Below, in pieces: positions 1-64,000 of a stretch of 64,000 nucleotides of DNA. How positions within the stretch are numbered: the stretch's first letter is position 1; each line of letters opens with the position of its first letter. Location: assembly GCA_005804885.1 (NCBI GenBank), contig SYOX01000190.1, positions 1 to 64,000 on the forward strand, in the 5' to 3' direction. Source of the DNA: Pseudomonadota bacterium. GTDB lineage: Bacteria > Myxococcota_A > Bradymonadia > Bradymonadales > GCA-2716585. The position numbers and the translations under genes are program-made. The notes under the pieces are model-generated. The model was not told the origin of the DNA. It was given only the letters and a program-made list of their open reading frames with translations, and did no database searches.

Positions 1-85
1 CGCGCGGGCATCAAGGTCTGGGCCGGCGCTCAGCAGCCCACCCAGGCGGTCGAGGCGGCCGTCTTTCCTTGGGCCTGGCGAGAGG
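1..85. other. Window edge, possible 3' end of an upstream plus-strand gene
   Basis: The first 85 bases precede the stop codon of the DsbA-like gene. Reading frame +1 is open from base 1 and begins with a protein-like stretch (RAGIKVWAGAQQPTQAVEAA), but it only stops at 198, deep inside the convergent gene, so it may simply be a chance opening. No RNA gene or terminator is evident here. Confidence 0.2.
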
Positions 86-1213
86 TCAGGGCGTCGGGGG
101 CACCGGCGCCTGGGGCGCCGGGGTCACGCCCAGGGCCTTGTCGATCTGGCTGGAGATCGCTTCGAAGTCGGAGGCGTTGGCGACGCGCTCGCCGTTGATG
201 AACATCGTCGGGGTCCCCTGGACGGTGACCTTCTGGCCCAGCGCCATGTCCGCGTCGACGAACTTGGCGAAGGTGGTGTTGTCGAGGTCGGCCTTGAACT
301 TGGCCATGTTCAGGCCGAGCTCCTGGGCGTACTTGTCGAGCGACTCGCGCTCAAGGGCCTTCTGGTTGGCGAAGAGCTTGTCGTGGTACTCCCAGAACTT
401 GCCCTGGTCGCCGGCGGCCATCGCGGCCTGGTGGGCCAGGTGGGCGTTCTTGTGGAAGCTCAAGGGGAACTGGCGGAAGATGAAGCGGATCTGGGTGTTG
501 TACTTGGCCTTGATCTGGTTGGTCACCTCAGCGGCCCGCGAGCAGTAGGGGCACTCGAAGTCGGAGAACTCCACGACGGTGACCTTGGCGTCCTCGGGGC
601 CGAAGCCGTAGAACTTGCCCTCGGTGTTCATGGCCGTCTGCTGCTCGGCGCTCAGGGGCTTGTTCATGTCCTCCTGGCGCTTGAGGTCGGCCAGGACCTC
701 GTCGAAGTGCTCCAGCATCATGCCGCAACGATCCGGCGGGAACTCCTTGGTCTTGTCGCGGACCATCGCGCAGGTCTGAGTCTCCTCGCCGAGCCCCTTG
801 CAGAGCCGATCGACGAGCTCTTCGCACTTCTTGCTCAGGTCCTTGATCTTGCCGAGGCTGATCTCGATGTCCTTCAAGCCCGCCTCGCAGGCCGAGGGCG
901 CCATCAGGTCCGAGGCCTGCTTGAAGCTGGCGCAGGTCGGCGACTGCTCGCCGAGCTCCTTGCAGAAGCGATCCGCGTAGGCCTTGCAAGGGCCACCCTC
1001 GACCAGCGCAGCGGCGCCAGCGTCGGCCGAGGCAGGCGCGGCGGCGCCCGCGTCAGCCGCGGCAGGCGCGGCGGTGCCCGCGTCAGCCCCGGGCTGCGTC
1101 GGCTTGACCGGCGTCTTGGGCGGGCCGCTCTCACAACCCAGGGTAAGCGCGCTGGCGCAGCCGAGCGCGATCGTCAGAGCGCCGAGGCGCTGCACCTTCC
1201 TATTCATTGCCAT
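86..1213 (-). CDS. DsbA-like thioredoxin-fold lipoprotein
   Basis: Envelope protein of 375 residues with a C-terminal thioredoxin fold of the DsbA/Thioredoxin_4 type. The N-terminus has a signal peptide with a lipobox-like site ending in Cys near residue 27 (LTLGC), then a 40-residue Ala/Pro/Asp-rich linker. Two copies of a cysteine-bearing repeat follow (roughly residues 75-110 and 115-150, each with LGE and a later Cys). The thioredoxin domain starts near residue 210, and its redox site is CPYC in FSDFECPYCSR; the cis-Pro is seen in QGTPTMFING. Such proteins make or reshuffle disulfides outside the cytoplasm. The start at 1213 has a GGAG nine bases upstream; an in-frame ATG two codons later is possible. 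It is transcribed alone, divergent from the PilZ-like gene. The Cys repeats have no function I can name. Confidence 0.85.
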   Translation of the reverse strand: MAMNRKVQRLGALTIALGCASALTLGCESGPPKTPVKPTQPGADAGTAAPAAADAGAAAPASADAGAAALVEGGPCKAYADRFCKELGEQSPTCASFKQASDLMAPSACEAGLKDIEISLGKIKDLSKKCEELVDRLCKGLGEETQTCAMVRDKTKEFPPDRCGMMLEHFDEVLADLKRQEDMNKPLSAEQQTAMNTEGKFYGFGPEDAKVTVVEFSDFECPYCSRAAEVTNQIKAKYNTQIRFIFRQFPLSFHKNAHLAHQAAMAAGDQGKFWEYHDKLFANQKALERESLDKYAQELGLNMAKFKADLDNTTFAKFVDADMALGQKVTVQGTPTMFINGERVANASDFEAISSQIDKALGVTPAPQAPVPPTP

Positions 1214-1577
1214 TGTCTCTTACTCCATGAATTCTAAAGAGCATCGATTGTGTTTTCGACCGGCGAGGCGCTCCCAAGTCCGCCGCTGGTGATTCGCAAG
1301 AGGGAGTAGTCAGGGCAGGGCCCTAAAGTCAACTGTTGGCGACACGAGGAGGCTGATCATTCGCCGATGAGCCTGGATCATCCCGGACGGCGTCGAACAA
1401 TCCCACGACAGGGCCTGATCATTCCCCGATGGGTCCCCTCGTTGGCCGAGGGCGCCCGCTCTTCATGGGTGCGGCCCGGCGGCGCGCCGCTCGCTCTTCG
1501 CATGTACCCGTAGTCCTTGACAAAAAATAATGTCTGGTGTTGGCTCAAGGGGCAGAGACCCATCATCGAGGTGAGCG
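1214..1577. promoter_or_regulatory. Divergent intergenic region with a 20-bp direct repeat and a TTGACA box
   Basis: This 364-bp divergent spacer separates the DsbA-like gene from the PilZ-like gene. It contains an imperfect direct repeat at 1353-1372 and 1414-1433 (about 17 of 20 identical, both built around CTGATCATT), 61 bp apart, each with the palindrome TGATCA. A TTGACA hexamer at 1517-1522 reads toward the rightward gene, but the matching -10 (TTGGCT at 1540) is poor. The A+T-rich stretch at 1215-1260 probably holds the leftward promoter. The functional reading is inference. Confidence 0.35.
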
Positions 1578-2771
1578 ATGTCGTCCCAATCGAGCGATGA
1601 AGGCCAACAGAACCCTCAAGACGGCCTCAAGGGCCGCCCCGATGGCTCGTCGTTGCAGGACTGGCTCTTTGACGAGGTGATGCGCTCGGTGGGCGAGCTG
1701 AAGGGGGCGTTGGACCTCAAGGACCTCAAGGAGGTCTTCTCCAGGGTCCTGCGGGCCACCCAGGGCGAGGTCGCGGAGGAGGTGCGGCCCTCGACCTCTC
1801 GTCCGCTGCGGGTGGTCGAGGACGGGGATCGGCGGATCTTCTTTGGCGAGCGGCCCTGGGGCCTGGTGCTGGCCGTGGAGGTCTTCAGCGCCGTGTCCTT
1901 TCAGGACGTGCGCAGCCAGATGATCCAGAACGGCGCCCTCTTCTTGAAAATCCCGGAGGCCTGGCCGGTCAACATGGAGGCGGACATCTGCGTCGTGTTG
2001 CCCAACGTCCAGCTGGAGATCTGGTTCAAGGGTCGGGTCGTCCACCAGTCGGACGCGGGGACGGCCTTCGAGGTCCGCCCGGCCTCCCGCGAGCACGAGA
2101 CGTGGTGGGCGATCGCCGCGGACGCCTTCCGCGCGGGGCGTCAGGTGCCGAGGCTGCCTTCGGCCGGCCCGAAGACCGAGCCTCCTGGGGCCGAGCGGCG
2201 CACCGCCGAGCGGGCCAGGCCGTCAAGCGCGTCGTCCCGAGAGGCCGCCCCCGCCTCGCGCCAGAAGGCCTCCAGGCCGCGCCCCGAGCTGCGCACCACC
2301 TCCGAGATGCCCGCCATCCGGCGCGAGGCCATCGGGGAGGTTGATCCTGCCGAGCTGGAGGGCCAGCTGAACGAAAAGGTCGCCTCGCTGGCCAAGGGAA
2401 CCCACTTCGACGTCCTCGACCTGCCCTGGAGCGCGTTCACCGAGCAGATCGAGGCCTCCTACTTTCGCCTCCAGCACCGATTCCACCTCGATCACTTCCC
2501 GGTGACGCGCCGACCCGATCTGCGCGGCGTCGTCCGGCACCTCCAGGAGGCGCTCGACGAGGCCTACCACGCGCTGCGCGACACGCAGAGCCGACGTCGA
2601 TACAGGGCCGGCTTCATCGGCGAGAGCGAGAACAAGCGCGGCGCGGAGATGTACCTTGAGAAGGCCGAGATGGCGCTGATGATGGGCGACGAGAAGCGCG
2701 GCCGCCGCTACCTCAAGCACGTCCTGGAGCTGGATCCGCTCAACAGCGAGGCCCGTCGGCTGATGGTCTGA
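1578..2771 (+). CDS. PilZ-like / J-domain-like / TPR signalling protein
   Basis: Cytoplasmic protein of 397 residues with no signal peptide. Residues about 75-185 look like a PilZ-type beta-barrel (a module that often binds cyclic-di-GMP), but I cannot point to a clean RxxxR plus DxSxxG pair, so nucleotide binding is unproven. Residues 195-265 form a low-complexity Arg/Pro/Ala linker. Residues 275-345 resemble a J-domain or DnaJ-like helical hairpin (FDVLDLPWSAFTEQIEASYF, then DEAYHALRDTQSRRRYR), lacking the canonical HPD. The C-terminus is a TPR-like helix pair (AEMALMMGDEKRGRRYL). PilZ modules joined to J-like or TPR modules are common in Myxococcota motility and regulatory proteins. Start chosen at 1578, with GAGGTGAG just upstream. 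Moderately sure of the domains, not of the role. Confidence 0.75.
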   Translation: MSSQSSDEGQQNPQDGLKGRPDGSSLQDWLFDEVMRSVGELKGALDLKDLKEVFSRVLRATQGEVAEEVRPSTSRPLRVVEDGDRRIFFGERPWGLVLAVEVFSAVSFQDVRSQMIQNGALFLKIPEAWPVNMEADICVVLPNVQLEIWFKGRVVHQSDAGTAFEVRPASREHETWWAIAADAFRAGRQVPRLPSAGPKTEPPGAERRTAERARPSSASSREAAPASRQKASRPRPELRTTSEMPAIRREAIGEVDPAELEGQLNEKVASLAKGTHFDVLDLPWSAFTEQIEASYFRLQHRFHLDHFPVTRRPDLRGVVRHLQEALDEAYHALRDTQSRRRYRAGFIGESENKRGAEMYLEKAEMALMMGDEKRGRRYLKHVLELDPLNSEARRLMV

Positions 2772-2862
2772 GCTTTCTTGACCTGACGTCTCGCAGTTGG
2801 CGCGCGCCGCGGGTGTTCGCCGCGGTGTCCATCTTGAGCCTGATCGTGGTGTAATCCCAGGG

Positions 2863-3744
2863 ATGAAGAAGAGCAGACAGACGCCAGTGCCAGTCATCCC
2901 CGCCATCATCGCCGCGGGCGTCGCCGTGATCGCGCTGGTGCTCCTGGTGGTCTTGCTGCGCGCCCCCTTCTTGATCGACTGGGTGCGCTACTCGGACGTC
3001 GACGGCCAGTGCTCGGGGGTGATCGTCTTCTCCGGGGAGGTCGACGGCGTCGACGTCGATGGCCGACATTGCCTGCTCGGACCGGACACCGTCGAGACTC
3101 GGGAGGGTTACTCCGATTCCTTCGAACTGGCTTCAAGGGGGCGGCTCGTCGTCTTCGGCCAGGGCCCGCCCTCACCTGAAGGCGGCCCCATCGGCGCCAG
3201 TTTCTTGCGGCTCCCGGGGCAGCCCGGTCGGTGGTACTGCGCGGCGGGCGGTCGGTACGGGCGAGGGGAGGGCGAAGGGGAGTTCGTGTTCGAGCGCGTG
3301 TCCGAGATGTCCGAGCAAGGGGGCAAGGGGGAGCTGTCGGTGGAAGTGACGGCCTCGGGGGAGATCGTCGAGGTCGCCCTCGGCGATCGCGCCTTGAGCC
3401 ACGGGGGGGTCCTCGGGCACGCGTGCATCCCGGGCAACCGCCGCTGCACCCTGGAGCTTGGCGACGGCGCGGTGTCGCTCAAGGTGATGCTGCGGACCTG
3501 GATCGGGATGCGCACCGCCGATCACCGCGAGATCGAGATCGGCGACGCCGTGGTGGTCTTCGAGGAGCGCGGTGCGTCAGGGCAGCGCCTCGTGACCTCG
3601 ATCCAGCCCGGCGGCAACTCGACGATCGCGTGGTCGACAGGGTCGAACCTCCTGACGCTGCGGCTGCGCGGGCTCTCCGAGCCGATGGCCTGCCCGCCCC
3701 CGGCCCCCGGCGAGGGGGCGATCGAGGGGGATTTTTCTCAATAA
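2863..3744 (+). CDS. Hypothetical single-pass membrane protein
   Basis: Protein of 293 residues with a short positive N-terminus (MKKSRQT), one strong transmembrane segment near residues 9-32 and a large, beta-rich, presumably extracytoplasmic domain. An in-frame start 66 bases earlier exists, but it would prepend an Arg-rich, non-membrane stretch, so 2863 is preferred even though its ribosome-binding site is only a weak AGGG. The outside domain holds a few cysteines (for example CIPGNRRCTLELGDG) and Gly-rich turns. I recognise no family. It follows the PilZ-like gene by 91 bp on the same strand and could be co-transcribed with it. Confidence 0.7.
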   Translation: MKKSRQTPVPVIPAIIAAGVAVIALVLLVVLLRAPFLIDWVRYSDVDGQCSGVIVFSGEVDGVDVDGRHCLLGPDTVETREGYSDSFELASRGRLVVFGQGPPSPEGGPIGASFLRLPGQPGRWYCAAGGRYGRGEGEGEFVFERVSEMSEQGGKGELSVEVTASGEIVEVALGDRALSHGGVLGHACIPGNRRCTLELGDGAVSLKVMLRTWIGMRTADHREIEIGDAVVVFEERGASGQRLVTSIQPGGNSTIAWSTGSNLLTLRLRGLSEPMACPPPAPGEGAIEGDFSQ

Positions 3745-3793
3745 GATCGACGGCTTGTGTGTCGTTGCCGGGCCTCGTCGGGCGCGCGGTGGA

Positions 3794-4675
3794 TCAGATC
3801 GCGGTCAGGACGACGCCGACGCTGACGAGGATGGCGCCGGTGAGGGCCTGTGCCCCCAGGCGCTCTCGGCGAAGGACCAGGCCGAGGAGGACGGAGAGGC
3901 CCGTGGAGAGGCTGGCGACGGGGGCGACGATGGCGATGGGCGCCAGGGAGATGCCGACGCTCAAGCCCACGAAGCCCAGGGCCTCCAGGACGCCGACGCG
4001 CCCGACGAGGGAGATGCCCCTGGCGTCGCGCGGGATCGACTGAGGCCCGAAGGCGGCGGCGAGGTCGAGGCCGAGGGCGCGCAGCAGGAGCCAGAGGGCT
4101 GCGCCGGTGGCCAGCTCAAGGCCCCAGAGGGTCGGGACGGCCCAGAGGGCGCCGATGTCAGCGCCGAGCTGATCGACGACGGGGATCATCACCCCGAAGC
4201 CCAGGGCGGAGAGGAGCGCCCAGCCGACCGCGGCGCGCAGGTCGCCGTCGTCGCCCTCGCGCTGGGCGTTGGCCAGCAGCCCATTGCCGAGGATGACGAG
4301 CGCGACGCCGGCCCACTGGCTGGGGGTCAGATCCTCGGAGAGCCAGAGGGCGCCGATCAGGACGCTCAAGACGGTCCACCCGCTGACGATGGGGGCCACG
4401 ACGGCCAGCCGGCCCAGGCGGAGGGCGCGAAAGAGGCCGACGTAGGCCACCAGGGCGGCCATCGCGCCCAGCGGCAGCAAGGGCAGGTGGTGGCCGGGCA
4501 GCTGGCCGGGGGCGCCCTCGATGAGGGCGGCGGCGGGGATGACCAGCAGCCCCCCGGCGAGCTGCGCGCAGACGAGGGCGCTGATGTCGCCGAAGCGGTG
4601 TGCGGCGGGCTTGATGCTGAAGTTGGCCGTGGCCCAGGTGATGGCGCTGAGCAGGCCCCAGAGGACGCCGCTCAC
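3794..4675 (-). CDS. EamA/DMT-superfamily transporter
   Basis: Integral membrane protein of 293 residues with about ten hydrophobic segments arranged as two EamA halves, the usual size and plan of drug/metabolite transporters (DMT superfamily). The first half begins MSGVLWGLLSAITWATANFSIKPAA and the second ends in a typical final helix near VSVGVVLTAI. These carriers export or exchange small metabolites such as amino acids, sugars or drugs; the substrate cannot be told. Its start codon overlaps the stop of the upstream crotonase gene by four bases (4672-4675), so the two are translationally coupled and probably share the promoter in front of the crotonase gene. Confidence 0.88.
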   Translation of the reverse strand: MSGVLWGLLSAITWATANFSIKPAAHRFGDISALVCAQLAGGLLVIPAAALIEGAPGQLPGHHLPLLPLGAMAALVAYVGLFRALRLGRLAVVAPIVSGWTVLSVLIGALWLSEDLTPSQWAGVALVILGNGLLANAQREGDDGDLRAAVGWALLSALGFGVMIPVVDQLGADIGALWAVPTLWGLELATGAALWLLLRALGLDLAAAFGPQSIPRDARGISLVGRVGVLEALGFVGLSVGISLAPIAIVAPVASLSTGLSVLLGLVLRRERLGAQALTGAILVSVGVVLTAI

Positions 4676-5370
4676 AGGCTGGGGATCTGGTCGTCGAGCT
4701 CGCCCTCAAGCAAGCTGAGGGCGCCCTGGATGTCGGCCTCGCGCATGCGCCGCCTGGTCAGGGCGAAGGCGGCCCGGTCGAGGACCTGGAGTTCGGCCGC
4801 GGCGGTCCTCAGGCGGGCCTCAAGGTCTGCCTCGGGGGAGATGAGCGCGTCGACGAGGCCGATGTCGGCGCACTGGCGCCAGTCCAGGGGGCGGGCCTGG
4901 AGCAGGAGCCGGTTGCGCCATTGGGCCGGGATGGTCGATCCGGCCACGAGGATCGCCCAGCTCGGCAGGGGGATGCCGATGGCGACCTCGTTGAGGTGGA
5001 AGCGGCCCGGGCCGTCCACGGCCAGGCGCGCGTCACAGGCCAAGGCCAGGATGGCGCCGCCGGCGATGGCGTGGCCCTGGCAGAGCGCGAGGGTCGGGAC
5101 GGGCAGGCCGTGGACCCTCAAGATGGCGCGGCCGAACTGGACGGCCAGCGCGCGAAGCCGCACAGGGGTCAGGGTGGGGATGAGCTTGAGGTCGAGGCCC
5201 CCGGAGAAGAAGCCCGGCCGGCCCCGGAAGACGAGGGCGCTGGCCCGGCCAGCCTCGGCGCGATCCAGCGCCGCGTGGAGGGATTCGAAGAAGTCGAAGT
5301 TCATGGCGTTGGCCTTGCCGTCGTCCATCGTGAGGGTGGCCACGCCGCCGCTCAATTCAACCTGGATCAT
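4672..5370 (-). CDS. Enoyl-CoA hydratase/isomerase (crotonase) family protein
   Basis: Crotonase-fold enzyme of 232 residues, slightly short for the family. The oxyanion-hole segments are visible: FFSGGLDLKL near residue 58 and CQGHAIAGGAILALACDARLA near residue 90. A candidate acidic catalytic residue lies in LNEVAIGI near 125. Members hydrate, isomerise or hydrolyse acyl-CoA thioesters; the exact reaction is not readable here. The longer reading frame to 5427 adds 19 non-conserved residues, so the start is placed at 5370, preceded by AAGGAG. It heads a two-gene unit with the DMT transporter. The palindrome at 5432-5449, 62 bases upstream, suggests control by a TetR-family acyl-CoA-responsive repressor that is not in this window. 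Confidence 0.87.
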   Translation of the reverse strand: MIQVELSGGVATLTMDDGKANAMNFDFFESLHAALDRAEAGRASALVFRGRPGFFSGGLDLKLIPTLTPVRLRALAVQFGRAILRVHGLPVPTLALCQGHAIAGGAILALACDARLAVDGPGRFHLNEVAIGIPLPSWAILVAGSTIPAQWRNRLLLQARPLDWRQCADIGLVDALISPEADLEARLRTAAAELQVLDRAAFALTRRRMREADIQGALSLLEGELDDQIPSL

Positions 5371-5431
5371 GCCGCTGGCTCCTTCGCGCTCTGTGACCGG
5401 CGAGGGTCGCGCCCACGGCGCCCCCACAAAA

Positions 5432-5449
5432 TGAGTGAGCGCTCACTCA
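5432..5449. promoter_or_regulatory. Perfect 18-bp palindrome, TetR/FadR-type operator
   Basis: TGAGTGAGCGCTCACTCA is a perfect 18-bp inverted repeat between the divergent crotonase and lysozyme genes. Its shape (TGAnTGA..TCAnTCA) matches the operator described for TetR-family fatty-acid regulators such as Bacillus FadR. Placement 62 bp before the crotonase start makes it the likely operator for that two-gene unit; it could also touch the rightward gene, whose start lies 138 bp away. The seen part is the palindrome; the regulator family is inference. Confidence 0.7.
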
Positions 5450-5586
5450 CTTCATGCTCTGAAGATGCAGCATCGAGGGCGGATGTGCAAGGTGTCGGCC
5501 GACGAGGGCGTGGCGCGCGGGGCCCTTTTGCCAAAGTCGAGCGGAGGCACTATCACTGTCGGGGCGAACCGGAGGGAGGGCGAAGG

Positions 5587-7146
5587 ATGTCCATGAGGTG
5601 CTGGTCTGTCGTGGTGGGGTGCGTGGCGCTGTGGTCGCTCGGGGGTTGCGCGGTCGAGGAGCCGTCCGAGCCCCTGGAGGGCGTCGAGCAGGGCTTGACG
5701 GTGTGCGCCGACGGGCCGACGCTCGAAGGCATCGACGTCTCCAAGTGGCAGGGGAGCGTCGACTGGCGCGCGGTGGCGGCCTCGGGGGTGGACTTCGCCT
5801 TCATCCGGGTCAGCGACGGGCTCCAGTACCGCGACGAGTACTTCGACGCCAACTGGGAGGGGGCGAGGGCCAACGGGATCGTGCGCGGCACCTATCAGTT
5901 CTTCAGGCCAGGGCAGGACGCGCTGGCGCAGGCCGACCTGCTCATCGAGCGCATGGGCCCTCTGGAGCCCGGGGATCTGCCGCCCGTGATCGACGTCGAG
6001 GCCACCGACAACCAGCCGCGCGCCGTGATCGTGTCCAAGATCCGCCAGTGGCTCGACCGGGTCGAGGCCGCCACGGGCTTGCGCCCCATCATCTACACCG
6101 GCAAGTACTTCTGGCAGGACAACGTCGCCACGACCGAGTTCAACGACTACCCCCTGTGGGTCGCGCAGTATGGCCCGGTGTGCCCGAACCTGCCGGATCA
6201 GTGGAGCCGGTGGGCCTTCTTCCAGAACTCTTCGACGGGCCGCGTGCCGGGGGTCTCGGGCAATGTGGACACGAACTTCTTCAACGGCGATCTGAACGCT
6301 CTGATGGCGATGACCTCGGGCGATCCGGTCTGCGGCGACGACATCTGCCACCTGGCCGAGCGCGAGGGCGTCTGCCCCGGCGACTGCCCGGTCTGCGAGC
6401 CTGTGCCGGCCTCCGGGCGGATCGTCGAGGAGGACGATCTGTGCTTCACGGGAGGCGGTGATCCGCGCTGGCTGCGGCACGTCGAGGGCGGCCACGGCGA
6501 CGCGCTGATCTGGACGCACGCGACGGACGCCGCCGAGGCCGCGAACTACGGCCTGTGGACGCTCGCCTTCGACCAACCCGGCGACTACCTGCTTGAGGTC
6601 TTCATCGATCCCGCCTGGGCCGAGACGCGCCAGGCCGCCTACGAGATCGCCCACGCCGGCCAGACCTCGGAGGTCGTCGTGGATCAGACCGCGCAGGAGG
6701 GCTGGAGCCCGCTGGGCGTCTTCGACTTTGCGTCGGGCGGGCAACAGCACGTCCGCCTCGACGACAACACCGGCGAGCCGCTCGACGATCAGCTCCAGAT
6801 CGTCTTCGACGCCCTGCGGCTGACCCCCCTCGATCCGCCCGTCGAGCCCGAGCCCGAGCCCCAGCCCGAGCCCTCGCCGGAAGTCGAGCCCGAGGGCAAC
6901 CCCGACGCCGAGCCCGAGGGCTCCCCCGAGGCGTCGCCCGAGGCGTCGCCCGAGGCCTCCCCCGAGGCCTCCCCCGAAGCCTTGCCGGACGTCGAGGGCG
7001 CGCCCGCCGTCGATGATCGCGAGGTCCTGGTCAATGGGGGGTGCGCGGCGGCGGGCTCGCCCTTGAGGCCGGCGCCCATCGAGGGCTGGCTGGTGTGGGT
7101 GGGGTTGGCCTTCGCGGGCGTGCTCAGGTCGCGCCGAGGCGCTTGA
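5587..7146 (+). CDS. Secreted GH25 lysozyme with golvesin-like domain and C-terminal anchor
   Basis: Multidomain exported protein of 519 residues. A lipoprotein signal ends at the Cys of LGGCAVEE (about residue 21). Residues 45-240 are a GH25 muramidase domain (GIDVSKWQGSVDW, FAFIRVSDG, PVIDVEATDN, PIIYTGKYFW), the fold that cuts peptidoglycan glycan chains; the paired acids DVE are present. A short Cys-rich hinge follows (CGDDICHLAEREGVCPGDC). Residues 280-415 resemble a golvesin C-terminal-like beta-sandwich (WLRHVEGGHGDALIW...LQIVFDALRL). Then come Pro/Glu repeats, including ASPE tandem units, and a final hydrophobic helix with RSRRGA, as in MYXO-CTERM-type sorting tails. The ATG at 5587 follows GGGCGAAGG. 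Likely roles are wall remodelling or killing of competitors; which one is not shown. Confidence 0.88.
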   Translation: MSMRCWSVVVGCVALWSLGGCAVEEPSEPLEGVEQGLTVCADGPTLEGIDVSKWQGSVDWRAVAASGVDFAFIRVSDGLQYRDEYFDANWEGARANGIVRGTYQFFRPGQDALAQADLLIERMGPLEPGDLPPVIDVEATDNQPRAVIVSKIRQWLDRVEAATGLRPIIYTGKYFWQDNVATTEFNDYPLWVAQYGPVCPNLPDQWSRWAFFQNSSTGRVPGVSGNVDTNFFNGDLNALMAMTSGDPVCGDDICHLAEREGVCPGDCPVCEPVPASGRIVEEDDLCFTGGGDPRWLRHVEGGHGDALIWTHATDAAEAANYGLWTLAFDQPGDYLLEVFIDPAWAETRQAAYEIAHAGQTSEVVVDQTAQEGWSPLGVFDFASGGQQHVRLDDNTGEPLDDQLQIVFDALRLTPLDPPVEPEPEPQPEPSPEVEPEGNPDAEPEGSPEASPEASPEASPEASPEALPDVEGAPAVDDREVLVNGGCAAAGSPLRPAPIEGWLVWVGLAFAGVLRSRRGA

Positions 7147-7251
7147 CTTCGAGGGATCGGCCTGCTTGACTCACCCTCGGTAAAGTGAAACAGAACAACC
7201 TGTTTTTGAAATGGCTGCGACCTCCTTCGGGAGAAAGGGCGGTGATGGGTC

Positions 7252-14268
<7,017 letters not shown>

Positions 14269-14313
14269 TCGCCGCCCCGGGCTCGCGCCCGGGGTGCCCC
14301 GCGCGGGGGCGGC

Positions 14314-14871
14314 TCAGGGCTCGATCGTGATGAGATCCATGTCGTAGATGAAGCCCTCGTCGCTGGCGTCGGTCGAGACGCGCACGAAGGCGGCCTCGGC
14401 GCCCAGGGCCTTGTAGGTCAGCTCCAGCTCGTCGCCGAGCACGACGGCGCTCGCCAGGACCTCCCCGTTCGGGTCCATCACCTCCAGGCGGACGTCCTGC
14501 AAGGGGTCGCCGCTCAGGATGGCGATCACCTCCAGCGTCACAAGCAATGTGTAGCCCGCCGGGACCGCCGCCACGAACCAGTCCTCGTCGCCCGGGCACA
14601 GGCCGACGAAGTCCCGCTGCCCGCGATCGGGGTTGGTGGCCTCCAGCGGCGCGTCGTTGGGCTCGTTGGCGTCGTTGGCCACGCAGTCCCGATCGTCATC
14701 GCCGCTGTCGTCATCGACGACGCACTGGCCGTCGATCTCCACGGTCCCCGGGCCGCAGGCCGCGCTCAGATCGGCGCAGCCGCCCGCCGCGCTCATGATC
14801 GCGGCCAACCCCATGATCCACGACGCCCCAAGGCGCCCTGGCCCCTTCTTCTGATTTCCTGATTCTCTCAT
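14314..14871 (-). CDS. Small lipoprotein with pre-peptidase C-terminal-like domain
   Basis: Protein of 185 residues. The start at 14871 (TTGAGGCG upstream) is preferred over the longer frame because it gives a proper signal peptide ending near MSAAGGC. A short Cys/Asp-rich segment follows (CGPGTVEIDGQCVVDDD). Residues about 70-180 fit a bacterial pre-peptidase (PPC) beta-sandwich: EPND start, DEDWFVAAVPAG, then LEVMDPNGEVLASA. PPC domains sit on secreted proteases and other surface proteins in this phylum; here the domain is alone, so it may bind or present something rather than mature a peptidase. It converges with the giant surface-protein gene, 45 bp apart, with no clear terminator. Confidence 0.72.
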   Translation of the reverse strand: MRESGNQKKGPGRLGASWIMGLAAIMSAAGGCADLSAACGPGTVEIDGQCVVDDDSGDDDRDCVANDANEPNDAPLEATNPDRGQRDFVGLCPGDEDWFVAAVPAGYTLLVTLEVIAILSGDPLQDVRLEVMDPNGEVLASAVVLGDELELTYKALGAEAAFVRVSTDASDEGFIYDMDLITIEP

Positions 14872-15025
14872 CAATCGCCTCAAGACGATCCAGCCCGGCC
14901 CACGCCCTCGCGGGCGATGACCGCAGTCGCCGGACCTTCGCCACATTCGTCAACGGGGTCTGATCTTCGCCCCTGCATCTGCTATCATCCCCACGGGATT
15001 GTGCAAACCTCCACGGAGTGAGGCC

Positions 15026-17251
<2,226 letters not shown>

Positions 17252-17432
17252 CAATGGACGCCGAGCCGCCGATTACGCCTGATCCGCCGCGCGCCCCGAG
17301 GCGCGGCCCAGGCACCTCAGAGCCCGTCTGGGGAGGGTGGCGCCAGCCAGACCAGCCCGATGGCGACGGGAGCCCTCACCGGATGGGCGCTGACCGCCCC
17401 CATCGCGCTGGCTACGCTGCGGGGAGGGCAGG

Positions 17433-18434
17433 GTGTCCGTCGATTACTTCCTGACACGCCTTCGCGAGATCTTCTACGAGCCGCCCTCGGCCGAGGGCTG
17501 GGCGGCCATCTGCGCGCTCTACAACAAGTGGCCCTGGGACGATGAGGACGGCCTCGCGATGGGCCTGGACTACACCCGCGCCCACCTCGACCGCTGGCCC
17601 GACGAGCTGCGCCGCGCCCCCGAGCGCTGGATCGCCGCGCTCCTGTCGACCTTCACGGGCGCTGGCCGCGTCCACCAGGGCTGGAGCCTGGTCAAGGCCC
17701 TCGACCTCGATTACCGCGAGATCGCCACGGCGGTGTGGCCCAGGCTCCTGGCCTCCGAGCACCTCTCCGGCCTCGCCCGCCTCCACATCAAGGGCCAGGT
17801 CCCCCGCGACGGCCTCGCGGCGCTGGCGGCCTCCCACCACCTCGCCGGCCTGACCCACCTTGAGCTCTCCTATGTGAAATACCTCGCGCCCGTCCTCAAG
17901 GATCTGTGCTCCGCGCGCCAGTTCGAGGGGCTGACGCACCTGAGCCTCCGCTACAACGACCTCCGAGATCAGGTCGCGGCCTTCGCAGAGGCGACCTCTC
18001 GCCCCACCTTCCTCAACCTGACCGCCTGCAACCTCACCGATGAGGGGCTGGCCGCGCTGCTGAGATCGCCGCTGGTGGATCGCGCCGCCGGTCTGAACCT
18101 GGACCACAACGCCATCAGCGATGTGGGCTTCAAGACCCTGTGCCAGAGCCCGAAGATGAGCGCCCTGACCCACCTGCGCCTGGACTACAACGGCATCACC
18201 GACGAGGGCGTCGAGGCGCTGCTGCGCGCCCCGATCCTCGACGGCCTCGTCTACCTCAACCTCGATCACAATCCGATCAAGGAGCGCGGCGCCATCCTCA
18301 TCGCCCGAAGCCCCCGCGCCAAGGGCCTGCGCTTCCTCGGGCTCGGCTACAGCATCGGCAAGAACGGGCAGCGGGCGCTGGCCGGCTCCCGACACTTGCA
18401 AGAGCGCGTCCGCGCGCTCTACGACAAGCGCTGA
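17433..18434 (+). CDS. Leucine-rich-repeat protein (RNase-inhibitor-like)
   Basis: Cytoplasmic protein of 333 residues without a signal peptide. The first 70 residues are helical and Trp-rich (WAAICALYNKWPWDDEDG), resembling the N-terminal region of the 27604 gene. Residues about 120-320 form regular 24-28-residue leucine-rich repeats of the ribonuclease-inhibitor kind (LTHLELSY, LTHLSLRYNDL, GLNLDHNAISD, LTHLRLDYNGITD). These are protein-binding scaffolds; partner unknown. It starts with GTG at 17433, about 6 bases after GGGGAGGG. Paralogous LRR proteins of this type are typical expansions in large myxobacterial genomes. Confidence 0.8.
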   Translation: MSVDYFLTRLREIFYEPPSAEGWAAICALYNKWPWDDEDGLAMGLDYTRAHLDRWPDELRRAPERWIAALLSTFTGAGRVHQGWSLVKALDLDYREIATAVWPRLLASEHLSGLARLHIKGQVPRDGLAALAASHHLAGLTHLELSYVKYLAPVLKDLCSARQFEGLTHLSLRYNDLRDQVAAFAEATSRPTFLNLTACNLTDEGLAALLRSPLVDRAAGLNLDHNAISDVGFKTLCQSPKMSALTHLRLDYNGITDEGVEALLRAPILDGLVYLNLDHNPIKERGAILIARSPRAKGLRFLGLGYSIGKNGQRALAGSRHLQERVRALYDKR

Positions 18435-18474
18435 CCGGAGCGCTCCGAGATGGCCGCCCCGGGCGCGCGCGCCC

Positions 18475-18715
18475 ACGATAGCCGCCCCGGGCTCGCGCCC
18501 GGCGCTACAGATCCAGGGACGCCCCTTTCGGGGCTCTCGACAGTGTGGATGCCTTCGCAGCGCCCTGTCACAAGCCACAAGGGACACGATGGGTTGAAGG
18601 TCTGGGTGTGAAGGGACACGCCCCCGCGCAGATTGACGCCTCGCCGCCAGCCCCGCAGGGGCGAGACGCCGTCGGCAAGATCGTAGCGCCGGGCGCGAGC
18701 CTGGGGCGAGCGGGA
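18475..18715. repeat. Family B intergenic palindrome, copy 1
   Basis: Non-coding imperfect inverted repeat in the 327-bp gap after the LRR gene. The left arm begins GCCGCCCCGGGCTCGCGCCC and includes GGCGCTACAG and a GCCCC-TTTC-GGGGC hairpin. The right arm (about 18655-18714) carries the complement, including GTAGCGCCGGGCGCGAGC. The same arms and a related core recur at 45001-45235 and 59461-59680. The core of this copy is the most diverged of the three. Confidence 0.75.
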
Positions 18716-18761
18716 TCTGCACCCCTGTTCACGGCCTGCTCCACACCCGGTCGGGGGTCGA

Positions 18762-20291
18762 TCAGGACCGCAGCTCGCGCTTGAGGATCTTGCCCGTCGG
18801 GCCCTTGGGCAGGCTGTCGAGGAACTCGACGACGCGGGGGTACTTGTAGGCCGCCAGGTGCTCCTTGCAGTACTCGATGATCTGCTCGGCGGTGGCCTCG
18901 TGGCCCGGCTTGAGCGCCACGATGGCCTTGACCTCCTCGCCGTGAGAGTCGTGCGGGAACCCGATGACGGCGGCCTCGATGACCCCAGGGTAGCCGTAGA
19001 GGACCTCCTCGATCTCCCTCGGGTAGACGTTGAAGCCGCCCCGGATGATCATGTCCTTCTTGCGGTCGACGATGAAGTAGTAGCCGTCGGCGTCGCGCGT
19101 GGCGATGTCGCCGGTGTGGAACCAGCCCTCGGTGATGATCTCGGCGTTGGCCTCCGGGCGCTTGTAGTAGCCCGTCATCACGTTGTGGCCCTTGATGCAG
19201 ATCTCGCCCGTCACGCCCTCCCCGGTCAGGGCGGCGTTGGCGTCGTCGACCAGCCGGAACTCGACGCCCCGGATCGGCAGGCCGATGGAGCCGGGCTTCT
19301 TGGGCTGATCCAGGACGTTGAAGCTGGCCACGGGGCTCGTCTCGGACAGCCCGTAGCCCTCCAGGATGCTGACGCCGTACTTCTGGTCAAAGGCCCTCAT
19401 CACCTCCACCGGCATCGCCGAGCCCCCCGACACCGAGTAGCGCAGGCTGCCCAGGTCGAAGCCCCCGGCCTCCGGGTGGTTGAGCATGGCGAAGTACATC
19501 GTCGGGACGCCGGCAAAGAGCGTCACCTTGTGCTTCTGCATCAGGCCCATCGCCGCCGTCGGGTCGAAGCGCGGCAGCAGGATCAGCGTCCCGCCCACCC
19601 GCAGCACCCCGTTCTGGATCACCGTCTGCCCGAAGCTGTGGAAGAGCGGCAGGGTCGCCAGCGCCACGTCGTCGCTGGCCAGCGGCAGCAGCTTCGAGGA
19701 GGTGTAGTCGGCGTTGTAGAAGAGGTTGAAGTGTGTCAGCTCCGCGCCCTTGGGCTTGCCCGTCGTCCCCGAGGTGTACAGGATCACGGCGGTGTCGTCC
19801 GGCATCGTCGAGGGCAGCTCCGACACCGGCGACGCCCCCCCGATCAGCGCCGTCATGTTCAGCGCCCCCTCCGGGGCGGCCGTGTCCGTCGGGTCGGCCT
19901 TGGCGATGATCAGGTGCTTGCAGCCCTCGGCGCGATCAAAGCCCGCGCGGGCTTGATCGTAGAAGCCCTCCCAGGCCACCAGCGCCACCGCGTCGGAGTC
20001 CTCCAGGTGGTAGGCGATCTCCGATCCGGTCAGCAGCACGTTGAGCGGCACGATCGGCGTCGCCGCGTAATGCCCCCCGAAGTAGGCGATCGTGAAATGC
20101 GGCACGTTGGGCAGCAAGAGCGCGATGTGCTGGCCGGGCTCCAGCCCCAACCCCTTGAGCGCCCCGGCGAAGCGCTGCGCGTAGGCGTGCAGCTGGCCGT
20201 AGCTCAGGGTCGCGTCGCCCAGGACGATGGCGGCCTTGTGGGGATCGCGCTGCGCGCTCTCACGGAGGATCGTGGCGAGATTGAGAGACAT
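18762..20291 (-). CDS. Acyl-CoA synthetase (AMP-forming ligase)
   Basis: Adenylate-forming enzyme of 509 residues, the normal length for medium/long-chain acyl-CoA ligases. The P-loop-like motif YTSGTTGKPKG lies near residue 172; GYGLSETSP (motif A5), a TGD motif in WFHTGDIA, the hinge DRKKDMIIRGG, and the C-terminal catalytic Lys in PTGKILKRELRS are all present. It activates a carboxylic acid to acyl-AMP and then the CoA thioester, feeding beta-oxidation or lipid synthesis; chain length cannot be told. The start at 20291 has AGGTGAAAG upstream. Its promoter must lie in or beside the family A palindrome starting at 20394. Confidence 0.9.
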   Translation of the reverse strand: MSLNLATILRESAQRDPHKAAIVLGDATLSYGQLHAYAQRFAGALKGLGLEPGQHIALLLPNVPHFTIAYFGGHYAATPIVPLNVLLTGSEIAYHLEDSDAVALVAWEGFYDQARAGFDRAEGCKHLIIAKADPTDTAAPEGALNMTALIGGASPVSELPSTMPDDTAVILYTSGTTGKPKGAELTHFNLFYNADYTSSKLLPLASDDVALATLPLFHSFGQTVIQNGVLRVGGTLILLPRFDPTAAMGLMQKHKVTLFAGVPTMYFAMLNHPEAGGFDLGSLRYSVSGGSAMPVEVMRAFDQKYGVSILEGYGLSETSPVASFNVLDQPKKPGSIGLPIRGVEFRLVDDANAALTGEGVTGEICIKGHNVMTGYYKRPEANAEIITEGWFHTGDIATRDADGYYFIVDRKKDMIIRGGFNVYPREIEEVLYGYPGVIEAAVIGFPHDSHGEEVKAIVALKPGHEATAEQIIEYCKEHLAAYKYPRVVEFLDSLPKGPTGKILKRELRS

Positions 20292-20393
20292 CTTTCACCT
20301 CATCGGGTCATCGGGTTGTCGTCGAACCGGCGACACTCTACCCGAAGAGCGGCCCTCGGACAATCACCCCCCACGACCGCCTCGCCCCAAGCT

Positions 20394-20798
20394 CAGGTTT
20401 GCTCAGTGAAGCCTGAAGTCCTGCCGCGCTCGCCGATCGCCCCACGCTCCTCGCACCGCCCCCGTTGGGGACGGGCTCGTCGGGTGGGGCTTGGAAGCGC
20501 GGGGGGGCTGCGCCCGTTGGGCGCAGGCCGGCGGGCGGGCCAGGGCGGATCGCAGGGGCGGATCAGCGCGTCGAAGTGGGCCTGTGGATTGGGGTTTTCA
20601 CGCCCCCAGGTGTCGACCTGGGTCGTGCGCTGGCCTGCGACCGAGAGGTCGCAGCCCACCCTGAGCTTGTAGCCCCACCCGACGAGCCCGTCCCCGACAG
20701 GGGCGGTGCGAGGAGCGTGGGGCGATACGCCGTGGGCACGATCGTGGCGTGGGATGCCGTGGCCTCGCGGGCCTTGGAACCTTCACTGAGCAAACCTG
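20394..20798. repeat. Family A intergenic palindrome, copy 1 (full length)
   Basis: Fills most of the 545-bp gap between the acyl-CoA ligase and the YqaJ-like gene. The outermost arms are a perfect 18-bp inverted repeat, CAGGTTTGCTCAGTGAAG at 20394-20411 and its complement at 20781-20798. Inside are 56-bp arms at 20436-20491 and 20671-20726 differing at two positions, both near the tip of a GC hairpin. The centre carries a block around GTCGAC and GTGGGCCTGTGGATTGGGG that recurs, in either orientation, in the three other copies. No open reading frame in it looks like a protein. Confidence 0.85.
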
Positions 20799-20836
20799 TT
20801 CCAGGGCCTCCAGGCCGTCGATCCTCAGTCGTCGCC

Positions 20837-21595
20837 TCAGAGCAAGGCGAGCTGGGCTGACGGCGAGGGCTTCGGGGGGCGGTCGAGGCGATCGCCGGTC
20901 CAGATGAGGGGGGGATCGAGCCAGCCGGGCTCGCCCAGCAGCGCCGACAGACGGGCGGCGTCGGGGTGGTGGTCGGGGGGCTCGACGTCGCCCAGGACGA
21001 AGTCCGTCACCCAGCCCGCGACGGCCTGCTCCAGCAGCTCCCCGACGGCCTCGATCCGCCGCCACCCGATGGCCGTCAGCTGCCAGGGCTCGCCGGTCCA
21101 GGGCGGAGGGCGCCGGGGGCCGCTCAGGCAGCAGATCACGCCGCCCGAGGCCCCGCAGGTCGCCGCGTAGTGCTGGAGCTGGAGGGCGTACTCCACCGGG
21201 ACGCTGCCCTGATCAAAGAGCTGATGCCTGTGGCTCTCGAAGACGGTCGTCTTGGCCTCGAAGATCCGCCCGCCGGGCAGGCTGCCGTCGGTGGCCGCGA
21301 TCATCGCCACGCCCTCGGCCCAGCGCGCGTGCCGCGCCCGCACCCCCGCGCCGACCTCCTGCCCGGTCTGCCGCCCGTAGAGCCACCGGACGATGGGCTC
21401 CAGGGCCACGCCGCGCCGCATCGCCGCGCTGCGCTCGAAGGCCACGGGCCGATCGGTCTTGCGCCGCCAGAGATCCCCGGCGCTCAAGCCCGGGTGGAGG
21501 TGGAAGATCGCGGCGACCTCGCTGCCGCCGATGCCCTTGTCCGGGAGATCGGGGGGCGCCTCTTCCGGCGCGCCGAAGAGATCAGGCTGCTGCAT
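20837..21595 (-). CDS. YqaJ-like exonuclease/recombinase-domain protein
   Basis: Protein of 252 residues. Near residue 23 it has IGGSEVAAI, the typical opening of YqaJ-type viral recombinase nucleases; then GVALEPIVRWLY supplies the conserved Glu, ATDGSLPGG the Asp, and IFEAKTTVF the Glu-x-Lys of the PD-(D/E)xK site; YALQLQHYAA supplies the Gln motif. Such enzymes are lambda-exonuclease-like, resecting double-stranded DNA ends in phage or mobile-element recombination. No annealing partner, phage gene or integrase is nearby, so it stands alone. The ATG at 21595 lies 11 bases after the stop of the upstream lipoprotein gene; a longer overlapping frame is a shadow. Family assignment is fairly sure; its present role is open. 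Confidence 0.8.
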   Translation of the reverse strand: MQQPDLFGAPEEAPPDLPDKGIGGSEVAAIFHLHPGLSAGDLWRRKTDRPVAFERSAAMRRGVALEPIVRWLYGRQTGQEVGAGVRARHARWAEGVAMIAATDGSLPGGRIFEAKTTVFESHRHQLFDQGSVPVEYALQLQHYAATCGASGGVICCLSGPRRPPPWTGEPWQLTAIGWRRIEAVGELLEQAVAGWVTDFVLGDVEPPDHHPDAARLSALLGEPGWLDPPLIWTGDRLDRPPKPSPSAQLALL

Positions 21596-21606
21596 CTGAC
21601 CTCCCC

Positions 21607-23226
21607 TCACTCCTCGTCGGGAGGCCCCCAGACGCCGCCGAGGCCGTCGTCGTCGATCCGGTAGAGCATGACGTCCTCGAACTCGAAGTCGTCGCCGTCG
21701 GGCACCACGTGCCACAGGCTGATGTTGGCCGACACGTCCCCCGTGGTCAGGTCGAACTGCAGCGGCCCGGAGGCCCCCTCGTAGTTGATCGGGTTGCCGC
21801 TCAAGAGCGTGTTGCGCGCCGTCCCCACGTCCGTCGGCCCCGCGTTGATCGTCTGCCCCGTGACCACCTTCGCCATCGCCGCCGCGAGCCCCGCGCCGGT
21901 GATCTCGGCCCCCGACCCCAGCGACATCGCCGCGTAGGCGACCAGGAAGGTCGCGTCGTAGGCGTTGGCCGCAAACGAGCCCGGCTCGACGCCGTAGCGG
22001 TTGCGGAAGCGGAAGGCGAAGGCGGTGAAGAGCCCGCCGTTCTTGCCGTCCGGGGCCACCCCCTCCAGCCGGTCCGCCAGCTCGGGGTGCGCTGCGATGT
22101 AGGTCAACAGCTCCGCCGACTGCCCCCCGTCCGACAGGATGTAGTTCGGCGGCAGCAAGCCCTGCTGCTCCGAGAAGGACTCGTAATTGTCGATCAGCGT
22201 GACGGTCTCGTTGGTGCCAAAGAGCAGCACCACGTCGGCCTGCCCGAACTCCTCGATGAGCCCGATCACGGGCGTTGCCAGATCCCCGGCCGGCGCGTAG
22301 ATCCGGCCCACGAAGTTGTCCTCGCCCAGCTCCACGCCCAGCTCGTCGATGATCCGGTTGAGCAGCCCCGATCCGTAGGCGTCGTCCTTGGCCAGCGCCG
22401 CCAGCCGCATCTGCCCGCCCTGCAGCGCCCGCAGATCGCGGATCCGATCGGCCGCCGCGCCGCCCTGGAAGGCGTCGCTGGGCGCCGCCCGCCACGACAG
22501 GTTGTTGTCGTCCAGCGTCGTGATGCTGGCGCTGGTGGCCGAGGGCGACATGATGAAGACCCCCTTGCGCGAGGTGACCTGATCGCTGACGTCGGTGAAG
22601 ACCCCGCTGAAGGCCGGCCCCACGATGGCCGACACCCCCACCACGTCCACCAGGTGCGCCGCGGCCACCTTGCCCTGATCGGCCTTGCCGTCGTCGTCGC
22701 AGCCGATGTGGACCAGCCGCCGACCATTGCCCAGCCCGCCGTTCTGGTTGATCTCGTTGACCGCCAGCTGGATCGCCTGCTCGCGCGGCACACCCTTGGA
22801 GGCGTTGGCCCCCCGCGTCGGCAAGATCGACCCGATGATGAAGGTGTCGTCCTGCTCGATGGGCCCGGCCACCGCGAAGCACTCCTCGCTCAAGGCCTGC
22901 ACGCACTGACACTGACCATTGCAGATGAAGTTCTGGCCCTGCTCCGCGATGCAGCCCGTCGTCGTACAGCAGCCCTCCGGTTCCGGCTCACCCTCGGGCT
23001 CACCCTCGGGTTCTCCCTCCGGTTGCCCCTCCGGTTGTCCCTCCGGCTGCCCCTCCGGCTCCGGCCCGGCGGCGCCCTCGACGCAGAAGCCCTCCGGCGA
23101 GCAGACCAGCGCCGGACCCGCGCCGGCCCTCGCCGCGCAGTCCCCGTCGGCCTCGCACTCGTCGAAGTCCAGCGTCAGGCTGCACCCCGACAGGAACATC
23201 AATGAGATCAACAGTATCCGCGTCAT
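21607..23226 (-). CDS. Periplasmic-binding-protein-type lipoprotein (LivK-like)
   Basis: Lipoprotein of 539 residues. The lipobox is in MFLSGCSLTLDF (Cys about 15), followed by Cys-rich and PEGQ/PEGE repeat linkers up to about residue 110. From about 125 on it is a type-1 periplasmic binding fold of the branched-chain amino acid family: IIGSILPTRGANASKG, AIQLAVNEINQNGGL, VGVSAIVGPAFSG, TGQTINAGPTDVG. The usual role is to bind a small ligand for an ABC importer, but no permease or ATPase gene is adjacent, and the lipid anchor plus long linker suggest a surface sensor or an orphan receptor. It shares a strand with the YqaJ-like gene. Confidence 0.82.
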   Translation of the reverse strand: MTRILLISLMFLSGCSLTLDFDECEADGDCAARAGAGPALVCSPEGFCVEGAAGPEPEGQPEGQPEGQPEGEPEGEPEGEPEPEGCCTTTGCIAEQGQNFICNGQCQCVQALSEECFAVAGPIEQDDTFIIGSILPTRGANASKGVPREQAIQLAVNEINQNGGLGNGRRLVHIGCDDDGKADQGKVAAAHLVDVVGVSAIVGPAFSGVFTDVSDQVTSRKGVFIMSPSATSASITTLDDNNLSWRAAPSDAFQGGAAADRIRDLRALQGGQMRLAALAKDDAYGSGLLNRIIDELGVELGEDNFVGRIYAPAGDLATPVIGLIEEFGQADVVLLFGTNETVTLIDNYESFSEQQGLLPPNYILSDGGQSAELLTYIAAHPELADRLEGVAPDGKNGGLFTAFAFRFRNRYGVEPGSFAANAYDATFLVAYAAMSLGSGAEITGAGLAAAMAKVVTGQTINAGPTDVGTARNTLLSGNPINYEGASGPLQFDLTTGDVSANISLWHVVPDGDDFEFEDVMLYRIDDDGLGGVWGPPDEE

Positions 23227-23410
23227 GGTCGCTCATGCCTCGTCAGGACGTCGCGCCCTGCGCTCGCCGGACTCGCTCGCCGCGGGGACATCAAAGGTGT
23301 GGCGATCCTAGCACAACCCATCACCGCAACATACCGCCTGGCCCCAACTCCCCGGCGCTGCCCCCACTTTCACAAGGCCCCCTCCCGATCCCAAACGTCC
23401 CACGCACAAC

Positions 23411-23640
23411 GAGCGCCCCACGCTCCTCGCACCGCCCGTTGGGCGGGCTCGTCGGGTGGGGCTGGAAGCTCAGGGTGGGCTGCGCCCTCTCGGTCGCAGG
23501 CCAGCGCACGACCCAGGTCGACACCTGGAGGAGTGATAACACCAATCTGCAGGCCCACTCAGGCGCGGCGATCAGGCCATGCGATCCGCGCTAGGCCGCC
23601 CGCCTGCGCCCATCGGGCGCAGCCCCCCGCGCTTCCAAGC
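23411..23640. repeat. Family A intergenic palindrome, copy 2 (truncated)
   Basis: Lies in the 550-bp divergent gap 23227-23776. The left arm (about 23413-23463) matches the other copies, as do the core (CAGGTCGACACCTGG, then CAGGCCCACTC) and part of the right inner arm (GGGCGCAGCCCCCC...CTTCCAAG). The outer right arm is missing, so this copy has lost one terminus. The remaining gap, 23227-23410 and 23641-23776, shows no gene; the latter ends in the AGGAGG of the next gene. Confidence 0.75.
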
Positions 23641-23776
23641 GGGGCGCTGGCCCGGCGTCGAGGATCTGTACCGGGGATCGCCGCCGGTGGTAAGGTGGTC
23701 GGCGAGGCGGCGCGACGGCTGGCCTCAAGACGCCCACGACAATCTTGAACGCCCGCTCGCAGGCAGGAGGCCCCCG

Positions 23777-25000
23777 ATGGCGATCCGCGACCAGCACTTC
23801 TTCTTCGCCAAGAAGCTCATCCCGGCGGAGGTCTTTCGATCTCCGGGCGAGATGTTCGCCGAGCTGACCGGCCCGAAGCGCGAAGCCTTCTTGATGTACC
23901 TTTGGATGGAGGCGGGCAAGAGCGTGGGCGGGTCGCTGCCCCACGTTGACGTGGTGGAGTATCCGGGCGCTGGCGTGCCGCAGCTGGTCAAGCTGGAGGT
24001 CGTCGGGGCGATCAAGAGCGAGGGCTGGGAGGTGGTCGTCGTGTCGATGCCGCCTGCGCTGGCCCCGAACGAGGCCGTCTTCATCGCGCTGGCCCGCAAG
24101 GGCGACGAGACGCGCCTCTTCTTCTGGGAGCGGTGCCTGGACGCCGCGATGACCGGCGAGGCGGGCGGGGACGGCGTGCTGTCCGAGGTGAGGGGCGATC
24201 AGAGCCGGAGCAATTACGGCTTCTTCCCGGGCCTCGGCCTGGACGACTTCTGCAAGAACCTCGGCGGTGTGCTCGGCGTCAAGATCGAGGGCGTCAGGGG
24301 CAGCCTGCCCGAGATCGACATGGCCGCCTTCCTGGGCGCGGGGGGCGGGCCAAAGGGCGCGCCGCAGGCCAGCCGCCTCGGCGGCCCGCCGAGCCCAGGG
24401 CGGAGCGTTACGCCGAGCGACGTGCGGAGCTTCGGCGAGCTGCTGGCCAAGATCATCGCCGTGAGGGCGGGGCTGCCGTTGGTCATGTTCCTGGTGGGCT
24501 TCGTGCTCATGAACCTGATCGGGCAGTTCTACGGGATCGTCTCGACTCTGCTCACGCTGATGTCGCTGGTCATCGGCGTCATGCTCATGATCTGGACCTT
24601 CAAGATCTTCGACGTCCAGCGCGGCAAGACCAGCTTCTCGCCGGGGATGGCGGTCGGGGCGTGGTTGATCCCGCTGGGCAATATCTTCTTGCCGCCCTTC
24701 GTGCTGCGCGACGCCTGGAAGTGCGCCCGAGGCCCCCAGGGCAGCCTGATCATCTTCGTCTGGTGGCTCTTCTGGCTGCTGGAGATCGTCTTTGTCACGC
24801 TGCGAAGCCTCGGCGTGTCGATCCAGACCGAGCTGGAAAGCGGCGCCTCCTACGTCCACGTCCTCGACCAGATCATCGAACTGCCGGACGGGATCGGCGG
24901 CGTCCTCGGCGCGGCCTACTCTTACGGCGGCCTGCTGGTGACCGTGGCGGCCTACGGCCTGCTGTGGCACATCGTCAAGAAGATCAGCGAGAAGCTCTGA
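23777..25000 (+). CDS. DUF4328-like multi-pass membrane protein
   Basis: Protein of 407 residues; the ATG at 23777 follows a perfect AGGAGG by six bases, so the 66-codon upstream extension (which reads through family A repeat DNA) is rejected. Residues 1-190 are soluble with no family I recognise; 190-225 is a Gly/Pro-rich linker. The C-terminal 180 residues carry four hydrophobic helices and the hallmark DUF4328 pattern: IWTFKIFDVQRG, then FSPGMAVGAWLIPLGNIFLPPFVLRDAWK, then a helix with WWLFWLLE. DUF4328 proteins are uncharacterised inner-membrane proteins. The N-terminal domain could be a sensor or a substrate-binding part. Confidence 0.78.
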   Translation: MAIRDQHFFFAKKLIPAEVFRSPGEMFAELTGPKREAFLMYLWMEAGKSVGGSLPHVDVVEYPGAGVPQLVKLEVVGAIKSEGWEVVVVSMPPALAPNEAVFIALARKGDETRLFFWERCLDAAMTGEAGGDGVLSEVRGDQSRSNYGFFPGLGLDDFCKNLGGVLGVKIEGVRGSLPEIDMAAFLGAGGGPKGAPQASRLGGPPSPGRSVTPSDVRSFGELLAKIIAVRAGLPLVMFLVGFVLMNLIGQFYGIVSTLLTLMSLVIGVMLMIWTFKIFDVQRGKTSFSPGMAVGAWLIPLGNIFLPPFVLRDAWKCARGPQGSLIIFVWWLFWLLEIVFVTLRSLGVSIQTELESGASYVHVLDQIIELPDGIGGVLGAAYSYGGLLVTVAAYGLLWHIVKKISEKL

Positions 25001-25064
25001 GGCGGCGGCGCCTCCCCCGGCGCGGCTGGCGTCGGGAGATCGGCGCGCGGCGGGATCAAGGGCG

Positions 25065-26468
25065 ATGAGGGGTGAAGGCCGGCAGAGTCGTGGGGCAGGG
25101 CGGGTCGCCTGGGCGGCGTGGGCGTGGGCGCCTTCTTCGACGAGCTGCGCGGGATCGCGGGCGCCGGCGGCGAGGTGGGCGCGTTCTTTGGCGATCTGCG
25201 CGGGATCGCGGGCGCCGGCAGGGAGGTGGGCGCGGGCGGCGCTGGCGTGGGCGCTCCTGTCGGTGTTGGCGCTGGTGACGGCGGCCGAGGTCGCCGCCGA
25301 GGGGCGCGTCGGGCCAGAGAGGCCCAGGGTGGCCGGATCGAAGGCGGGGGCCGGAGAGGCGACCGAGGCGCAGCTCGATCTCATCCAGCAGGCCCTCCGG
25401 ACGGCGAGCCCTTCGCTGCGGGCGTCGCTGGCGGCCCAGCTGGATCGGGAGCTTGGGGCGCGCGCGACGGCGGCGGCCATCCCGCGATCTTTTCGGTACA
25501 GGTCGGTGCGCGGCCGGATCATCGAGTCGTCGGCCTACGACAGCCACCGGGAGCCGCTGCCCTTCTACATCATCCTGCCGGCGGGCTACGATCCTGGGCG
25601 GCCCTGGCCCATGCACGTCTACCTGCACGGCGGCGGCTTCGTGAGCCACCGCGCCTGCCGTCGCTTCTTCAGGCAGGAGGAGATCGACGGCTTCATCCTG
25701 CTGTGCCCCACGACCCCGAAGGCGCACTGGTGGACGCCGGAGGGCGAGGAGGCGGTGTGGGAGGTGGTGCAGGAGGCCGCGCGGCGGGTGAACGTCGATA
25801 CGGATCGGATCTCGCTGGACGGCAAGTCGAGCGGGGCCACGGGGGTCTGGCACCTGGGCCACAAGTTCCCCTGGCGCTGGTCGGCGCTGGTGACCCGGTG
25901 CGGCGGCAAGATCCGCGAGCCGCGCTTCTTGACCAACCTGGCCGACACCCCGACCTTCATGATCCACGGCGACGAGGATCATACGCTGCCGGTGGATCTG
26001 TCGCGGGAGATGGCGTCGCTGCTCAAGGCGCGGGGGATGTCCTTCGTCTATCGCGAGGTGCGCGGCGGCGGCCACGACTTCTTCCCGGCGCTCAACGCCG
26101 AGGTGATCACGTGGCTGGCGCGACAGCGGCGCGCGATCCCGAGGCGCTTCGCCTTCGAGCCGACCCGCCATCAGGACCACGGGATCATCCACTGGCTGGA
26201 GCTCAGCCCGGCCAGCCCGCTCCAGGCCCGGATCGAGAGCGACGCGCGGGGGTCGGTGGTGTCGGTGAGCACCCAGGAGCCGCCGAGGTCGGCCACCGTC
26301 TACCTGAACGACGCGCTGGTCGATCTCGACAAGCCCGTCCGGGTGGTGCTCAACGGCGCGGTGGTCTTCGAGGGAGTGGCCGCGCGCTCGACGGCGGTGG
26401 TGCTGTCGAGCTTCGCCGAGACCTTCGACGCGCGCCGGACCTTCTCGGCGGCGATCAAGGCGCGCTGA
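25065..26468 (+). CDS. Secreted alpha/beta-hydrolase esterase (PHB-depolymerase-like)
   Basis: Protein of 467 residues with an alpha/beta-hydrolase core: MHVYLHGGGF (oxyanion HGGG) near residue 185, nucleophile in DGKSSGATG near 250, acid in IHGDEDHTLP, and catalytic His in GGGHDFFP. This suits feruloyl/acetyl-xylan esterases or poly-hydroxyalkanoate depolymerases of the LpqC type. The C-terminal 110 residues form a beta-domain. The N-terminus is odd: the only export signal (AALAWALLSVLALV) begins about 55 codons in, after an Arg/Ser/Ala-rich stretch that includes a 51-bp tandem duplication (25133-25234). No good ribosome-binding site precedes 25065, so the true start may be later (a TTG lies between). 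Export is likely, start uncertain. Confidence 0.75.
   Translation: MRGEGRQSRGAGRVAWAAWAWAPSSTSCAGSRAPAARWARSLAICAGSRAPAGRWARAALAWALLSVLALVTAAEVAAEGRVGPERPRVAGSKAGAGEATEAQLDLIQQALRTASPSLRASLAAQLDRELGARATAAAIPRSFRYRSVRGRIIESSAYDSHREPLPFYIILPAGYDPGRPWPMHVYLHGGGFVSHRACRRFFRQEEIDGFILLCPTTPKAHWWTPEGEEAVWEVVQEAARRVNVDTDRISLDGKSSGATGVWHLGHKFPWRWSALVTRCGGKIREPRFLTNLADTPTFMIHGDEDHTLPVDLSREMASLLKARGMSFVYREVRGGGHDFFPALNAEVITWLARQRRAIPRRFAFEPTRHQDHGIIHWLELSPASPLQARIESDARGSVVSVSTQEPPRSATVYLNDALVDLDKPVRVVLNGAVVFEGVAARSTAVVLSSFAETFDARRTFSAAIKAR
25133..25234 (+). repeat. 51-bp tandem duplication in the esterase 5' region
   Basis: Two adjacent 51-bp units (25133-25183 and 25184-25234) share CTGCGCGGGATCGCGGGCGC and end GAGGTGGGCGCG or nearly so. 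They differ mainly in the first 15 bases. Being a multiple of three, the duplication keeps the frame. In the +2 frame it encodes a repeated, more protein-like FF-D-LRGIAGAG unit. Confidence 0.8.
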
Positions 26469-26497
26469 AGGGGCGAGCCGCGGCCTGGGGCGGCGGG

Positions 26498-27514
26498 TCA
26501 GTGGAAGTCGGTGGCGTTCTTGTCCAGCGCGTAGGCGTCGGAGATCCACTTGAGGATCGTGCGCCCGGTCACCGGGTTCCAGCGCTCGCGGACGGGCTTG
26601 ATGACGACGCCCTCCATGATGTGGTGGCGCTGGCCGACCTGCGTCGAGACGCCCGGGCCGTTGACGATGGCGTCGAGCGCGCCGCGGTCAAAGGGGCCGC
26701 GGTAGAGGACGGGGGCGACGGGCACCCCGTGGCGGCCGCAGAGCGCGACGAAGTCGTCGTAGTCCATGTAGCGGCCCTCGATCTGGAGGTCGAAGGCCAC
26801 GTCGGCGACCTGATTCTCCAGCCCGTAGTTGAGGTTCTGGATCTTGCCGCCGTAGACCTCCTTGAAGAGCAGCGCGGCGCGGTGGCCGACGACGGCCTCG
26901 CGCAGCAGGGCCTTCGTGCGGTCGTCGAAGGTGCGCCAGTAGGTCGACTCGGGGTCCTCGCGGCGCCTGTGGCGGTGGCTCGACGCCATGAAGACCTCCC
27001 GCCCGTCCTCCTCGATGATCAGCGCGTGCACGCAGTTGGTCCCGTGGACCTTCTCGGTCGCGACGACCTCCTCTCCGGGCTCCATCAAGTCATTGTAGTT
27101 CTTGATGTTCTCGATGTCCGTGTAGTGGGTCAGCAGCGGGTGGGGCGCCTCGACCTCGCCGCCGGAGAGGGTGATGGGGGGCTCGAACTTCTCGATCCCG
27201 AAGTGGGCGGTCACGTCCTGGCCGGCCTCGAAGCCCTCCTCGTTGGGCATGACCAGCCCGTAGGAGACGACGCCGCGCAGCTGCGCCGCCCGGACGCGGC
27301 CGCGCGAGAGGTACTTCGTCACGCCGAGCTTGTCGCTCAGGGCCTCCGGCAGCACGCCGTCGACCGGGATGTAGATCACCACCTCGCCGGGCACGTAGCG
27401 ATCTCTGGGCACGACGCACTGCCAGCCGAGGACCTGGGCGAGCTCAAGGCGGTCGGCGTTCGGGTGGGGCGACAGGGACAGGATGGGGGTGGCGATGACC
27501 TTCAACGTGCTCAA
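26498..27514 (-). CDS. RNA ligase, DRB0094 (Rnl5) family
   Basis: Protein of 338 residues matching the Deinococcus radiodurans DRB0094-type RNA ligases. The N-terminal OB-fold domain (residues 1-115) begins MSTLKVIATPILSLSPHPNADRL in the family style. The nucleotidyltransferase motif I is EKVHGTN near residue 153 (Lys is AMPylated). Motif III-like LLFKEVYG and motif IV EGVVIKP near 310, followed by TILKWIS (motif V-like), complete the site. DraRnl seals nicks with RNA 3'-OH and 5'-phosphate ends, so this enzyme probably repairs broken RNA. It sits between unrelated genes, without RtcB, Pnkp or Ro60 beside it. The tRNA-shaped RNA at 41298-41449 is a conceivable but unproven client. The ATG at 27514 is the natural start. 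Confidence 0.88.
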   Translation of the reverse strand: MSTLKVIATPILSLSPHPNADRLELAQVLGWQCVVPRDRYVPGEVVIYIPVDGVLPEALSDKLGVTKYLSRGRVRAAQLRGVVSYGLVMPNEEGFEAGQDVTAHFGIEKFEPPITLSGGEVEAPHPLLTHYTDIENIKNYNDLMEPGEEVVATEKVHGTNCVHALIIEEDGREVFMASSHRHRRREDPESTYWRTFDDRTKALLREAVVGHRAALLFKEVYGGKIQNLNYGLENQVADVAFDLQIEGRYMDYDDFVALCGRHGVPVAPVLYRGPFDRGALDAIVNGPGVSTQVGQRHHIMEGVVIKPVRERWNPVTGRTILKWISDAYALDKNATDFH

Positions 27515-27603
27515 GGGCGCTCTCCTGTTGACGTGGCGCGGGGGTCGTTCAGGATAGGTCGCGTCAACCCGGCGGACAAGGGGGCGATCCAGGGAGGGTG
27601 GTG

Positions 27604-29457
27604 ATGGGCGCGGTGGACAAGATCATCGAGGGCCTGCGAGCGGCCCTCCACGAGACCCCGAGCGAGGACGCATGGCTTGAGGTCTGGGACCGCGTCGCGG
27701 CGGCCTGGACCGAGCACAGGGGTCAGGTCGACGCGTGGCTGCCCTACGCGCTGGAGGGCGCCAAGGGCTGGCCCGAGCGCCTCCGCAGCGTCGACTCCGA
27801 GGGGCTCGATCTGATCTTCGAGGGGGGCGCGGCGCTGGCGCCGCTGGCGCGCTTCGCCCTGGTCGACGGGCTGCCGAGGCTCCAGAAGCTCTGGGCGCTC
27901 CACCCCCACATCAAGGTCGAGTCCCTGACGCTGACCCTGGGCCTTGGCAACAAGGGCAGGATCGGGGAGGCGGAGCTCGCGGCGCTGCTCGTCGACAGGA
28001 GGCTCGAGGGCCTGAAGTACCTGTCGCTCGCCAACCAGTACCTCGGCGGCGACGCGGGCCGGGCGCTGGCGCGCTCCGAGGTGATGGGGGCGGTGACGAC
28101 GCTGACGACCCGAGGGTCCTACTTCAGCAACTTCACAGAGATGATCCCCGAGCGCTGGGGTGCCCTGAGGGCATTGCACCTGGCGGGCAGCGGCCTGGAG
28201 GCGCGCGACATGGCGAGGCTGGCGGGCAGCGGCCTGCTGGAGCGCCTTGAGGTCTTGAACCTGGAGAGCAACCGGATCGGCGCCGAGGGGTTGGAGGCGC
28301 TGGGCGGCGCGGGGCTGGGGAGCTTGAGGACGCTCAAGCTGGGCCACAACCAGCTTGGGGACGCCGCCGTGGCGGCGTGGGCCCGGAGTCTGGGCGCCGA
28401 ACCTTCGAAGTTGAGCCACCTTGACCTCGCGCACGACAGGCTCAGGGGCGAGGCGCTGGAGGCGCTGGCGTCCTGTGAGGCGCTGCGGGGCCTTGGGTGG
28501 CTCAAGCTCAACGGCAACAACCTTGGCGCCGGGGGGCTGGCCGCGATCTCCGGGGCGAGCTGGTTGGGGACGCTGACGGCGCTGGATCTGTCGAGCAACA
28601 TGTTCGGGCCGGCGGGGGCGGCGGCGCTGTCCACGGGGTTGAGCGCCCCGAAGCTGGGCAGCCTCAAGCTGTCCGGCAACCGGATGAGGTCGGCGGGCGT
28701 CGAGGCGCTGGCGAGCGAGGCGACCTTGCCCGCGCTGCTCTGGCTGGATCTGGCCGGCGAGCTCATCGACGCCGCGGGGGTCAGGGCGCTGATCGGCGCC
28801 CCCTTCTTCGGCCAGCTCGTCGCGCTCGATCTGGCCGGGAACGCGCTGGGAGATGAGGGCGCTGCGGTGTTGGCGGAGGCGAGCGCCGGCGCGCTGTCGA
28901 CCCTCCACCTGGGCGGCAATGAGATCGGGGTCGAGGGCCTTGAGGTGTTGGTAAAGGGCAGGATATTCAAGGGCTTGCGATACGCGACCCTCGGCTACAA
29001 TCGCTTCGGCGAGGGGGATCTGGGCGCGCTCCAGCCGGCGTGCGCCGCGGCCTTGTCGGCCCCTGGCTGGGGGGGCGACGACGCGCGGGCCGACGATCTG
29101 TGGGCCGCCATCGAGGCGGCCCGAGGGGACGCCGATCATCTTGAGACCCTCGACAGCGAGCGCCTTCAGGACATCCACGCCGTGGGGCTGGAGATCGCGG
29201 AGCTCCTCCAGGGGCCTTATTACGATGGCGAGCCGGTCTTCTTCGAGCACGTCCACTCGATGTTGTCCGAGGACGGGATCGAGGATCTGGTGGCCGGGTT
29301 GATGGGCGAGGGCAGGGCGGCCTTCCTGCGGGCGCTGGCGACCCCCTACGGCTACCCGCGCGACACGGGCGACGTGGCGAACAGGGGCGGGGTGACGCTC
29401 TATGACATCGCGGAGGTGCTGCGCGGTCGAGGGTTGGACGTGGATGAGGATTATTGA
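27604..29457 (+). CDS. Large leucine-rich-repeat protein
   Basis: Cytoplasmic protein of 617 residues. The N-terminus (KIIEGLRAALHETPSEDAWLEVWDRVAAAW) parallels that of the LRR protein at 17433, indicating paralogy. Residues about 130-480 contain a dozen ribonuclease-inhibitor-type leucine-rich repeats (LEVLNLESNRIGAEGLEAL, LKLGHNQLGDAAV, LTALDLSSNMFGPAG). The last 110 residues are a helical domain of unknown type (EDGIEDLVAGLMGEG). Scaffold for protein contacts; partner unknown. Three candidate starts lie in a row (GTG 27598, GTG 27601, ATG 27604); the ATG has AGGGAGG at an ideal distance. Confidence 0.82.
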   Translation: MGAVDKIIEGLRAALHETPSEDAWLEVWDRVAAAWTEHRGQVDAWLPYALEGAKGWPERLRSVDSEGLDLIFEGGAALAPLARFALVDGLPRLQKLWALHPHIKVESLTLTLGLGNKGRIGEAELAALLVDRRLEGLKYLSLANQYLGGDAGRALARSEVMGAVTTLTTRGSYFSNFTEMIPERWGALRALHLAGSGLEARDMARLAGSGLLERLEVLNLESNRIGAEGLEALGGAGLGSLRTLKLGHNQLGDAAVAAWARSLGAEPSKLSHLDLAHDRLRGEALEALASCEALRGLGWLKLNGNNLGAGGLAAISGASWLGTLTALDLSSNMFGPAGAAALSTGLSAPKLGSLKLSGNRMRSAGVEALASEATLPALLWLDLAGELIDAAGVRALIGAPFFGQLVALDLAGNALGDEGAAVLAEASAGALSTLHLGGNEIGVEGLEVLVKGRIFKGLRYATLGYNRFGEGDLGALQPACAAALSAPGWGGDDARADDLWAAIEAARGDADHLETLDSERLQDIHAVGLEIAELLQGPYYDGEPVFFEHVHSMLSEDGIEDLVAGLMGEGRAAFLRALATPYGYPRDTGDVANRGGVTLYDIAEVLRGRGLDVDEDY

Positions 29458-29477
29458 GGGCGCTGGGGCGCTGGGGA

Positions 29478-29520
29478 GCCGCGAGAGGCGGCGCCGCGAG
29501 AGACGGCGCCGCGAGCGGCC
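29478..29520. repeat. 15-bp tandem repeat, about 2.9 units
   Basis: Right after the LRR gene, the unit GCCGCGAGAGGCGGC is repeated at 29478-29492, 29493-29507 (one or two changes) and partly 29508-29520. Each unit can form a small hairpin. Confidence 0.8.
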
Positions 29521-29546
29521 TCAGCGGGCGGAGGGGGTCGTCCCCA

Positions 29547-29644
29547 GGGGCGGCGCAGCCCGCCCCGGCGAGCTTGAGGGGGAGGTCGTCGCCGCGCCGC
29601 TTTGGCCTCGGGAGGGGCGGCGGAGCCCGCCCCGGTGGACTTGA
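29547..29644. repeat. Direct repeat pair of GC hairpins
   Basis: Two 31-bp copies at 29547-29577 and 29614-29644 (about 27 of 31 identical), each containing GGGGCGGCG..CCCGCCCC, which folds into a GC hairpin followed by CTTGA or a near match. They lie in the 358-bp gap before the monooxygenase gene. The rest of that gap, 29645-29815, shows no gene. Confidence 0.75.
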
Positions 29645-29815
29645 TCCTGCGTGCGTGTCGCGATATTGCGTGCAGGGTTGCGCCGCGCAAAGGGGTTGAG
29701 AGGGGAGGGCGGGGGAAGCGCGATCATCAAGGGCTTCTTGCCTTGAGCGAGGAGAGTGGTCATGGTGGTGGGGTCGAGCGGGTTCAAAATCTCTCATCAA
29801 AACCGGGGAGTTGGA

Positions 29816-31267
29816 ATGGTGGAGTTCTCAAGGAGGAGCGTGGCGCTGTCTGCTTCGGCGTTGATGGCGTTGTGCGCTTGTGGAGAGGGCGAGCAGACCC
29901 CTGGGGAGGTGGCGGAAGAGGGGGTCGAGTCGGTCACCTTCCATCGGGATCTGCGCCCGGTGCTGGAGGCGCGCTGCAATGGTTGCCACGACGGCAGCGG
30001 GATCACGCCGGACGCGCTGGACTTCCGCGATCCCGTCCAGGTGCAGGCGCTGGCGCCGGTGATCACGGCGGCCGTCGTCGGTCGGACGATGCCCCCCTGG
30101 CAGGCCAGCGGCGGTTGCAATGAGTACAAGGATGACTTGAGCTTGAGCGCCTCGGAGATCGCGACCTTCGTGGACTGGGAGGCCGAGGGGCTCAAGCTGG
30201 GCGACCCGGCTGACTTTGTGATGCCCGACCTCAGGCCCTCGGAGCTGGGGGCCGAGCGGCTGCCGTCCGAGCCGACCTTGACGATACGATCGGCCTCCCC
30301 GTACACGCCGGACAAGAGTCGCCCGGACGACTTCCGCTGCTTCGCCGTCGACCCCGGCTTTGAGGCCGATCGCTTCCTGCAGGGCTTTGAGGTCGAGGTG
30401 GACAACGTCTCGGTGTTGCACCACATCGTGGTCTTCGCCGTGCCTGGGGACGAGGAGACCGGCCAGCTGCTGGCCGAGCTTGAGGCCGAGGACGAGACGC
30501 CGGGCTACAGCTGCTTCGGGGACTCGCGCACGAACGTGGAGACGCTGGCGGCGGTGTGGGCGCCCGGCGGCGAGAAGACGGCCTTCCCGCCGGGCACGGG
30601 CCTGCGGATCAGCAAGGGCGCGCGCTTCGTCATGCAGATGCACTACAACCTCTCGCAGGGCGGCGACGGCCAGGACAACTCGGGCATCAAGCTGTGGTTC
30701 GCGCCCGAGGACTCGCCTCCGGCCAGAGAGGCCGAGATGGTCTTCATCGGAAACCTGCCCTTCGAGATCCCCTCGGGCGTCAACGGCGGGACGAGCCAGA
30801 GCTGCGAGGGCGTCTACGCGCTCCTGGACGACACCTCGATGCCGCTGACCGAGGGGATCAACGAAGAGAACCTGGAGGATCCGTCCGAGATCGGCAGCGG
30901 CGGCTGCGTCCAGCAGGACTTCCTGTACACGCTCACTGGCGCCGAGCCGGTCGAGGCGCACGCGGTCTTCCCCCACATGCACCTCAAGGGCACCCACATC
31001 CGGGCCGAGTTCGTGCCTCTGGAGATCGACGGCGAGCACTCCCGGCCGGCCCCCGGCGCCGAGGTCTGCCTGCTGGACACCGACCGCTGGGACTTCGACT
31101 GGCAGCGCTTCTACTGGTTCCAGCAGCCCGTCAAGGCGCCCGTGCGGGGCTCCGTGCGCCTGACCTGCCGATACGACACGCGAGGCGCGAGCGAGGCGGT
31201 CAGCCTCGGGGAGGGCTCAGGGGATGAGATGTGCCTCGTGCTGCTCTTCTTGACGGGCACCCGCTGA
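29816..31267 (+). CDS. Copper type II monooxygenase-like lipoprotein with c-heme site
   Basis: Exported protein of 483 residues. The start at 29816 (GGGGAG upstream) yields a signal peptide with lipobox at LCACGEG; a frame-extending start 60 bases earlier lacks that layout. Residues about 38-120 form a cytochrome-c-like module with CNGCH near residue 53 and a possible Met ligand in TMPPW. The rest resembles the two-domain peptidylglycine/dopamine monooxygenase fold: LHHIVVFAV near 202 (CuH His pair), QMHYN near 273, FPHMHLKG near 385 (CuM HxH). Such fused proteins are frequent in Myxococcota. Expected chemistry is O2-dependent hydroxylation with electrons through heme, though no substrate is known. 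The SRPBCC gene follows 18 bp later. Confidence 0.85.
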   Translation: MVEFSRRSVALSASALMALCACGEGEQTPGEVAEEGVESVTFHRDLRPVLEARCNGCHDGSGITPDALDFRDPVQVQALAPVITAAVVGRTMPPWQASGGCNEYKDDLSLSASEIATFVDWEAEGLKLGDPADFVMPDLRPSELGAERLPSEPTLTIRSASPYTPDKSRPDDFRCFAVDPGFEADRFLQGFEVEVDNVSVLHHIVVFAVPGDEETGQLLAELEAEDETPGYSCFGDSRTNVETLAAVWAPGGEKTAFPPGTGLRISKGARFVMQMHYNLSQGGDGQDNSGIKLWFAPEDSPPAREAEMVFIGNLPFEIPSGVNGGTSQSCEGVYALLDDTSMPLTEGINEENLEDPSEIGSGGCVQQDFLYTLTGAEPVEAHAVFPHMHLKGTHIRAEFVPLEIDGEHSRPAPGAEVCLLDTDRWDFDWQRFYWFQQPVKAPVRGSVRLTCRYDTRGASEAVSLGEGSGDEMCLVLLFLTGTR

Positions 31268-31285
31268 AGGGGAGGGGGTGGCGGC

Positions 31286-31717
31286 GTGGCCTTCGAAGAC
31301 TCCATCTTGATCCAGGCGTCCCCGGAGGTCCTCTTCGCGCTGACCCAGGATTACGGCCGCCGCTTGAGCTGGGACAGCTTCCTCAAGGCCGCCGATCTGG
31401 TCGGCGGCGCCCCCGAGGCGGGCCTCGGGGTTCGGGCGCTCTGCGTGGCGCGCAGCGGCCTCGCGATGGAGACCGAGTACGTCTCCTTTGACGCGCCGAG
31501 GGTGGCCGCCGTCAAGATGACCCGCGGCCCGTGGTTCATCGACAGCTTTGCGGGATCATGGCGCTTCATCGCCGAGGCCCCAGACCACACCCGAGTGTCC
31601 TTCAAGTACCACGTGCGCGGGCGGCCGGCGGCGATCTCGGGGCTGCTGACGCGGGTCTTCGCGCGGGACACGCGCAAGCGGCTCGAAGCCCTCAAGCGCG
31701 CGGTCGAGGGGGCTTGA
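31286..31717 (+). CDS. SRPBCC (START/Bet v1-like) family protein
   Basis: Cytoplasmic protein of 143 residues with the helix-grip fold typical of polyketide cyclase/dehydrase-like proteins: DSILIQASPEVLFALTQDYGRRLSWD at the start, beta-strands through the middle (YVSFDAPRVAAVKM, GSWRFIAEA), and a long C-terminal helix ending KRLEALKRAVEG. These proteins bind small hydrophobic ligands; the ligand is unknown. It uses GTG at 31286 with GGAGGGGG seven bases upstream and follows the monooxygenase gene so closely that co-transcription is likely. Confidence 0.8.
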   Translation: MAFEDSILIQASPEVLFALTQDYGRRLSWDSFLKAADLVGGAPEAGLGVRALCVARSGLAMETEYVSFDAPRVAAVKMTRGPWFIDSFAGSWRFIAEAPDHTRVSFKYHVRGRPAAISGLLTRVFARDTRKRLEALKRAVEGA

Positions 31718-31832
31718 GGGGCGACAGAGTTCTGGCACCTGCTTTGCGCTTGCCCCGAGGCCCGAATCGCCCGATGATGCACGCCGCGCCCTCGGTGGGC
31801 GCGCGCCAACCAGGATGCGACCAGGACGATCG

Positions 31833-32396
31833 ATGAGCGTCTTCACCGAGCCCGAGGAGATCAGCGGCGAGCTGCCTCCCTCCTTCGCGACCGCGCCCTC
31901 AGAGCTCCACCGCCGGATTCAGCTCGTCGAAGGCAGCCGCATCGACTTGAACCTGACCCTCTACAACACCGGGACGGCCAGCGTGGGTCTGGCGGTCTAC
32001 GTCGTGGGCGACGCGGTCAGCAACAGCTACGTGACGGCGGGCATGGTCCGGGCCTTCAGCGACAGCTTCACGCGGGCCCTTGAGGCGCCCTTGCAGCACC
32101 GCCGACACCAGGGGGACTTCATCTTCGAGGCGCACCTGTGGGAGCAGATGCCAGGCGGCGGCCCTCCGGAGAGCATCATCCTGCCCGGCTTGACGCTCCC
32201 GCCGCCCTTCTTGTGCCACGATCCCCAGGAGGTGGCCCTCTCCGAGCGCCACTGGGGGCCGAGGGCCGTCCACGTCCACCTGCGCCTCTTCGCCGTGAGC
32301 GCCGGCAGCGCCGAGGCCGAGATCTGGATCGTGCCCCCCTCGGCGCCCACCGAGGGGATCATCATCACGCTCGACCTCGACATCTCGCCCGAGTAG
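31833..32396 (+). CDS. Hypothetical protein with an all-beta profile
   Basis: Protein of 187 residues, no signal peptide, predicted mostly beta strands (IQLVEGSRIDLNLTLYN, VHVHLRLFAVSAGSAEAEIWIV). I recognise no family. The start at 31833 is preferred because AGGA lies six bases upstream; an ATG at 31815 has no usable spacing. Its last 14 codons (EGIIITLDLDISPE) are repeated with changes 74 bp downstream in an 18-codon open frame. It stands 115 bp after the SRPBCC gene. Confidence 0.65.
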   Translation: MSVFTEPEEISGELPPSFATAPSELHRRIQLVEGSRIDLNLTLYNTGTASVGLAVYVVGDAVSNSYVTAGMVRAFSDSFTRALEAPLQHRRHQGDFIFEAHLWEQMPGGGPPESIILPGLTLPPPFLCHDPQEVALSERHWGPRAVHVHLRLFAVSAGSAEAEIWIVPPSAPTEGIIITLDLDISPE

Positions 32397-32476
32397 AGGG
32401 CGCCTCAGGCAGGATGGCTCCCTGCGAGGGGATCAGCATCACGCTCGACCTCGACACCTCGCCCAAGTAGAGGGCG
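32352..32476 (+). repeat. Duplicated 3' end of the preceding gene
   Basis: About 50 bp covering the final codons, stop codon and AGAGGGCGC of the preceding gene (from 32352) recur from 32426 with few changes (74-bp offset). The second copy is preceded by an ATG at 32414 and encodes MAPCEGISITLDLDTSPK before TAG at 32468. It has no convincing ribosome-binding site and is read as a remnant of a tandem duplication. Confidence 0.75.
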
Positions 32477-32554
32477 CGCCGGCGGCGCGCTGGCGCGTCG
32501 CCTCCAGGCTCGTCCCCGTCGCGCGGGGCGTCGAGCCGCGCAGGTCGGCCAGGC

Positions 32555-33043
32555 TCAGGGGTGCTTCACCTTGGCCTTGTCGAGCATGAACTTGACGACG
32601 TCCTCGATCTCCTTGTCGGTGCAGGCCACGCAGGCCCCCTTGGAGGGCATCAGGCCGGCGCCCTTGATGGTGTTGAGCACCAGGGCGTCGAAGCCGCGCG
32701 ACTTCAGCAGGATGCCCCAGGCCTCGGGATCGGCGGTCTTGGGCGCGCCGGCGATGCCGGGATCGTGGCAGTTGGAGCAGAACTCGGCGTAGAGAGCGCC
32801 GGGGCTGCGATCCTCCTCTTCATCCAGATCGACCGGGGCCTCGGCCTTCTTGTCGGCCTTCTTGTCGGCCTTCTTGTCGGCCTTGTCGGCCTTCTTGTCG
32901 GCCTTGTCGGCCTTCTTGTCGGCCTTCTTGTCGTCTTCGCTGAAGGGTGGGTCCTCGTCGTGGTCGTGGGCTTGAGGCGAGGTGGGGGCGCCGACCAGGG
33001 TGATGAGGAGCGCGGCGAGGGCCGCGAAGGTCGAGTTCTTCAT
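32555..33043 (-). CDS. Secreted cytochrome c5-like protein with Lys/Asp repeat linker
   Basis: Exported class I cytochrome c of 162 residues. Signal peptide residues 1-25; the linker at about 35-75 is made of KADK/KKAD units (a 12- and 21-base repeat in the DNA). The heme domain has CSNCH near residue 90, PKTADPEAWGILLKSRGFDAL, the Met ligand in GLMPSKGACVAC and the helix EIEDVVKFML. The extra Cys pair CVAC is characteristic of cytochrome c5. It carries electrons in the periplasm, redox partner unknown. The start at 33043 is chosen for the signal peptide; the longer frame reads into family A repeat DNA. Confidence 0.87.
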   Translation of the reverse strand: MKNSTFAALAALLITLVGAPTSPQAHDHDEDPPFSEDDKKADKKADKADKKADKADKKADKKADKKAEAPVDLDEEEDRSPGALYAEFCSNCHDPGIAGAPKTADPEAWGILLKSRGFDALVLNTIKGAGLMPSKGACVACTDKEIEDVVKFMLDKAKVKHP

Positions 33044-33222
33044 CAAGGATCTCCAGATTGATTGGACAAGCGTCGCCGCGCGGCGGGCTTGCTGGCATTT
33101 CACGGGGTGGACAGCCTGGGCCTTTCCTGCTTCGCGGCCCGGAGTGTACTCCGGGCATCGCGGCAGAAGCAACGCCGCGAGGCCGCGGGCCTGCGGCGTC
33201 CCGGGTTGGGTCGCTCGCCGAC

Positions 33223-33549
33223 CGCCCCACGCTCCTCGCACCGCCCCGTTGGGGCGGGCTCGTCGGGTGGGGCTTGGATGCCCGGGGTGGGCTGCGCCCT
33301 GTCGGTCGCAGGCCAGCGCAAGGCCCAGGTCGACACCTGGGGTGGTAAAAATCCCAATCCGCAGGCCCACTTCGACACGATGATCCGGCCCTGCAAGCCG
33401 CACTTGCCCGTCCGCTGGCCTGCGACCGAGAGGTCGCAGCCCACCCGCTCATCCAAGCCCCACCCGACGAGCCCGCCCCAACGGGGCGGTGCGAGGAGCG
33501 TGGGGCGCTCGTGGAGCGTGGGGTGCTCGTCGAGCGTCGGGCGTTCGGC
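33223..33549. repeat. Family A intergenic palindrome, copy 3 (perfect 56-bp arms)
   Basis: In the 514-bp gap 33044-33557. The arms at 33223-33278 and 33452-33507 are exact reverse complements over 56 bp. A second inner pair (near 33289-33318 and 33410-33440) matches at about 27 of 30, so the unit could fold into a hairpin of roughly 100 bp with the conserved core as its loop. On the right the tip is extended as three 18-bp tandem units starting GAGCGT at 33496, 33514 and 33532, ending just before the SDR stop codon. No coding capacity is apparent. Confidence 0.88.
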
Positions 33550-33557
33550 GGGGGGTG

Positions 33558-34472
33558 TCAGACGCGGGCGGCAATGGCCTCGGAGGTCTCCCAGAGGCGG
33601 GCGGCCTGGGCCATGTCTCGCCCTTGGGGGCTGGTGCGGGCGACGTTGCAGTCCGAAAAATACTCGCCGCTGACGGCGGCGGCGTCGGGGTGGGCGGCGA
33701 GGTAGCACTGGGTGGCGGCGCCCTCCGGGATTGTCTTTAAAAACAATGGGTTGGCGATCGCGACGCCGACTCTGGCGGCCACGTTCATGTGTCGGGCGAG
33801 GTTGGTCTGGATGACGCCGGGGTGCAGGGCGTTGGCGACCTTGGAGGTGCCCTTGAGGCGCTTTGCGAGCTCTCTGGCGAAGAGGATGTTGGCCAGCTTC
33901 GACTGGCCGTAGTTGCGCCACGCGCTGTAGCGCTTCTCCCCGGAGAGGTCGTCGAAGTCGATGCCCTCGCTGGGGGCGTTCTTGTGGGCCTCGCTGCTGA
34001 CGATCACGATCCGGCCAGCGTCCGAGAGGCTGTCGAGCAGCCCGGTGACGAGGATGAAGTGGCCGATGTGGTTGGTGAAGAGCTGCAGGTCGACGCCGTG
34101 GCGCTGCTCCAGCTTGGGCAGGGCCATGATGCCGGCGTTGCAGAGGATCACGTCGAGGGGCCTGCCGAGGGCCTTGACGGCCTTGACGCAGGCGCGCACG
34201 GAGTCGGGTTCGGAGAGCTCGCAGGTCACGGGCGTCGAGTCCTTCAGCCCCGCGAGCGCCTCGCCGGCCTTGCCCAGGCTGCGGGCCGCCCCGATGACGT
34301 GGGCGCCGCGGGCGCCGAGGGTCCTGGCGGACTCCAGGCCGATGCCAGAGTTGCACCCCGTAATCAGGATCGTCCTGCCCTTGAGGTCGATCCCCTCGGT
34401 GACGTCTGCGGCGGTCGAGCCGTAGCCGAAGCCGTTGGGGCCCTTGGGCTTGATGCGAGACAGGAGCGACAT
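33558..34472 (-). CDS. Short-chain dehydrogenase/reductase
   Basis: NAD(P)-dependent oxidoreductase of 304 residues. Rossmann glycine motif ITGCNSGIG near residue 36; NAG in CNAGIMALPK; catalytic Tyr and Lys in NYGQSKLAN near residues 187-191. Length and the FTNHIGHF stretch fit the retinol-dehydrogenase/WWOX-like branch. Substrate unknown, probably an alcohol or ketone of lipid type. GAGGTCCCAC precedes the ATG. The gene ends directly against family A copy 3, which may act as its transcript end. The longer antiparallel frame 33100-34560 is a shadow. Confidence 0.88.
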   Translation of the reverse strand: MSLLSRIKPKGPNGFGYGSTAADVTEGIDLKGRTILITGCNSGIGLESARTLGARGAHVIGAARSLGKAGEALAGLKDSTPVTCELSEPDSVRACVKAVKALGRPLDVILCNAGIMALPKLEQRHGVDLQLFTNHIGHFILVTGLLDSLSDAGRIVIVSSEAHKNAPSEGIDFDDLSGEKRYSAWRNYGQSKLANILFARELAKRLKGTSKVANALHPGVIQTNLARHMNVAARVGVAIANPLFLKTIPEGAATQCYLAAHPDAAAVSGEYFSDCNVARTSPQGRDMAQAARLWETSEAIAARV

Positions 34473-34569
34473 GTGGGACCTCAGGGTTGGGGCTGCGGCG
34501 AACCGGCCGCCGTCGAGGGCCGACCCAGAAAAAGGGTCGCCGCGCCGCGCGGCCCCTCATGGAGGGCGC

Positions 34570-35385
34570 TTACCGGGTGGGCTTGCGCTCGAAGTTGACG
34601 AGGGTCGGGATGCGCATGTTCTGCGGGGAGGCCTGGGCCTCCCCGTCGCCCAGATCCTCGACGTGGACCAGGACGACGGTGATGTTGTCGTGGCCGCCAC
34701 GCCCGTTGGCGATGTTGATCAGGCGCTTGCCGATGGCCTCGATGTCCGGAGAGATCAGCATGTTCTCCAGCTCATCCTGGTGGAGGTAGGAGGTCAGGCC
34801 GTCGGAGCAGAGCAGGAAGGTGTCCTTCTCCTCCACATCGAGGACGAGGGTGTCGACCTCGACCTTCGGCTCGCGGCCGAGGCAACGCATCAGGACGTTG
34901 CTCATGGGGTGTTTCTCGGCCTCCTCGGGGGTGCACTGGCCGCGCTCGACGGCCAGGGCCACGAAGGTGTGATCCTTGCTGATCTGGTTGATGGCCTCGT
35001 CGCGCTGGCCGTAGAGTCGGCTGTCGCCGATGTGGGCCATGATGCCCTTGCCCTGGGCCAGCCACAGCGCCGTCAGCGTCGTGCCCATGCCGCGCTCGCC
35101 GTGAGAGAGCCTGTGGACGGTGGCGGCGGCCTCCTGGACGGCCTCGGCGAGGTGCTCGACGAGGACGTCGGTGTTCAGTTGATGGCGGCGCGAGGCCATC
35201 TTGCGATCTTGCAGGAAGCTGTAGACCGCGCGGATGGCCTGGCGAGAGGCCATCTCGCCGTTCTCGTGCCCGCCCATCCCGTCAGCCACGATGTAGAGCC
35301 CCATCGTGTCGTCGATCAGGAGGCTGTCCTCGTTGTTCGTGCGCTCGCGCCCCACGTCCGTGATGCCGACTGATTTCACCTTCAT
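34570..35385 (-). CDS. PP2C-type Ser/Thr protein phosphatase (Stp/PrpC-like)
   Basis: Cytoplasmic PPM-family phosphatase of 271 residues, the common bacterial length. The metal-binding motifs are all visible: DVGRERTNNEDS near residue 10, IVADGMGGHENGE near 35, GTTLTALWL, HIGDSRLYG, LLCSDGLTSYL near 190, and GGHDNITVVLV near 240. It dephosphorylates Ser/Thr-kinase substrates; no Hanks-type kinase gene is adjacent. The start at 35385 follows AAGGGTCACATC; the earlier in-frame codon adds 28 unconserved residues. Confidence 0.9.
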   Translation of the reverse strand: MKVKSVGITDVGRERTNNEDSLLIDDTMGLYIVADGMGGHENGEMASRQAIRAVYSFLQDRKMASRRHQLNTDVLVEHLAEAVQEAAATVHRLSHGERGMGTTLTALWLAQGKGIMAHIGDSRLYGQRDEAINQISKDHTFVALAVERGQCTPEEAEKHPMSNVLMRCLGREPKVEVDTLVLDVEEKDTFLLCSDGLTSYLHQDELENMLISPDIEAIGKRLINIANGRGGHDNITVVLVHVEDLGDGEAQASPQNMRIPTLVNFERKPTR

Positions 35386-35597
35386 GATGTGACCCTTGCT
35401 GTGTGCCTCTCGTCCTGTCGTTAGGTTGCTCAAACAGCGCCTTGTTGTCAAAGCCCTGGCTCGCATCAAGCGGCTCGCGACGCGGGCCTGTCCATGCCCT
35501 CGAAGTGGCCCTCATCCGAGGCCACCTGAAGCGGCACAAGGGCGCTGCACGCCGCACCAGGCGAGACGGTCATCTCCCAGGAGGGGCGCTGAAGGGC

Positions 35598-36137
35598 TCA
35601 GAGGCCGAAGTCGCGCATCCACCACGCGCCGCCAGGATCGCGCTCGAAGGTCACCGGCGAGGGGCTCCCGCCGGCCTTTCGCAAGAAGACCTTGATGACC
35701 CCGGTGTCCTCTCGAAGCTCGGCTGGCGCCGTGCTCACGATCTCGAAGGCGCCCTCGGGGTCGAGGTAGCGCCCGACGCTCTGGCGCAGCGCCCGCCACA
35801 CGGAGCCGCGCAGCGAGTAGACCGCGCGGGGAGAGTCCTGCCGCTGAGGCAGGACCAGCGCCCTGAAGCGCTCAAAGCCAGCCTCCTCGTCCTCGACGCG
35901 CGCGGCGGCCATCAGCGCCGCGATGTTCGCCTCGATGGTCGCCATGGCCGAGCCAGCGGGCACCCTTGAGGGGGGCGCGGCGGGCAGCGCCGCGGCCGCG
36001 GGGCCGGGCGCGCTCACCCCGGCGGCCGGCCGCTGGGCGATGGCCTGCCGCAGGAGGCGGACCTCGTCGGTCAAGGCCTCAATGGCCCTCGTCAGCGCGC
36101 GAAAGCCTTCTGCCATCTCAGGATCCTGGCGCGTCAT
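35598..36137 (-). CDS. Hypothetical protein with N-terminal coiled coil
   Basis: Protein of 179 residues. Residues 5-30 form an amphipathic, coiled-coil-like helix (ALTRAIEALTDEVRLLRQAIA), 35-60 an Ala/Pro linker, and the C-terminal 110 residues a compact alpha/beta domain with several Trp/Phe (SVWRALRQSVGRYL, TFERDPGGAWWMRDF). No signal peptide, no recognised family. The start at 36137 has GGGAGGGGGG upstream. The gap to the phosphatase gene (35386-35597) shows no gene. Confidence 0.62.
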   Translation of the reverse strand: MTRQDPEMAEGFRALTRAIEALTDEVRLLRQAIAQRPAAGVSAPGPAAAALPAAPPSRVPAGSAMATIEANIAALMAAARVEDEEAGFERFRALVLPQRQDSPRAVYSLRGSVWRALRQSVGRYLDPEGAFEIVSTAPAELREDTGVIKVFLRKAGGSPSPVTFERDPGGAWWMRDFGL

Positions 36138-36166
36138 CCCCCCTCCCTTCTGACCTCGACGCCCCC

Positions 36167-37603
36167 TCAGGGGCTCCTGACCACGTTGACCAGCGGGGAC
36201 TGACACCCGCCCTCGCCGATCTGGACCTTGAAGCGATACTCGGCCTCTTCGCCGAAGCCGTCGCTGACATGGCGGAGCGAAGTCGAGGCCGTGGCGACCC
36301 CGGCGACGAGATCGGCGTCGAGCCGGGCGGTGGTGTCGTTGGCGCCGGGATCCTCTTCGAAGATCTCCATCCGGATGCTCCGATCCGGCACCCCCCAGGT
36401 CTCGACGCGGAGCAGGATGTTGACCGGCGAGCGGAAGCTCTCACCAGCCCGCACGTCGCTGCCGTTCTGGTAGAGCCAGGCGCAGCGCAGGTAACCCCAG
36501 CGGCGCATGGTGATCGCCCGAGAGGTCTTGCTGACACCCTCCAGCCCGACCTCGAAGCGCAAGCTGTAGAGCGGGCTCGGGCCGAAGTCGCGCGGCGGTT
36601 CGAAGACGAAGCGCGCCCGGCCTCCCTCGGCGATCGAGGCCGACTCCACCGCCGAAAAACCCTCCGGCGAGGCCCGCCATGTCAACGAGCGCCCGTCGAT
36701 GCCCTCGCCGCTGACCGAGGCGACGATCGCGTCCACGAAGCGCACGTCGACCTGCTCGTCGCCCCCGATGGCGCGCTCCTGGCCGTCCTTGAGGATGTTC
36801 ACCGCGACAGGGCCGAGGATGAAGGGCACGTCGACGATGAAGGGCTCGGAGTCGACGCGCTGGTCGCCGACGGCCATCGCGAAGGAGATCTCGTGGGTGT
36901 CGACCTTGTCGAGGAAGGTCCCGCGGACGGTCCAGGCGCCCTGTGCGCGCTGCCCCGCAGGGGTGTTGTCGAAGAAGACGAGGATCCTGTCGATGGTCGT
37001 CGCCGTGTCGAGGGTCAGCGAGGTGGCGATCACGTCCACGGCGAGCGCGTGGCCGGCGACCCCCTGGCCTTTGACCTCGAAGGTCACCTCCTGGCCCGGC
37101 TCGGCCCGCTGCCCTGGCTCGATGGAGGTCAGCTTGAGGTCGTCGAGGCGAGGGGCCCAGACCCCGTCGAGGCGCTCCGACTCAAGGGACTGGGCGCCGA
37201 AGGAGACCTGGGCGACGATCTCGTACTCTCCGGGGGCGAGCTGGCCGAAGTTCACGTCCCAGTCGTAGCGGGCCTGGCCCGACAGGGGCATCTGGATCAA
37301 GGCGCTGTCGAGATCCTCGATGACGCCCTCGGTCGAGCGCGCCATGAGGTTGACCTCGACCTCGGCGGCGCGGCGCACGTCCACGGCGCCGATCTGCAAG
37401 CTGAGCGTGTCGCCGGGGTTCAGGGCGCCGTCCTCGGGGGGGTTGAGGATCTCAAGGGAGCTCAGCGCGAAGGAGGGCGCGGCCGGCTCGAAGAAGAAGT
37501 CGTCGTCGTCATCGTCCGAGCCGTCCACCAGGAAGATGCACCCGCTCTGCGCCAGCGCCACCAGCGCCGCAGCGACAACAAGACACCCTCGATACATCTT
37601 CAT
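36167..37603 (-). CDS. Hypothetical beta-sandwich lipoprotein
   Basis: Lipoprotein of 478 residues: signal peptide with lipobox LAQSGC (Cys about 22), an acidic run (DGSDDDDDD), then repeated beta-rich, Ig-like segments (LSSLEILNPPEDGALNPGDTLSLQIG; LDDLKLTSIEPGQRAEPGQEVTFEV). Two cysteines near the C-terminus may pair (CAWLY and GGCQS). I know no family; modules of this kind are typical of outer-surface scaffold lipoproteins. The ATG at 37603 has GGGGAGTG five bases upstream. Two mutually exclusive hairpins lie in its upstream region (37677-37741). Confidence 0.68.
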   Translation of the reverse strand: MKMYRGCLVVAAALVALAQSGCIFLVDGSDDDDDDFFFEPAAPSFALSSLEILNPPEDGALNPGDTLSLQIGAVDVRRAAEVEVNLMARSTEGVIEDLDSALIQMPLSGQARYDWDVNFGQLAPGEYEIVAQVSFGAQSLESERLDGVWAPRLDDLKLTSIEPGQRAEPGQEVTFEVKGQGVAGHALAVDVIATSLTLDTATTIDRILVFFDNTPAGQRAQGAWTVRGTFLDKVDTHEISFAMAVGDQRVDSEPFIVDVPFILGPVAVNILKDGQERAIGGDEQVDVRFVDAIVASVSGEGIDGRSLTWRASPEGFSAVESASIAEGGRARFVFEPPRDFGPSPLYSLRFEVGLEGVSKTSRAITMRRWGYLRCAWLYQNGSDVRAGESFRSPVNILLRVETWGVPDRSIRMEIFEEDPGANDTTARLDADLVAGVATASTSLRHVSDGFGEEAEYRFKVQIGEGGCQSPLVNVVRSP

Positions 37604-37676
37604 CACACTCCCCACATCCATGCCATCGACCCCCCTCTTGCGATCCTCGCAGAGTTGCCGGTGCACGTCACATGCC

Positions 37677-37741
37677 AGCGCTGACTGACCCGTCAGCGCT
37701 CAGGGCGCGCCGGGACTATATCGCCCTGCGCGCCCTGAGCG
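37677..37741 (-). promoter_or_regulatory. Two overlapping, mutually exclusive hairpins upstream of the lipoprotein gene
   Basis: A 9-bp perfect hairpin (AGCGCTGAC, loop TGACCC, complement; 37677-37700) shares bases with a 14-bp perfect hairpin (37697-37710 pairing with 37728-37741, 17-base loop). Both cannot form at once. They lie 74-138 bases before the lipoprotein start at 37603, where a leader attenuator or an operator would be expected. No T-tract follows, so an intrinsic terminator is not shown. Confidence 0.45.
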
Positions 37742-37841
37742 ACGGGGGGGGGCCTTTGGGGTGGGCCGGCGTCGATGCCCGCTCAGGATAGCGGGTGTGG
37801 CGGCTTTTATCCAAGGAGTGTGGCGCGGATCTGCCAGCGGA

Positions 37842-38219
37842 CAGGTTCGCTCGGTGAAGGTGACGACGCCCCCCAACGCCCCACGCTCGACGATCGCCCC
37901 ACGCTCCTCGCACCGCCCCCTCCGGGGACGGGCTCGTCGGGTGGGGCTTGGAAGCGCGGGGTGGGCTGCGACCTCTCGGTCGCAGGCCGGCGGGCGAGAG
38001 AGGACGGATCGCAGGGCCGGATCGGCGGGCGGGAGAGGGCGGATCGCAGGGGCGGATCAGCGCGTCGAAGTGGGCCTGTGGATTGGGATTTTCACGCCCC
38101 TGGTGTCGATTTCGGTCGTGCGCGGGCCTGCGACCGACAGGGCGCAGCCCACCCTGAAATTCTAGCCCCACCCGACGAGCCCGTCCCCCTTGGGGGGCGG
38201 TGCGAGGAGCGTGGGGCGC
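37842..38219. repeat. Family A intergenic palindrome, copy 4
   Basis: Occupies most of the 640-bp gap 37604-38243. The outer left end CAGGTTCGCTCGGTGAAG (37842-37859) matches copy 1 at 16 of 18 positions; the main arms are 37893-37948 and about 38164-38218. The core is in the same orientation as copy 1. The left tip shows a duplicated GCCCCACGCTC unit. No outer right 18-mer was found before the next gene. Bases 37742-37841 show nothing further. Confidence 0.8.
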
Positions 38220-38243
38220 TCGTCGATGGGCTCACCCTTCCCC

Positions 38244-38624
38244 TCAAGGCGCCTTGTCCGACGCAGCCAGCACCCCCCAGATCAGCGCCGCCCAGCCCGC
38301 CAGGAAGCAGAGCCCGCCCAGCGGGGTGATGGCGCCGAGCACCTTGACCCCCGACAGGCTCAAGGCGTAGAGGCTGCCCGAGAAGAGCGCCACCCCCGCC
38401 ACCAGCAACCACCCCGCCACCGTCACGCCGACGTGCTCATAGCGCGAGGCCGCCAGCGCGACCCCGAAGAGCCCAAGCCCGTGCATCATCTGATACCGAA
38501 CCCCCGTCTCGAAGACCGCCAGCATGTCCGGCCCCAGCTTCGCCTTGAGCGCGTGCGCCCCGAAGGCGCCCAGCCCCACCCCGAGGGCCGACAGCGCCGC
38601 CCCGAGGACGATCCAGATCTTCAT
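38244..38624 (-). CDS. DUF423 family inner-membrane protein
   Basis: Membrane protein of 126 residues with four hydrophobic helices, matching DUF423 (YgdD-like): GAALSALGVGLGAFGAHALKAKL at the N-terminus, MMHGLGLFGVAL in the second helix, and ITPLGGLCFLAGWAALIWG at the C-terminus. Function is unknown in all members. GGGAGGGTGGGCG precedes the ATG at 38624; the longer frame is not needed. Confidence 0.85.
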   Translation of the reverse strand: MKIWIVLGAALSALGVGLGAFGAHALKAKLGPDMLAVFETGVRYQMMHGLGLFGVALAASRYEHVGVTVAGWLLVAGVALFSGSLYALSLSGVKVLGAITPLGGLCFLAGWAALIWGVLAASDKAP

Positions 38625-38715
38625 CGCCCACCCTCCCTTGTCTGGCAAGTGGTTGTCGTTGAACAGGTTCTTGAACTCTCGGGGCGACCGGGCGGCGGCC
38701 CGCCCGCCTCCAGGC

Positions 38716-39090
38716 TCAGGCGTGCGCCGCGACGGCGTGCTCCATGAGCTCCTCAAGCGGGACGATCTCCAGCGCGGCGATGTGCGTGCTCTCCAGCACG
38801 ACGGGGCAGCCCTTGCCGGCCTTGTGGGCCTGCCGCCAGCTCGCCGCGCAGACGCACCACTGGTCGCCCTCGACGAGCCCCGGGAAGCCGTACTCGGGGC
38901 TGGGCGTGATGAGGTCGTTGCCCATCGCCCGGATGAACTCCAGGAACTCCCGCGTCAGGTGGGCGCAGACCGTGTGCGAGCCGCGATCCCGCTCGTCGGT
39001 GTTGCAGCAGCCGTCCCTGAACCACCCCGTGACGGGGTCGTGGGAGCAGCTCATCAAGGGGGTGCCAAGGACGTTGATCGAGGGGCGCAT
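38716..39090 (-). CDS. DUF2237 family protein
   Basis: Soluble protein of 124 residues with the complete DUF2237 signature: NVLGTPLMSCSHDPVTGWFRDGCCNT, then GSHTVCAHLTREFLEFIRAMGNDLITP, then FPGLVEGDQWCVCAASWRQA. The conserved cysteines and histidines suggest metal binding, but no activity is known. The start at 39090 is five bases after GGAGG; ATG 39093 and GTG 39096 are alternatives. Confidence 0.87.
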   Translation of the reverse strand: MRPSINVLGTPLMSCSHDPVTGWFRDGCCNTDERDRGSHTVCAHLTREFLEFIRAMGNDLITPSPEYGFPGLVEGDQWCVCAASWRQAHKAGKGCPVVLESTHIAALEIVPLEELMEHAVAAHA

Positions 39091-39222
39091 CATCACCTCC
39101 AGGGTTTGTGATCCTGTGGGGCTCTATGCCGAACTGGCCGGAAAAGCAAGCCGGGCCCACCGTCCAGGCCCCGCGCCGACAGCCGCCGAGCCCCCACCGG
39201 CGACGCGCCAGCGCGGGCCGGC

Positions 39223-39858
39223 TCAGGGCGCCTGCGCGTCGCCGGCCAGGCCGTGGCGCTGGGTGAAGACGGTGGCGAAGCTGAAGCCGGCCGACTGCCA
39301 GAACCAGACGCTGGTGTAGAGGAAGCCCACCCCGGCGCCGAGCAGGCCCGTGAAGGAGAAGGCGATCATCACCGAGACGATCCCCCAGGCCCGCCAGTAG
39401 GCCGCGCCCCCCTCGGAGACGCGACGCAGCGCCCTCCTGGGATCGAAGATCTCCCGCACGTCAAAGTGCTTGCAGTAGAAGGTCATGTAGCCCGGGATGG
39501 CGATCGTCGCCAGCGCCCACAGCACAAAGACCCCGATCCAGAGCCACACGACGCCGCTCAACCACGCCACGGCCCCGAGCGCGATGGCCGGGCTGTCGTA
39601 ATAGATCATGCCCAGCCAGGTGATCAGGCCGTGCTTGAGCAGCACCGGCCAGCCCTCCCAGGCCGGGAAGGGCGCCTGACCCTGGTGCATCCGGTGGACG
39701 AACATGATCCGGTGCCCCATGTTGAGCAGCCACCCGACCACCGGCACCAGCAACCACAAGGCCCCGATCAGCACCTCGCGCCGCGCCTGCGGGCTCTGGA
39801 CCGGGAAGCGGAAGGAGCTCCTGAGCGAGAGCGGCGTTGTCAGGTTGATGTCCTCCAC
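39223..39858 (-). CDS. DUF4013-like multi-pass membrane protein
   Basis: Protein of about 211 residues with four to five hydrophobic helices and features of DUF4013 (GALWLLVPVVGWLLNMGHRIMFVHRMHQGQ, then PFPAWEGWPVLLKHGLITW). Role unknown. Two GTG starts compete: 39897 overlaps the stop of the upstream lipoprotein gene (GTGA), while 39858 has a perfect AGGAGG five bases upstream. I prefer 39858; if 39897 is right the protein gains 13 residues. The pair is probably one operon. Confidence 0.75.
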   Translation of the reverse strand: MEDINLTTPLSLRSSFRFPVQSPQARREVLIGALWLLVPVVGWLLNMGHRIMFVHRMHQGQAPFPAWEGWPVLLKHGLITWLGMIYYDSPAIALGAVAWLSGVVWLWIGVFVLWALATIAIPGYMTFYCKHFDVREIFDPRRALRRVSEGGAAYWRAWGIVSVMIAFSFTGLLGAGVGFLYTSVWFWQSAGFSFATVFTQRHGLAGDAQAP

Positions 39859-39893
39859 GAGAGCCTCCTGCGCGTTCTGGGGGTCCTTCCTGC

Positions 39894-40679
39894 TCACTCG
39901 GACCCTGCGAGGGTCAAGCTCGGGGCCGCGCTCAAGCCCAGCAGGACGGCCTCGTCGCCGTCACTCCAGGCGTAGAGCCAGCTCCCTTCGAGCGAGCCCC
40001 CCAGCGGGTCGCCCTGCTCGCCGGCCGACTCCAGCCGGAGGCCGAGGGTCGCGCCGAGGATCCACGTCGTCGTCACGGTCTTCGGAGGCCCGATGCGCGT
40101 CGAGCTGCTCAGGTCGACCTCGTAGATGGGCTCACCCTGCCTCAACGGGACGGAGACGGCAAGCGCAGGCCCCCCATAGGGCGTCAACACCGCCCCCTCC
40201 CCATGCTTCCCCAGCGCGAAGCCCTCGCCGACGAGCGCCCCGGTGTTCGCCGTCAGCGCGAGCAACCCCCCCGAGGTGAGGCCCAGGCCAAGCCCGCCCT
40301 CGACCGCCACGACCTCCTGTCCGGCGGGGTTGAAGCGACCGAGGCCGCGCGCGACGAAGAGCGCGCCGGGGTGGTTGCCCGGGTTGGGCCGGTCCGTGTG
40401 GTCGATGTTGAAGCCCGCGCCCACCTCACCCCCCAGGGCCACCCCCGCGTCGATCTGGCCCAGCACCCGCACCAGCACGCCCGGCCCGCCGTCGATGAAG
40501 ATCCCCAGCCCCAGACCCACCACGAGCATGACCTCGATCTGACCCGCCTCCATCGGCGCTGGCCCGTCGTGGCGCATCACCATCGGCGGCGGCGAGATCG
40601 TCGCGCATCCCGCCGCGCCGATCACCGTCGCCAGCGCCACCACCCAGCCCGCCGCCCCCCAACCCCCTCGACGCCTCAT
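39894..40679 (-). CDS. Hypothetical outer-membrane-type lipoprotein
   Basis: Protein of 261 residues with a lipobox signal (VIGAAGC, Cys about 25). The rest alternates Gly-rich beta strands (VMLVVGLGLGIFIDGG, VALGGEVGAGFNIDH, VEGGLGLGLTSGG) and ends with ...WSDGDEAVLLGLSAAPSLTLAGSE, giving the look of a small beta-barrel or porin-like surface protein. No family recognised. GAGGGGTGAG precedes the ATG at 40679. It is followed closely by the DUF4013-like gene. Confidence 0.66.
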   Translation of the reverse strand: MRRRGGWGAAGWVVALATVIGAAGCATISPPPMVMRHDGPAPMEAGQIEVMLVVGLGLGIFIDGGPGVLVRVLGQIDAGVALGGEVGAGFNIDHTDRPNPGNHPGALFVARGLGRFNPAGQEVVAVEGGLGLGLTSGGLLALTANTGALVGEGFALGKHGEGAVLTPYGGPALAVSVPLRQGEPIYEVDLSSSTRIGPPKTVTTTWILGATLGLRLESAGEQGDPLGGSLEGSWLYAWSDGDEAVLLGLSAAPSLTLAGSE

Positions 40680-40747
40680 CTCACCCCTCGTCCGCCTCGA
40701 TGTTGACAGAGCAGAACCCCTCGCCTCGTGTGGCGCCCCGACGCCGC

Positions 40748-41107
40748 TCACCCCGCCTCGGGCGCGCCGCGGAAGATGAAGTAGACCGCGCCCAGGATGC
40801 ACAGCGCCGCCCATAAGTAATCGAGCTTGAGCGGCGCCTTCATGTAGAGGACGGCGAAGGGCATGAAGACCGTCAGGCTGATGACCTCCTGCATGATCTT
40901 GAGCTGGGGCAAGCTCAGCTGCGTGTAGCCGATCCGGTTGGCGGGCACCTGGAGCAGATACTCAAAGAGCGCGATCCCCCAGCTGACCAGCGCCGCGACG
41001 TACCACTTTGACCCTTCGAGGTCCTTGAGGTGGGCGTACCACGCGAAGGTCATGAAGACGTTCGACAGGATCAGGAGCCCGGCGGTCTGGAGGGTGACGG
41101 TGGACAC
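40748..41107 (-). CDS. DUF486 family small membrane protein
   Basis: Membrane protein of 119 residues with four helices in the DMT-like DUF486 pattern: LSNVFMTFAWYAHLK, then WYVAALVSWGIALFEYLLQVPANRIGY, then LKIMQEVISLTVF and the last helix LWAALCILGAVYFIFRG. Small multidrug-resistance-like proteins share this plan, but DUF486 substrates are unknown. The start is GTG 41107 with GGAG eight bases upstream; the ATG at 41182 would add 25 unlike residues. The strong terminator at 41181-41222 separates it from the tRNA unit. Confidence 0.82.
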   Translation of the reverse strand: MSTVTLQTAGLLILSNVFMTFAWYAHLKDLEGSKWYVAALVSWGIALFEYLLQVPANRIGYTQLSLPQLKIMQEVISLTVFMPFAVLYMKAPLKLDYLWAALCILGAVYFIFRGAPEAG

Positions 41108-41180
41108 GATCGATCTCCAGGGTGGGCGGCAGGCCGCCGTGTTCGGCAGGTTGTTGATATCGCCGAGTAATTTCAGGCTC

Positions 41181-41222
41181 AAGAAAAATAGGAGGCACGC
41201 TTGCCGTCATCAAGCGTGCCTC
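41181..41222 (-). terminator. Strong intrinsic terminator of the tRNA unit
   Basis: Perfect 12-bp stem (GAGGCACGCTTG at 41192-41203 with its complement at 41211-41222), 7-base loop, followed on the minus strand by CTATTTTTCTT (41181-41191). It begins four bases after the tRNA-Val 3' end. Confidence 0.92.
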
Positions 41223-41225
41223 TGT

Positions 41226-41296
41226 CGTTCGCGGCGAGAGTCGAACTCGCGCTTGAGCCCTGTCAAGGCCCCGTCCTGCCGCTGGACCACGCGAAC
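41226..41296 (-). tRNA. tRNA-Val (anticodon GAC)
   Basis: Full cloverleaf on the minus strand: acceptor GTTCGCG/CGCGAAC, D-stem GTCC/GGAC with loop AGCGGCA, anticodon stem GGGCC/GGCTC with loop TTGACAG (GAC reads GUC, valine), T-stem GCGAG/CTCGC with loop TTCGACT, discriminator G. CCA is not encoded. It directly follows the tRNA-shaped RNA and is closed by the terminator at 41181-41222, so all of this is probably one transcript cut by RNase P. Confidence 0.93.
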
Positions 41297-41297
41297 A

Positions 41298-41449
41298 GGG
41301 ACCGTGGGGTTGGAGGCGTGGATAAGGTCCGGTCGCTCATAAGCCCAGCGTGTTGCCTCTACACCATCCGATTCGGAGTCGGAGGGAGAATCGAACTCCC
41401 GTGACTGGGTTGAAGTCTGCGACCTTGGGGGTGCCTCCGGGGCGGTCCT
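41298..41449 (-). ncRNA. tRNA-shaped RNA with halves in permuted order (permuted tRNA or Y-RNA-like tRNA mimic)
   Basis: On the minus strand, 5' to 3': CCCAG (anticodon-stem 3' strand, 41405-41409), TCAC, T-arm GGGAG-TTCGATT-CTCCC (41384-41400), acceptor strand TCCGACT (41377-41383), three bases, acceptor strand AATCGGA (41367-41373), TG, D-arm GTGT-AGAGGCA-ACAC (41350-41364), G, CTGGG (41344-41348). CCCAG pairs with CTGGG and TCCGA with TCGGA, closing a tRNA four-way junction whose acceptor ends in a loop; the A2-C71 position is a mismatch. The anticodon stem continues outward as GGTCGC/GCGACC (41419-41424 with 41331-41336), GGAGGC/GCCTCC (41433-41438 with 41312-41317) and GGACCG/CGGTCC (41443-41448 with 41299-41304). 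T-loop and D-loop have the bases needed for the elbow contact. Pairings are seen; function is inference. Confidence 0.65.
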
Positions 41450-41600
41450 GGATAAACCTGATGAGCATCAACCTGATCGCCCGTGGGCCTCCGTTCCGGC
41501 AAGAATCGGAGGCGATCTGGTGATAAGCCAGACCGGCGAGCCTGAACCTGAGCGCGCGGTGGAAGGCCGCGCCGATAAGCCGTGAACCTGAGCCTTGCTC
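41450..41600 (-). other. Structured leader with repeated TCAGGTT and TTATC boxes
   Basis: The minus-strand sequence 5' of the tRNA-shaped RNA holds four TCAGGTT boxes (plus-strand AACCTGA at 41455, 41470, 41545, 41585) and CTTATC or TTTATC boxes (plus-strand GATAAG/GATAAA at 41451, 41522, 41574; a further one inside the RNA at 41321). Hairpins include TCTGG-CTTATCA-CCAGA (41516-41532), GCGCGG-CCTTCCA-CCGCGC (41554-41572), and a two-part stem GATCG/CGATC plus CCTCCG/CGGAGG (41475-41517). No protein is encoded. A TTGACA at 41636-41641 on the minus strand could be the -35 box, but its -10 partner is poor. Confidence 0.45.
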
Positions 41601-41704
41601 ATTGGCCAGCAGAAGGTCGGACCTGGGCGCGGCGCTGTCAACCGGGCGCCTTCAGGGCGCCGCGCCAGGGCGCAATTTTTCCTGGGCGTCGAGGGAAGGA
41701 GGGG

Positions 41705-42496
41705 TCAGCCCTTGAGGGGGCGCAGGATGAAGTCGACCAGGGGGTCGGAGATGCGGCGCTCGGCGTCGACGTCGATGGCGTTGGCGCGGGCGCGGGCGCG
41801 CTTGACGGCGATCATCAGGCGGTCGACCTGCTCGATGCTCTCGACCTTCTGGCGCGGCGAGAGCATGCCGGTCCAGTCGTGGGCGCGGATCTCGCCGACG
41901 GGCTCCTCGATCTCGACGATGTCGATCTGGGCGGGGTGCTCCTTGGTGGCCTCGTGCATGACGTTGTACTTGCGCGTGCGCTGCTTGCGGATCGTCACGA
42001 CCGGCTCGGCCCGCAGGACGTTCTTGTGGTCGGCGCCCGGGTCGGGCTGCCACAGGCGTACGGGGTCGAAGGTCGGGGCGGCCTCCAGGATCGCGCGGAC
42101 GTCGCGCAGGCGTTTTTCGAACTGGAGCAGGAAGGTCGCCGGGACGTCGCGGGCGATGACCTCGTCGTCGATGACGATGTCGGCGCGGGCCCTCGTGTTG
42201 GCCTCGTCGATCTGGTAGCTGACGTCGAGGGCCTTGCCCATCGCCTTGAGGGCGTCGCCGAGGACCTCGTGGACGGTCGTGACCAGGCGAGTCTCGGCCT
42301 CCAGGCGCTCGCCGGCGCTCTCGCCGCGCTGCTCATCGACGGAGAAGGGGCGGAAGGTGCGCCGCATCCCCGTAAAGTGCCCCTGGCGCTTGTCGAACAT
42401 GGATCTGGCCTCGCTGCGGGCGCGGTCGGCCTCCCCCTTGCGCTCCTGCTCGACGGCCAGCAGCTCGTGCAGCTTCGTGGTCTTCTTCTCGGTCAT
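41705..42496 (-). CDS. Hypothetical helical protein upstream of the tRNA locus
   Basis: Soluble protein of 263 residues, mainly charged helices. It opens KLHELLAVEQERKGEADRAR and ends with a helix of the form VDRLMIAVKRARARANAIDV; a central HPAQIDIVEIEEPVG looks like a beta hairpin. It resembles, from memory and at low certainty, uncharacterised proteins of about 260 residues in actinobacteria that share the HPAQ segment and the C-terminal AVK-AR-AN helix. No catalytic motif seen. AGAGGATCCC precedes the ATG. The next thing downstream on its strand is the structured RNA and tRNA-Val, about 100 bases after its stop. Confidence 0.7.
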   Translation of the reverse strand: MTEKKTTKLHELLAVEQERKGEADRARSEARSMFDKRQGHFTGMRRTFRPFSVDEQRGESAGERLEAETRLVTTVHEVLGDALKAMGKALDVSYQIDEANTRARADIVIDDEVIARDVPATFLLQFEKRLRDVRAILEAAPTFDPVRLWQPDPGADHKNVLRAEPVVTIRKQRTRKYNVMHEATKEHPAQIDIVEIEEPVGEIRAHDWTGMLSPRQKVESIEQVDRLMIAVKRARARANAIDVDAERRISDPLVDFILRPLKG

Positions 42497-42722
42497 GGGA
42501 TCCTCTGGGTTTGCGCCAGCATCTCGGCTGGCCTCGTCGACGGGGCACCAAGCTAGGATCTGCCCGGCCGCTTGTCATGGGCCAGTCGGCCATTTTTCGT
42601 CGGGGCGCCGCAAAGTCGGCAGACTCCAGGCGCGGCGTGGATGAAAGCGCGCTTCGGGACGTCAGACCCCTTCGGGGCTTGATGGGCGCGCGGTCGCGCG
42701 GCGAACCAGGAGGGAGGCGATC

Positions 42723-43892
42723 ATGTCGGAGCGGGCGGCGGCGAGAGAGGGCGTGTTCAGGATCGGGCCAGGCGAGATCGTGGCGATGGCGGCGGCGCTG
42801 ATGGCGGCGTGCTGCGTGCCGGGCTTCCCAGGCGATCTGGAGGCGCCGACGGATCGCGGCGATCGAGGGGGTGAGGGGGTCGCGGGCGAGCCCGATCCGT
42901 CGACGCCGCAGGCTCGCGCCGTGGACGCGGCGGTTCGGGGGCTCGCGCCGCGCGGCGGGCCGGGCTTCGCGCTGGCGATCGTGGAGGACGGGGAGGTGGT
43001 CTTCAAGCGGGGCTATGGGCTGGCGGACGTGTCCTCGGGGGCGGCGATCACGCCCAGGACGCCCTTCCGCCTGGCCTCGGTGAGCAAGCCGCTGACGGCC
43101 ACCGGGGTGCTGGTGCTGGTCGAGCGCGGGGATCTGGCGCTGTCCGATCCGGTGTCGAGGCACCTGGCCGCCTTCCCTTATGGTGACCGGATCACCGTCG
43201 AGCACCTGCTCCAGCACACCTCGGGCTTGCCGCACTACGAGGATCTGCCGGAGCGCTTCGAGCGAGACAGGCCGACGAACGCGGACATGCTCGACTTCCT
43301 GGCGCAGAGCCGGCCGAGGGTGCACTTTGGCCCGGGAGAGCGCTTTGATTACAACAACCTGGCCTACGATCTGCTCGCGCTCGTGATCGAGGCGGCCTCG
43401 GGTCAGCCCTTCGCGCGCTTCATGCGGGAGGCGGTCTTCGGGCCGCTGGGGATGCGGGACACGCGGGTCATCGTGGCCGGCGAGCGCATCCCTGGCCGGG
43501 CCATCGGCTACCGGCTCGGGCGCAGGGGGGTCGAGGTCGACGACGACGATCCGCTCAACAACCTCGTGGGGGCCGGCGGGATCGCCTCGACCCTGGACGA
43601 CCTGCTCCTCTTCGAGCGGGAGCTGCGGCGGCCCTCGCTGCTGACGCCGCAGACCTGGGCGCAGGCGATGCGGCCAGGGCGGCTCAAGGGCGGCGGTCGG
43701 ACGGAGTATGGCTACGGGCTTGAGATCGTGGAGGAGGACGGGGTGGTGACCGTGCAGCACGACGGCTCGTGGGTGGGCTTCAACCACGACTTCCAGGCCG
43801 TGCTCGAGGATGGGGACGCGACCATCCTGCTGACCAACGCGGACTTTGATCTGGACGACATCCTCGAGGCGGCCCTCGACGCCGAGCCTTGA
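42723..43892 (+). CDS. Beta-lactamase-fold serine hydrolase (class C / penicillin-binding-like)
   Basis: Protein of 389 residues with an N-terminal export segment containing a Cys pair (MAACCVPG, possible lipoprotein). The beta-lactamase/transpeptidase fold shows SVSK (SxxK) near residue 120, YNN (YxN) near 212, and HDGSWVG in place of KTG near 345. Such family members are mostly esterases or D-aminopeptidases rather than antibiotic-degrading enzymes. The start at 42723 is preceded by AGGAGGGAGG. The long antisense frame 42333-43973 is a shadow of this gene. Confidence 0.87.
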   Translation: MSERAAAREGVFRIGPGEIVAMAAALMAACCVPGFPGDLEAPTDRGDRGGEGVAGEPDPSTPQARAVDAAVRGLAPRGGPGFALAIVEDGEVVFKRGYGLADVSSGAAITPRTPFRLASVSKPLTATGVLVLVERGDLALSDPVSRHLAAFPYGDRITVEHLLQHTSGLPHYEDLPERFERDRPTNADMLDFLAQSRPRVHFGPGERFDYNNLAYDLLALVIEAASGQPFARFMREAVFGPLGMRDTRVIVAGERIPGRAIGYRLGRRGVEVDDDDPLNNLVGAGGIASTLDDLLLFERELRRPSLLTPQTWAQAMRPGRLKGGGRTEYGYGLEIVEEDGVVTVQHDGSWVGFNHDFQAVLEDGDATILLTNADFDLDDILEAALDAEP

Positions 43893-44019
43893 CGGGCGGC
43901 GCGGCCGGGTGTTTGATCGAGCCCGCGCGCCGCCGGTCGGCGACCTCGTCTGCCTCCTGCCCGTGGCGGTCATCGGGCTGGACGTTCATCAAGCGCGCCG
44001 CGTCGTCAAGGAGAGGTTC

Positions 44020-44346
44020 ATGTATCAGTGGCAGCAGTTGACGGTGTCCCTCGGCGCGTTGGCGCTGACGCTCAACGAGCTTGAGCTTGAGCACTGGGAG
44101 ATCAGGCAGGTCGTCCCGCTCGATGGGATCAAGGCGATCGTCCTGGCGCGAAAGTCGGCCACCTCCTACGAGGTTCGCGAGGCGGTCGAGCGCTCGCTCA
44201 AGACCGCCGAGCCGACCTGGATCGCGGAGGCCCGGGAGATCGCCCGGTCTGGCCGCAAGATCGAGGCCATCAAGTACGTGCGCGAGCAGACCGGGATGGG
44301 CTTGAAGGAGGCCAAGGATTACGTCGAGTCGGAGTTCCAGTGTTGA
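44020..44346 (+). CDS. Small protein with ribosomal L7/L12 C-terminal-like domain
   Basis: Protein of 108 residues. An N-terminal strand-rich half (YQWQQLTVSLGALALTLNELELEHWEIRQVVPL) is followed by ARSGRKIEAIKYVREQTGMGLKEAKDYVE, the helix-turn-helix hairpin typical of the L7/L12 C-terminal domain, which in ribosomes recruits GTPase factors. Free-standing proteins with this hairpin are common, but their role is unknown. The ATG at 44020 has AAGGAGAGG upstream; the longer frame to 43846 starts inside the serine hydrolase gene. Confidence 0.75.
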   Translation: MYQWQQLTVSLGALALTLNELELEHWEIRQVVPLDGIKAIVLARKSATSYEVREAVERSLKTAEPTWIAEAREIARSGRKIEAIKYVREQTGMGLKEAKDYVESEFQC

Positions 44347-44432
44347 GCGCGCCGTCGGCGCGTCGGCGCGACGGCGGCGTGCGAGGTATGCTCGCCGCGC
44401 CGGGTCTGGTCACCTTGTCTGGAGAGAGAGCC

Positions 44433-44927
44433 ATGGTCATCCCTTCGCTTCGATCGATATCCCTGGTGTCGGCGCTGGCGTGCGCGGCGGCCCTTGCCGC
44501 AGGGTGCGGGCAGCCCGAGGTCACGCCGGACAAGGCCGCGCCCCTCGGTGGCGCCCCGGTTGAATCGCAAGTCGTTGATTCAAAACAAGATGCTGAATGC
44601 GATCTGGCCTCGGTCGAGGACTGGTCGGCGTGCGTCGATCGGCCCTCGATCCTGACGGGGCGGCTGGCGGTGCAGGTGTCGCAGCACCCCGTGATCGCGG
44701 CGCCCTTCGGGCCTGATGGGGAGGGTCCGGGCCAGCAGCAGGTCTATGTGGACGTCGAAGGCAAGGGGCAGATCATCGTGGTGACGGCCTCAGATCCTGT
44801 CCAGTGTGAAGGCCAGGTGTCGGTGCGCGGGGTGCTCCAGAGCGTCGATCTGGGCGGCGAGGAGGGGACCAAGGAGTCCTACAAGGGTTGGAGCGTCCAG
44901 GGGGCGACGATCACCTGCCTGAAGTAG
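44433..44927 (+). CDS. Hypothetical lipoprotein
   Basis: Lipoprotein of 164 residues: signal peptide with lipobox ALAAGCGQ (Cys about 23), then a compact domain with Cys residues in ECDLASVEDWSACVDR and beta strands (ILTGRLAVQVSQH, QVYVDVEGKGQIIVVTA, QVSVRGVLQSVDL) that could be a small OB-like barrel. No family recognised. GGAGAGAGAG precedes the ATG at 44433. The last 10 codons (VQGATITCLK) are partly duplicated 71 bp downstream. Confidence 0.68.
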   Translation: MVIPSLRSISLVSALACAAALAAGCGQPEVTPDKAAPLGGAPVESQVVDSKQDAECDLASVEDWSACVDRPSILTGRLAVQVSQHPVIAAPFGPDGEGPGQQQVYVDVEGKGQIIVVTASDPVQCEGQVSVRGVLQSVDLGGEEGTKESYKGWSVQGATITCLK

Positions 44928-44996
44928 CCTGCGTCGACGCGGAGGCGCTTGCGAAGTCGGCGCGCGTCCAGGGTGGCGACGATCACCTGCCTCAAG
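44895..44996 (+). repeat. Duplicated 3' end of the lipoprotein gene
   Basis: About 30 bp at 44895-44924, encoding the last residues of the lipoprotein, recur at 44966-44996 with one inserted base and two changes (shared core GGCGACGATCACCTGCCT). Offset 71 bp. The copy lacks the stop codon and is not coding. Confidence 0.7.
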
Positions 44997-45000
44997 GCCA

Positions 45001-45235
45001 GCCGCCCCAGGCGTAGGGCCGCCCTCGCGCCCGGCGCTACAGGGAAGGGACGCCCCTGCGGGGCTCTCGACGGGCTCTGGGACAGCCCGCAGGATCGTGT
45101 CGCTCGGCTCGATGGCCTCAACATCAAGGGCCGCTTGTCCTGGGTGACACCATCCCTGCAGGTTGACGTCCCGTCGAGAGCCTCGAAGAGGCGTCCCTTC
45201 CCTGTAGCGCCGGGCGCGAGCCTGGGGCGAGCGGG
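45001..45235. repeat. Family B intergenic palindrome, copy 2
   Basis: In the 402-bp gap 44928-45329. The left arm starts GCCGCCCCAGGCG and contains CGCGCCCGGCGCTACAGGGA; the right arm ends TGTAGCGCCGGGCGCGAGCC. Between them lies a core including GCAGGATCGTGTCGCTCG and CTTGTCCTGGGTGACAC, shared with copy 3. Confidence 0.82.
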
Positions 45236-45262
45236 CTGGAGCCTCCCGAGGTGTCTTGCGAT

Positions 45263-45333
45263 CTAGAACGCTGACCGGTTTGACTCCCGTCGGCCTCGCC
45301 GGCCTCGGTCCCTCAAACCAATCAGCGTTCTAG
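45263..45333. repeat. 71-bp hairpin with 12+7 bp arms at the muramidase stop codon
   Basis: CTAGAACGCTGA (45263-45274) and GGTTTGA (45277-45283) are reverse-complementary to TCAAACC (45313-45319) and TCAGCGTTCTAG (45322-45333). The TAG of the minus-strand muramidase gene (45330-45332) lies inside the outer arm. No T-tract follows, so it is not a simple intrinsic terminator. The centre has CGGCCTCG twice. Confidence 0.8.
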
Positions 45334-46757
45334 GGATAGATGAGGTGTCGGGCGCGCTTCTGGGCGAAGGCGTCGAGCTCGGGCGCCCATCGGGCCTCGA
45401 TCTCGGCGGGGGTCTTGCCCCGCCGGATCATGGGGAGGATCCAGTCGTTGCCCCAGGTGCGGCCGAAGCGGCGGTCGTCGTCGATGACCAGCTCGTCGCC
45501 GTAGAGGGCCTGGAGGGTGGTCAGGATCGTCAGGGCGGTGCGCAGCGGTCGGAAGGCGGCGGGATCGTGCACCATGAGGTGGACGCCGGCCACGTCCATG
45601 TCCTTGAACTGTCGGCCCCAGGGTCGATAGATGAGGGGTCGGAAGGTGAGGCCGGGGAGGCCGGCGGCGTTGAGGCGGTCGGCCAGGATCCTGGGGTCGT
45701 CGACGAAGAGGGCGCCGATCAGTTCGAAGGGCATCGAGTTGCCGCCGCCCTCGTTGACGTTGGGGCCTGAGCCGCCGACCATCCCGGTGGCGATGTAGAG
45801 CTGGGCGTTGTGGGGGTGCGGGATTCCCGGCGAGGTCGGCACCCAGGTCAGGCCGGTGTCCTGCCAGACCATCTGGCGGCGCCAGCCCTCCATCTCGACG
45901 ACGATCAGCTCGCAGCCGATCTTCAGCTCCTCGTTGTAGAAGCGGGCGACCTCGCCGGCCGTCATGCCGTGGCTGACCGGCAGCGGCCCCCAGCCGATGA
46001 AGCTCTTGTACTGGTCCTCCCGGATCGGCCCTTCGAAGACGAGGCCGCCGAGCGGGTTGGGGCGATCGAGCACGATGATGGGGACCTTGGCGGCCCTGGC
46101 CGCCTGCATCGCCAGCCCGAGGGTGGAGATGTAGGTGTAGGTGCGCGAGCCGATGTCCTGGATGTCGAAGATGAGGACGTCGATCTTGCGCAGCGACTCC
46201 GGGCTCGGCTGCCACCGATCCCCGGTCAGGCCCTGGACGGGGATCTTGCGGCCTCCCCTCTCGTAGCTGGCCTCCTTGTCGCTCTGGCCGTTGCGCATGG
46301 CGCCGGCCAGGCCGTGCTCAGGGGAGTAGAGCTGGACGACCTTGACGCGGGGGTCGTCGATGAGGCGGTCGACCGTCATCGCGAGCGCCCCGTCGACGGC
46401 CGAGGAGTTGGTGATCAGGCCCACCTTCTTGCCTTCGACCAGATCGGCGCGGCTGTCGAGCAGGACGTCGATGCCGAGCTTGACCGCCGGGGCCTTCGGG
46501 CCGCCCGCCCTCGCGCCGGAGGGGTTGTCCGGCGCGGGCGCCTTGGCCGCGACTTCGACCTCGGGGCAGGGCGCCCCTTGGGGCTGGCCCCGCTGGGTCT
46601 CGGCCCGCTGGGTCTCGGCCCGCTGGGCCTCGGCGGTGCCTGCGTCGGAGGGGCAGGGGCAGAGGGGCTGGTTGTTGTTGCGGGCGGCGCTGTCATTGCC
46701 GCAGCCAGACAGGATCAAGGCTCCCAGGACGAGGCCCGGGAGGAGCGACTTTGCCAT
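45330..46757 (-). CDS. Exo-beta-N-acetylmuramidase-like lipoprotein (NamZ / DUF1343)
   Basis: Exported protein of 475 residues. Lipobox LILSGCGN (Cys about 19), then a linker with AETQR repeats up to residue 80. The DUF1343 domain runs from about 90 to the end: LGIDVLLDSRADLVEGKKVGLITNSSAVD, conserved SPEHGL near 145, FDIQDIGSRTYTYIST, DRPNPLGG, and GGGNSMPFELIGAL. In Bacillus subtilis NamZ this family removes MurNAc from muropeptide ends, so a wall-recycling or scavenging role is likely. The start at 46757 follows GGAGGTGAG. The stop codon sits in the inverted repeat 45263-45333. Confidence 0.88.
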   Translation of the reverse strand: MAKSLLPGLVLGALILSGCGNDSAARNNNQPLCPCPSDAGTAEAQRAETQRAETQRGQPQGAPCPEVEVAAKAPAPDNPSGARAGGPKAPAVKLGIDVLLDSRADLVEGKKVGLITNSSAVDGALAMTVDRLIDDPRVKVVQLYSPEHGLAGAMRNGQSDKEASYERGGRKIPVQGLTGDRWQPSPESLRKIDVLIFDIQDIGSRTYTYISTLGLAMQAARAAKVPIIVLDRPNPLGGLVFEGPIREDQYKSFIGWGPLPVSHGMTAGEVARFYNEELKIGCELIVVEMEGWRRQMVWQDTGLTWVPTSPGIPHPHNAQLYIATGMVGGSGPNVNEGGGNSMPFELIGALFVDDPRILADRLNAAGLPGLTFRPLIYRPWGRQFKDMDVAGVHLMVHDPAAFRPLRTALTILTTLQALYGDELVIDDDRRFGRTWGNDWILPMIRRGKTPAEIEARWAPELDAFAQKRARHLIYP

Positions 46758-46875
46758 CTCACCTCCAAAGTGTCTCGGCCCCTGGAGTGTGGCACAGCCT
46801 TGCGCCGGGTGCAAAACCGTGGGTCACAGGGCAATCGCAAAGTCGACTTCGATGGTGGGTGAGGCAACTCCCCCT

Positions 46876-46952
46876 GGCATCACTCTCCCTGCTGTCCTCC
46901 CCCCGGCTTCACTCCCCCTCCTGTCCTCCCCCTCGTTCCACAAGGGGGAGGG
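46876..46952. repeat. Pyrimidine-rich tandem repeat plus 9-bp hairpin
   Basis: Two similar ~29-bp units rich in CTCCCC and CTGTCCTCC (46876-46904 and 46905-46933) lead into a perfect hairpin CCTCCCCCT/AGGGGGAGG (46925-46933 with 46943-46951). They lie in the 370-bp gap 46758-47127 upstream of the muramidase gene and downstream of the YheT-like gene; nothing else is seen in that gap. Confidence 0.7.
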
Positions 46953-47127
46953 ACGCTCGTATTACGGGCAAGGCGGATCGGGGAGTCGACTTCGTTGACG
47001 GGCACAAGACCCCGTCGGGAACAATCGAGATCTTCGAATCAGCAAAGATGACGGACACTTCGAGATCGGCGAGTCGGCTTCGGTGGCGATGATCTCGATG
47101 GATGCGACAACGCTGCCGATTTGCCGA

Positions 47128-48081
47128 TCATCGGCCTCGCAGGTGGCGATCGAGGAAGGCCGGGATGCGCTCTTCGAGCCAGTAGCGGGGCCTGAGCGGG
47201 TGCTGGCCGTGGACAAAGCCGACGTGGCCGCCGCCCTGGCTGATCTCCATCTCGACGCTCTCGGAGAGGGCGTCGGGGTCCGGGATGACGGCGGGGGTCA
47301 TGAAAGGATCGTCGCGGGCGTGCAGGACCAGCGTGGGCCGCCGGATGTGGCGAAGGAACTGGGCGCTGCTGCTGCGGGTGTAGTAGTCCTCGGCGCCCTC
47401 GAAGCCGTGCAGAGGCGCGGTCACGCGCTCGTCCCAGGCGCGGATCGTCCGCAGCGGCTCGGGCAGGGCCTCCCCGGGGCGCTTTCGCAGGCGGCTGGCC
47501 TTGAGGTCGCGCAGGAAGTGGGCCTGATAGAGCCGCGACGGGCCCTTGTCGAGCTGGTCCGCGCAGGCGCTCAGCGAGAAGGGCACCGAGACGGCCACGC
47601 CGCAGGCCAGCGGGCTGTCGCCGCCGCGCTCGCCCAGCCACTTGAGCAGCACATTGCCGCCGAGCGAGTATCCCACGGCCGCCAGCGGCGCCCCCGGGTG
47701 CCGCCGCGCCAGGATCTCGATGACCTGGGCCACGTCCCCGGTCTCTCCCGAGTGGTAGGCCCTATCCAGCCGGTTTGCCTCCCCGCTGCACCCGCGAAAG
47801 TGCATCAGCACCCCTCGCCAGCCCCTGGCCTGGATCGCCCGCAGCAGCCCGCGCGCGTAAGGCGACTCGATGGACCCCTCCAGGCCGTGCAGGACGACGA
47901 CCAGCGGCCCCTGTCCGCCCCCGAGCCAGTCCAGATCCAGGAAGTCGCCGTCGGGCAACTCCAGGCGCTCTCTCCGGGTCTGGAGCGCGGGCTTGCGCCG
48001 CGTCATCGTGCTCCAGAGCGTCTGGGCGTGGCCGCCCCGCAGCCACCAGGGCGCCCTGAAGTCAGCCTCTCGAACAGGCAT
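47128..48081 (-). CDS. YheT-family alpha/beta hydrolase
   Basis: Protein of 317 residues, the usual length for the YheT/UPF0017 group. It opens in the family way (FRAPWWLRGGHAQTLW), has the oxyanion HGLEGS near residue 66, nucleophile in VGYSLGGN near 140, the acid in LHARDDPFM near 252, and the His in GGHVGFV near 287. These are esterases or thioesterases without an assigned natural substrate. No signal peptide; start at 48081. It is convergent with nothing and has a GC-rich gap (48082-48305) before the divergent glutaredoxin gene. Confidence 0.88.
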   Translation of the reverse strand: MPVREADFRAPWWLRGGHAQTLWSTMTRRKPALQTRRERLELPDGDFLDLDWLGGGQGPLVVVLHGLEGSIESPYARGLLRAIQARGWRGVLMHFRGCSGEANRLDRAYHSGETGDVAQVIEILARRHPGAPLAAVGYSLGGNVLLKWLGERGGDSPLACGVAVSVPFSLSACADQLDKGPSRLYQAHFLRDLKASRLRKRPGEALPEPLRTIRAWDERVTAPLHGFEGAEDYYTRSSSAQFLRHIRRPTLVLHARDDPFMTPAVIPDPDALSESVEMEISQGGGHVGFVHGQHPLRPRYWLEERIPAFLDRHLRGR

Positions 48082-48305
48082 CGCGGCCCTCCTCCAGCAT
48101 CCGGGTTGATCCTCGGCGGCGCGCTCTGAGGGCGAGGCGGGCCGAGGGTGTTTTACTTGGACGAGCGCCCATTTCGAGTCAAGGCGCTTGTCAAAGGGGG
48201 AGGGGTGTTGATGCTCAGCGGGCTGAATGGTGATTCAGCGTCCCCACCAACAGTGCCCTCGGCCCCTTGGGGGTTGGGCGAATTGAGCGCAGAGCACAGA
48301 AGGCC

Positions 48306-48671
48306 ATGACACGATCCATCCTCGACGCCGCGAAGATCCACCCTCAGATCCAGGACAAGGTCGCCACCGATCGCAAGGACATCGTCGATGAGGTGAAGGC
48401 CGCGCTTGAGCGCAACCCCATCGTGGTGGTGGGCATGGCGCAGAACCCGCATTGTCGAAAGGCGCGCAAGTATCTCAAGGAGAGCGGCCAGGCCTTCGAG
48501 TACCTGGAGTACGGCAGCTACCTCAAGGGCTGGCGGCGCCGGACGGCGCTCAAGATGTGGACGGGCTGGCCCACCTTCCCGATGGTCTTCGTCAAGGGGA
48601 CGCTCGTCGGCGGCGCCAGCGATCTGAAGTCGCTCATCGACGCGGGGGAGCTGACCGAGCTGCTGGGTTGA
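48306..48671 (+). CDS. Monothiol-type glutaredoxin
   Basis: Thioredoxin-fold protein of 121 residues. The redox site is PHC in AQNPHCRKA near residue 44, with only one active cysteine (the usual CPYC is NPHC here). The glutathione-binding cis-Pro is in WPTFPMVFVKG and the GG motif in LVGGASDL. Monothiol glutaredoxins handle iron-sulfur clusters or deglutathionylation. The ATG at 48306 is chosen; the longer frame begins in the divergent spacer. Confidence 0.85.
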   Translation: MTRSILDAAKIHPQIQDKVATDRKDIVDEVKAALERNPIVVVGMAQNPHCRKARKYLKESGQAFEYLEYGSYLKGWRRRTALKMWTGWPTFPMVFVKGTLVGGASDLKSLIDAGELTELLG

Positions 48672-48744
48672 CCGGCTCTTCGTCGGGCTGCGCCGCGATA
48701 TTCGCCTTCAAGGGACATCCCGAGGGGGGACGCGGGGTTGGGCG

Positions 48745-51700
48745 TCACCAGCCGTAGCTCAGCGACAGGCTGGCGTCGCGGCCCTCGCGGGCGACCTCGG
48801 TGACCTTGTCGCCCTGGGTCAGGCGGATGGGCGGATCGAGCAGGTTTTTGGCCTTGAAGGAGAGCTTCCACCCCTGGCCGAAGCTCTGCGAGAGGATCAG
48901 GTCGAGCGTCGGCGCAGGCTGCTTGAGGACGTCGGGCGCGCCCAGGGCGCCGACCTCCTCGATCCGTGGGCCGGTGACGTTGGCCAGGATCGCTGCGCGG
49001 GAGCCGTCGTCCGGGTTGTCGTAGCCGAGCTGGAGGTTCAGGACCCAGGGCGCCTGGCCCTGCAATGGGCGCTCGTCGGAGGTCTGGATGCCGGCGTTGT
49101 CGTCGAGCGTGACGCGAGAGTAGACCGCGGTGGCGTTGAAGGCGACGTAGAGATCGCGCAGCGCGGGGTCGAGGATCTCCAGCGACCGTTGGGCTTCGAT
49201 CTCGATCCCCAGGTTGTCGGCGTCTCGGGCGTTGGCGTAGGTCACGGAGTGCTGCGCGCTGACGACGACGATGCTCTCGATGGGGTCCTCGAAGCGCTTG
49301 GCGAAGACCCCGATCGAGAGGCTCTCGCCTTCGGCGGGGTACCACTCCCAGCGCAGGTCGGCGTTCCAGATCCGGGCGCGCTTGAGGTCGGGGTTGCCGA
49401 AGACCTGTCGGCCGCCCGTGACGTCGTTGAAGGTCGCCGGGGAGAGCTCTCGGAAGTCTGGTCTGGAGAGGGTCTGGCTGGCGCCGAGGCGCAGCTTCAT
49501 GTCGTCGGCCAGATCCCAGGTGGTCACGGCCGCGGGCAGGAGATCGAGGGTGGTCAATTCGGCGTTGACCGGCGCGGCGTCGGGGTTGAAGAGTTCGAAG
49601 GTCTCGACGGTCTGCGCCGAGCGTTCGAGCCTGGCCCCTGTGACCAGGGAGAGGGTGGGGAGGAGGCGCCACGTCCCCATCAGGTAGAGCGCCAGGAGGG
49701 TCTGATCGGCCTGATAGTTGTCCGTCTGTCGGGTGATCTCCTCGAACTGGAAGCCCTGGGGTCCGATGTTCTGGGGCGTGAAGATGTCCTCGGGGCGCTT
49801 GTCGAGGATGTCGGTGTCGCCAGACAGGGCGCCCTTGTGCTGGAACTTGAAGCGGCGGGTGTCGACCTCGCGGTCTCTGAAGACGGCGGAGAGGCCGAGC
49901 TGGAGGGTGTCGCTCGGGTCGAAGAGGGCGAAGGGCAGGGTCAGGTCGGCGCCGAGGTCGTGGGTCAGGTCGACCAGCGCGCTGAAGACGCGCTGGTTGC
50001 CCTCGGGGCGATCGGAGAGGAGAAATTCTCCTGTGTTTTCCTCAAGATCGTAGCGGACCTCTCGCCGGTCGGGTTCGTCCCGCAAGGCCAGGGAGAGGCT
50101 GTAGCGCCACTTGAGCTCGCCGCCTTGTCCATCGCCGCCGAGGTCGTGCTCCCCGCGCAGCTGCTGGGAGATCAGGCTGCGCTCCAGCCAGCTCAGGCGC
50201 GTGATCTGGATCGTGGAGCCGACGTCGCGGTTGGGGCCTTCGAAGCGGCGAGCCTCGTTGTCGGTGATGCGGTTGGTGAAGATCGTCCAGCGCAGGCGGT
50301 GGCGCGGGCTCAGGTCGAGGCCGGTGCTGACGAGTCCAGAGAGGGAGATCGTGTTGACCAGCTCTTCGAATTCGTAGCGGTGGGCCTCTTCGAGTTCGCC
50401 GCCGCTCAAGATGTGGATGCGGACGGTGCGGTCCTTGCGCGCCCACGCGTTGTCGTAGCTCAGCGAGGCGAGGTAGCCGGAGGGCATTCCGAAGAGGGTC
50501 CCGCTGTCGCCCAGCTCCACCGACAGGCCGAGGGCGGGTGGCGGCGTGTGTGTCTCTGGGGTCCAGACGTTTCGCATGGACTCTCCGAAGGCCTCCAGCT
50601 CTTCGGCGGAGTAGCCGCGCGTGCCGAAGCGATCGCCTTCGAGGAGCTTCTCCTGGCTGGAGGCGGCCTTGATGGGCTCGGGGAGCGCGCGGGTGCCGCC
50701 GTCCACCCCGAGCCAGTCCCAGGTCCCGCCGGGCTCTCGGAGCGAAGGTGAGAAGGTGGTGCCTTCGCGCAGGCCGAGGTCGAGGCTGAGCTTGCCCGAG
50801 CGCTCGCCAGGGAAGCCGCGCGTCCGGAGGACGACGACGCCGCCGGCGAACTCGCCGGGCATCTCGGGGGTCCAGGTCTTCTGGATGAGGATGCTGGCCA
50901 GGATGGAGGCCGGGAAGAGGTCCAGCGGCACCACGCGGCGCTCGGGTTCGGGGCTGGGCAGCGCGGCGCCGTTGAGCAGGGTGCTGGAGTACCTGTCCCC
51001 GAGCCCTCGGACGTAGACGTAGCGTCCGCCGACGAGGGTCACGCCGGTGACGCGCCGCAGCGCCCCGGCGGCGTCGGAGTCGCCCGAGCGCGAGATCTGC
51101 TCGGCGCCGATGATGTCGCTGACCGCCGCCGTGCTGCGGCGCTCGTCGAGCAGCTCCAGGGCGCCCCCCTCGATCCGTGGCGCGGTGACGGTCAGATCGG
51201 TCAGCGCGCCCCCCGTCGGGGTCAAGCGCAGCGGGACCTCCGCCTCGCCGCCCTCCTGGACGAGCACGCCCGACACCACCAGGGCGCTGAAGCTGGGGTG
51301 GATCACGGTCAGGTCCACCTCGCCGACCGGCAAGAGCAATGTGAAGCGCCCATCGGGGTCGGTGAGCGCCTCGGCGCTGGCGCCGCGGACCACCACGCGG
51401 GCGCCCTCGATGGGCTTGTCGTCCTCGACGTTCACGGCGCGGCCCGACACTCGGCCTGTCGGGCCGTCTTCAGGCGAGGCCTCGGCGGGGTCGGGCGCCC
51501 GTCCGCGCGCAGGCGTTTCGATCTCGACGTTGGGTGGGTCGCCCAGCGTCACGATGAGCTGGGTCTGCTCGCCGCTGAAGATCACGATGGCGACCTCGAT
51601 GACCTCGGCGCCGGCCAGCACCTTGAGGGCGTGCGCGCCCGGCGGGAGCAGGACCCTGAAGGTCCCGTCGGCGTTGGTCGTGTGGCGCTCGGTCGAGATC

Positions 51701-51840
51701 TCGACGGCGACGCCCGCCAGCGGGGCGTTGTCGCCGTCGAAGATCACCCCGAGGAGCTCTCCGGTGGCGGACGGATCGGCCGCGGCGGCCGCAGGCGAGA
51801 GCCACAGCAGGAGCGCGGCCAGCCACGGCGCGGTTCTCAT
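48745..51840 (-). CDS. TonB-dependent receptor with two carboxypeptidase-regulatory-like domains
   Basis: Outer-membrane receptor of 1031 residues. Signal peptide 1-21; two carboxypeptidase-regulatory-like beta-sandwiches at about 26-100 and 125-205; plug domain at about 225-335 (RRVTGVTLVGGRYVYVRGLGDRYSSTLLNGA is a classic plug stretch); a 22-stranded barrel to the end, finishing DASLSLSYGW with the aromatic terminal residue required by the BAM machinery. Such receptors import scarce solutes using TonB energy; the ligand is unknown. It is the last gene of the eight-gene operon, and its ATG overlaps the TPR gene's stop by four bases. Confidence 0.92.
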   Translation of the reverse strand: MRTAPWLAALLLWLSPAAAAADPSATGELLGVIFDGDNAPLAGVAVEISTERHTTNADGTFRVLLPPGAHALKVLAGAEVIEVAIVIFSGEQTQLIVTLGDPPNVEIETPARGRAPDPAEASPEDGPTGRVSGRAVNVEDDKPIEGARVVVRGASAEALTDPDGRFTLLLPVGEVDLTVIHPSFSALVVSGVLVQEGGEAEVPLRLTPTGGALTDLTVTAPRIEGGALELLDERRSTAAVSDIIGAEQISRSGDSDAAGALRRVTGVTLVGGRYVYVRGLGDRYSSTLLNGAALPSPEPERRVVPLDLFPASILASILIQKTWTPEMPGEFAGGVVVLRTRGFPGERSGKLSLDLGLREGTTFSPSLREPGGTWDWLGVDGGTRALPEPIKAASSQEKLLEGDRFGTRGYSAEELEAFGESMRNVWTPETHTPPPALGLSVELGDSGTLFGMPSGYLASLSYDNAWARKDRTVRIHILSGGELEEAHRYEFEELVNTISLSGLVSTGLDLSPRHRLRWTIFTNRITDNEARRFEGPNRDVGSTIQITRLSWLERSLISQQLRGEHDLGGDGQGGELKWRYSLSLALRDEPDRREVRYDLEENTGEFLLSDRPEGNQRVFSALVDLTHDLGADLTLPFALFDPSDTLQLGLSAVFRDREVDTRRFKFQHKGALSGDTDILDKRPEDIFTPQNIGPQGFQFEEITRQTDNYQADQTLLALYLMGTWRLLPTLSLVTGARLERSAQTVETFELFNPDAAPVNAELTTLDLLPAAVTTWDLADDMKLRLGASQTLSRPDFRELSPATFNDVTGGRQVFGNPDLKRARIWNADLRWEWYPAEGESLSIGVFAKRFEDPIESIVVVSAQHSVTYANARDADNLGIEIEAQRSLEILDPALRDLYVAFNATAVYSRVTLDDNAGIQTSDERPLQGQAPWVLNLQLGYDNPDDGSRAAILANVTGPRIEEVGALGAPDVLKQPAPTLDLILSQSFGQGWKLSFKAKNLLDPPIRLTQGDKVTEVAREGRDASLSLSYGW

Positions 51841-52982
51841 CGGCAGGCCTCCGGCTGCTGTTGACAGGCCAGGATGATCCTGCGGAGCTCGCTGGCCTGC
51901 TCGAAGATCTCGGCGTCCTTGATGCCTCGGAGGCGGGCCTCGGCGCGCTCGTAATCCTGGATCTTGAACAGGGCGTAGGCGACGGCGTACTTGACGGGCT
52001 CATCGTCGAGGAGCCCCAGGCGAGAGAGCCTGGGTTCGAGGGCGCAAGCTTCTTCGAAGAGCTCCTGCTCGATGAGGAGGCCGAGGCGCTGCCTGGCCCT
52101 GACCTTGGCGTCGGGCACGAGCGCGTTCAAGCGCAGGGCGCTCTCGGTCCAGCCGGCCCGTCGGAAGGTCTCGGCGGCCTCGACGGCGTGCTCGGGGGCG
52201 CGCATGGCGGCCTGTTGGTAGAGCTTGGCCGCGGCCAGCGGCATGTCGAGGTCCGCGCAGGTTCGGGCCAGCATGACGGTCACCGGGAGGTCGTCGGGGT
52301 GGCGCAGGTGAGCGCGCTCAAGGAGGCTGCGCGCCTCTTCGAAGCGTCGAGCGCGCCGCAGCACCTCGGCGATGGCGACGAAGTCCTCCGAGGTGGCCTC
52401 TGGCCGCTGCAATGTCGCTCGGCCGGCCTCCGCAGCGGTCTCGTAGAGGCCCAGCTCGACCAGGATCACGACTTCCTGTCGAGCCAGCCCTGAGTGAGCC
52501 GGGTGGAGCTGGGCGCCGCGCTTGACCGCCGCCCAGGCCAGCTCCGGCTGGCCGAGGCTCCAGCGAGCCTGGACCCGCATCAGGTGCGCCTCGGGGATGG
52601 CGTCGGCGACCTCTGCGGCCTCGTCCAGCGCGTCCACGGCGGCCTCGAAGTGGCCCTCGGAGAAGCGCGCCTGGGCCAGCAGCAGCGACAGGTTGCGCGT
52701 GTCGGCGCTCTGCGGGGCCAGCCGGATGGCCTCCTGCAGAGAGCGCGCGGCCAGCGCGTGATCGCCCAGCTTCAGAGCCACGACGCCGCGCAGGGTCGCC
52801 AGCCTCCCGAGGTCGAGGCCGGGGGTCGCCGGGTCGACCTGGGCCAGCACGCCTGCGGCGCGCTCGTGGTGGCCGTTCTCGGCCAGCACGGAGGCCAGCG
52901 CGATGGGATCGACCTCCTGCCCGTCCTGCGAGAGGGCGGGCAAGGGGAGGAGGAGCAAGGCGGCGAGGATCAGGGCGCGCAT
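51837..52982 (-). CDS. TPR protein of the TonB2-type operon
   Basis: Exported protein of 381 residues: signal peptide (LILAALLLLPLPALSQ), then about nine tetratricopeptide-like helix pairs (for example GVVALKLGDHALAARSLQEAIRLAP; FEEARSLLERAHLRHPDDLPV). In TonB2-type clusters of Vibrio and Shewanella a periplasmic TPR protein also follows tonB, probably as an assembly or coupling factor. Eight bases separate it from tonB and four bases overlap with the receptor gene. Start at 52982. Confidence 0.85.
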   Translation of the reverse strand: MRALILAALLLLPLPALSQDGQEVDPIALASVLAENGHHERAAGVLAQVDPATPGLDLGRLATLRGVVALKLGDHALAARSLQEAIRLAPQSADTRNLSLLLAQARFSEGHFEAAVDALDEAAEVADAIPEAHLMRVQARWSLGQPELAWAAVKRGAQLHPAHSGLARQEVVILVELGLYETAAEAGRATLQRPEATSEDFVAIAEVLRRARRFEEARSLLERAHLRHPDDLPVTVMLARTCADLDMPLAAAKLYQQAAMRAPEHAVEAAETFRRAGWTESALRLNALVPDAKVRARQRLGLLIEQELFEEACALEPRLSRLGLLDDEPVKYAVAYALFKIQDYERAEARLRGIKDAEIFEQASELRRIILACQQQPEACR

Positions 52983-52990
52983 GGCACTCT

Positions 52991-53647
52991 CTAGCTCAGC
53001 TTGAAGGTGAGCCGCTGGGTGACCCAGACCTTGACGGGCTGGCCCTTGAAGGTGGCCGGCGCGAAGCGCCAGCGGCGAATGGCCTCGACGGCGCTCTGGT
53101 CAAAGACGCCGGGGGGCTCGGATTGGGTGACCCGCACGGCGAGCACCTCGCCCGCGCTCCCGATCTGGAGGCTGAGCTTGACGAAGCCCGTCACGCCGCG
53201 GGCTCGCGCGCGGGAGGGGTAGGAGGGCTGGACGGTCTGGAGGGGCCTGGGCAGGACGTCGACCGTCTCGGAGGTCATGACCGTGTCCCGGATGGCGGCG
53301 GTGTCGCCGATGACCTTGGCCTGTCCGGACAGATCCAGCCCGCCCGGCGCCGCGATCCCCATCTCCACGCCCGACAGGCCCGCGGCGAGGCTCGGCGGCG
53401 GCGCGGCGGCGGCGCGCGCCGGGCTGGCCTTGCGCCGCTCAGGGCGTGGCCTGGGCTTGGGCGTCGGCCTGGAGGCGCGCTCCATGGCGATGACGGGGCC
53501 GTGAGCGGCGGGGGGCTCCTGGCGGCGGTCGACGGGCGAGTTCATCACGATGATGAGGCCCATCACGAAGCCTCCCCCGAGGATCATGGAGCCCACGGAC
53601 GCGATCTGGCGCAGCCATCGCCAGCTGGCTGGCATGAAGGCGCTCAC
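52991..53647 (-). CDS. tonB: TonB energy-transducing protein
   Basis: Protein of 218 residues with one N-terminal membrane anchor (WLRQIASVGSMILGGGFVMGLIIVM), a Pro/Arg/Lys linker (PTPKPRPRPERRK), and a C-terminal TonB domain: PLQTVQPSYPSRARARGVTGFVKLSLQIG, then SAVEAIRRWRFAPATFKGQPVKVWVTQRL. It carries proton-motive energy from ExbB/ExbD to outer-membrane receptors. The start is GTG 53647, which overlaps the exbD stop as GTGA and has GGAGGCCGG upstream. Confidence 0.9.
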   Translation of the reverse strand: MSAFMPASWRWLRQIASVGSMILGGGFVMGLIIVMNSPVDRRQEPPAAHGPVIAMERASRPTPKPRPRPERRKASPARAAAAPPPSLAAGLSGVEMGIAAPGGLDLSGQAKVIGDTAAIRDTVMTSETVDVLPRPLQTVQPSYPSRARARGVTGFVKLSLQIGSAGEVLAVRVTQSEPPGVFDQSAVEAIRRWRFAPATFKGQPVKVWVTQRLTFKLS

Positions 53648-54051
53648 CCGGCCTCCTTGTCCGTGGCCACGCCCACGTCGTCGGCCCCGGCGAGGCGGCA
53701 CTGGTCGACCACCTCGATGAGCCGCTCGACCGCCACCTGCGCGTCGACGATGACCAGCACCGTCTTGCTCGATGAGGTCCGCAGCAGATCTCGCAGGCGG
53801 CTCTGGAGCATCCAGGCCTTGATCGGCTGGCCGTCGAGGACGATCTGACCCGCGCGGTCGATGTGGACCCGCAGGGCCTTGTCGGCGGCGCGCTCGGCGC
53901 TGGCCGCGGAGGGCCGCTGGAGATCCAACTTCATGTCCTTGACGAAGGTCGTCGAAACCATGAAGAAGATCAACAAGATGAAGACAACGTCGATCAGCGG
54001 CGAGATGTCGATGCCGGTCTCGACGCGCGCCCTCTTTCGGAGAAACATCAC
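53644..54051 (-). CDS. exbD: ExbD/TolR family biopolymer transport protein
   Basis: Inner-membrane protein of 135 residues. The single helix carries the conserved proton-path Asp in ISPLIDVVFILLIFFMVSTTF near residue 20; a periplasmic domain with QIVLDGQPIKAWMLQ follows. With ExbB it forms the proton channel that drives TonB. Overlaps exbB upstream and tonB downstream by four bases each. Confidence 0.93.
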   Translation of the reverse strand: MMFLRKRARVETGIDISPLIDVVFILLIFFMVSTTFVKDMKLDLQRPSAASAERAADKALRVHIDRAGQIVLDGQPIKAWMLQSRLRDLLRTSSSKTVLVIVDAQVAVERLIEVVDQCRLAGADDVGVATDKEAG

Positions 54052-54650
54052 GGCTTCACCCCCTCATGGCCCGTCTGGGTGAGGATCGCGGCGAGCTCTT
54101 CGAGCTCGTCGTTCAGCAGCGCCTCGCGGCGATCCAGCAGCCTGCCCAGGATCAGCCCCGGGATGGCGACCGCAAGCCCCATCTGTGTCGAGAAGAGCGC
54201 CTCGGCGATGCCCCCGGCGACGCCCCCCGACTGGGTGAAGAGCGCCAACTCCGCCAGGGAGTCGAAGGTCTCGATCATGCCCGAGACCGTCCCGAGCAGC
54301 CCCGTCAGCGGCGCCACGACGACGAGGCTCTGGATCAGGATGCGGCAGCGCCCGGCTTCGCGGGAGATGTCGCCGCAGGCCACCTCCAGGTGTCGGCGGA
54401 GGTGCGCCGGAGCTCGCCGCTCGATGGCCGCGCCCGCCTTCACCGCGGCCTCCAGCAGCCCGGCGGCGGCCCGCTCAGGCTCCCGCCGGTGCAGCGCGAG
54501 CAGCTCCCGGCATCCGCCGCGCGTCCCTCGCCGGAGCGTCAACAGCCGGAAGCCGAGCCCGTACCACAGCCCCAGCGCGAAGAGCAGCAGCGGGATCATC
54601 GTAAAGCCGCCCTGCTCCAGGGCGTCCAGCATTTGATCAAGGATATCCAC
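54048..54650 (-). CDS. exbB: ExbB/TolQ family proton-channel protein
   Basis: Protein of 200 residues with three membrane helices; the conserved MotA/TolQ/ExbB region is LVVVAPLTGLLGTVSGMIETFDSL, then GGIAEALFSTQMGLAVAIPGLI. It is the short, ExbB2-like partner of ExbD. Three bases separate it from the longer ExbB-like gene upstream. Confidence 0.92.
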   Translation of the reverse strand: MDILDQMLDALEQGGFTMIPLLLFALGLWYGLGFRLLTLRRGTRGGCRELLALHRREPERAAAGLLEAAVKAGAAIERRAPAHLRRHLEVACGDISREAGRCRILIQSLVVVAPLTGLLGTVSGMIETFDSLAELALFTQSGGVAGGIAEALFSTQMGLAVAIPGLILGRLLDRREALLNDELEELAAILTQTGHEGVKP

Positions 54651-54653
54651 GTC

Positions 54654-56087
54654 TTACTCCCCCACGATGCCCGCGGTGGCCGCGAAGGCCGCCTGGGGGG
54701 TCAGCTCCATGTCGGCCTTCACGGGGCCTCGATCGGAGATGGGAGGCGAGGGCGAGTCCTTGGCGTTGAGGATGCGCAGCGCGCCGCGCTCCAGATCGCG
54801 CTGGAGCGCCTCGGCCCTGGCCGCCAGCAGCGAGCCGATCAGCAGGGTCGGGATGGCGACCAGGAGGCCCAGCTCGGTCGTGATCAGCGCCTCCGAGATG
54901 CCGCCCGAGAGCATCTTGGGGTCGCCGGTGCCAAACTCGGTGATGATGTCAAAGGTCGCGATCATGCCCGTGACCGTCCCGAGCAACCCCAGCAGCGGCG
55001 CCACGGCCGCGAAGACGGTCAGCGCCGTCCCGAAGCGCTCAAGCGAGGGCGTCACGCCCAGGAGCGCCTCCGCGATCAGCCGCTCCTGGGTCTCCGGCGG
55101 CTCATCCAGAGAGGTCACGGCCGCGCTCAGGACGCGCGCCGTCGGGCCTCGCGAGCGCTTGCACGCGTCGAGCGCCTGGGCGCGCCTGTCGGCCACCACC
55201 AGCGCCTCGACCCGCGCCAGGAGCCGGCCGGTGCCCAGCCCGCTCCACGCCAGGATCAGCAGCCGGGCCACGATCAGGATCAAGGCCACGAAGCCGAGCA
55301 CGACGATGACCCAGGCGATGGATCCCCCGCTCTTGACGATGCTCAGCGCGGTCTTCTCCTCCGGCGCCTCGATGGCCTTGTCCAGCCCCTCGTGCAGGAA
55401 GATCCCCACCGACGCTGGCTTCTTGCCGGAGAAGAGCGCCTGGGAAGTGGCCGAGGCGTCCTGATCCCAGATCTTCAGCCGCCCCTCTCCCGCCGGGGCC
55501 AGCGCGCCCTGACCCCGCTCGCTCAGGCCGTAGGTGGCGATGTGGCCGACGCGCAGGAGCTCGCCCTTCACCTGGGTGCCGTCCCGCAGGAAGAAGGTCC
55601 CCTCGCTTCGGGAGACCGCCCCGCCGAGGCGGACCAGCTCCGGGACCCTCGAGAAGATGATCTTGATGTGCGCCGCGACCTCGGGGCCGTCGAGGGCTTC
55701 CGGGGACCTGGGCGGCGCCGATCCCTCTTTGGAGAGGGTGCCGTCGGCGCGCTCGAAGAGCTGCTGGAGCAGCGCGTCGCCCTCGGCCGTGTCGCTCTCG
55801 GGCTCGGCGCGCCGCAGGCTCTCTTCGAGCGCGTCGGCCTGCTCTCTGAGCGACAGCGCCCGAGCCTGGAGGCGGGCCAGCTCGCCCTCGGCCTCGCGGA
55901 CCGCGCTGCGGCTCTCGGCCTGGAGCTCATCCCGGCGTCGGGTCAGCGCCACCTTCTCGGATTCGAGCACCGCGAACTCGCGCTTGTAGGCGGCGCTCAG
56001 GGTCGTCTCCTGGGCGTCGGCCGTCGAGGGCGTCAACCCGGCCCCCAGAGCGGCGGCCAGGATCAGGACAGGGTAGAGGATCTTCAC
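54654..56087 (-). CDS. TtpC-like long ExbB/MotA protein
   Basis: Protein of 477 residues: signal peptide (LILAAALGAGLTPSTADA), a periplasmic coiled coil at about 30-105 (REAEGELARLQARALSLREQADALEESL), a beta-rich segment with FFLRDGTQVKGELLRVGH, then a membrane part with the MotA/TolQ/ExbB motif (VFAAVAPLLGLLGTVTGMIATFDII...GGISEALITTELGLLVAIP). This architecture is that of TtpC, the extra subunit of TonB2 systems. Four-base overlap with the DUF3450 gene. Confidence 0.88.
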   Translation of the reverse strand: MKILYPVLILAAALGAGLTPSTADAQETTLSAAYKREFAVLESEKVALTRRRDELQAESRSAVREAEGELARLQARALSLREQADALEESLRRAEPESDTAEGDALLQQLFERADGTLSKEGSAPPRSPEALDGPEVAAHIKIIFSRVPELVRLGGAVSRSEGTFFLRDGTQVKGELLRVGHIATYGLSERGQGALAPAGEGRLKIWDQDASATSQALFSGKKPASVGIFLHEGLDKAIEAPEEKTALSIVKSGGSIAWVIVVLGFVALILIVARLLILAWSGLGTGRLLARVEALVVADRRAQALDACKRSRGPTARVLSAAVTSLDEPPETQERLIAEALLGVTPSLERFGTALTVFAAVAPLLGLLGTVTGMIATFDIITEFGTGDPKMLSGGISEALITTELGLLVAIPTLLIGSLLAARAEALQRDLERGALRILNAKDSPSPPISDRGPVKADMELTPQAAFAATAGIVGE

Positions 56088-56860
56088 GGCAGCTCCTGGG
56101 GCAGCAGGTAGGGCAGTTCGAAGTAGCCGACGCGGATGTTCTTGCGCAGGGCGTCGAAGAGGGACGCGACGCGGGCGCGATCCTCCTTGGTGTCAAGCTC
56201 GACCCACCGCCAGGCGCCGTCCTTGCCGCGCTGGACCTTGCCAAAGCGGCCGTCCTGGGTGCGGAAGGCCATCATCGCCATCCCCAGCCGCGCCACGTCG
56301 GCGAGCACGGGCTCGCCGTCAAGCTCGATGATCTGCTGGTGGATCGCGTTCTCGCGCGAGAGCCGCTGCTCGTCCTCGACGCGCTCCCAGAGGCGCCACA
56401 GCGCCTGCTGGGGCGTGATGAGGCCCTCCTTGAGCTGATCGCGCAGCGCGTCCAGCTCGGCCAGCCGCTCCTGGCGCTGGAAGGGCAAGGTGTCCTGGAC
56501 GCTGGTCCTGACCGTGGCGATGGCCTGTTCTGCGGCCGGGCCCAGGCGAGCGCTGTTGGCGGCCTCCTGGTCGCTGCGGTTCTTGAGCGCCTGCTTCTGG
56601 TCTTCGAGCTGGCGCAGCCGCAGCTCTTCGCGCTTCACCTCCAGCTCGAGATCGGCGCGCTGCGTGGACAGGGAGCGCAGGCGAGTGCGGCGCTCCTCGG
56701 ACAGATCCCGGATCTCGGTCGAGAGGACCTCGACCTCCCCGCGGATGAGCGAGAGGGCCTCGGCGAGCCGATCCAGCTCCCCCGCCAGCGTCGGGGAGGC
56801 CAGGAGGATCGCCGCGCTCGCGGCGATCAAGGTCAGCAATGTTGCACGGTTGCGCGTCAT
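56084..56860 (-). CDS. DUF3450 periplasmic coiled-coil protein
   Basis: Exported protein of 258 residues: signal peptide (LIAASAAILLASPTLA), coiled coil at about 30-110 (LSTQRADLELEVKREELRLRQLEDQKQAL), then a conserved C-terminal region (QERLAELDALRDQLKEGLITPQQALWRLW; FRTQDGRFGKVQRGKDGAWRWVEL). DUF3450 proteins accompany TtpC in TonB2-type loci. Ten bases separate it from the surface lipoprotein gene upstream. Confidence 0.9.
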   Translation of the reverse strand: MTRNRATLLTLIAASAAILLASPTLAGELDRLAEALSLIRGEVEVLSTEIRDLSEERRTRLRSLSTQRADLELEVKREELRLRQLEDQKQALKNRSDQEAANSARLGPAAEQAIATVRTSVQDTLPFQRQERLAELDALRDQLKEGLITPQQALWRLWERVEDEQRLSRENAIHQQIIELDGEPVLADVARLGMAMMAFRTQDGRFGKVQRGKDGAWRWVELDTKEDRARVASLFDALRKNIRVGYFELPYLLPQELP

Positions 56861-56870
56861 GGGGGCTCCG

Positions 56871-58211
56871 TCAGTTGCGGGCAGAGGTGGTCCAGCCGGC
56901 GGTCCAGTCGTCGTCCGGGCCGACGCCGCCGCGGAAGGAGACCGGCTCGAAGAAGCTGTCGGCCGGGACGACGGCGCCGGTGATCATCTCCGAGCCCTCG
57001 CCGGGCCGGAAGTCCGGGGTGTCGCCGTAGGGGTCAATCAGCCTGGCGTTGCCGAGCGTGTTGCCCGTGTTCATGGCGTTGAAGAAGTCCTCGACCGTGA
57101 AGGGGTCGTCGTCCCCTGCCCCAAAGGCCGCGGCGCAGTCGAGCAGGGAGTTGGCGACGATCAGGTCGCCTCGCTCGGCGTTGGCGAAGGTCTCGGGGTT
57201 GTCGATGTCAAGGCAGGTCTCGTTCCAGCCGGTGACGATGGCGTTGTGGAGCTGTCCGCCTGTGCCCTCGCGCAGCAACACGCCGATGTCGCTCAGCTCG
57301 CTGTCCGGCTGGCCGATGAGCGTGATGTTGGACAGCACCGGGGTGGAGCGAGGGGAGGCGGTGTTGTCTTCGCCGTTGTTGTCGGCCTCGACGCCGTTGT
57401 CACCGGCGTCGTCGTACTGGAGGGCGACGAAGAACTGGCCCTTGCCCTGCCAGCCGTCGGTCCAGTCCAGGTTGTCGTCCGCGATCCCGGTCGTCAGGAT
57501 GTGCTTGAAGTTGACCGTGCCGCCGAAGAACTCGACGCCGTCGTCCTTGCCCATGTGGACCTGGATGAAGTCCAGCGTCGTGCCGCTGCCGACCCCCTGG
57601 AGGCCAAGGCCGTTGAGCTCGTTGTCGGGGCTGATGAGGCTCCCGGCGAACTCGACGCGGACGTAGCGCAGGACGCCGCTGTTGTCGTCGGGGTCGCCGC
57701 CGCCGTAGAAGCCCGTGCCGCCCTCTCCGAAGGCCTCGCAGGCGACCTCCTGATCGGCGCAGGAGTTGACCGGCGCCCGCCCGTTGATGATCACGCCGCC
57801 CCAGTCGCCCCGGGCTCGGGAGCCCTCCTCCTTCGAGGAGGTGAAGACGATGGGCGCCTCAAGTGTCCCTTCGGCCAGGATCCGCGAGCCGCGCTGGATG
57901 ACGAGCATCCCGTTCGTGGCCGTCTCCCCAAAGATGGTCGTGCCAGGCTCGATCGTCAGCGTCGTTTGCTCGACGTCGTCGCCGATGAAGACGCCGCCGC
58001 GCAACAACCACTGGGTGTCCGCCGTCAACGTCAGATCCTCCTTGATCGTGCCCGTCAGGACACACACGCTCCCCTCGCAGCTGACCCCACCGCCAGCGGG
58101 GGCCGCCGGCTCCTCAGAGCCCTCGCCGCAGCCAGCCACTGTCGCCACCGCCGCTCCCACCAGCGCCCATCGCCGCATCAACCCGCCCATGATCTTCATG
58201 TTGTTGCTCAT
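56871..58211 (-). CDS. Surface lipoprotein, predicted right-handed beta-helix, first gene of the TonB2-type operon
   Basis: Protein of 446 residues with lipobox AVATVAGCGE (Cys about 28). The body repeats short strands and turns (TLTIEPGTTIFGE, ADNNGEDNTASPRSTPVLSNITLIG, GQLHNAIVTGWNETC), suggesting a parallel beta-helix. The hallmark SRARGDWGGVIINGRAPVN is shared with lipoproteins that occur next to TonB-dependent receptors in Bacteroidota and proteobacteria (established from memory of those loci). It may capture the ligand for the receptor. The start at 58211 follows AAGGTG; earlier in-frame codons give no signal peptide. Confidence 0.82.
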   Translation of the reverse strand: MSNNMKIMGGLMRRWALVGAAVATVAGCGEGSEEPAAPAGGGVSCEGSVCVLTGTIKEDLTLTADTQWLLRGGVFIGDDVEQTTLTIEPGTTIFGETATNGMLVIQRGSRILAEGTLEAPIVFTSSKEEGSRARGDWGGVIINGRAPVNSCADQEVACEAFGEGGTGFYGGGDPDDNSGVLRYVRVEFAGSLISPDNELNGLGLQGVGSGTTLDFIQVHMGKDDGVEFFGGTVNFKHILTTGIADDNLDWTDGWQGKGQFFVALQYDDAGDNGVEADNNGEDNTASPRSTPVLSNITLIGQPDSELSDIGVLLREGTGGQLHNAIVTGWNETCLDIDNPETFANAERGDLIVANSLLDCAAAFGAGDDDPFTVEDFFNAMNTGNTLGNARLIDPYGDTPDFRPGEGSEMITGAVVPADSFFEPVSFRGGVGPDDDWTAGWTTSARN

Positions 58212-58304
58212 AATCTTCACCTTGTTCGTGTCTCGGGGGCGGCGTCGTGCCTGCCGTGTGGCCCCCTTCGCTGTTGCGGGCAACTTATGAGCGGCTTGTG
58301 GCTG

Positions 58305-58325
58305 GAGGATGATGTTTTATGATGG
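58305..58325 (-). promoter_or_regulatory. Pho-box-like direct repeat (weak)
   Basis: On the minus strand CCATCATAAAACATCATCC has two TCAT boxes in the Pho-box style, about 100 bases before the TonB2-type operon's first gene. The repeat period is 10 bases, not the standard 11, so this is only suggestive. Confidence 0.25.
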
Positions 58326-58365
58326 TCTTGAAACGTTTCTGGGGAGTTTCTGGATCAACGCTGGC

Positions 58366-59052
58366 TCAGGCCGCCCGGTAGCCCACGCCGCGGATGGTCT
58401 CGATGTGCTTCCCGGAGGGGCCGAGCTTCTTGCGCAGGCGCATGATGTGGGCGTCGACGGTTCGGTCGAGGACCTCGGCGTCCTCGCCCCAGACGATGTT
58501 GAGCAGCTCCTCGCGGGAGTAGATCTGGCCGTCGCCCTGGATGAGCGTCGACAGGAGGTGGAACTCCGAGCGCGTCAGGGGCAGCTTGCCCCTGGCCGTG
58601 TGCGCCTGCCAGGAGTCGAGGTTGAGCTTGATGTCGCTCAGCCGGACGGTGTGCTCGGGGGCCTTGGCCTGGGTGCGTCGAAGGACGGCGCGGACCCTGA
58701 GCGGCAGCTCGCGCAGGCTGAAGGGCTTGATGACATAGTCGGAGGCCCCCAGTTCGAAGCCCACCACCCGGTCGATCTCGCTGTCGCAGGCGGTGGCCAT
58801 GATGATGGGGATCGAGGACAGCTCAGCGTCGGCCTTGAGGAGGCGGCATATCTCCTTGCCCGGGATGTCCGGGAGCATGAGATCGAGGAGGATCAGGTCC
58901 GGGGCGCGCTCGCGGATGGCGTCGAGCGCACTTCGGCCATTGCTGGCGGTGCGGACACGGAAGTGGTTCGCGGTCAGGTTGAAGGCGAGGAGCCGGGCGA
59001 GGTCTTGCTCGTCTTCGACGATGAGGACTTCGGGTTGCGGCGTTGGGACCAT
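58366..59052 (-). CDS. OmpR/PhoB-type response regulator
   Basis: Protein of 228 residues. The receiver (residues 8-120) has the acidic pair in VLIVEDEQ, phospho-acceptor Asp in ILLDLMLPD near 56, and Lys in VIKPFSLRELPLRVR. The C-terminal winged helix (135-228) has LPLTRSEFHLLSTL, YSREELLNIVWG, RTVDAHIMRLRKKLG and IETIRGVGYRA, typical of PhoB. No histidine kinase gene adjoins, so it is an orphan here. Start 59052 with GGAGAGAGAG upstream. Its stop faces the promoter region of the TonB2-type operon on the same strand, 154 bases upstream of that operon's start. Confidence 0.9.
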   Translation of the reverse strand: MVPTPQPEVLIVEDEQDLARLLAFNLTANHFRVRTASNGRSALDAIRERAPDLILLDLMLPDIPGKEICRLLKADAELSSIPIIMATACDSEIDRVVGFELGASDYVIKPFSLRELPLRVRAVLRRTQAKAPEHTVRLSDIKLNLDSWQAHTARGKLPLTRSEFHLLSTLIQGDGQIYSREELLNIVWGEDAEVLDRTVDAHIMRLRKKLGPSGKHIETIRGVGYRAA

Positions 59053-59373
59053 CGGAATCTCTCTCTCCCTGTCATCCAGGCGAGTCAGCCTCGCCGGGTG
59101 CCCTCTTATAGTGGAGTGTTGACACGCCCCTGTGATGGTTGTGTTAACGGCCCGTGATACCTCTGTGACAACCTTGAAACGCCGGGCGCCTCTCTCCAAC
59201 GACGCCCGCGGACCTCACCCACAAGCCGCGGCGCCTCGGGCGCGCTCAACGATCTGACAGGCTTGTCGAACCGCCGGCCTTGAAATCAGATCAGCGCCCA
59301 ACAGTTTATTTTGTGTTTGATATCAACAGGTTGGGCCGGTCGGTGAGGCTCCGGCGCCCTTTCCGTGATCGAT

Positions 59374-59454
59374 GACGCCGTCAGCACGATACATCGTCGG
59401 TATGAAGACGCCGTCGGCACGAGACGCCGTCGACACGAGACGCCGTCGGCACGA
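59374..59454. repeat. 16-bp repeats, four copies
   Basis: Unit GACGCCGTCGGCACGA at 59374-59389 (one change), 59407-59422, 59423-59438 (one change) and 59439-59454; the last three are head-to-tail. A closely related stretch (GACGCCGTCGGCAAGAT) is found inside family B copy 1, so the array may be an amplified edge of that family. Confidence 0.85.
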
Positions 59455-59460
59455 TAAATA

Positions 59461-59680
59461 GCCGCCCCAGGCTCGCGCCTGAGGCTACAGAGCAGGGATG
59501 CCCCTTCGGGTCTCTCGATAGGCTCTGGGCCAGCCCGCAGCATCGTGTCGCTCGACTCCAGGGCGTCAACCACGGGCGCCGCTTGTCTTGGGTGACACGA
59601 CGCCTGGAGGTTGACGCCCCGTCGTTAGCCCCGAAGGGGCGTCTCTGCCCTGTAGCCCCTGGCGCGAGCCCGGGGCGGCG
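59461..59680. repeat. Family B intergenic palindrome, copy 3
   Basis: The left arm starts GCCGCCCCAGGCTCGCGCC and contains GGCTACAG and GCCCCTTCGGG; the right arm ends TGTAGCCCCTGGCGCGAGCC then GGGGCGGC. The core shares GCAGCATCGTGTCGCTCG and CTTGTCTTGGGTGACAC with copy 2. Non-coding. Confidence 0.82.
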
Positions 59681-59945
59681 GTCTGGCTGTCGATCTCTGG
59701 CGCGGCGATCGGGCGACCCGGCGCGGTCTGTGTCTGCATTGGCGAGCGTCGCCCGGCATCGGCCTGGGGCGGCGATCGGGGGCGCGATCGGCGGCTCCAG
59801 ATCCAGGATACGGGCGGCTTGACGGCGACGATCGCGGCGCCAGGGTCGCGTCGGGCGCGGATCGCGATCAGGCGGGGTCGAGCAGCATCACGTCTGTTTC
59901 TTCAACGATGCAGGACACATAGCGGAAGTCGCGGAGGAGGGTGCG

Positions 59946-62171
59946 TCAATCCTCGCCGTGGACGAGCATGCCCTGGGCGCGCATCTCCATGCGGGCGGCG
60001 GTCTCCAGCAGGCGCTCGTCGAGGCGCTGGTCGCGGGCGGCGGCCAGGAAGGCGGCGCGCAGGACGGCGTTCTTGATGTGCCCGCCGGACAGGACGTGCT
60101 GCTCGGCGAGGTGAGCGAAGTTGATGGGGCCAAGGGGGAGGGTGTCGCTCTGGAGCATGGAGCGCCACAGGGCCTCGCGCTCGGGGGCGCCCGGCTTGGG
60201 GAAGGCGACGCGCAGCGAGAGGCGGCGGGCGAAGGCGTCGTCGATGGAGGCGCCGAAGTTGGTGGTCAGGATCACGACGCCGGTGAAGGCTTCGAGGCGT
60301 TGCAGGAGGTAGTTGACCTCCATGTTGGCGTAGCGATCGTTGGAGGACTTGACCTCGGTGCGCTTGGAGAAGAGGGCGTCGGCCTCGTCGAAGAGGAGCA
60401 TGGCCTGGGCGCGCTCGGCCTCATCGAAGACGCGCCCGAGGTTCTTCTCGGTCTCGCCGATGTAGCGGCTGACGATCCGCGACAGGTCGATCTGGTAGAG
60501 ATCCAGGCCGAGGTCGCTGGCGATGACCGAGGCGCTCATGGTCTTGCCCGTGCCAGGGGGGCCTTCGAAGAGCGCAGAGAGGCCGCGCGCGTCGCCAAAG
60601 CGCCGTCCGAGCCCCCACTGTTGGAGCACGCGGTCGCGGAAGCGGAAGCGGTGGACGAACTCCTGAAGCTGGAGCATGACCTCTTCCTGGAGGATGAGAT
60701 CCTGCCACGACCAGCCGCGCTCGACGAGGCTGGCGTTGTCGCCCAGGCGGTGGGCGATGCCTCGCTTGACCGCGGCCCGCAGGTCGTCGGGGTGGACCTG
60801 CAGATCGGGCTGGGCCGGGTCGCGGGCGGACTCGATGGCGTCGTGGATCTGGCCCGGGGTCAGGTGCCAGGTCGAGGCCAGCGTGTCGAGGTCGAGGGCC
60901 GGGTGTCGGATGGTGCGGGGCAGGACGAAGCGCCACAGGCTCAGCGCCGTGACGCCGTCGAGCGGGCAGGGGGCGTGCTCGATGGCGCGCATCGAGGGCA
61001 GCGAGGGGGCCGTCGTCGAGGGGTCGAGCACGAGCGCGACGGGGTGAGGGTGGCCGCGCAGGCCGACGGCCAGGGCGCGGGAGAGGCGGTCGCGGCGCGC
61101 GGCTCGCCGGCTTGGGGCCGAGGGGTCGTCGCCGTCGGGGTCGAGGGAGAGCAGGCGCTCCCAGCCGATCAAGGCGAGGTGCGCGTCCTGCATGAGCGCC
61201 TCGCGGCGGGCGATCCTGAGGTTGAGGGTGAGGCCGCCGGGGAGGTCGTGGAGGGCGTCGAGGTCGGCGCACAGGAGCGTGCGGCCGGCGCGGCGGGCGA
61301 TCTCCAGGGCGCGGCGCCGCCGGCCGATCCCCGCTGGGCCGCGCAGGACGATGAGGGGCGGCGGGGAGGAGGCGGCCTGCTCCAGCAGGCGAGCCCAGGG
61401 CTCGCGCTCGGGTTCGGGGAGGAAGAGGCGGTCTCGCTCTGGAGGGAGCTCGTGCAGGAGGGCGACGCACGCGCTCAGGTCGGGGTCCGGGACGAGCTCG
61501 CCGCGCAGGAAGCGGATCACGCGGTCGTCGACCAGGAGGGGCTGCGCGGCGTCGGGGAGGTCAGGGAAGGTGCGCTGGTTCACCAGGAGGCGGTAGCGGA
61601 CCAGCGGCGCGTCAGGGGACAGCAGGCGCGTCAGGGTCGGGGCCACGTCCGAGGTGGCCGCCAATTCTTGAAGCAGCGCCAGCGAGGGCCAGGTCTGGTG
61701 CGGGCGTCGGTGCAGCCTGGAGAAGAGGTCGCCCGCCTGCGGATCAAAGGCCGGCGCGGCGGCCAGCAACAGCAACAGCATCGCCTCAGGGTCGAGCCCG
61801 AAGCGCCGCTCCAGGATGCACAGCGGCAGGACGGCCTGGGGAACCTCGCCGAGCAAGCGGTCGACGCGCTCGGTGGCCTCGACGGCGCGAGCCTCGGCGG
61901 CCTCCAGCCCACGGGTGTAGGCGTAGACCTCCCTGACGACAGGCGACGCGGCGTCCTCGCCAGACCCCACGCCGTCCAGATCGGAGCGCAGGAAGGCGGC
62001 GTCGGGCTGGTCGGCGTCGAGCCCCTCGGAGCCCTGCTCGACGGGGCCGCCCGCGGCGCGGCCGAGGCCATCGGCGGCGATCTCCTGAAGGCGGACGTCG
62101 ATCAGCGCGCGCAGGCGCTCCAGCTCAAGGGCGAGGTGCCGCATGGGGAGGTTGACGAGGGGAGAGGGCAT
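59946..62171 (-). CDS. AAA+ ATPase with degenerate N-terminal ATPase-like module
   Basis: Protein of 741 residues. The C-terminal AAA+ module (about 500-741) has Walker A GPPGTGKT near 540, Walker [11 protein letters not shown] near 594, sensor-1 Asn in LTTNFG, and Arg-finger-like DDAFARRLS. An upstream region (about 250-400) has GPAGIGRR, a Walker-A-like loop lacking the Lys, so a dead first ATPase domain is likely. The N-terminal 200 residues are helical. This architecture is found in the ATPase of extracellular contractile injection systems (Afp15-like) and in stand-alone relatives; no sheath, tube or baseplate gene is in the window. It starts at 62171 (GGAG upstream) and is divergent from the peptidase gene. 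Confidence 0.87.
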
Positions 62172-62381
62172 CGAGGCTCCTTCAGGGCAGGCAAGTTCGC
62201 GCGAGGTGCAGCGGCCAGGGCGCGCAGGCCGTCAGGCGGAGGCCGCTGTCGGGCGTCTGTCGAGCATTTTTTAAGGGCGCGTCGACGTTGCCACCATCTC
62301 AAGACAACGATATCATTTCAACCGGCTGGGGGATCTTTGGCCCCTCGAAATGACGAGGGAGATACCGAGGTCGGGGCGCAG

Positions 62382-63551
62382 ATGAGCATTTTTTCGCGTT
62401 CAAGGGAACGCAGGGCGAGGGCCGACGAGGGCGAACGCAGCGGCGGCGGGGAAGCGCCGTTGGCGACGGGGACCGTCGTCGTCGGCACCACCGACAGCCT
62501 CACCTTGCGCTCGGCGCCTGGGATGAGCGGCCAGTCGGTCGCGGCCTTGCCAGACGGCGAGCGGGTGCAGCTGCTCGGCACGCAGGGCAACTGGTTCCAC
62601 GTCCGCACCGGCCAGGGCGAGGGGTGGGTCTTCAGCAAGTACATCGCGCTGCGGGCCGTGCCGGTGGAGGGGGCGGGAGAGCAGCGCCAGAGCAGCCAGC
62701 GCCAGTCGACGCAGACGCCGGAGCCGACGCCAGAGCCTGCGCCGGAGGCGCCGAAGCGCAAGGGCTTCTTGAGCCGCCTCTTCGGGCGCGACGACAAGGA
62801 CGCGTCGCCGGGCGGCGCCTCGGACGACAAGGCCGGCCAGCACGATCGCGCGCCGCAGGGCCTGCCGAAGGAGCTTCGCAGGCTCCTGTCGCGCAGCGAC
62901 CTGAGCGCCCAGCAAGTCCAGCAGGCGCGCGCCATGATCGAGGAGCTTCCGGCCGATCAGAAGGCCGGGGCCTTCCAGGCGCTCCAGGCCGCCACGCCCT
63001 ACCTCAACCAGCTCAACAACGACGAGATGGGGCCGCGCCACACCAGCGACAAGGAGATGCGCAATCTCGGGCCGATCTCCTGCAACCTGACCGCGCTGTC
63101 GATGTGCCTCCAGGTGCTCGGGGTGCCCAACCCCGATCCGAGCACGACCTACCCGCTGGCGCTGGAGCACATCCGCCAGAAGCACTTCCCGAAGATGGAC
63201 CGCAAGGAGTACAACACCTGGGCGCGGATCTCCCAGAAGCTCGGCGCCAACGTGATCCACATCCACCAGGGCGACGCGAAGCTGCGCCGCCAGTTCTGGC
63301 TCGGCGCGCCCAAGAAGGCCTTGCAGTCGGGCCAGGGGGTGCTGGTGAGCATCATCGGGCACATCGTCCGGGTCCAGGAGATCACCGAGCACGGCATCAT
63401 CGTCGACGACACCTACGGGGCCTCCAAGCTCCTGCCCGGGATGAGCAGCAACAACTACCAGTTCCAGGACTACGACGGCAACGACAACCTCTGGCCCTGG
63501 GCCGACGTCGAGGCCCACGGCTTCCGCTACGTCGGCAAGGTCGTCAAGTAG
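62382..63551 (+). CDS. SH3b plus C39-like papain-fold peptidase
   Basis: Protein of 389 residues without a signal peptide. Residues 29-90 form a bacterial SH3 domain (GTTDSLTLRSAPGMSGQSVAAL...WFHVRTGQGEGWVFSKYI), often a cell-wall binder. A Pro/Glu and Lys/Asp linker (95-165) leads to a helical segment and then a C39-like papain fold: catalytic Cys in GPISCNLTALSM near 233, His in IIGHIVRVQEI near 326, Asp in IVDDTYGASKL near 341. Likely cleaves peptides or peptidoglycan stems. Lack of a signal and the AAA+ neighbour suggest a non-Sec route or a contractile-system cargo; that is speculation. Start 62382; the very long frame upstream is antisense to the ATPase. Confidence 0.85.
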   Translation: MSIFSRSRERRARADEGERSGGGEAPLATGTVVVGTTDSLTLRSAPGMSGQSVAALPDGERVQLLGTQGNWFHVRTGQGEGWVFSKYIALRAVPVEGAGEQRQSSQRQSTQTPEPTPEPAPEAPKRKGFLSRLFGRDDKDASPGGASDDKAGQHDRAPQGLPKELRRLLSRSDLSAQQVQQARAMIEELPADQKAGAFQALQAATPYLNQLNNDEMGPRHTSDKEMRNLGPISCNLTALSMCLQVLGVPNPDPSTTYPLALEHIRQKHFPKMDRKEYNTWARISQKLGANVIHIHQGDAKLRRQFWLGAPKKALQSGQGVLVSIIGHIVRVQEITEHGIIVDDTYGASKLLPGMSSNNYQFQDYDGNDNLWPWADVEAHGFRYVGKVVK

Positions 63552-63864
63552 GGGTGCGCGTCGAGGCCGCCGGCTTGGGCAGGCGGGTCCAGGGGTAGTC
63601 GGCGCCGCCGGGCTCGCCGCCGGCCTTCCAGACGACATAGCGCGCCTTCAAGCAGGAGGCGCAGGGCCGGAAGCCCGCCGCGATCGCGGCCGCCTCGTCG
63701 GCGAAGAAGACCCTTGACTTCTGGTAGGTGCCCTGGGCGACGTAGCGAAGCGCCGTGGGGCAGTCCAGGCGCCCGTAGATCTTCTGGCTGCGGTTGCCGC
63801 CGAGCGTGCCCGGCGTCTGGCTCTGCGTGAACCCGCCCGCTCCAAACAATGTGTAGGTCTTCAT
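63544..63864 (-). CDS. Small protein with Ada-type metal-binding domain
   Basis: Protein of 106 residues. The segment KIYGRLDCPTALRYVAQGTYQKSRVFFADEAAAIAAGFRPCASC reproduces the Zn-binding domain of Ada: one Cys in GRLDC and a terminal CxxC in RPCASC, with the AAGFRPC hallmark. In Ada this module repairs DNA phosphotriesters; here it stands alone, so a methyl-acceptor or structural role is open. Its 3' end overlaps the peptidase gene by eight bases (convergent). The start at 63864 has only a weak ribosome-binding site. Confidence 0.72.
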   Translation of the reverse strand: MKTYTLFGAGGFTQSQTPGTLGGNRSQKIYGRLDCPTALRYVAQGTYQKSRVFFADEAAAIAAGFRPCASCLKARYVVWKAGGEPGGADYPWTRLPKPAASTRTPT

Positions 63865-64000
63865 CTGGGGACCGCGTCAAGTGTCTGTCGTTGCAGGGAT
63901 TGTTGGGTTTGCAGGACCCACGCCGCCGACGGGTTTGTCGGACCCTGATCAGGTCCGGCTGCACCGCGCGGCTACGATCATGCCAACGGCGTCTCATGCC
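63865..64000. other. Right edge of the window
   Basis: Upstream region of the Ada-domain gene; no complete gene or repeat from families A or B is visible before the window ends. Confidence 0.5.

What the first reader, a model, noticed from the sequence alone, without database searches (positions are those of the whole stretch)
41298..41449. tRNA halves in permuted order at the tip of a long extended helix
Seen: the 3' half of a tRNA (anticodon-stem strand, variable TCAC, T-arm, acceptor strand) precedes the 5' half (acceptor strand, TG, D-arm, anticodon-stem strand) with three bases between. The strands that should pair do so (CCCAG/CTGGG, TCCGA/TCGGA), D- and T-loops look real, and three further nested helices (6 bp each) prolong the anticodon stem. 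A normal-order tRNA cannot be built from either half with its flanks. Known: permuted tRNA genes are described in algae and archaea, and the YrlA class of bacterial Y RNA has a tRNA-mimicking module at the end of a Ro/Rsr-binding stem. Inference: this is one of these two, or a new class. The acceptor mismatch (A2-C71), no encoded CCA and no standard bacterial splicing route make the tRNA-mimic reading more likely than a decoding tRNA.
Basis: partly seen in the sequence, partly recalled or inferred. Interest (0 to 1): 0.93.

Follow-up and report, generated by a model that had tools for sequence, protein, structure and literature searches.

The report
Permuted tRNA-mimic RNA beside DUF7873
A stretch of bacterial DNA encodes an unrecognised structured RNA that carries a tRNA look-alike with its two halves in swapped order; relatives of it, nearly always beside the same protein of unknown function, occur in many bacteria and phages, so it looks like a widespread RNA-protein machine that has not been named.

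Summary
Window 41409-41344 (minus) holds a 3' tRNA half followed by a 5' half, nested in longer helices, between a DUF7873 gene and tRNA-Val(GAC). Comparison shows a conserved DUF7873-plus-RNA locus. In type A (Actinomycetota, Chloroflexota, Myxococcota, Armatimonadota, a cyanobacterium, phages) an RNA of about 350 nt carries two permuted tRNA modules at the tips of long helices; 152 of 160 DUF7873 loci have it by descriptor or covariance model, and 32 of 34 modelled pairs covary. The window is type B, a paralogue: DUF7873-B, an RNA with one recognised module, then a canonical tRNA, in 7 of 7 loci. U33 is not conserved, so decoding is unlikely. It fails YrlA tests: scores below Rfam's cut-off, no Ro/TROVE in this genome. 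A third of type A acceptor loops start N-CCA. Most likely a DUF7873-bound RNA offers tRNA-like elbows and acceptors to tRNA-handling enzymes, as scaffold or decoy. Existence and structure of type A are well supported; function is inferred. The window module alone scores within the range of tandem-tRNA controls; its membership rests on synteny and type B relatives.

The parts
41705..42496 (-). DUF7873 protein, subfamily B (263 aa)
   Evidence: Pfam PF25283, E 2.3e-69; AlphaFold2 mean pLDDT 92, no PDB fold at E<=0.001; subfamily B relatives 59-65% identical
41450..41640 (-). 5' part of the type B RNA (boundary guessed, no mapped start); holds a block CAGGTTGATGCTCATCAGGTT (41475-41455) with a close counterpart in L252
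   Evidence: comparison of type B loci by eye; no sigma-70-like promoter found
41298..41449 (-). extended helix with permuted tRNA module at its tip (the finding)
41401..41409 (-). 3' strand of anticodon-like stem and variable loop
41384..41400 (-). T-arm GGGAG TTCGATT CTCCC
   Evidence: GTTCGA invariant in the 7 type B loci
41367..41383 (-). acceptor hairpin (5 bp with 7-nt loop, or 7 bp with one mismatch and 3-nt loop)
41350..41364 (-). D-arm GTGT AGAGGCA ACAC
41344..41348 (-). 5' strand of anticodon-like stem CTGGG; runs on into an internal loop and the nested helices
41224..41297 (-). canonical tRNA-Val(GAC), directly 3' of the RNA; RNase P cleavage at its 5' end would set the 3' end of the RNA (inference)
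   Evidence: ARAGORN and Rfam; a canonical tRNA lies here in 7 of 7 type B loci
41192..41222 (-). intrinsic terminator-like hairpin after tRNA-Val

Best explanation
The window holds a type B copy of a two-component locus: a DUF7873 protein and, next to it, a structured noncoding RNA that carries tRNA look-alike modules with the halves in permuted order (T-arm, acceptor hairpin, D-arm) at the tip of a long helix that replaces the anticodon arm. SHOWN: the module, its conservation and covariation in type A, its link to DUF7873, and in type B its place directly 5' of a canonical tRNA. INFERRED, most likely mechanism: DUF7873 and the RNA form an RNP; the RNA is transcribed on its own, or (type B) as the leader of the tRNA, whose RNase P cleavage releases it; the module presents an elbow and acceptor minihelix, but no anticodon, to a tRNA-handling enzyme (processing, CCA-adding or modifying enzyme, or a tRNA-attacking nuclease) and so tethers or titrates it. 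In type A, where a third of the acceptor loops begin N73-CCA, the loop may be opened by RNase P and a 3' processing enzyme, as proposed for two-piece tmRNA. I put 0.95 on a real conserved type A RNA, 0.9 on the window being a member of the wider family, and about 0.3 on the scaffold or decoy role as stated.
For: DUF7873 lies immediately upstream in the window and at the second copy of this genome, which has permuted modules and a 102.4-bit match to the RNA model R1. 121 of 160 DUF7873 loci hold at least one descriptor module within 600 nt (70 of 80 genome, 51 of 80 viral; 58 with two); controls 0, 1, and 2 in five shuffles. R1 gives 45 bits or more near the gene in 149 of 160 loci (31 of 38, 69 of 70, 49 of 52; 30 of the 160 are its training rows), 152 by either method, against at most 30.1 bits in 43 control loci, most with single or tandem tRNAs. 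In 377 genomes of the phylum 17 match R1; 16 are among the 24 with DUF7873, each with a match within 0.5 kb of the gene. 95 consensus pairs, 74 with two or more Watson-Crick types, on 42 of 50 rows; 32 of 34 pairs with double changes, covariation 0.681 against 0.215 in shuffles and at most 0.117 in slid structures. Type B: 7 of 7 loci are DUF7873-B, RNA, canonical tRNA, with the module's T-loop 99 nt (six) or 101 nt (one) before the tRNA; helices next to the anticodon-like stem sum to 47.0, above all 2000 base shuffles (mean 34.9, max 46.0). L252, a type B RNA, matches R1 full length at 43.0 bits. N-CCA begins the acceptor loop in 40 of 94 and 23 of 98 modules; CCA background 1.7%. Beside DUF7873 and frames overlapping it, no protein family was shared by more than about 10 of the 160 loci. 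Three of five phage records looked at have the locus in a tRNA array.
Against: The window module alone gets 21.8 bits from R1, inside the range of the controls (up to 30.1); five other type B loci get 21-31 bits, and phages L245 and L246 27.5 and 29.8. Single-sequence folding is not significant. No transcript, binding or processing data. The loci were found through the protein; only searched the other way, with strict filters: G418 matches without DUF7873 at the cut-off, G294 has a second, partial match (43.9 bits) away from its gene, and eight DUF7873 genomes show no match. Eleven of 160 loci lack an R1 match. A normal-order tRNA reading that joins the 5' half of module 1 to the 3' half of module 2 exists in places (22.5 bits at C173; 34.5 bits in L237), though covariation is within modules. 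N-CCA is absent in most modules and in the window. Viral loci include near-duplicates.
Confidence: 0.6

Rival explanations
1. It is a YrlA-type Y RNA that works with a Ro/Rsr (TROVE) protein to target a nuclease.
For: Same architecture as described for bacterial Y RNA, which superposes on tRNA with a circular permutation (PMC11472068, passages); type A module 2 of L084 gets 33.4 bits from YrlA.
Against: Below the gathering score of 69 and not better than tandem tRNAs (39-44 bits in L010-L014); no YrlA match at E<=10 in the window; no TROVE in the genome, 83.6% complete; 1 of 9 DUF7873 genomes among 95 relatives has TROVE; 20 of 50 elsewhere, about 340 kb away in the one whose positions I compared (L084).
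Confidence: 0.08
2. It is a permuted tRNA gene, matured through a circular intermediate into a decoding tRNA, as in algae and archaea.
For: Halves in permuted order with good arms; RtcB ligase present in the genome; N-CCA at the 3' half in part of type A.
Against: U33 in 17 of 94 and 34 of 97 modules only; a long covarying helix in place of the anticodon loop; type B acceptor stems mostly of 3-5 bp.
Confidence: 0.04
3. The RNA is a cis-acting 3' UTR element of the DUF7873 mRNA (for example autoregulation by tRNA-like feedback).
For: Descriptor modules lie mostly 25-300 nt 3' of the protein match on the same strand.
Against: In L075 and L215 the RNA is on the opposite strand, and in L127 and L232 it lies before the gene; the type A consensus ends in a terminator-like hairpin of its own.
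Confidence: 0.15
4. A two-piece tmRNA-like RNA: the permuted modules are cut in the acceptor loop, given a CCA end and aminoacylated.
For: N-CCA enrichment; the permuted two-piece tmRNA precursor might be processed by RNase P and tRNase Z (PMC3985003, passage).
Against: No tmRNA match at the RNA in ten loci or at L084; the window module lacks CCA and a full acceptor stem; no test of a tag frame was made.
Confidence: 0.2
5. A relic of tandem tRNA genes or a chance fold.
For: Permuted order arises trivially between tandem tRNAs, which get 39-44 bits from YrlA and up to 30.1 from R1; weak folding z.
Against: Covariation in helices outside the tRNA part, conservation across phyla, link to DUF7873.
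Confidence: 0.05

Closest known systems
YrlA, bacterial Y RNA (Rfam RF02553)
   Same: tRNA-like module in circularly permuted order, closed acceptor hairpin, anticodon arm replaced by the stem of the RNA (partly recalled)
   Different: DUF7873 instead of Ro/TROVE nearby; type A has two modules; N-CCA in a third of the acceptor loops; scores below the Rfam cut-off; some phage copies in tRNA arrays
Permuted tRNA genes of algae and archaea
   Same: 3' half before 5' half with a short intervening sequence (1-74 bp in the review PMC3978253, passage)
   Different: no conserved U33; long conserved helix beyond the anticodon stem; two modules in one RNA; partner protein
Two-piece (permuted) tmRNA
   Same: permuted tRNA-like domain; CCA after the 3' half in part of the loci
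   Different: no tmRNA match; two modules; DUF7873; no tag reading frame sought
GOLLD and ROOL large RNAs
   Same: large structured RNAs of bacteria and phages (abstract start in a search listing only; their nearness to phage tRNAs is recalled)
   Different: no Rfam match to them in ten loci; protein partner and permuted tRNA modules

Membership tests
YrlA (RF02553) | covariance model score at or above 69 bits | tested here: not met
   window: no match at E<=10; L084 33.4 and 23.1 bits; 0 of 57 relatives over the cut-off
YrlA (RF02553) | Ro/Rsr (TROVE) protein in the genome | tested here: not met
   0 in own genome, 83.6% complete; 1 of 9 DUF7873 relatives; 20 of 50 DUF7873 genomes; adjacency compared for L084 only
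YrlA (RF02553) | permuted tRNA-like module with closed acceptor loop | tested here: met
Permuted tRNA gene | functional anticodon loop with U33 after processing | tested here: not met
   U33 not conserved in type A; the window has T at that place but a long helix instead of a loop
Permuted tRNA gene | circular intermediate and religation at the anticodon side | not testable with these tools
   needs RNA-seq
Two-piece tmRNA | tmRNA model match | tested here: not met
   no tmRNA match at the RNA in ten loci or at L084
Two-piece tmRNA | tag reading frame | not tested
   -
Two-piece tmRNA | CCA end and aminoacylation | tested here: inconclusive
   N-CCA in 63 of 192 modules; aminoacylation not testable
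DUF7873-linked permuted RNA (type B) | DUF7873-B, RNA with permuted module, canonical tRNA in that order | tested here: met
   window and 6 other loci
DUF7873-linked permuted RNA (type A model R1) | R1 score above tRNA controls | tested here: not met
   window 21.8 bits, controls up to 30.1; of the other six type B loci only L252 (43.0) is clearly above

The most novel reading that the evidence does not exclude
DUF7873 and its RNA form a new kind of RNP in which two tethered tRNA mimics, one mostly with A73 and a 3-bp D-stem like that of class II tRNAs, the other mostly with U73, are cut by RNase P and a 3' processing enzyme into a multi-piece RNA with free CCA ends that are aminoacylated, giving bacteria and tRNA-rich phages a paired, anticodon-less charged tRNA device; type B is a one-module paralogue coupled to an ordinary tRNA gene.
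Probability: 0.15. Interest if true: 0.97.

Novelty: categorically new. Interest (0 to 1): 0.9.

Why it matters
It would add a widespread RNA-protein family that annotation misses: in the phage and plasmid records looked at the protein is 'hypothetical' and the RNA is a blank or, in Klebsiella phage FBKp24, overlaps a 'tRNA-Sup'. The protein also occurs in phages of Gordonia, Arthrobacter, Rhodococcus, Rhizobium, Klebsiella, Vibrio and cyanobacteria (73 records); the RNA was looked for, and modules found, in five phage records and one plasmid. It suggests that the permuted tRNA fold, known in bacteria from Y RNA and two-piece tmRNA, has been put to use with another protein; it gives DUF7873 a likely substrate and makes questions about phage tRNA arrays and tRNA-directed defence testable. 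I found no account of it in an open-access library: searches for DUF7873, permuted tRNA with bacteria, actinobacteria or phage terms, Y RNA mimicry and large phage RNAs.

Tried and rejected
BLASTN of the window RNA in 95 genomes gave the locus itself and seven matches of 28-45 bases. Rfam at the gathering and at a lax threshold found only tRNA-Val and noise. Folding energy was not decisive. A group I/II intron reading (permuted exon) was dropped: no Rfam intron match at E<=10. A decoding tRNA was dropped on U33. PADLOC, PHROGs and NCBIfam gave no match to three DUF7873 proteins, PDB sequences only chance matches, the fold search nothing at E<=0.001. Nearest-isotype scoring of modules was weak (Leu 34 of 77 for module 1, Gly 21 of 97 for module 2) and is not used. 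Whether N-CCA follows CCA-encoding neighbour tRNAs was suggestive only (15 of 22 modules against 20 of 48, spurious modules left in). Rows dropped before counts: 8 of 50 rows of A3 (L089, L092, L095, L103, L112, L146, L151, L160) before as misaligned or differently laid out, although R1 later found the RNA in six of them; A4 took 30 of the 42 kept rows. Loci without R1 at 45 bits: L089, L128, L160, L171, L185, L202, L205, L220, L221, L231, L236; L128, L185 and L205 have a descriptor module, and L202, L231 and L236 have 0, 199 and 207 nt after the protein match. L241 counts as found but matches only over model positions 33-95, about 1 kb from the gene.

Full report
WHAT IS THERE. On the minus strand of the window, 41409-41344 encodes the 3' half of a tRNA followed by a 5' half: CCCAG, TCAC, a T-arm, TCCGACT, CCG, AATCGGA, TG, a D-arm, G, CTGGG. 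Three 6-bp helices prolong the anticodon-like stem, and RNAfold of 41298-41449 returns them with the tRNA-like tip; in a longer fold the outermost is lost. The stretch ends where tRNA-Val(GAC), 41297-41224, begins, and a terminator-like hairpin follows that tRNA. Upstream, on the same strand, 41705-42496 encodes a DUF7873 protein (PF25283). Folding energy alone would not convince: 8 of 200 shuffles fold as well.

A SECOND COPY IN THE SAME GENOME. A descriptor script for permuted tRNAs, run on fetched regions of the window's genome and relatives, found a second case at contig C173. There two permuted modules, one found by the script and one by eye (later also by R1 at 30.6 bits), follow a gene whose end looked DUF7873-like; the family search confirmed it (C173:30796-31515). 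DUF7873 was found in 9 of 95 genomes searched.

THE LINK TO DUF7873 ACROSS BACTERIA AND PHAGES. A DUF7873 alignment brought in the best 80 of 339 loci from named genomes (actinomycetes, ktedonobacteria and other Chloroflexota, Myxococcota, Armatimonadota, one cyanobacterium) and the best 80 of 136 from viral contigs. In the 600 nt after the protein match the descriptor finds 179 modules; 121 of 160 loci have at least one and 58 have two. Controls: 0 on the opposite strand of the same stretches, 1 in upstream windows of the same size, 8 in 3 kb further downstream, 2 in five dinucleotide shuffles of all stretches. A covariance model of module 2 with its helices (R1) gives 45 bits or more near the gene in 149 of 160 loci: 31 of 38 without a descriptor hit, 69 of 70 genome loci with one, 49 of 52 viral loci (51 with one, and L202 with no sequence after the match). 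30 of the 160 are training rows. By either method 152 of 160 have the RNA. In 43 control loci, most with single or tandem tRNAs, the best score is 30.1 bits. The reverse search, R1 in 377 genomes of the phylum, gave 17 genomes at E<=1e-6; 16 are among the 24 genomes with DUF7873, and each of these has a match within 0.5 kb of the gene. Against: G418 matches without DUF7873 at that cut-off, G294 has a second, partial match elsewhere, and eight DUF7873 genomes show no match under the strict filters. In a few loci the RNA lies on the other strand (L075, L215) or before the gene (L127, L232), so it seems a unit of its own and not merely a 3' UTR. Among ORFs of 100 aa or more in the 160 loci, nothing but DUF7873 and frames overlapping it was shared by more than about 10 loci.

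STRUCTURE. Type A is a two-armed RNA. On 42 of 50 aligned rows RNAalifold gives 95 pairs, of which 74 show two or more Watson-Crick types: one long helix tipped by module 1, a second long helix tipped by module 2, and a terminator-like hairpin. For module 2 and its helices, 32 of 34 pairs have changes on both sides; 92.9% of cells pair against 69.0% in shuffles and at most 46.9% in slid structures; covariation 0.681 against 0.215 and at most 0.117.

TYPE B, THE WINDOW'S OWN KIND. DUF7873 proteins 59-65% identical to the window's were found in six more genomes. All seven loci have DUF7873-B, then an RNA with a permuted module, then a canonical tRNA: Val(GAC) four times, Gly(GCC), Asp(GTC), Glu(CTC). 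The module's T-loop lies 99 nt before the tRNA in six and 101 nt in one. The five genomes seen also carry a type A protein elsewhere. Helices next to the anticodon-like stem together exceed all 2000 base shuffles, though singly p is 0.03-0.25. Six of seven acceptor stems are short, 3-5 bp, with a 7-nt loop (9 nt in L279); L252 has 7 bp. In MFE folds of the 240 nt before the tRNA the full tip appears in the window, L250, L252 and L253, in part in L278 and L279, and not in L251, where it was read by eye. L252 matches the type A model over its full length at 43.0 bits; the window gets 21.8 and the other five 21-31, so for the window the case rests on synteny and on these relatives.

WHAT IT IS NOT. 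U33 is found in 17 of 94 first and 34 of 97 second modules and the anticodon loop has become an internal loop of a long helix: not a decoding tRNA. It is not a member of YrlA by the tests made: scores stay under the cut-off and a Ro protein is absent here and in 30 of 50 other genomes with DUF7873. That bacterial Y RNA superposes on tRNA with a circular permutation is reported in PMC11472068 (passages); that Rsr and Y RNA work with PNPase in Deinococcus, and that YrlA might inhibit an anticodon nuclease, is said in PMC7790460 (passages). So it may work like YrlA without being one. No tmRNA match was found at the RNA.

HOW IT MAY WORK. The acceptor loop begins with N-CCA in 40 of 94 and 23 of 98 modules; the CCA background in the same stretches is 1.7%. 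N73 is A in 74 of 94 first modules and T in 62 of 98 second modules. In the Klebsiella phage both modules have ACCA and in the Rhizobium phage the module found has CCCA. This fits a 3' end that was, or still is, made like that of a tRNA; the permuted two-piece tmRNA precursor might be cut by RNase P and tRNase Z (PMC3985003, passage). Of five phage records looked at, three have the locus in a tRNA array (Arthrobacter phage Mimi, Gordonia phage Phendrix, Rhizobium phage RHph_TM30) and two do not (Klebsiella phage FBKp24, Pseudanabaena phage Pam2). Jumbo-phage tRNA arrays are discussed as a counter to host tRNA cleavage (PMC7824862, passages). From this I infer a DUF7873 RNP that offers tRNA elbows and acceptors to a tRNA enzyme, as scaffold or decoy. 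DUF7873 itself gives little clue: high-confidence model, no known fold at E<=0.001, no match in PADLOC, PHROGs or NCBIfam. That the protein binds the RNA is not shown.

NOVELTY. The module type is known; the RNA, its partner and its two-module plan are not, as far as these searches show (open-access papers only). I therefore rate the system, not the fold of the module, as categorically new; 'new variant of a known kind' would be the choice of someone who gives the YrlA likeness more weight.

Noticed in passing
G000:C146:526-653 (L048, minus): tRNA-Arg(UCG) of the window's genome has a 54-nt insertion in the anticodon loop at about the canonical intron position (ARAGORN -i); several relatives have the same tRNA uninterrupted (query 1-35 abutting 90-128, for example in G002, G003 and G010). 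Too short for a group I intron (recalled), origin unknown.
   Followed up: partly
G000:C175:61793-61931 (L047:994-1132): A tRNA-Leu(UAG)-like gene with a 53-nt insertion, beside another odd tRNA-like stretch at about L047:720-850; both hold the short motif GCCTACAAGC.
   Followed up: no
   Followed up: partly
L245:4018-4097, Klebsiella phage vB_KpM_FBKp24: The annotated 'tRNA-Sup-TTA' overlaps the 3' half of permuted module 2, so it is probably a misreading of this RNA.
   Followed up: partly
G418:C539:10511-10651: R1 match of 47.3 bits in a genome without DUF7873 at the cut-off; possible RNA without the protein, or a diverged protein.
   Followed up: no
window 43846-44346 (+): ORF with a partial ribosomal L7/L12 C-terminal domain near its C-terminus.
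   Followed up: no
window 41657-41673 (+): Terminator-like hairpin on the plus strand between DUF7873 and the RNA.
   Followed up: no
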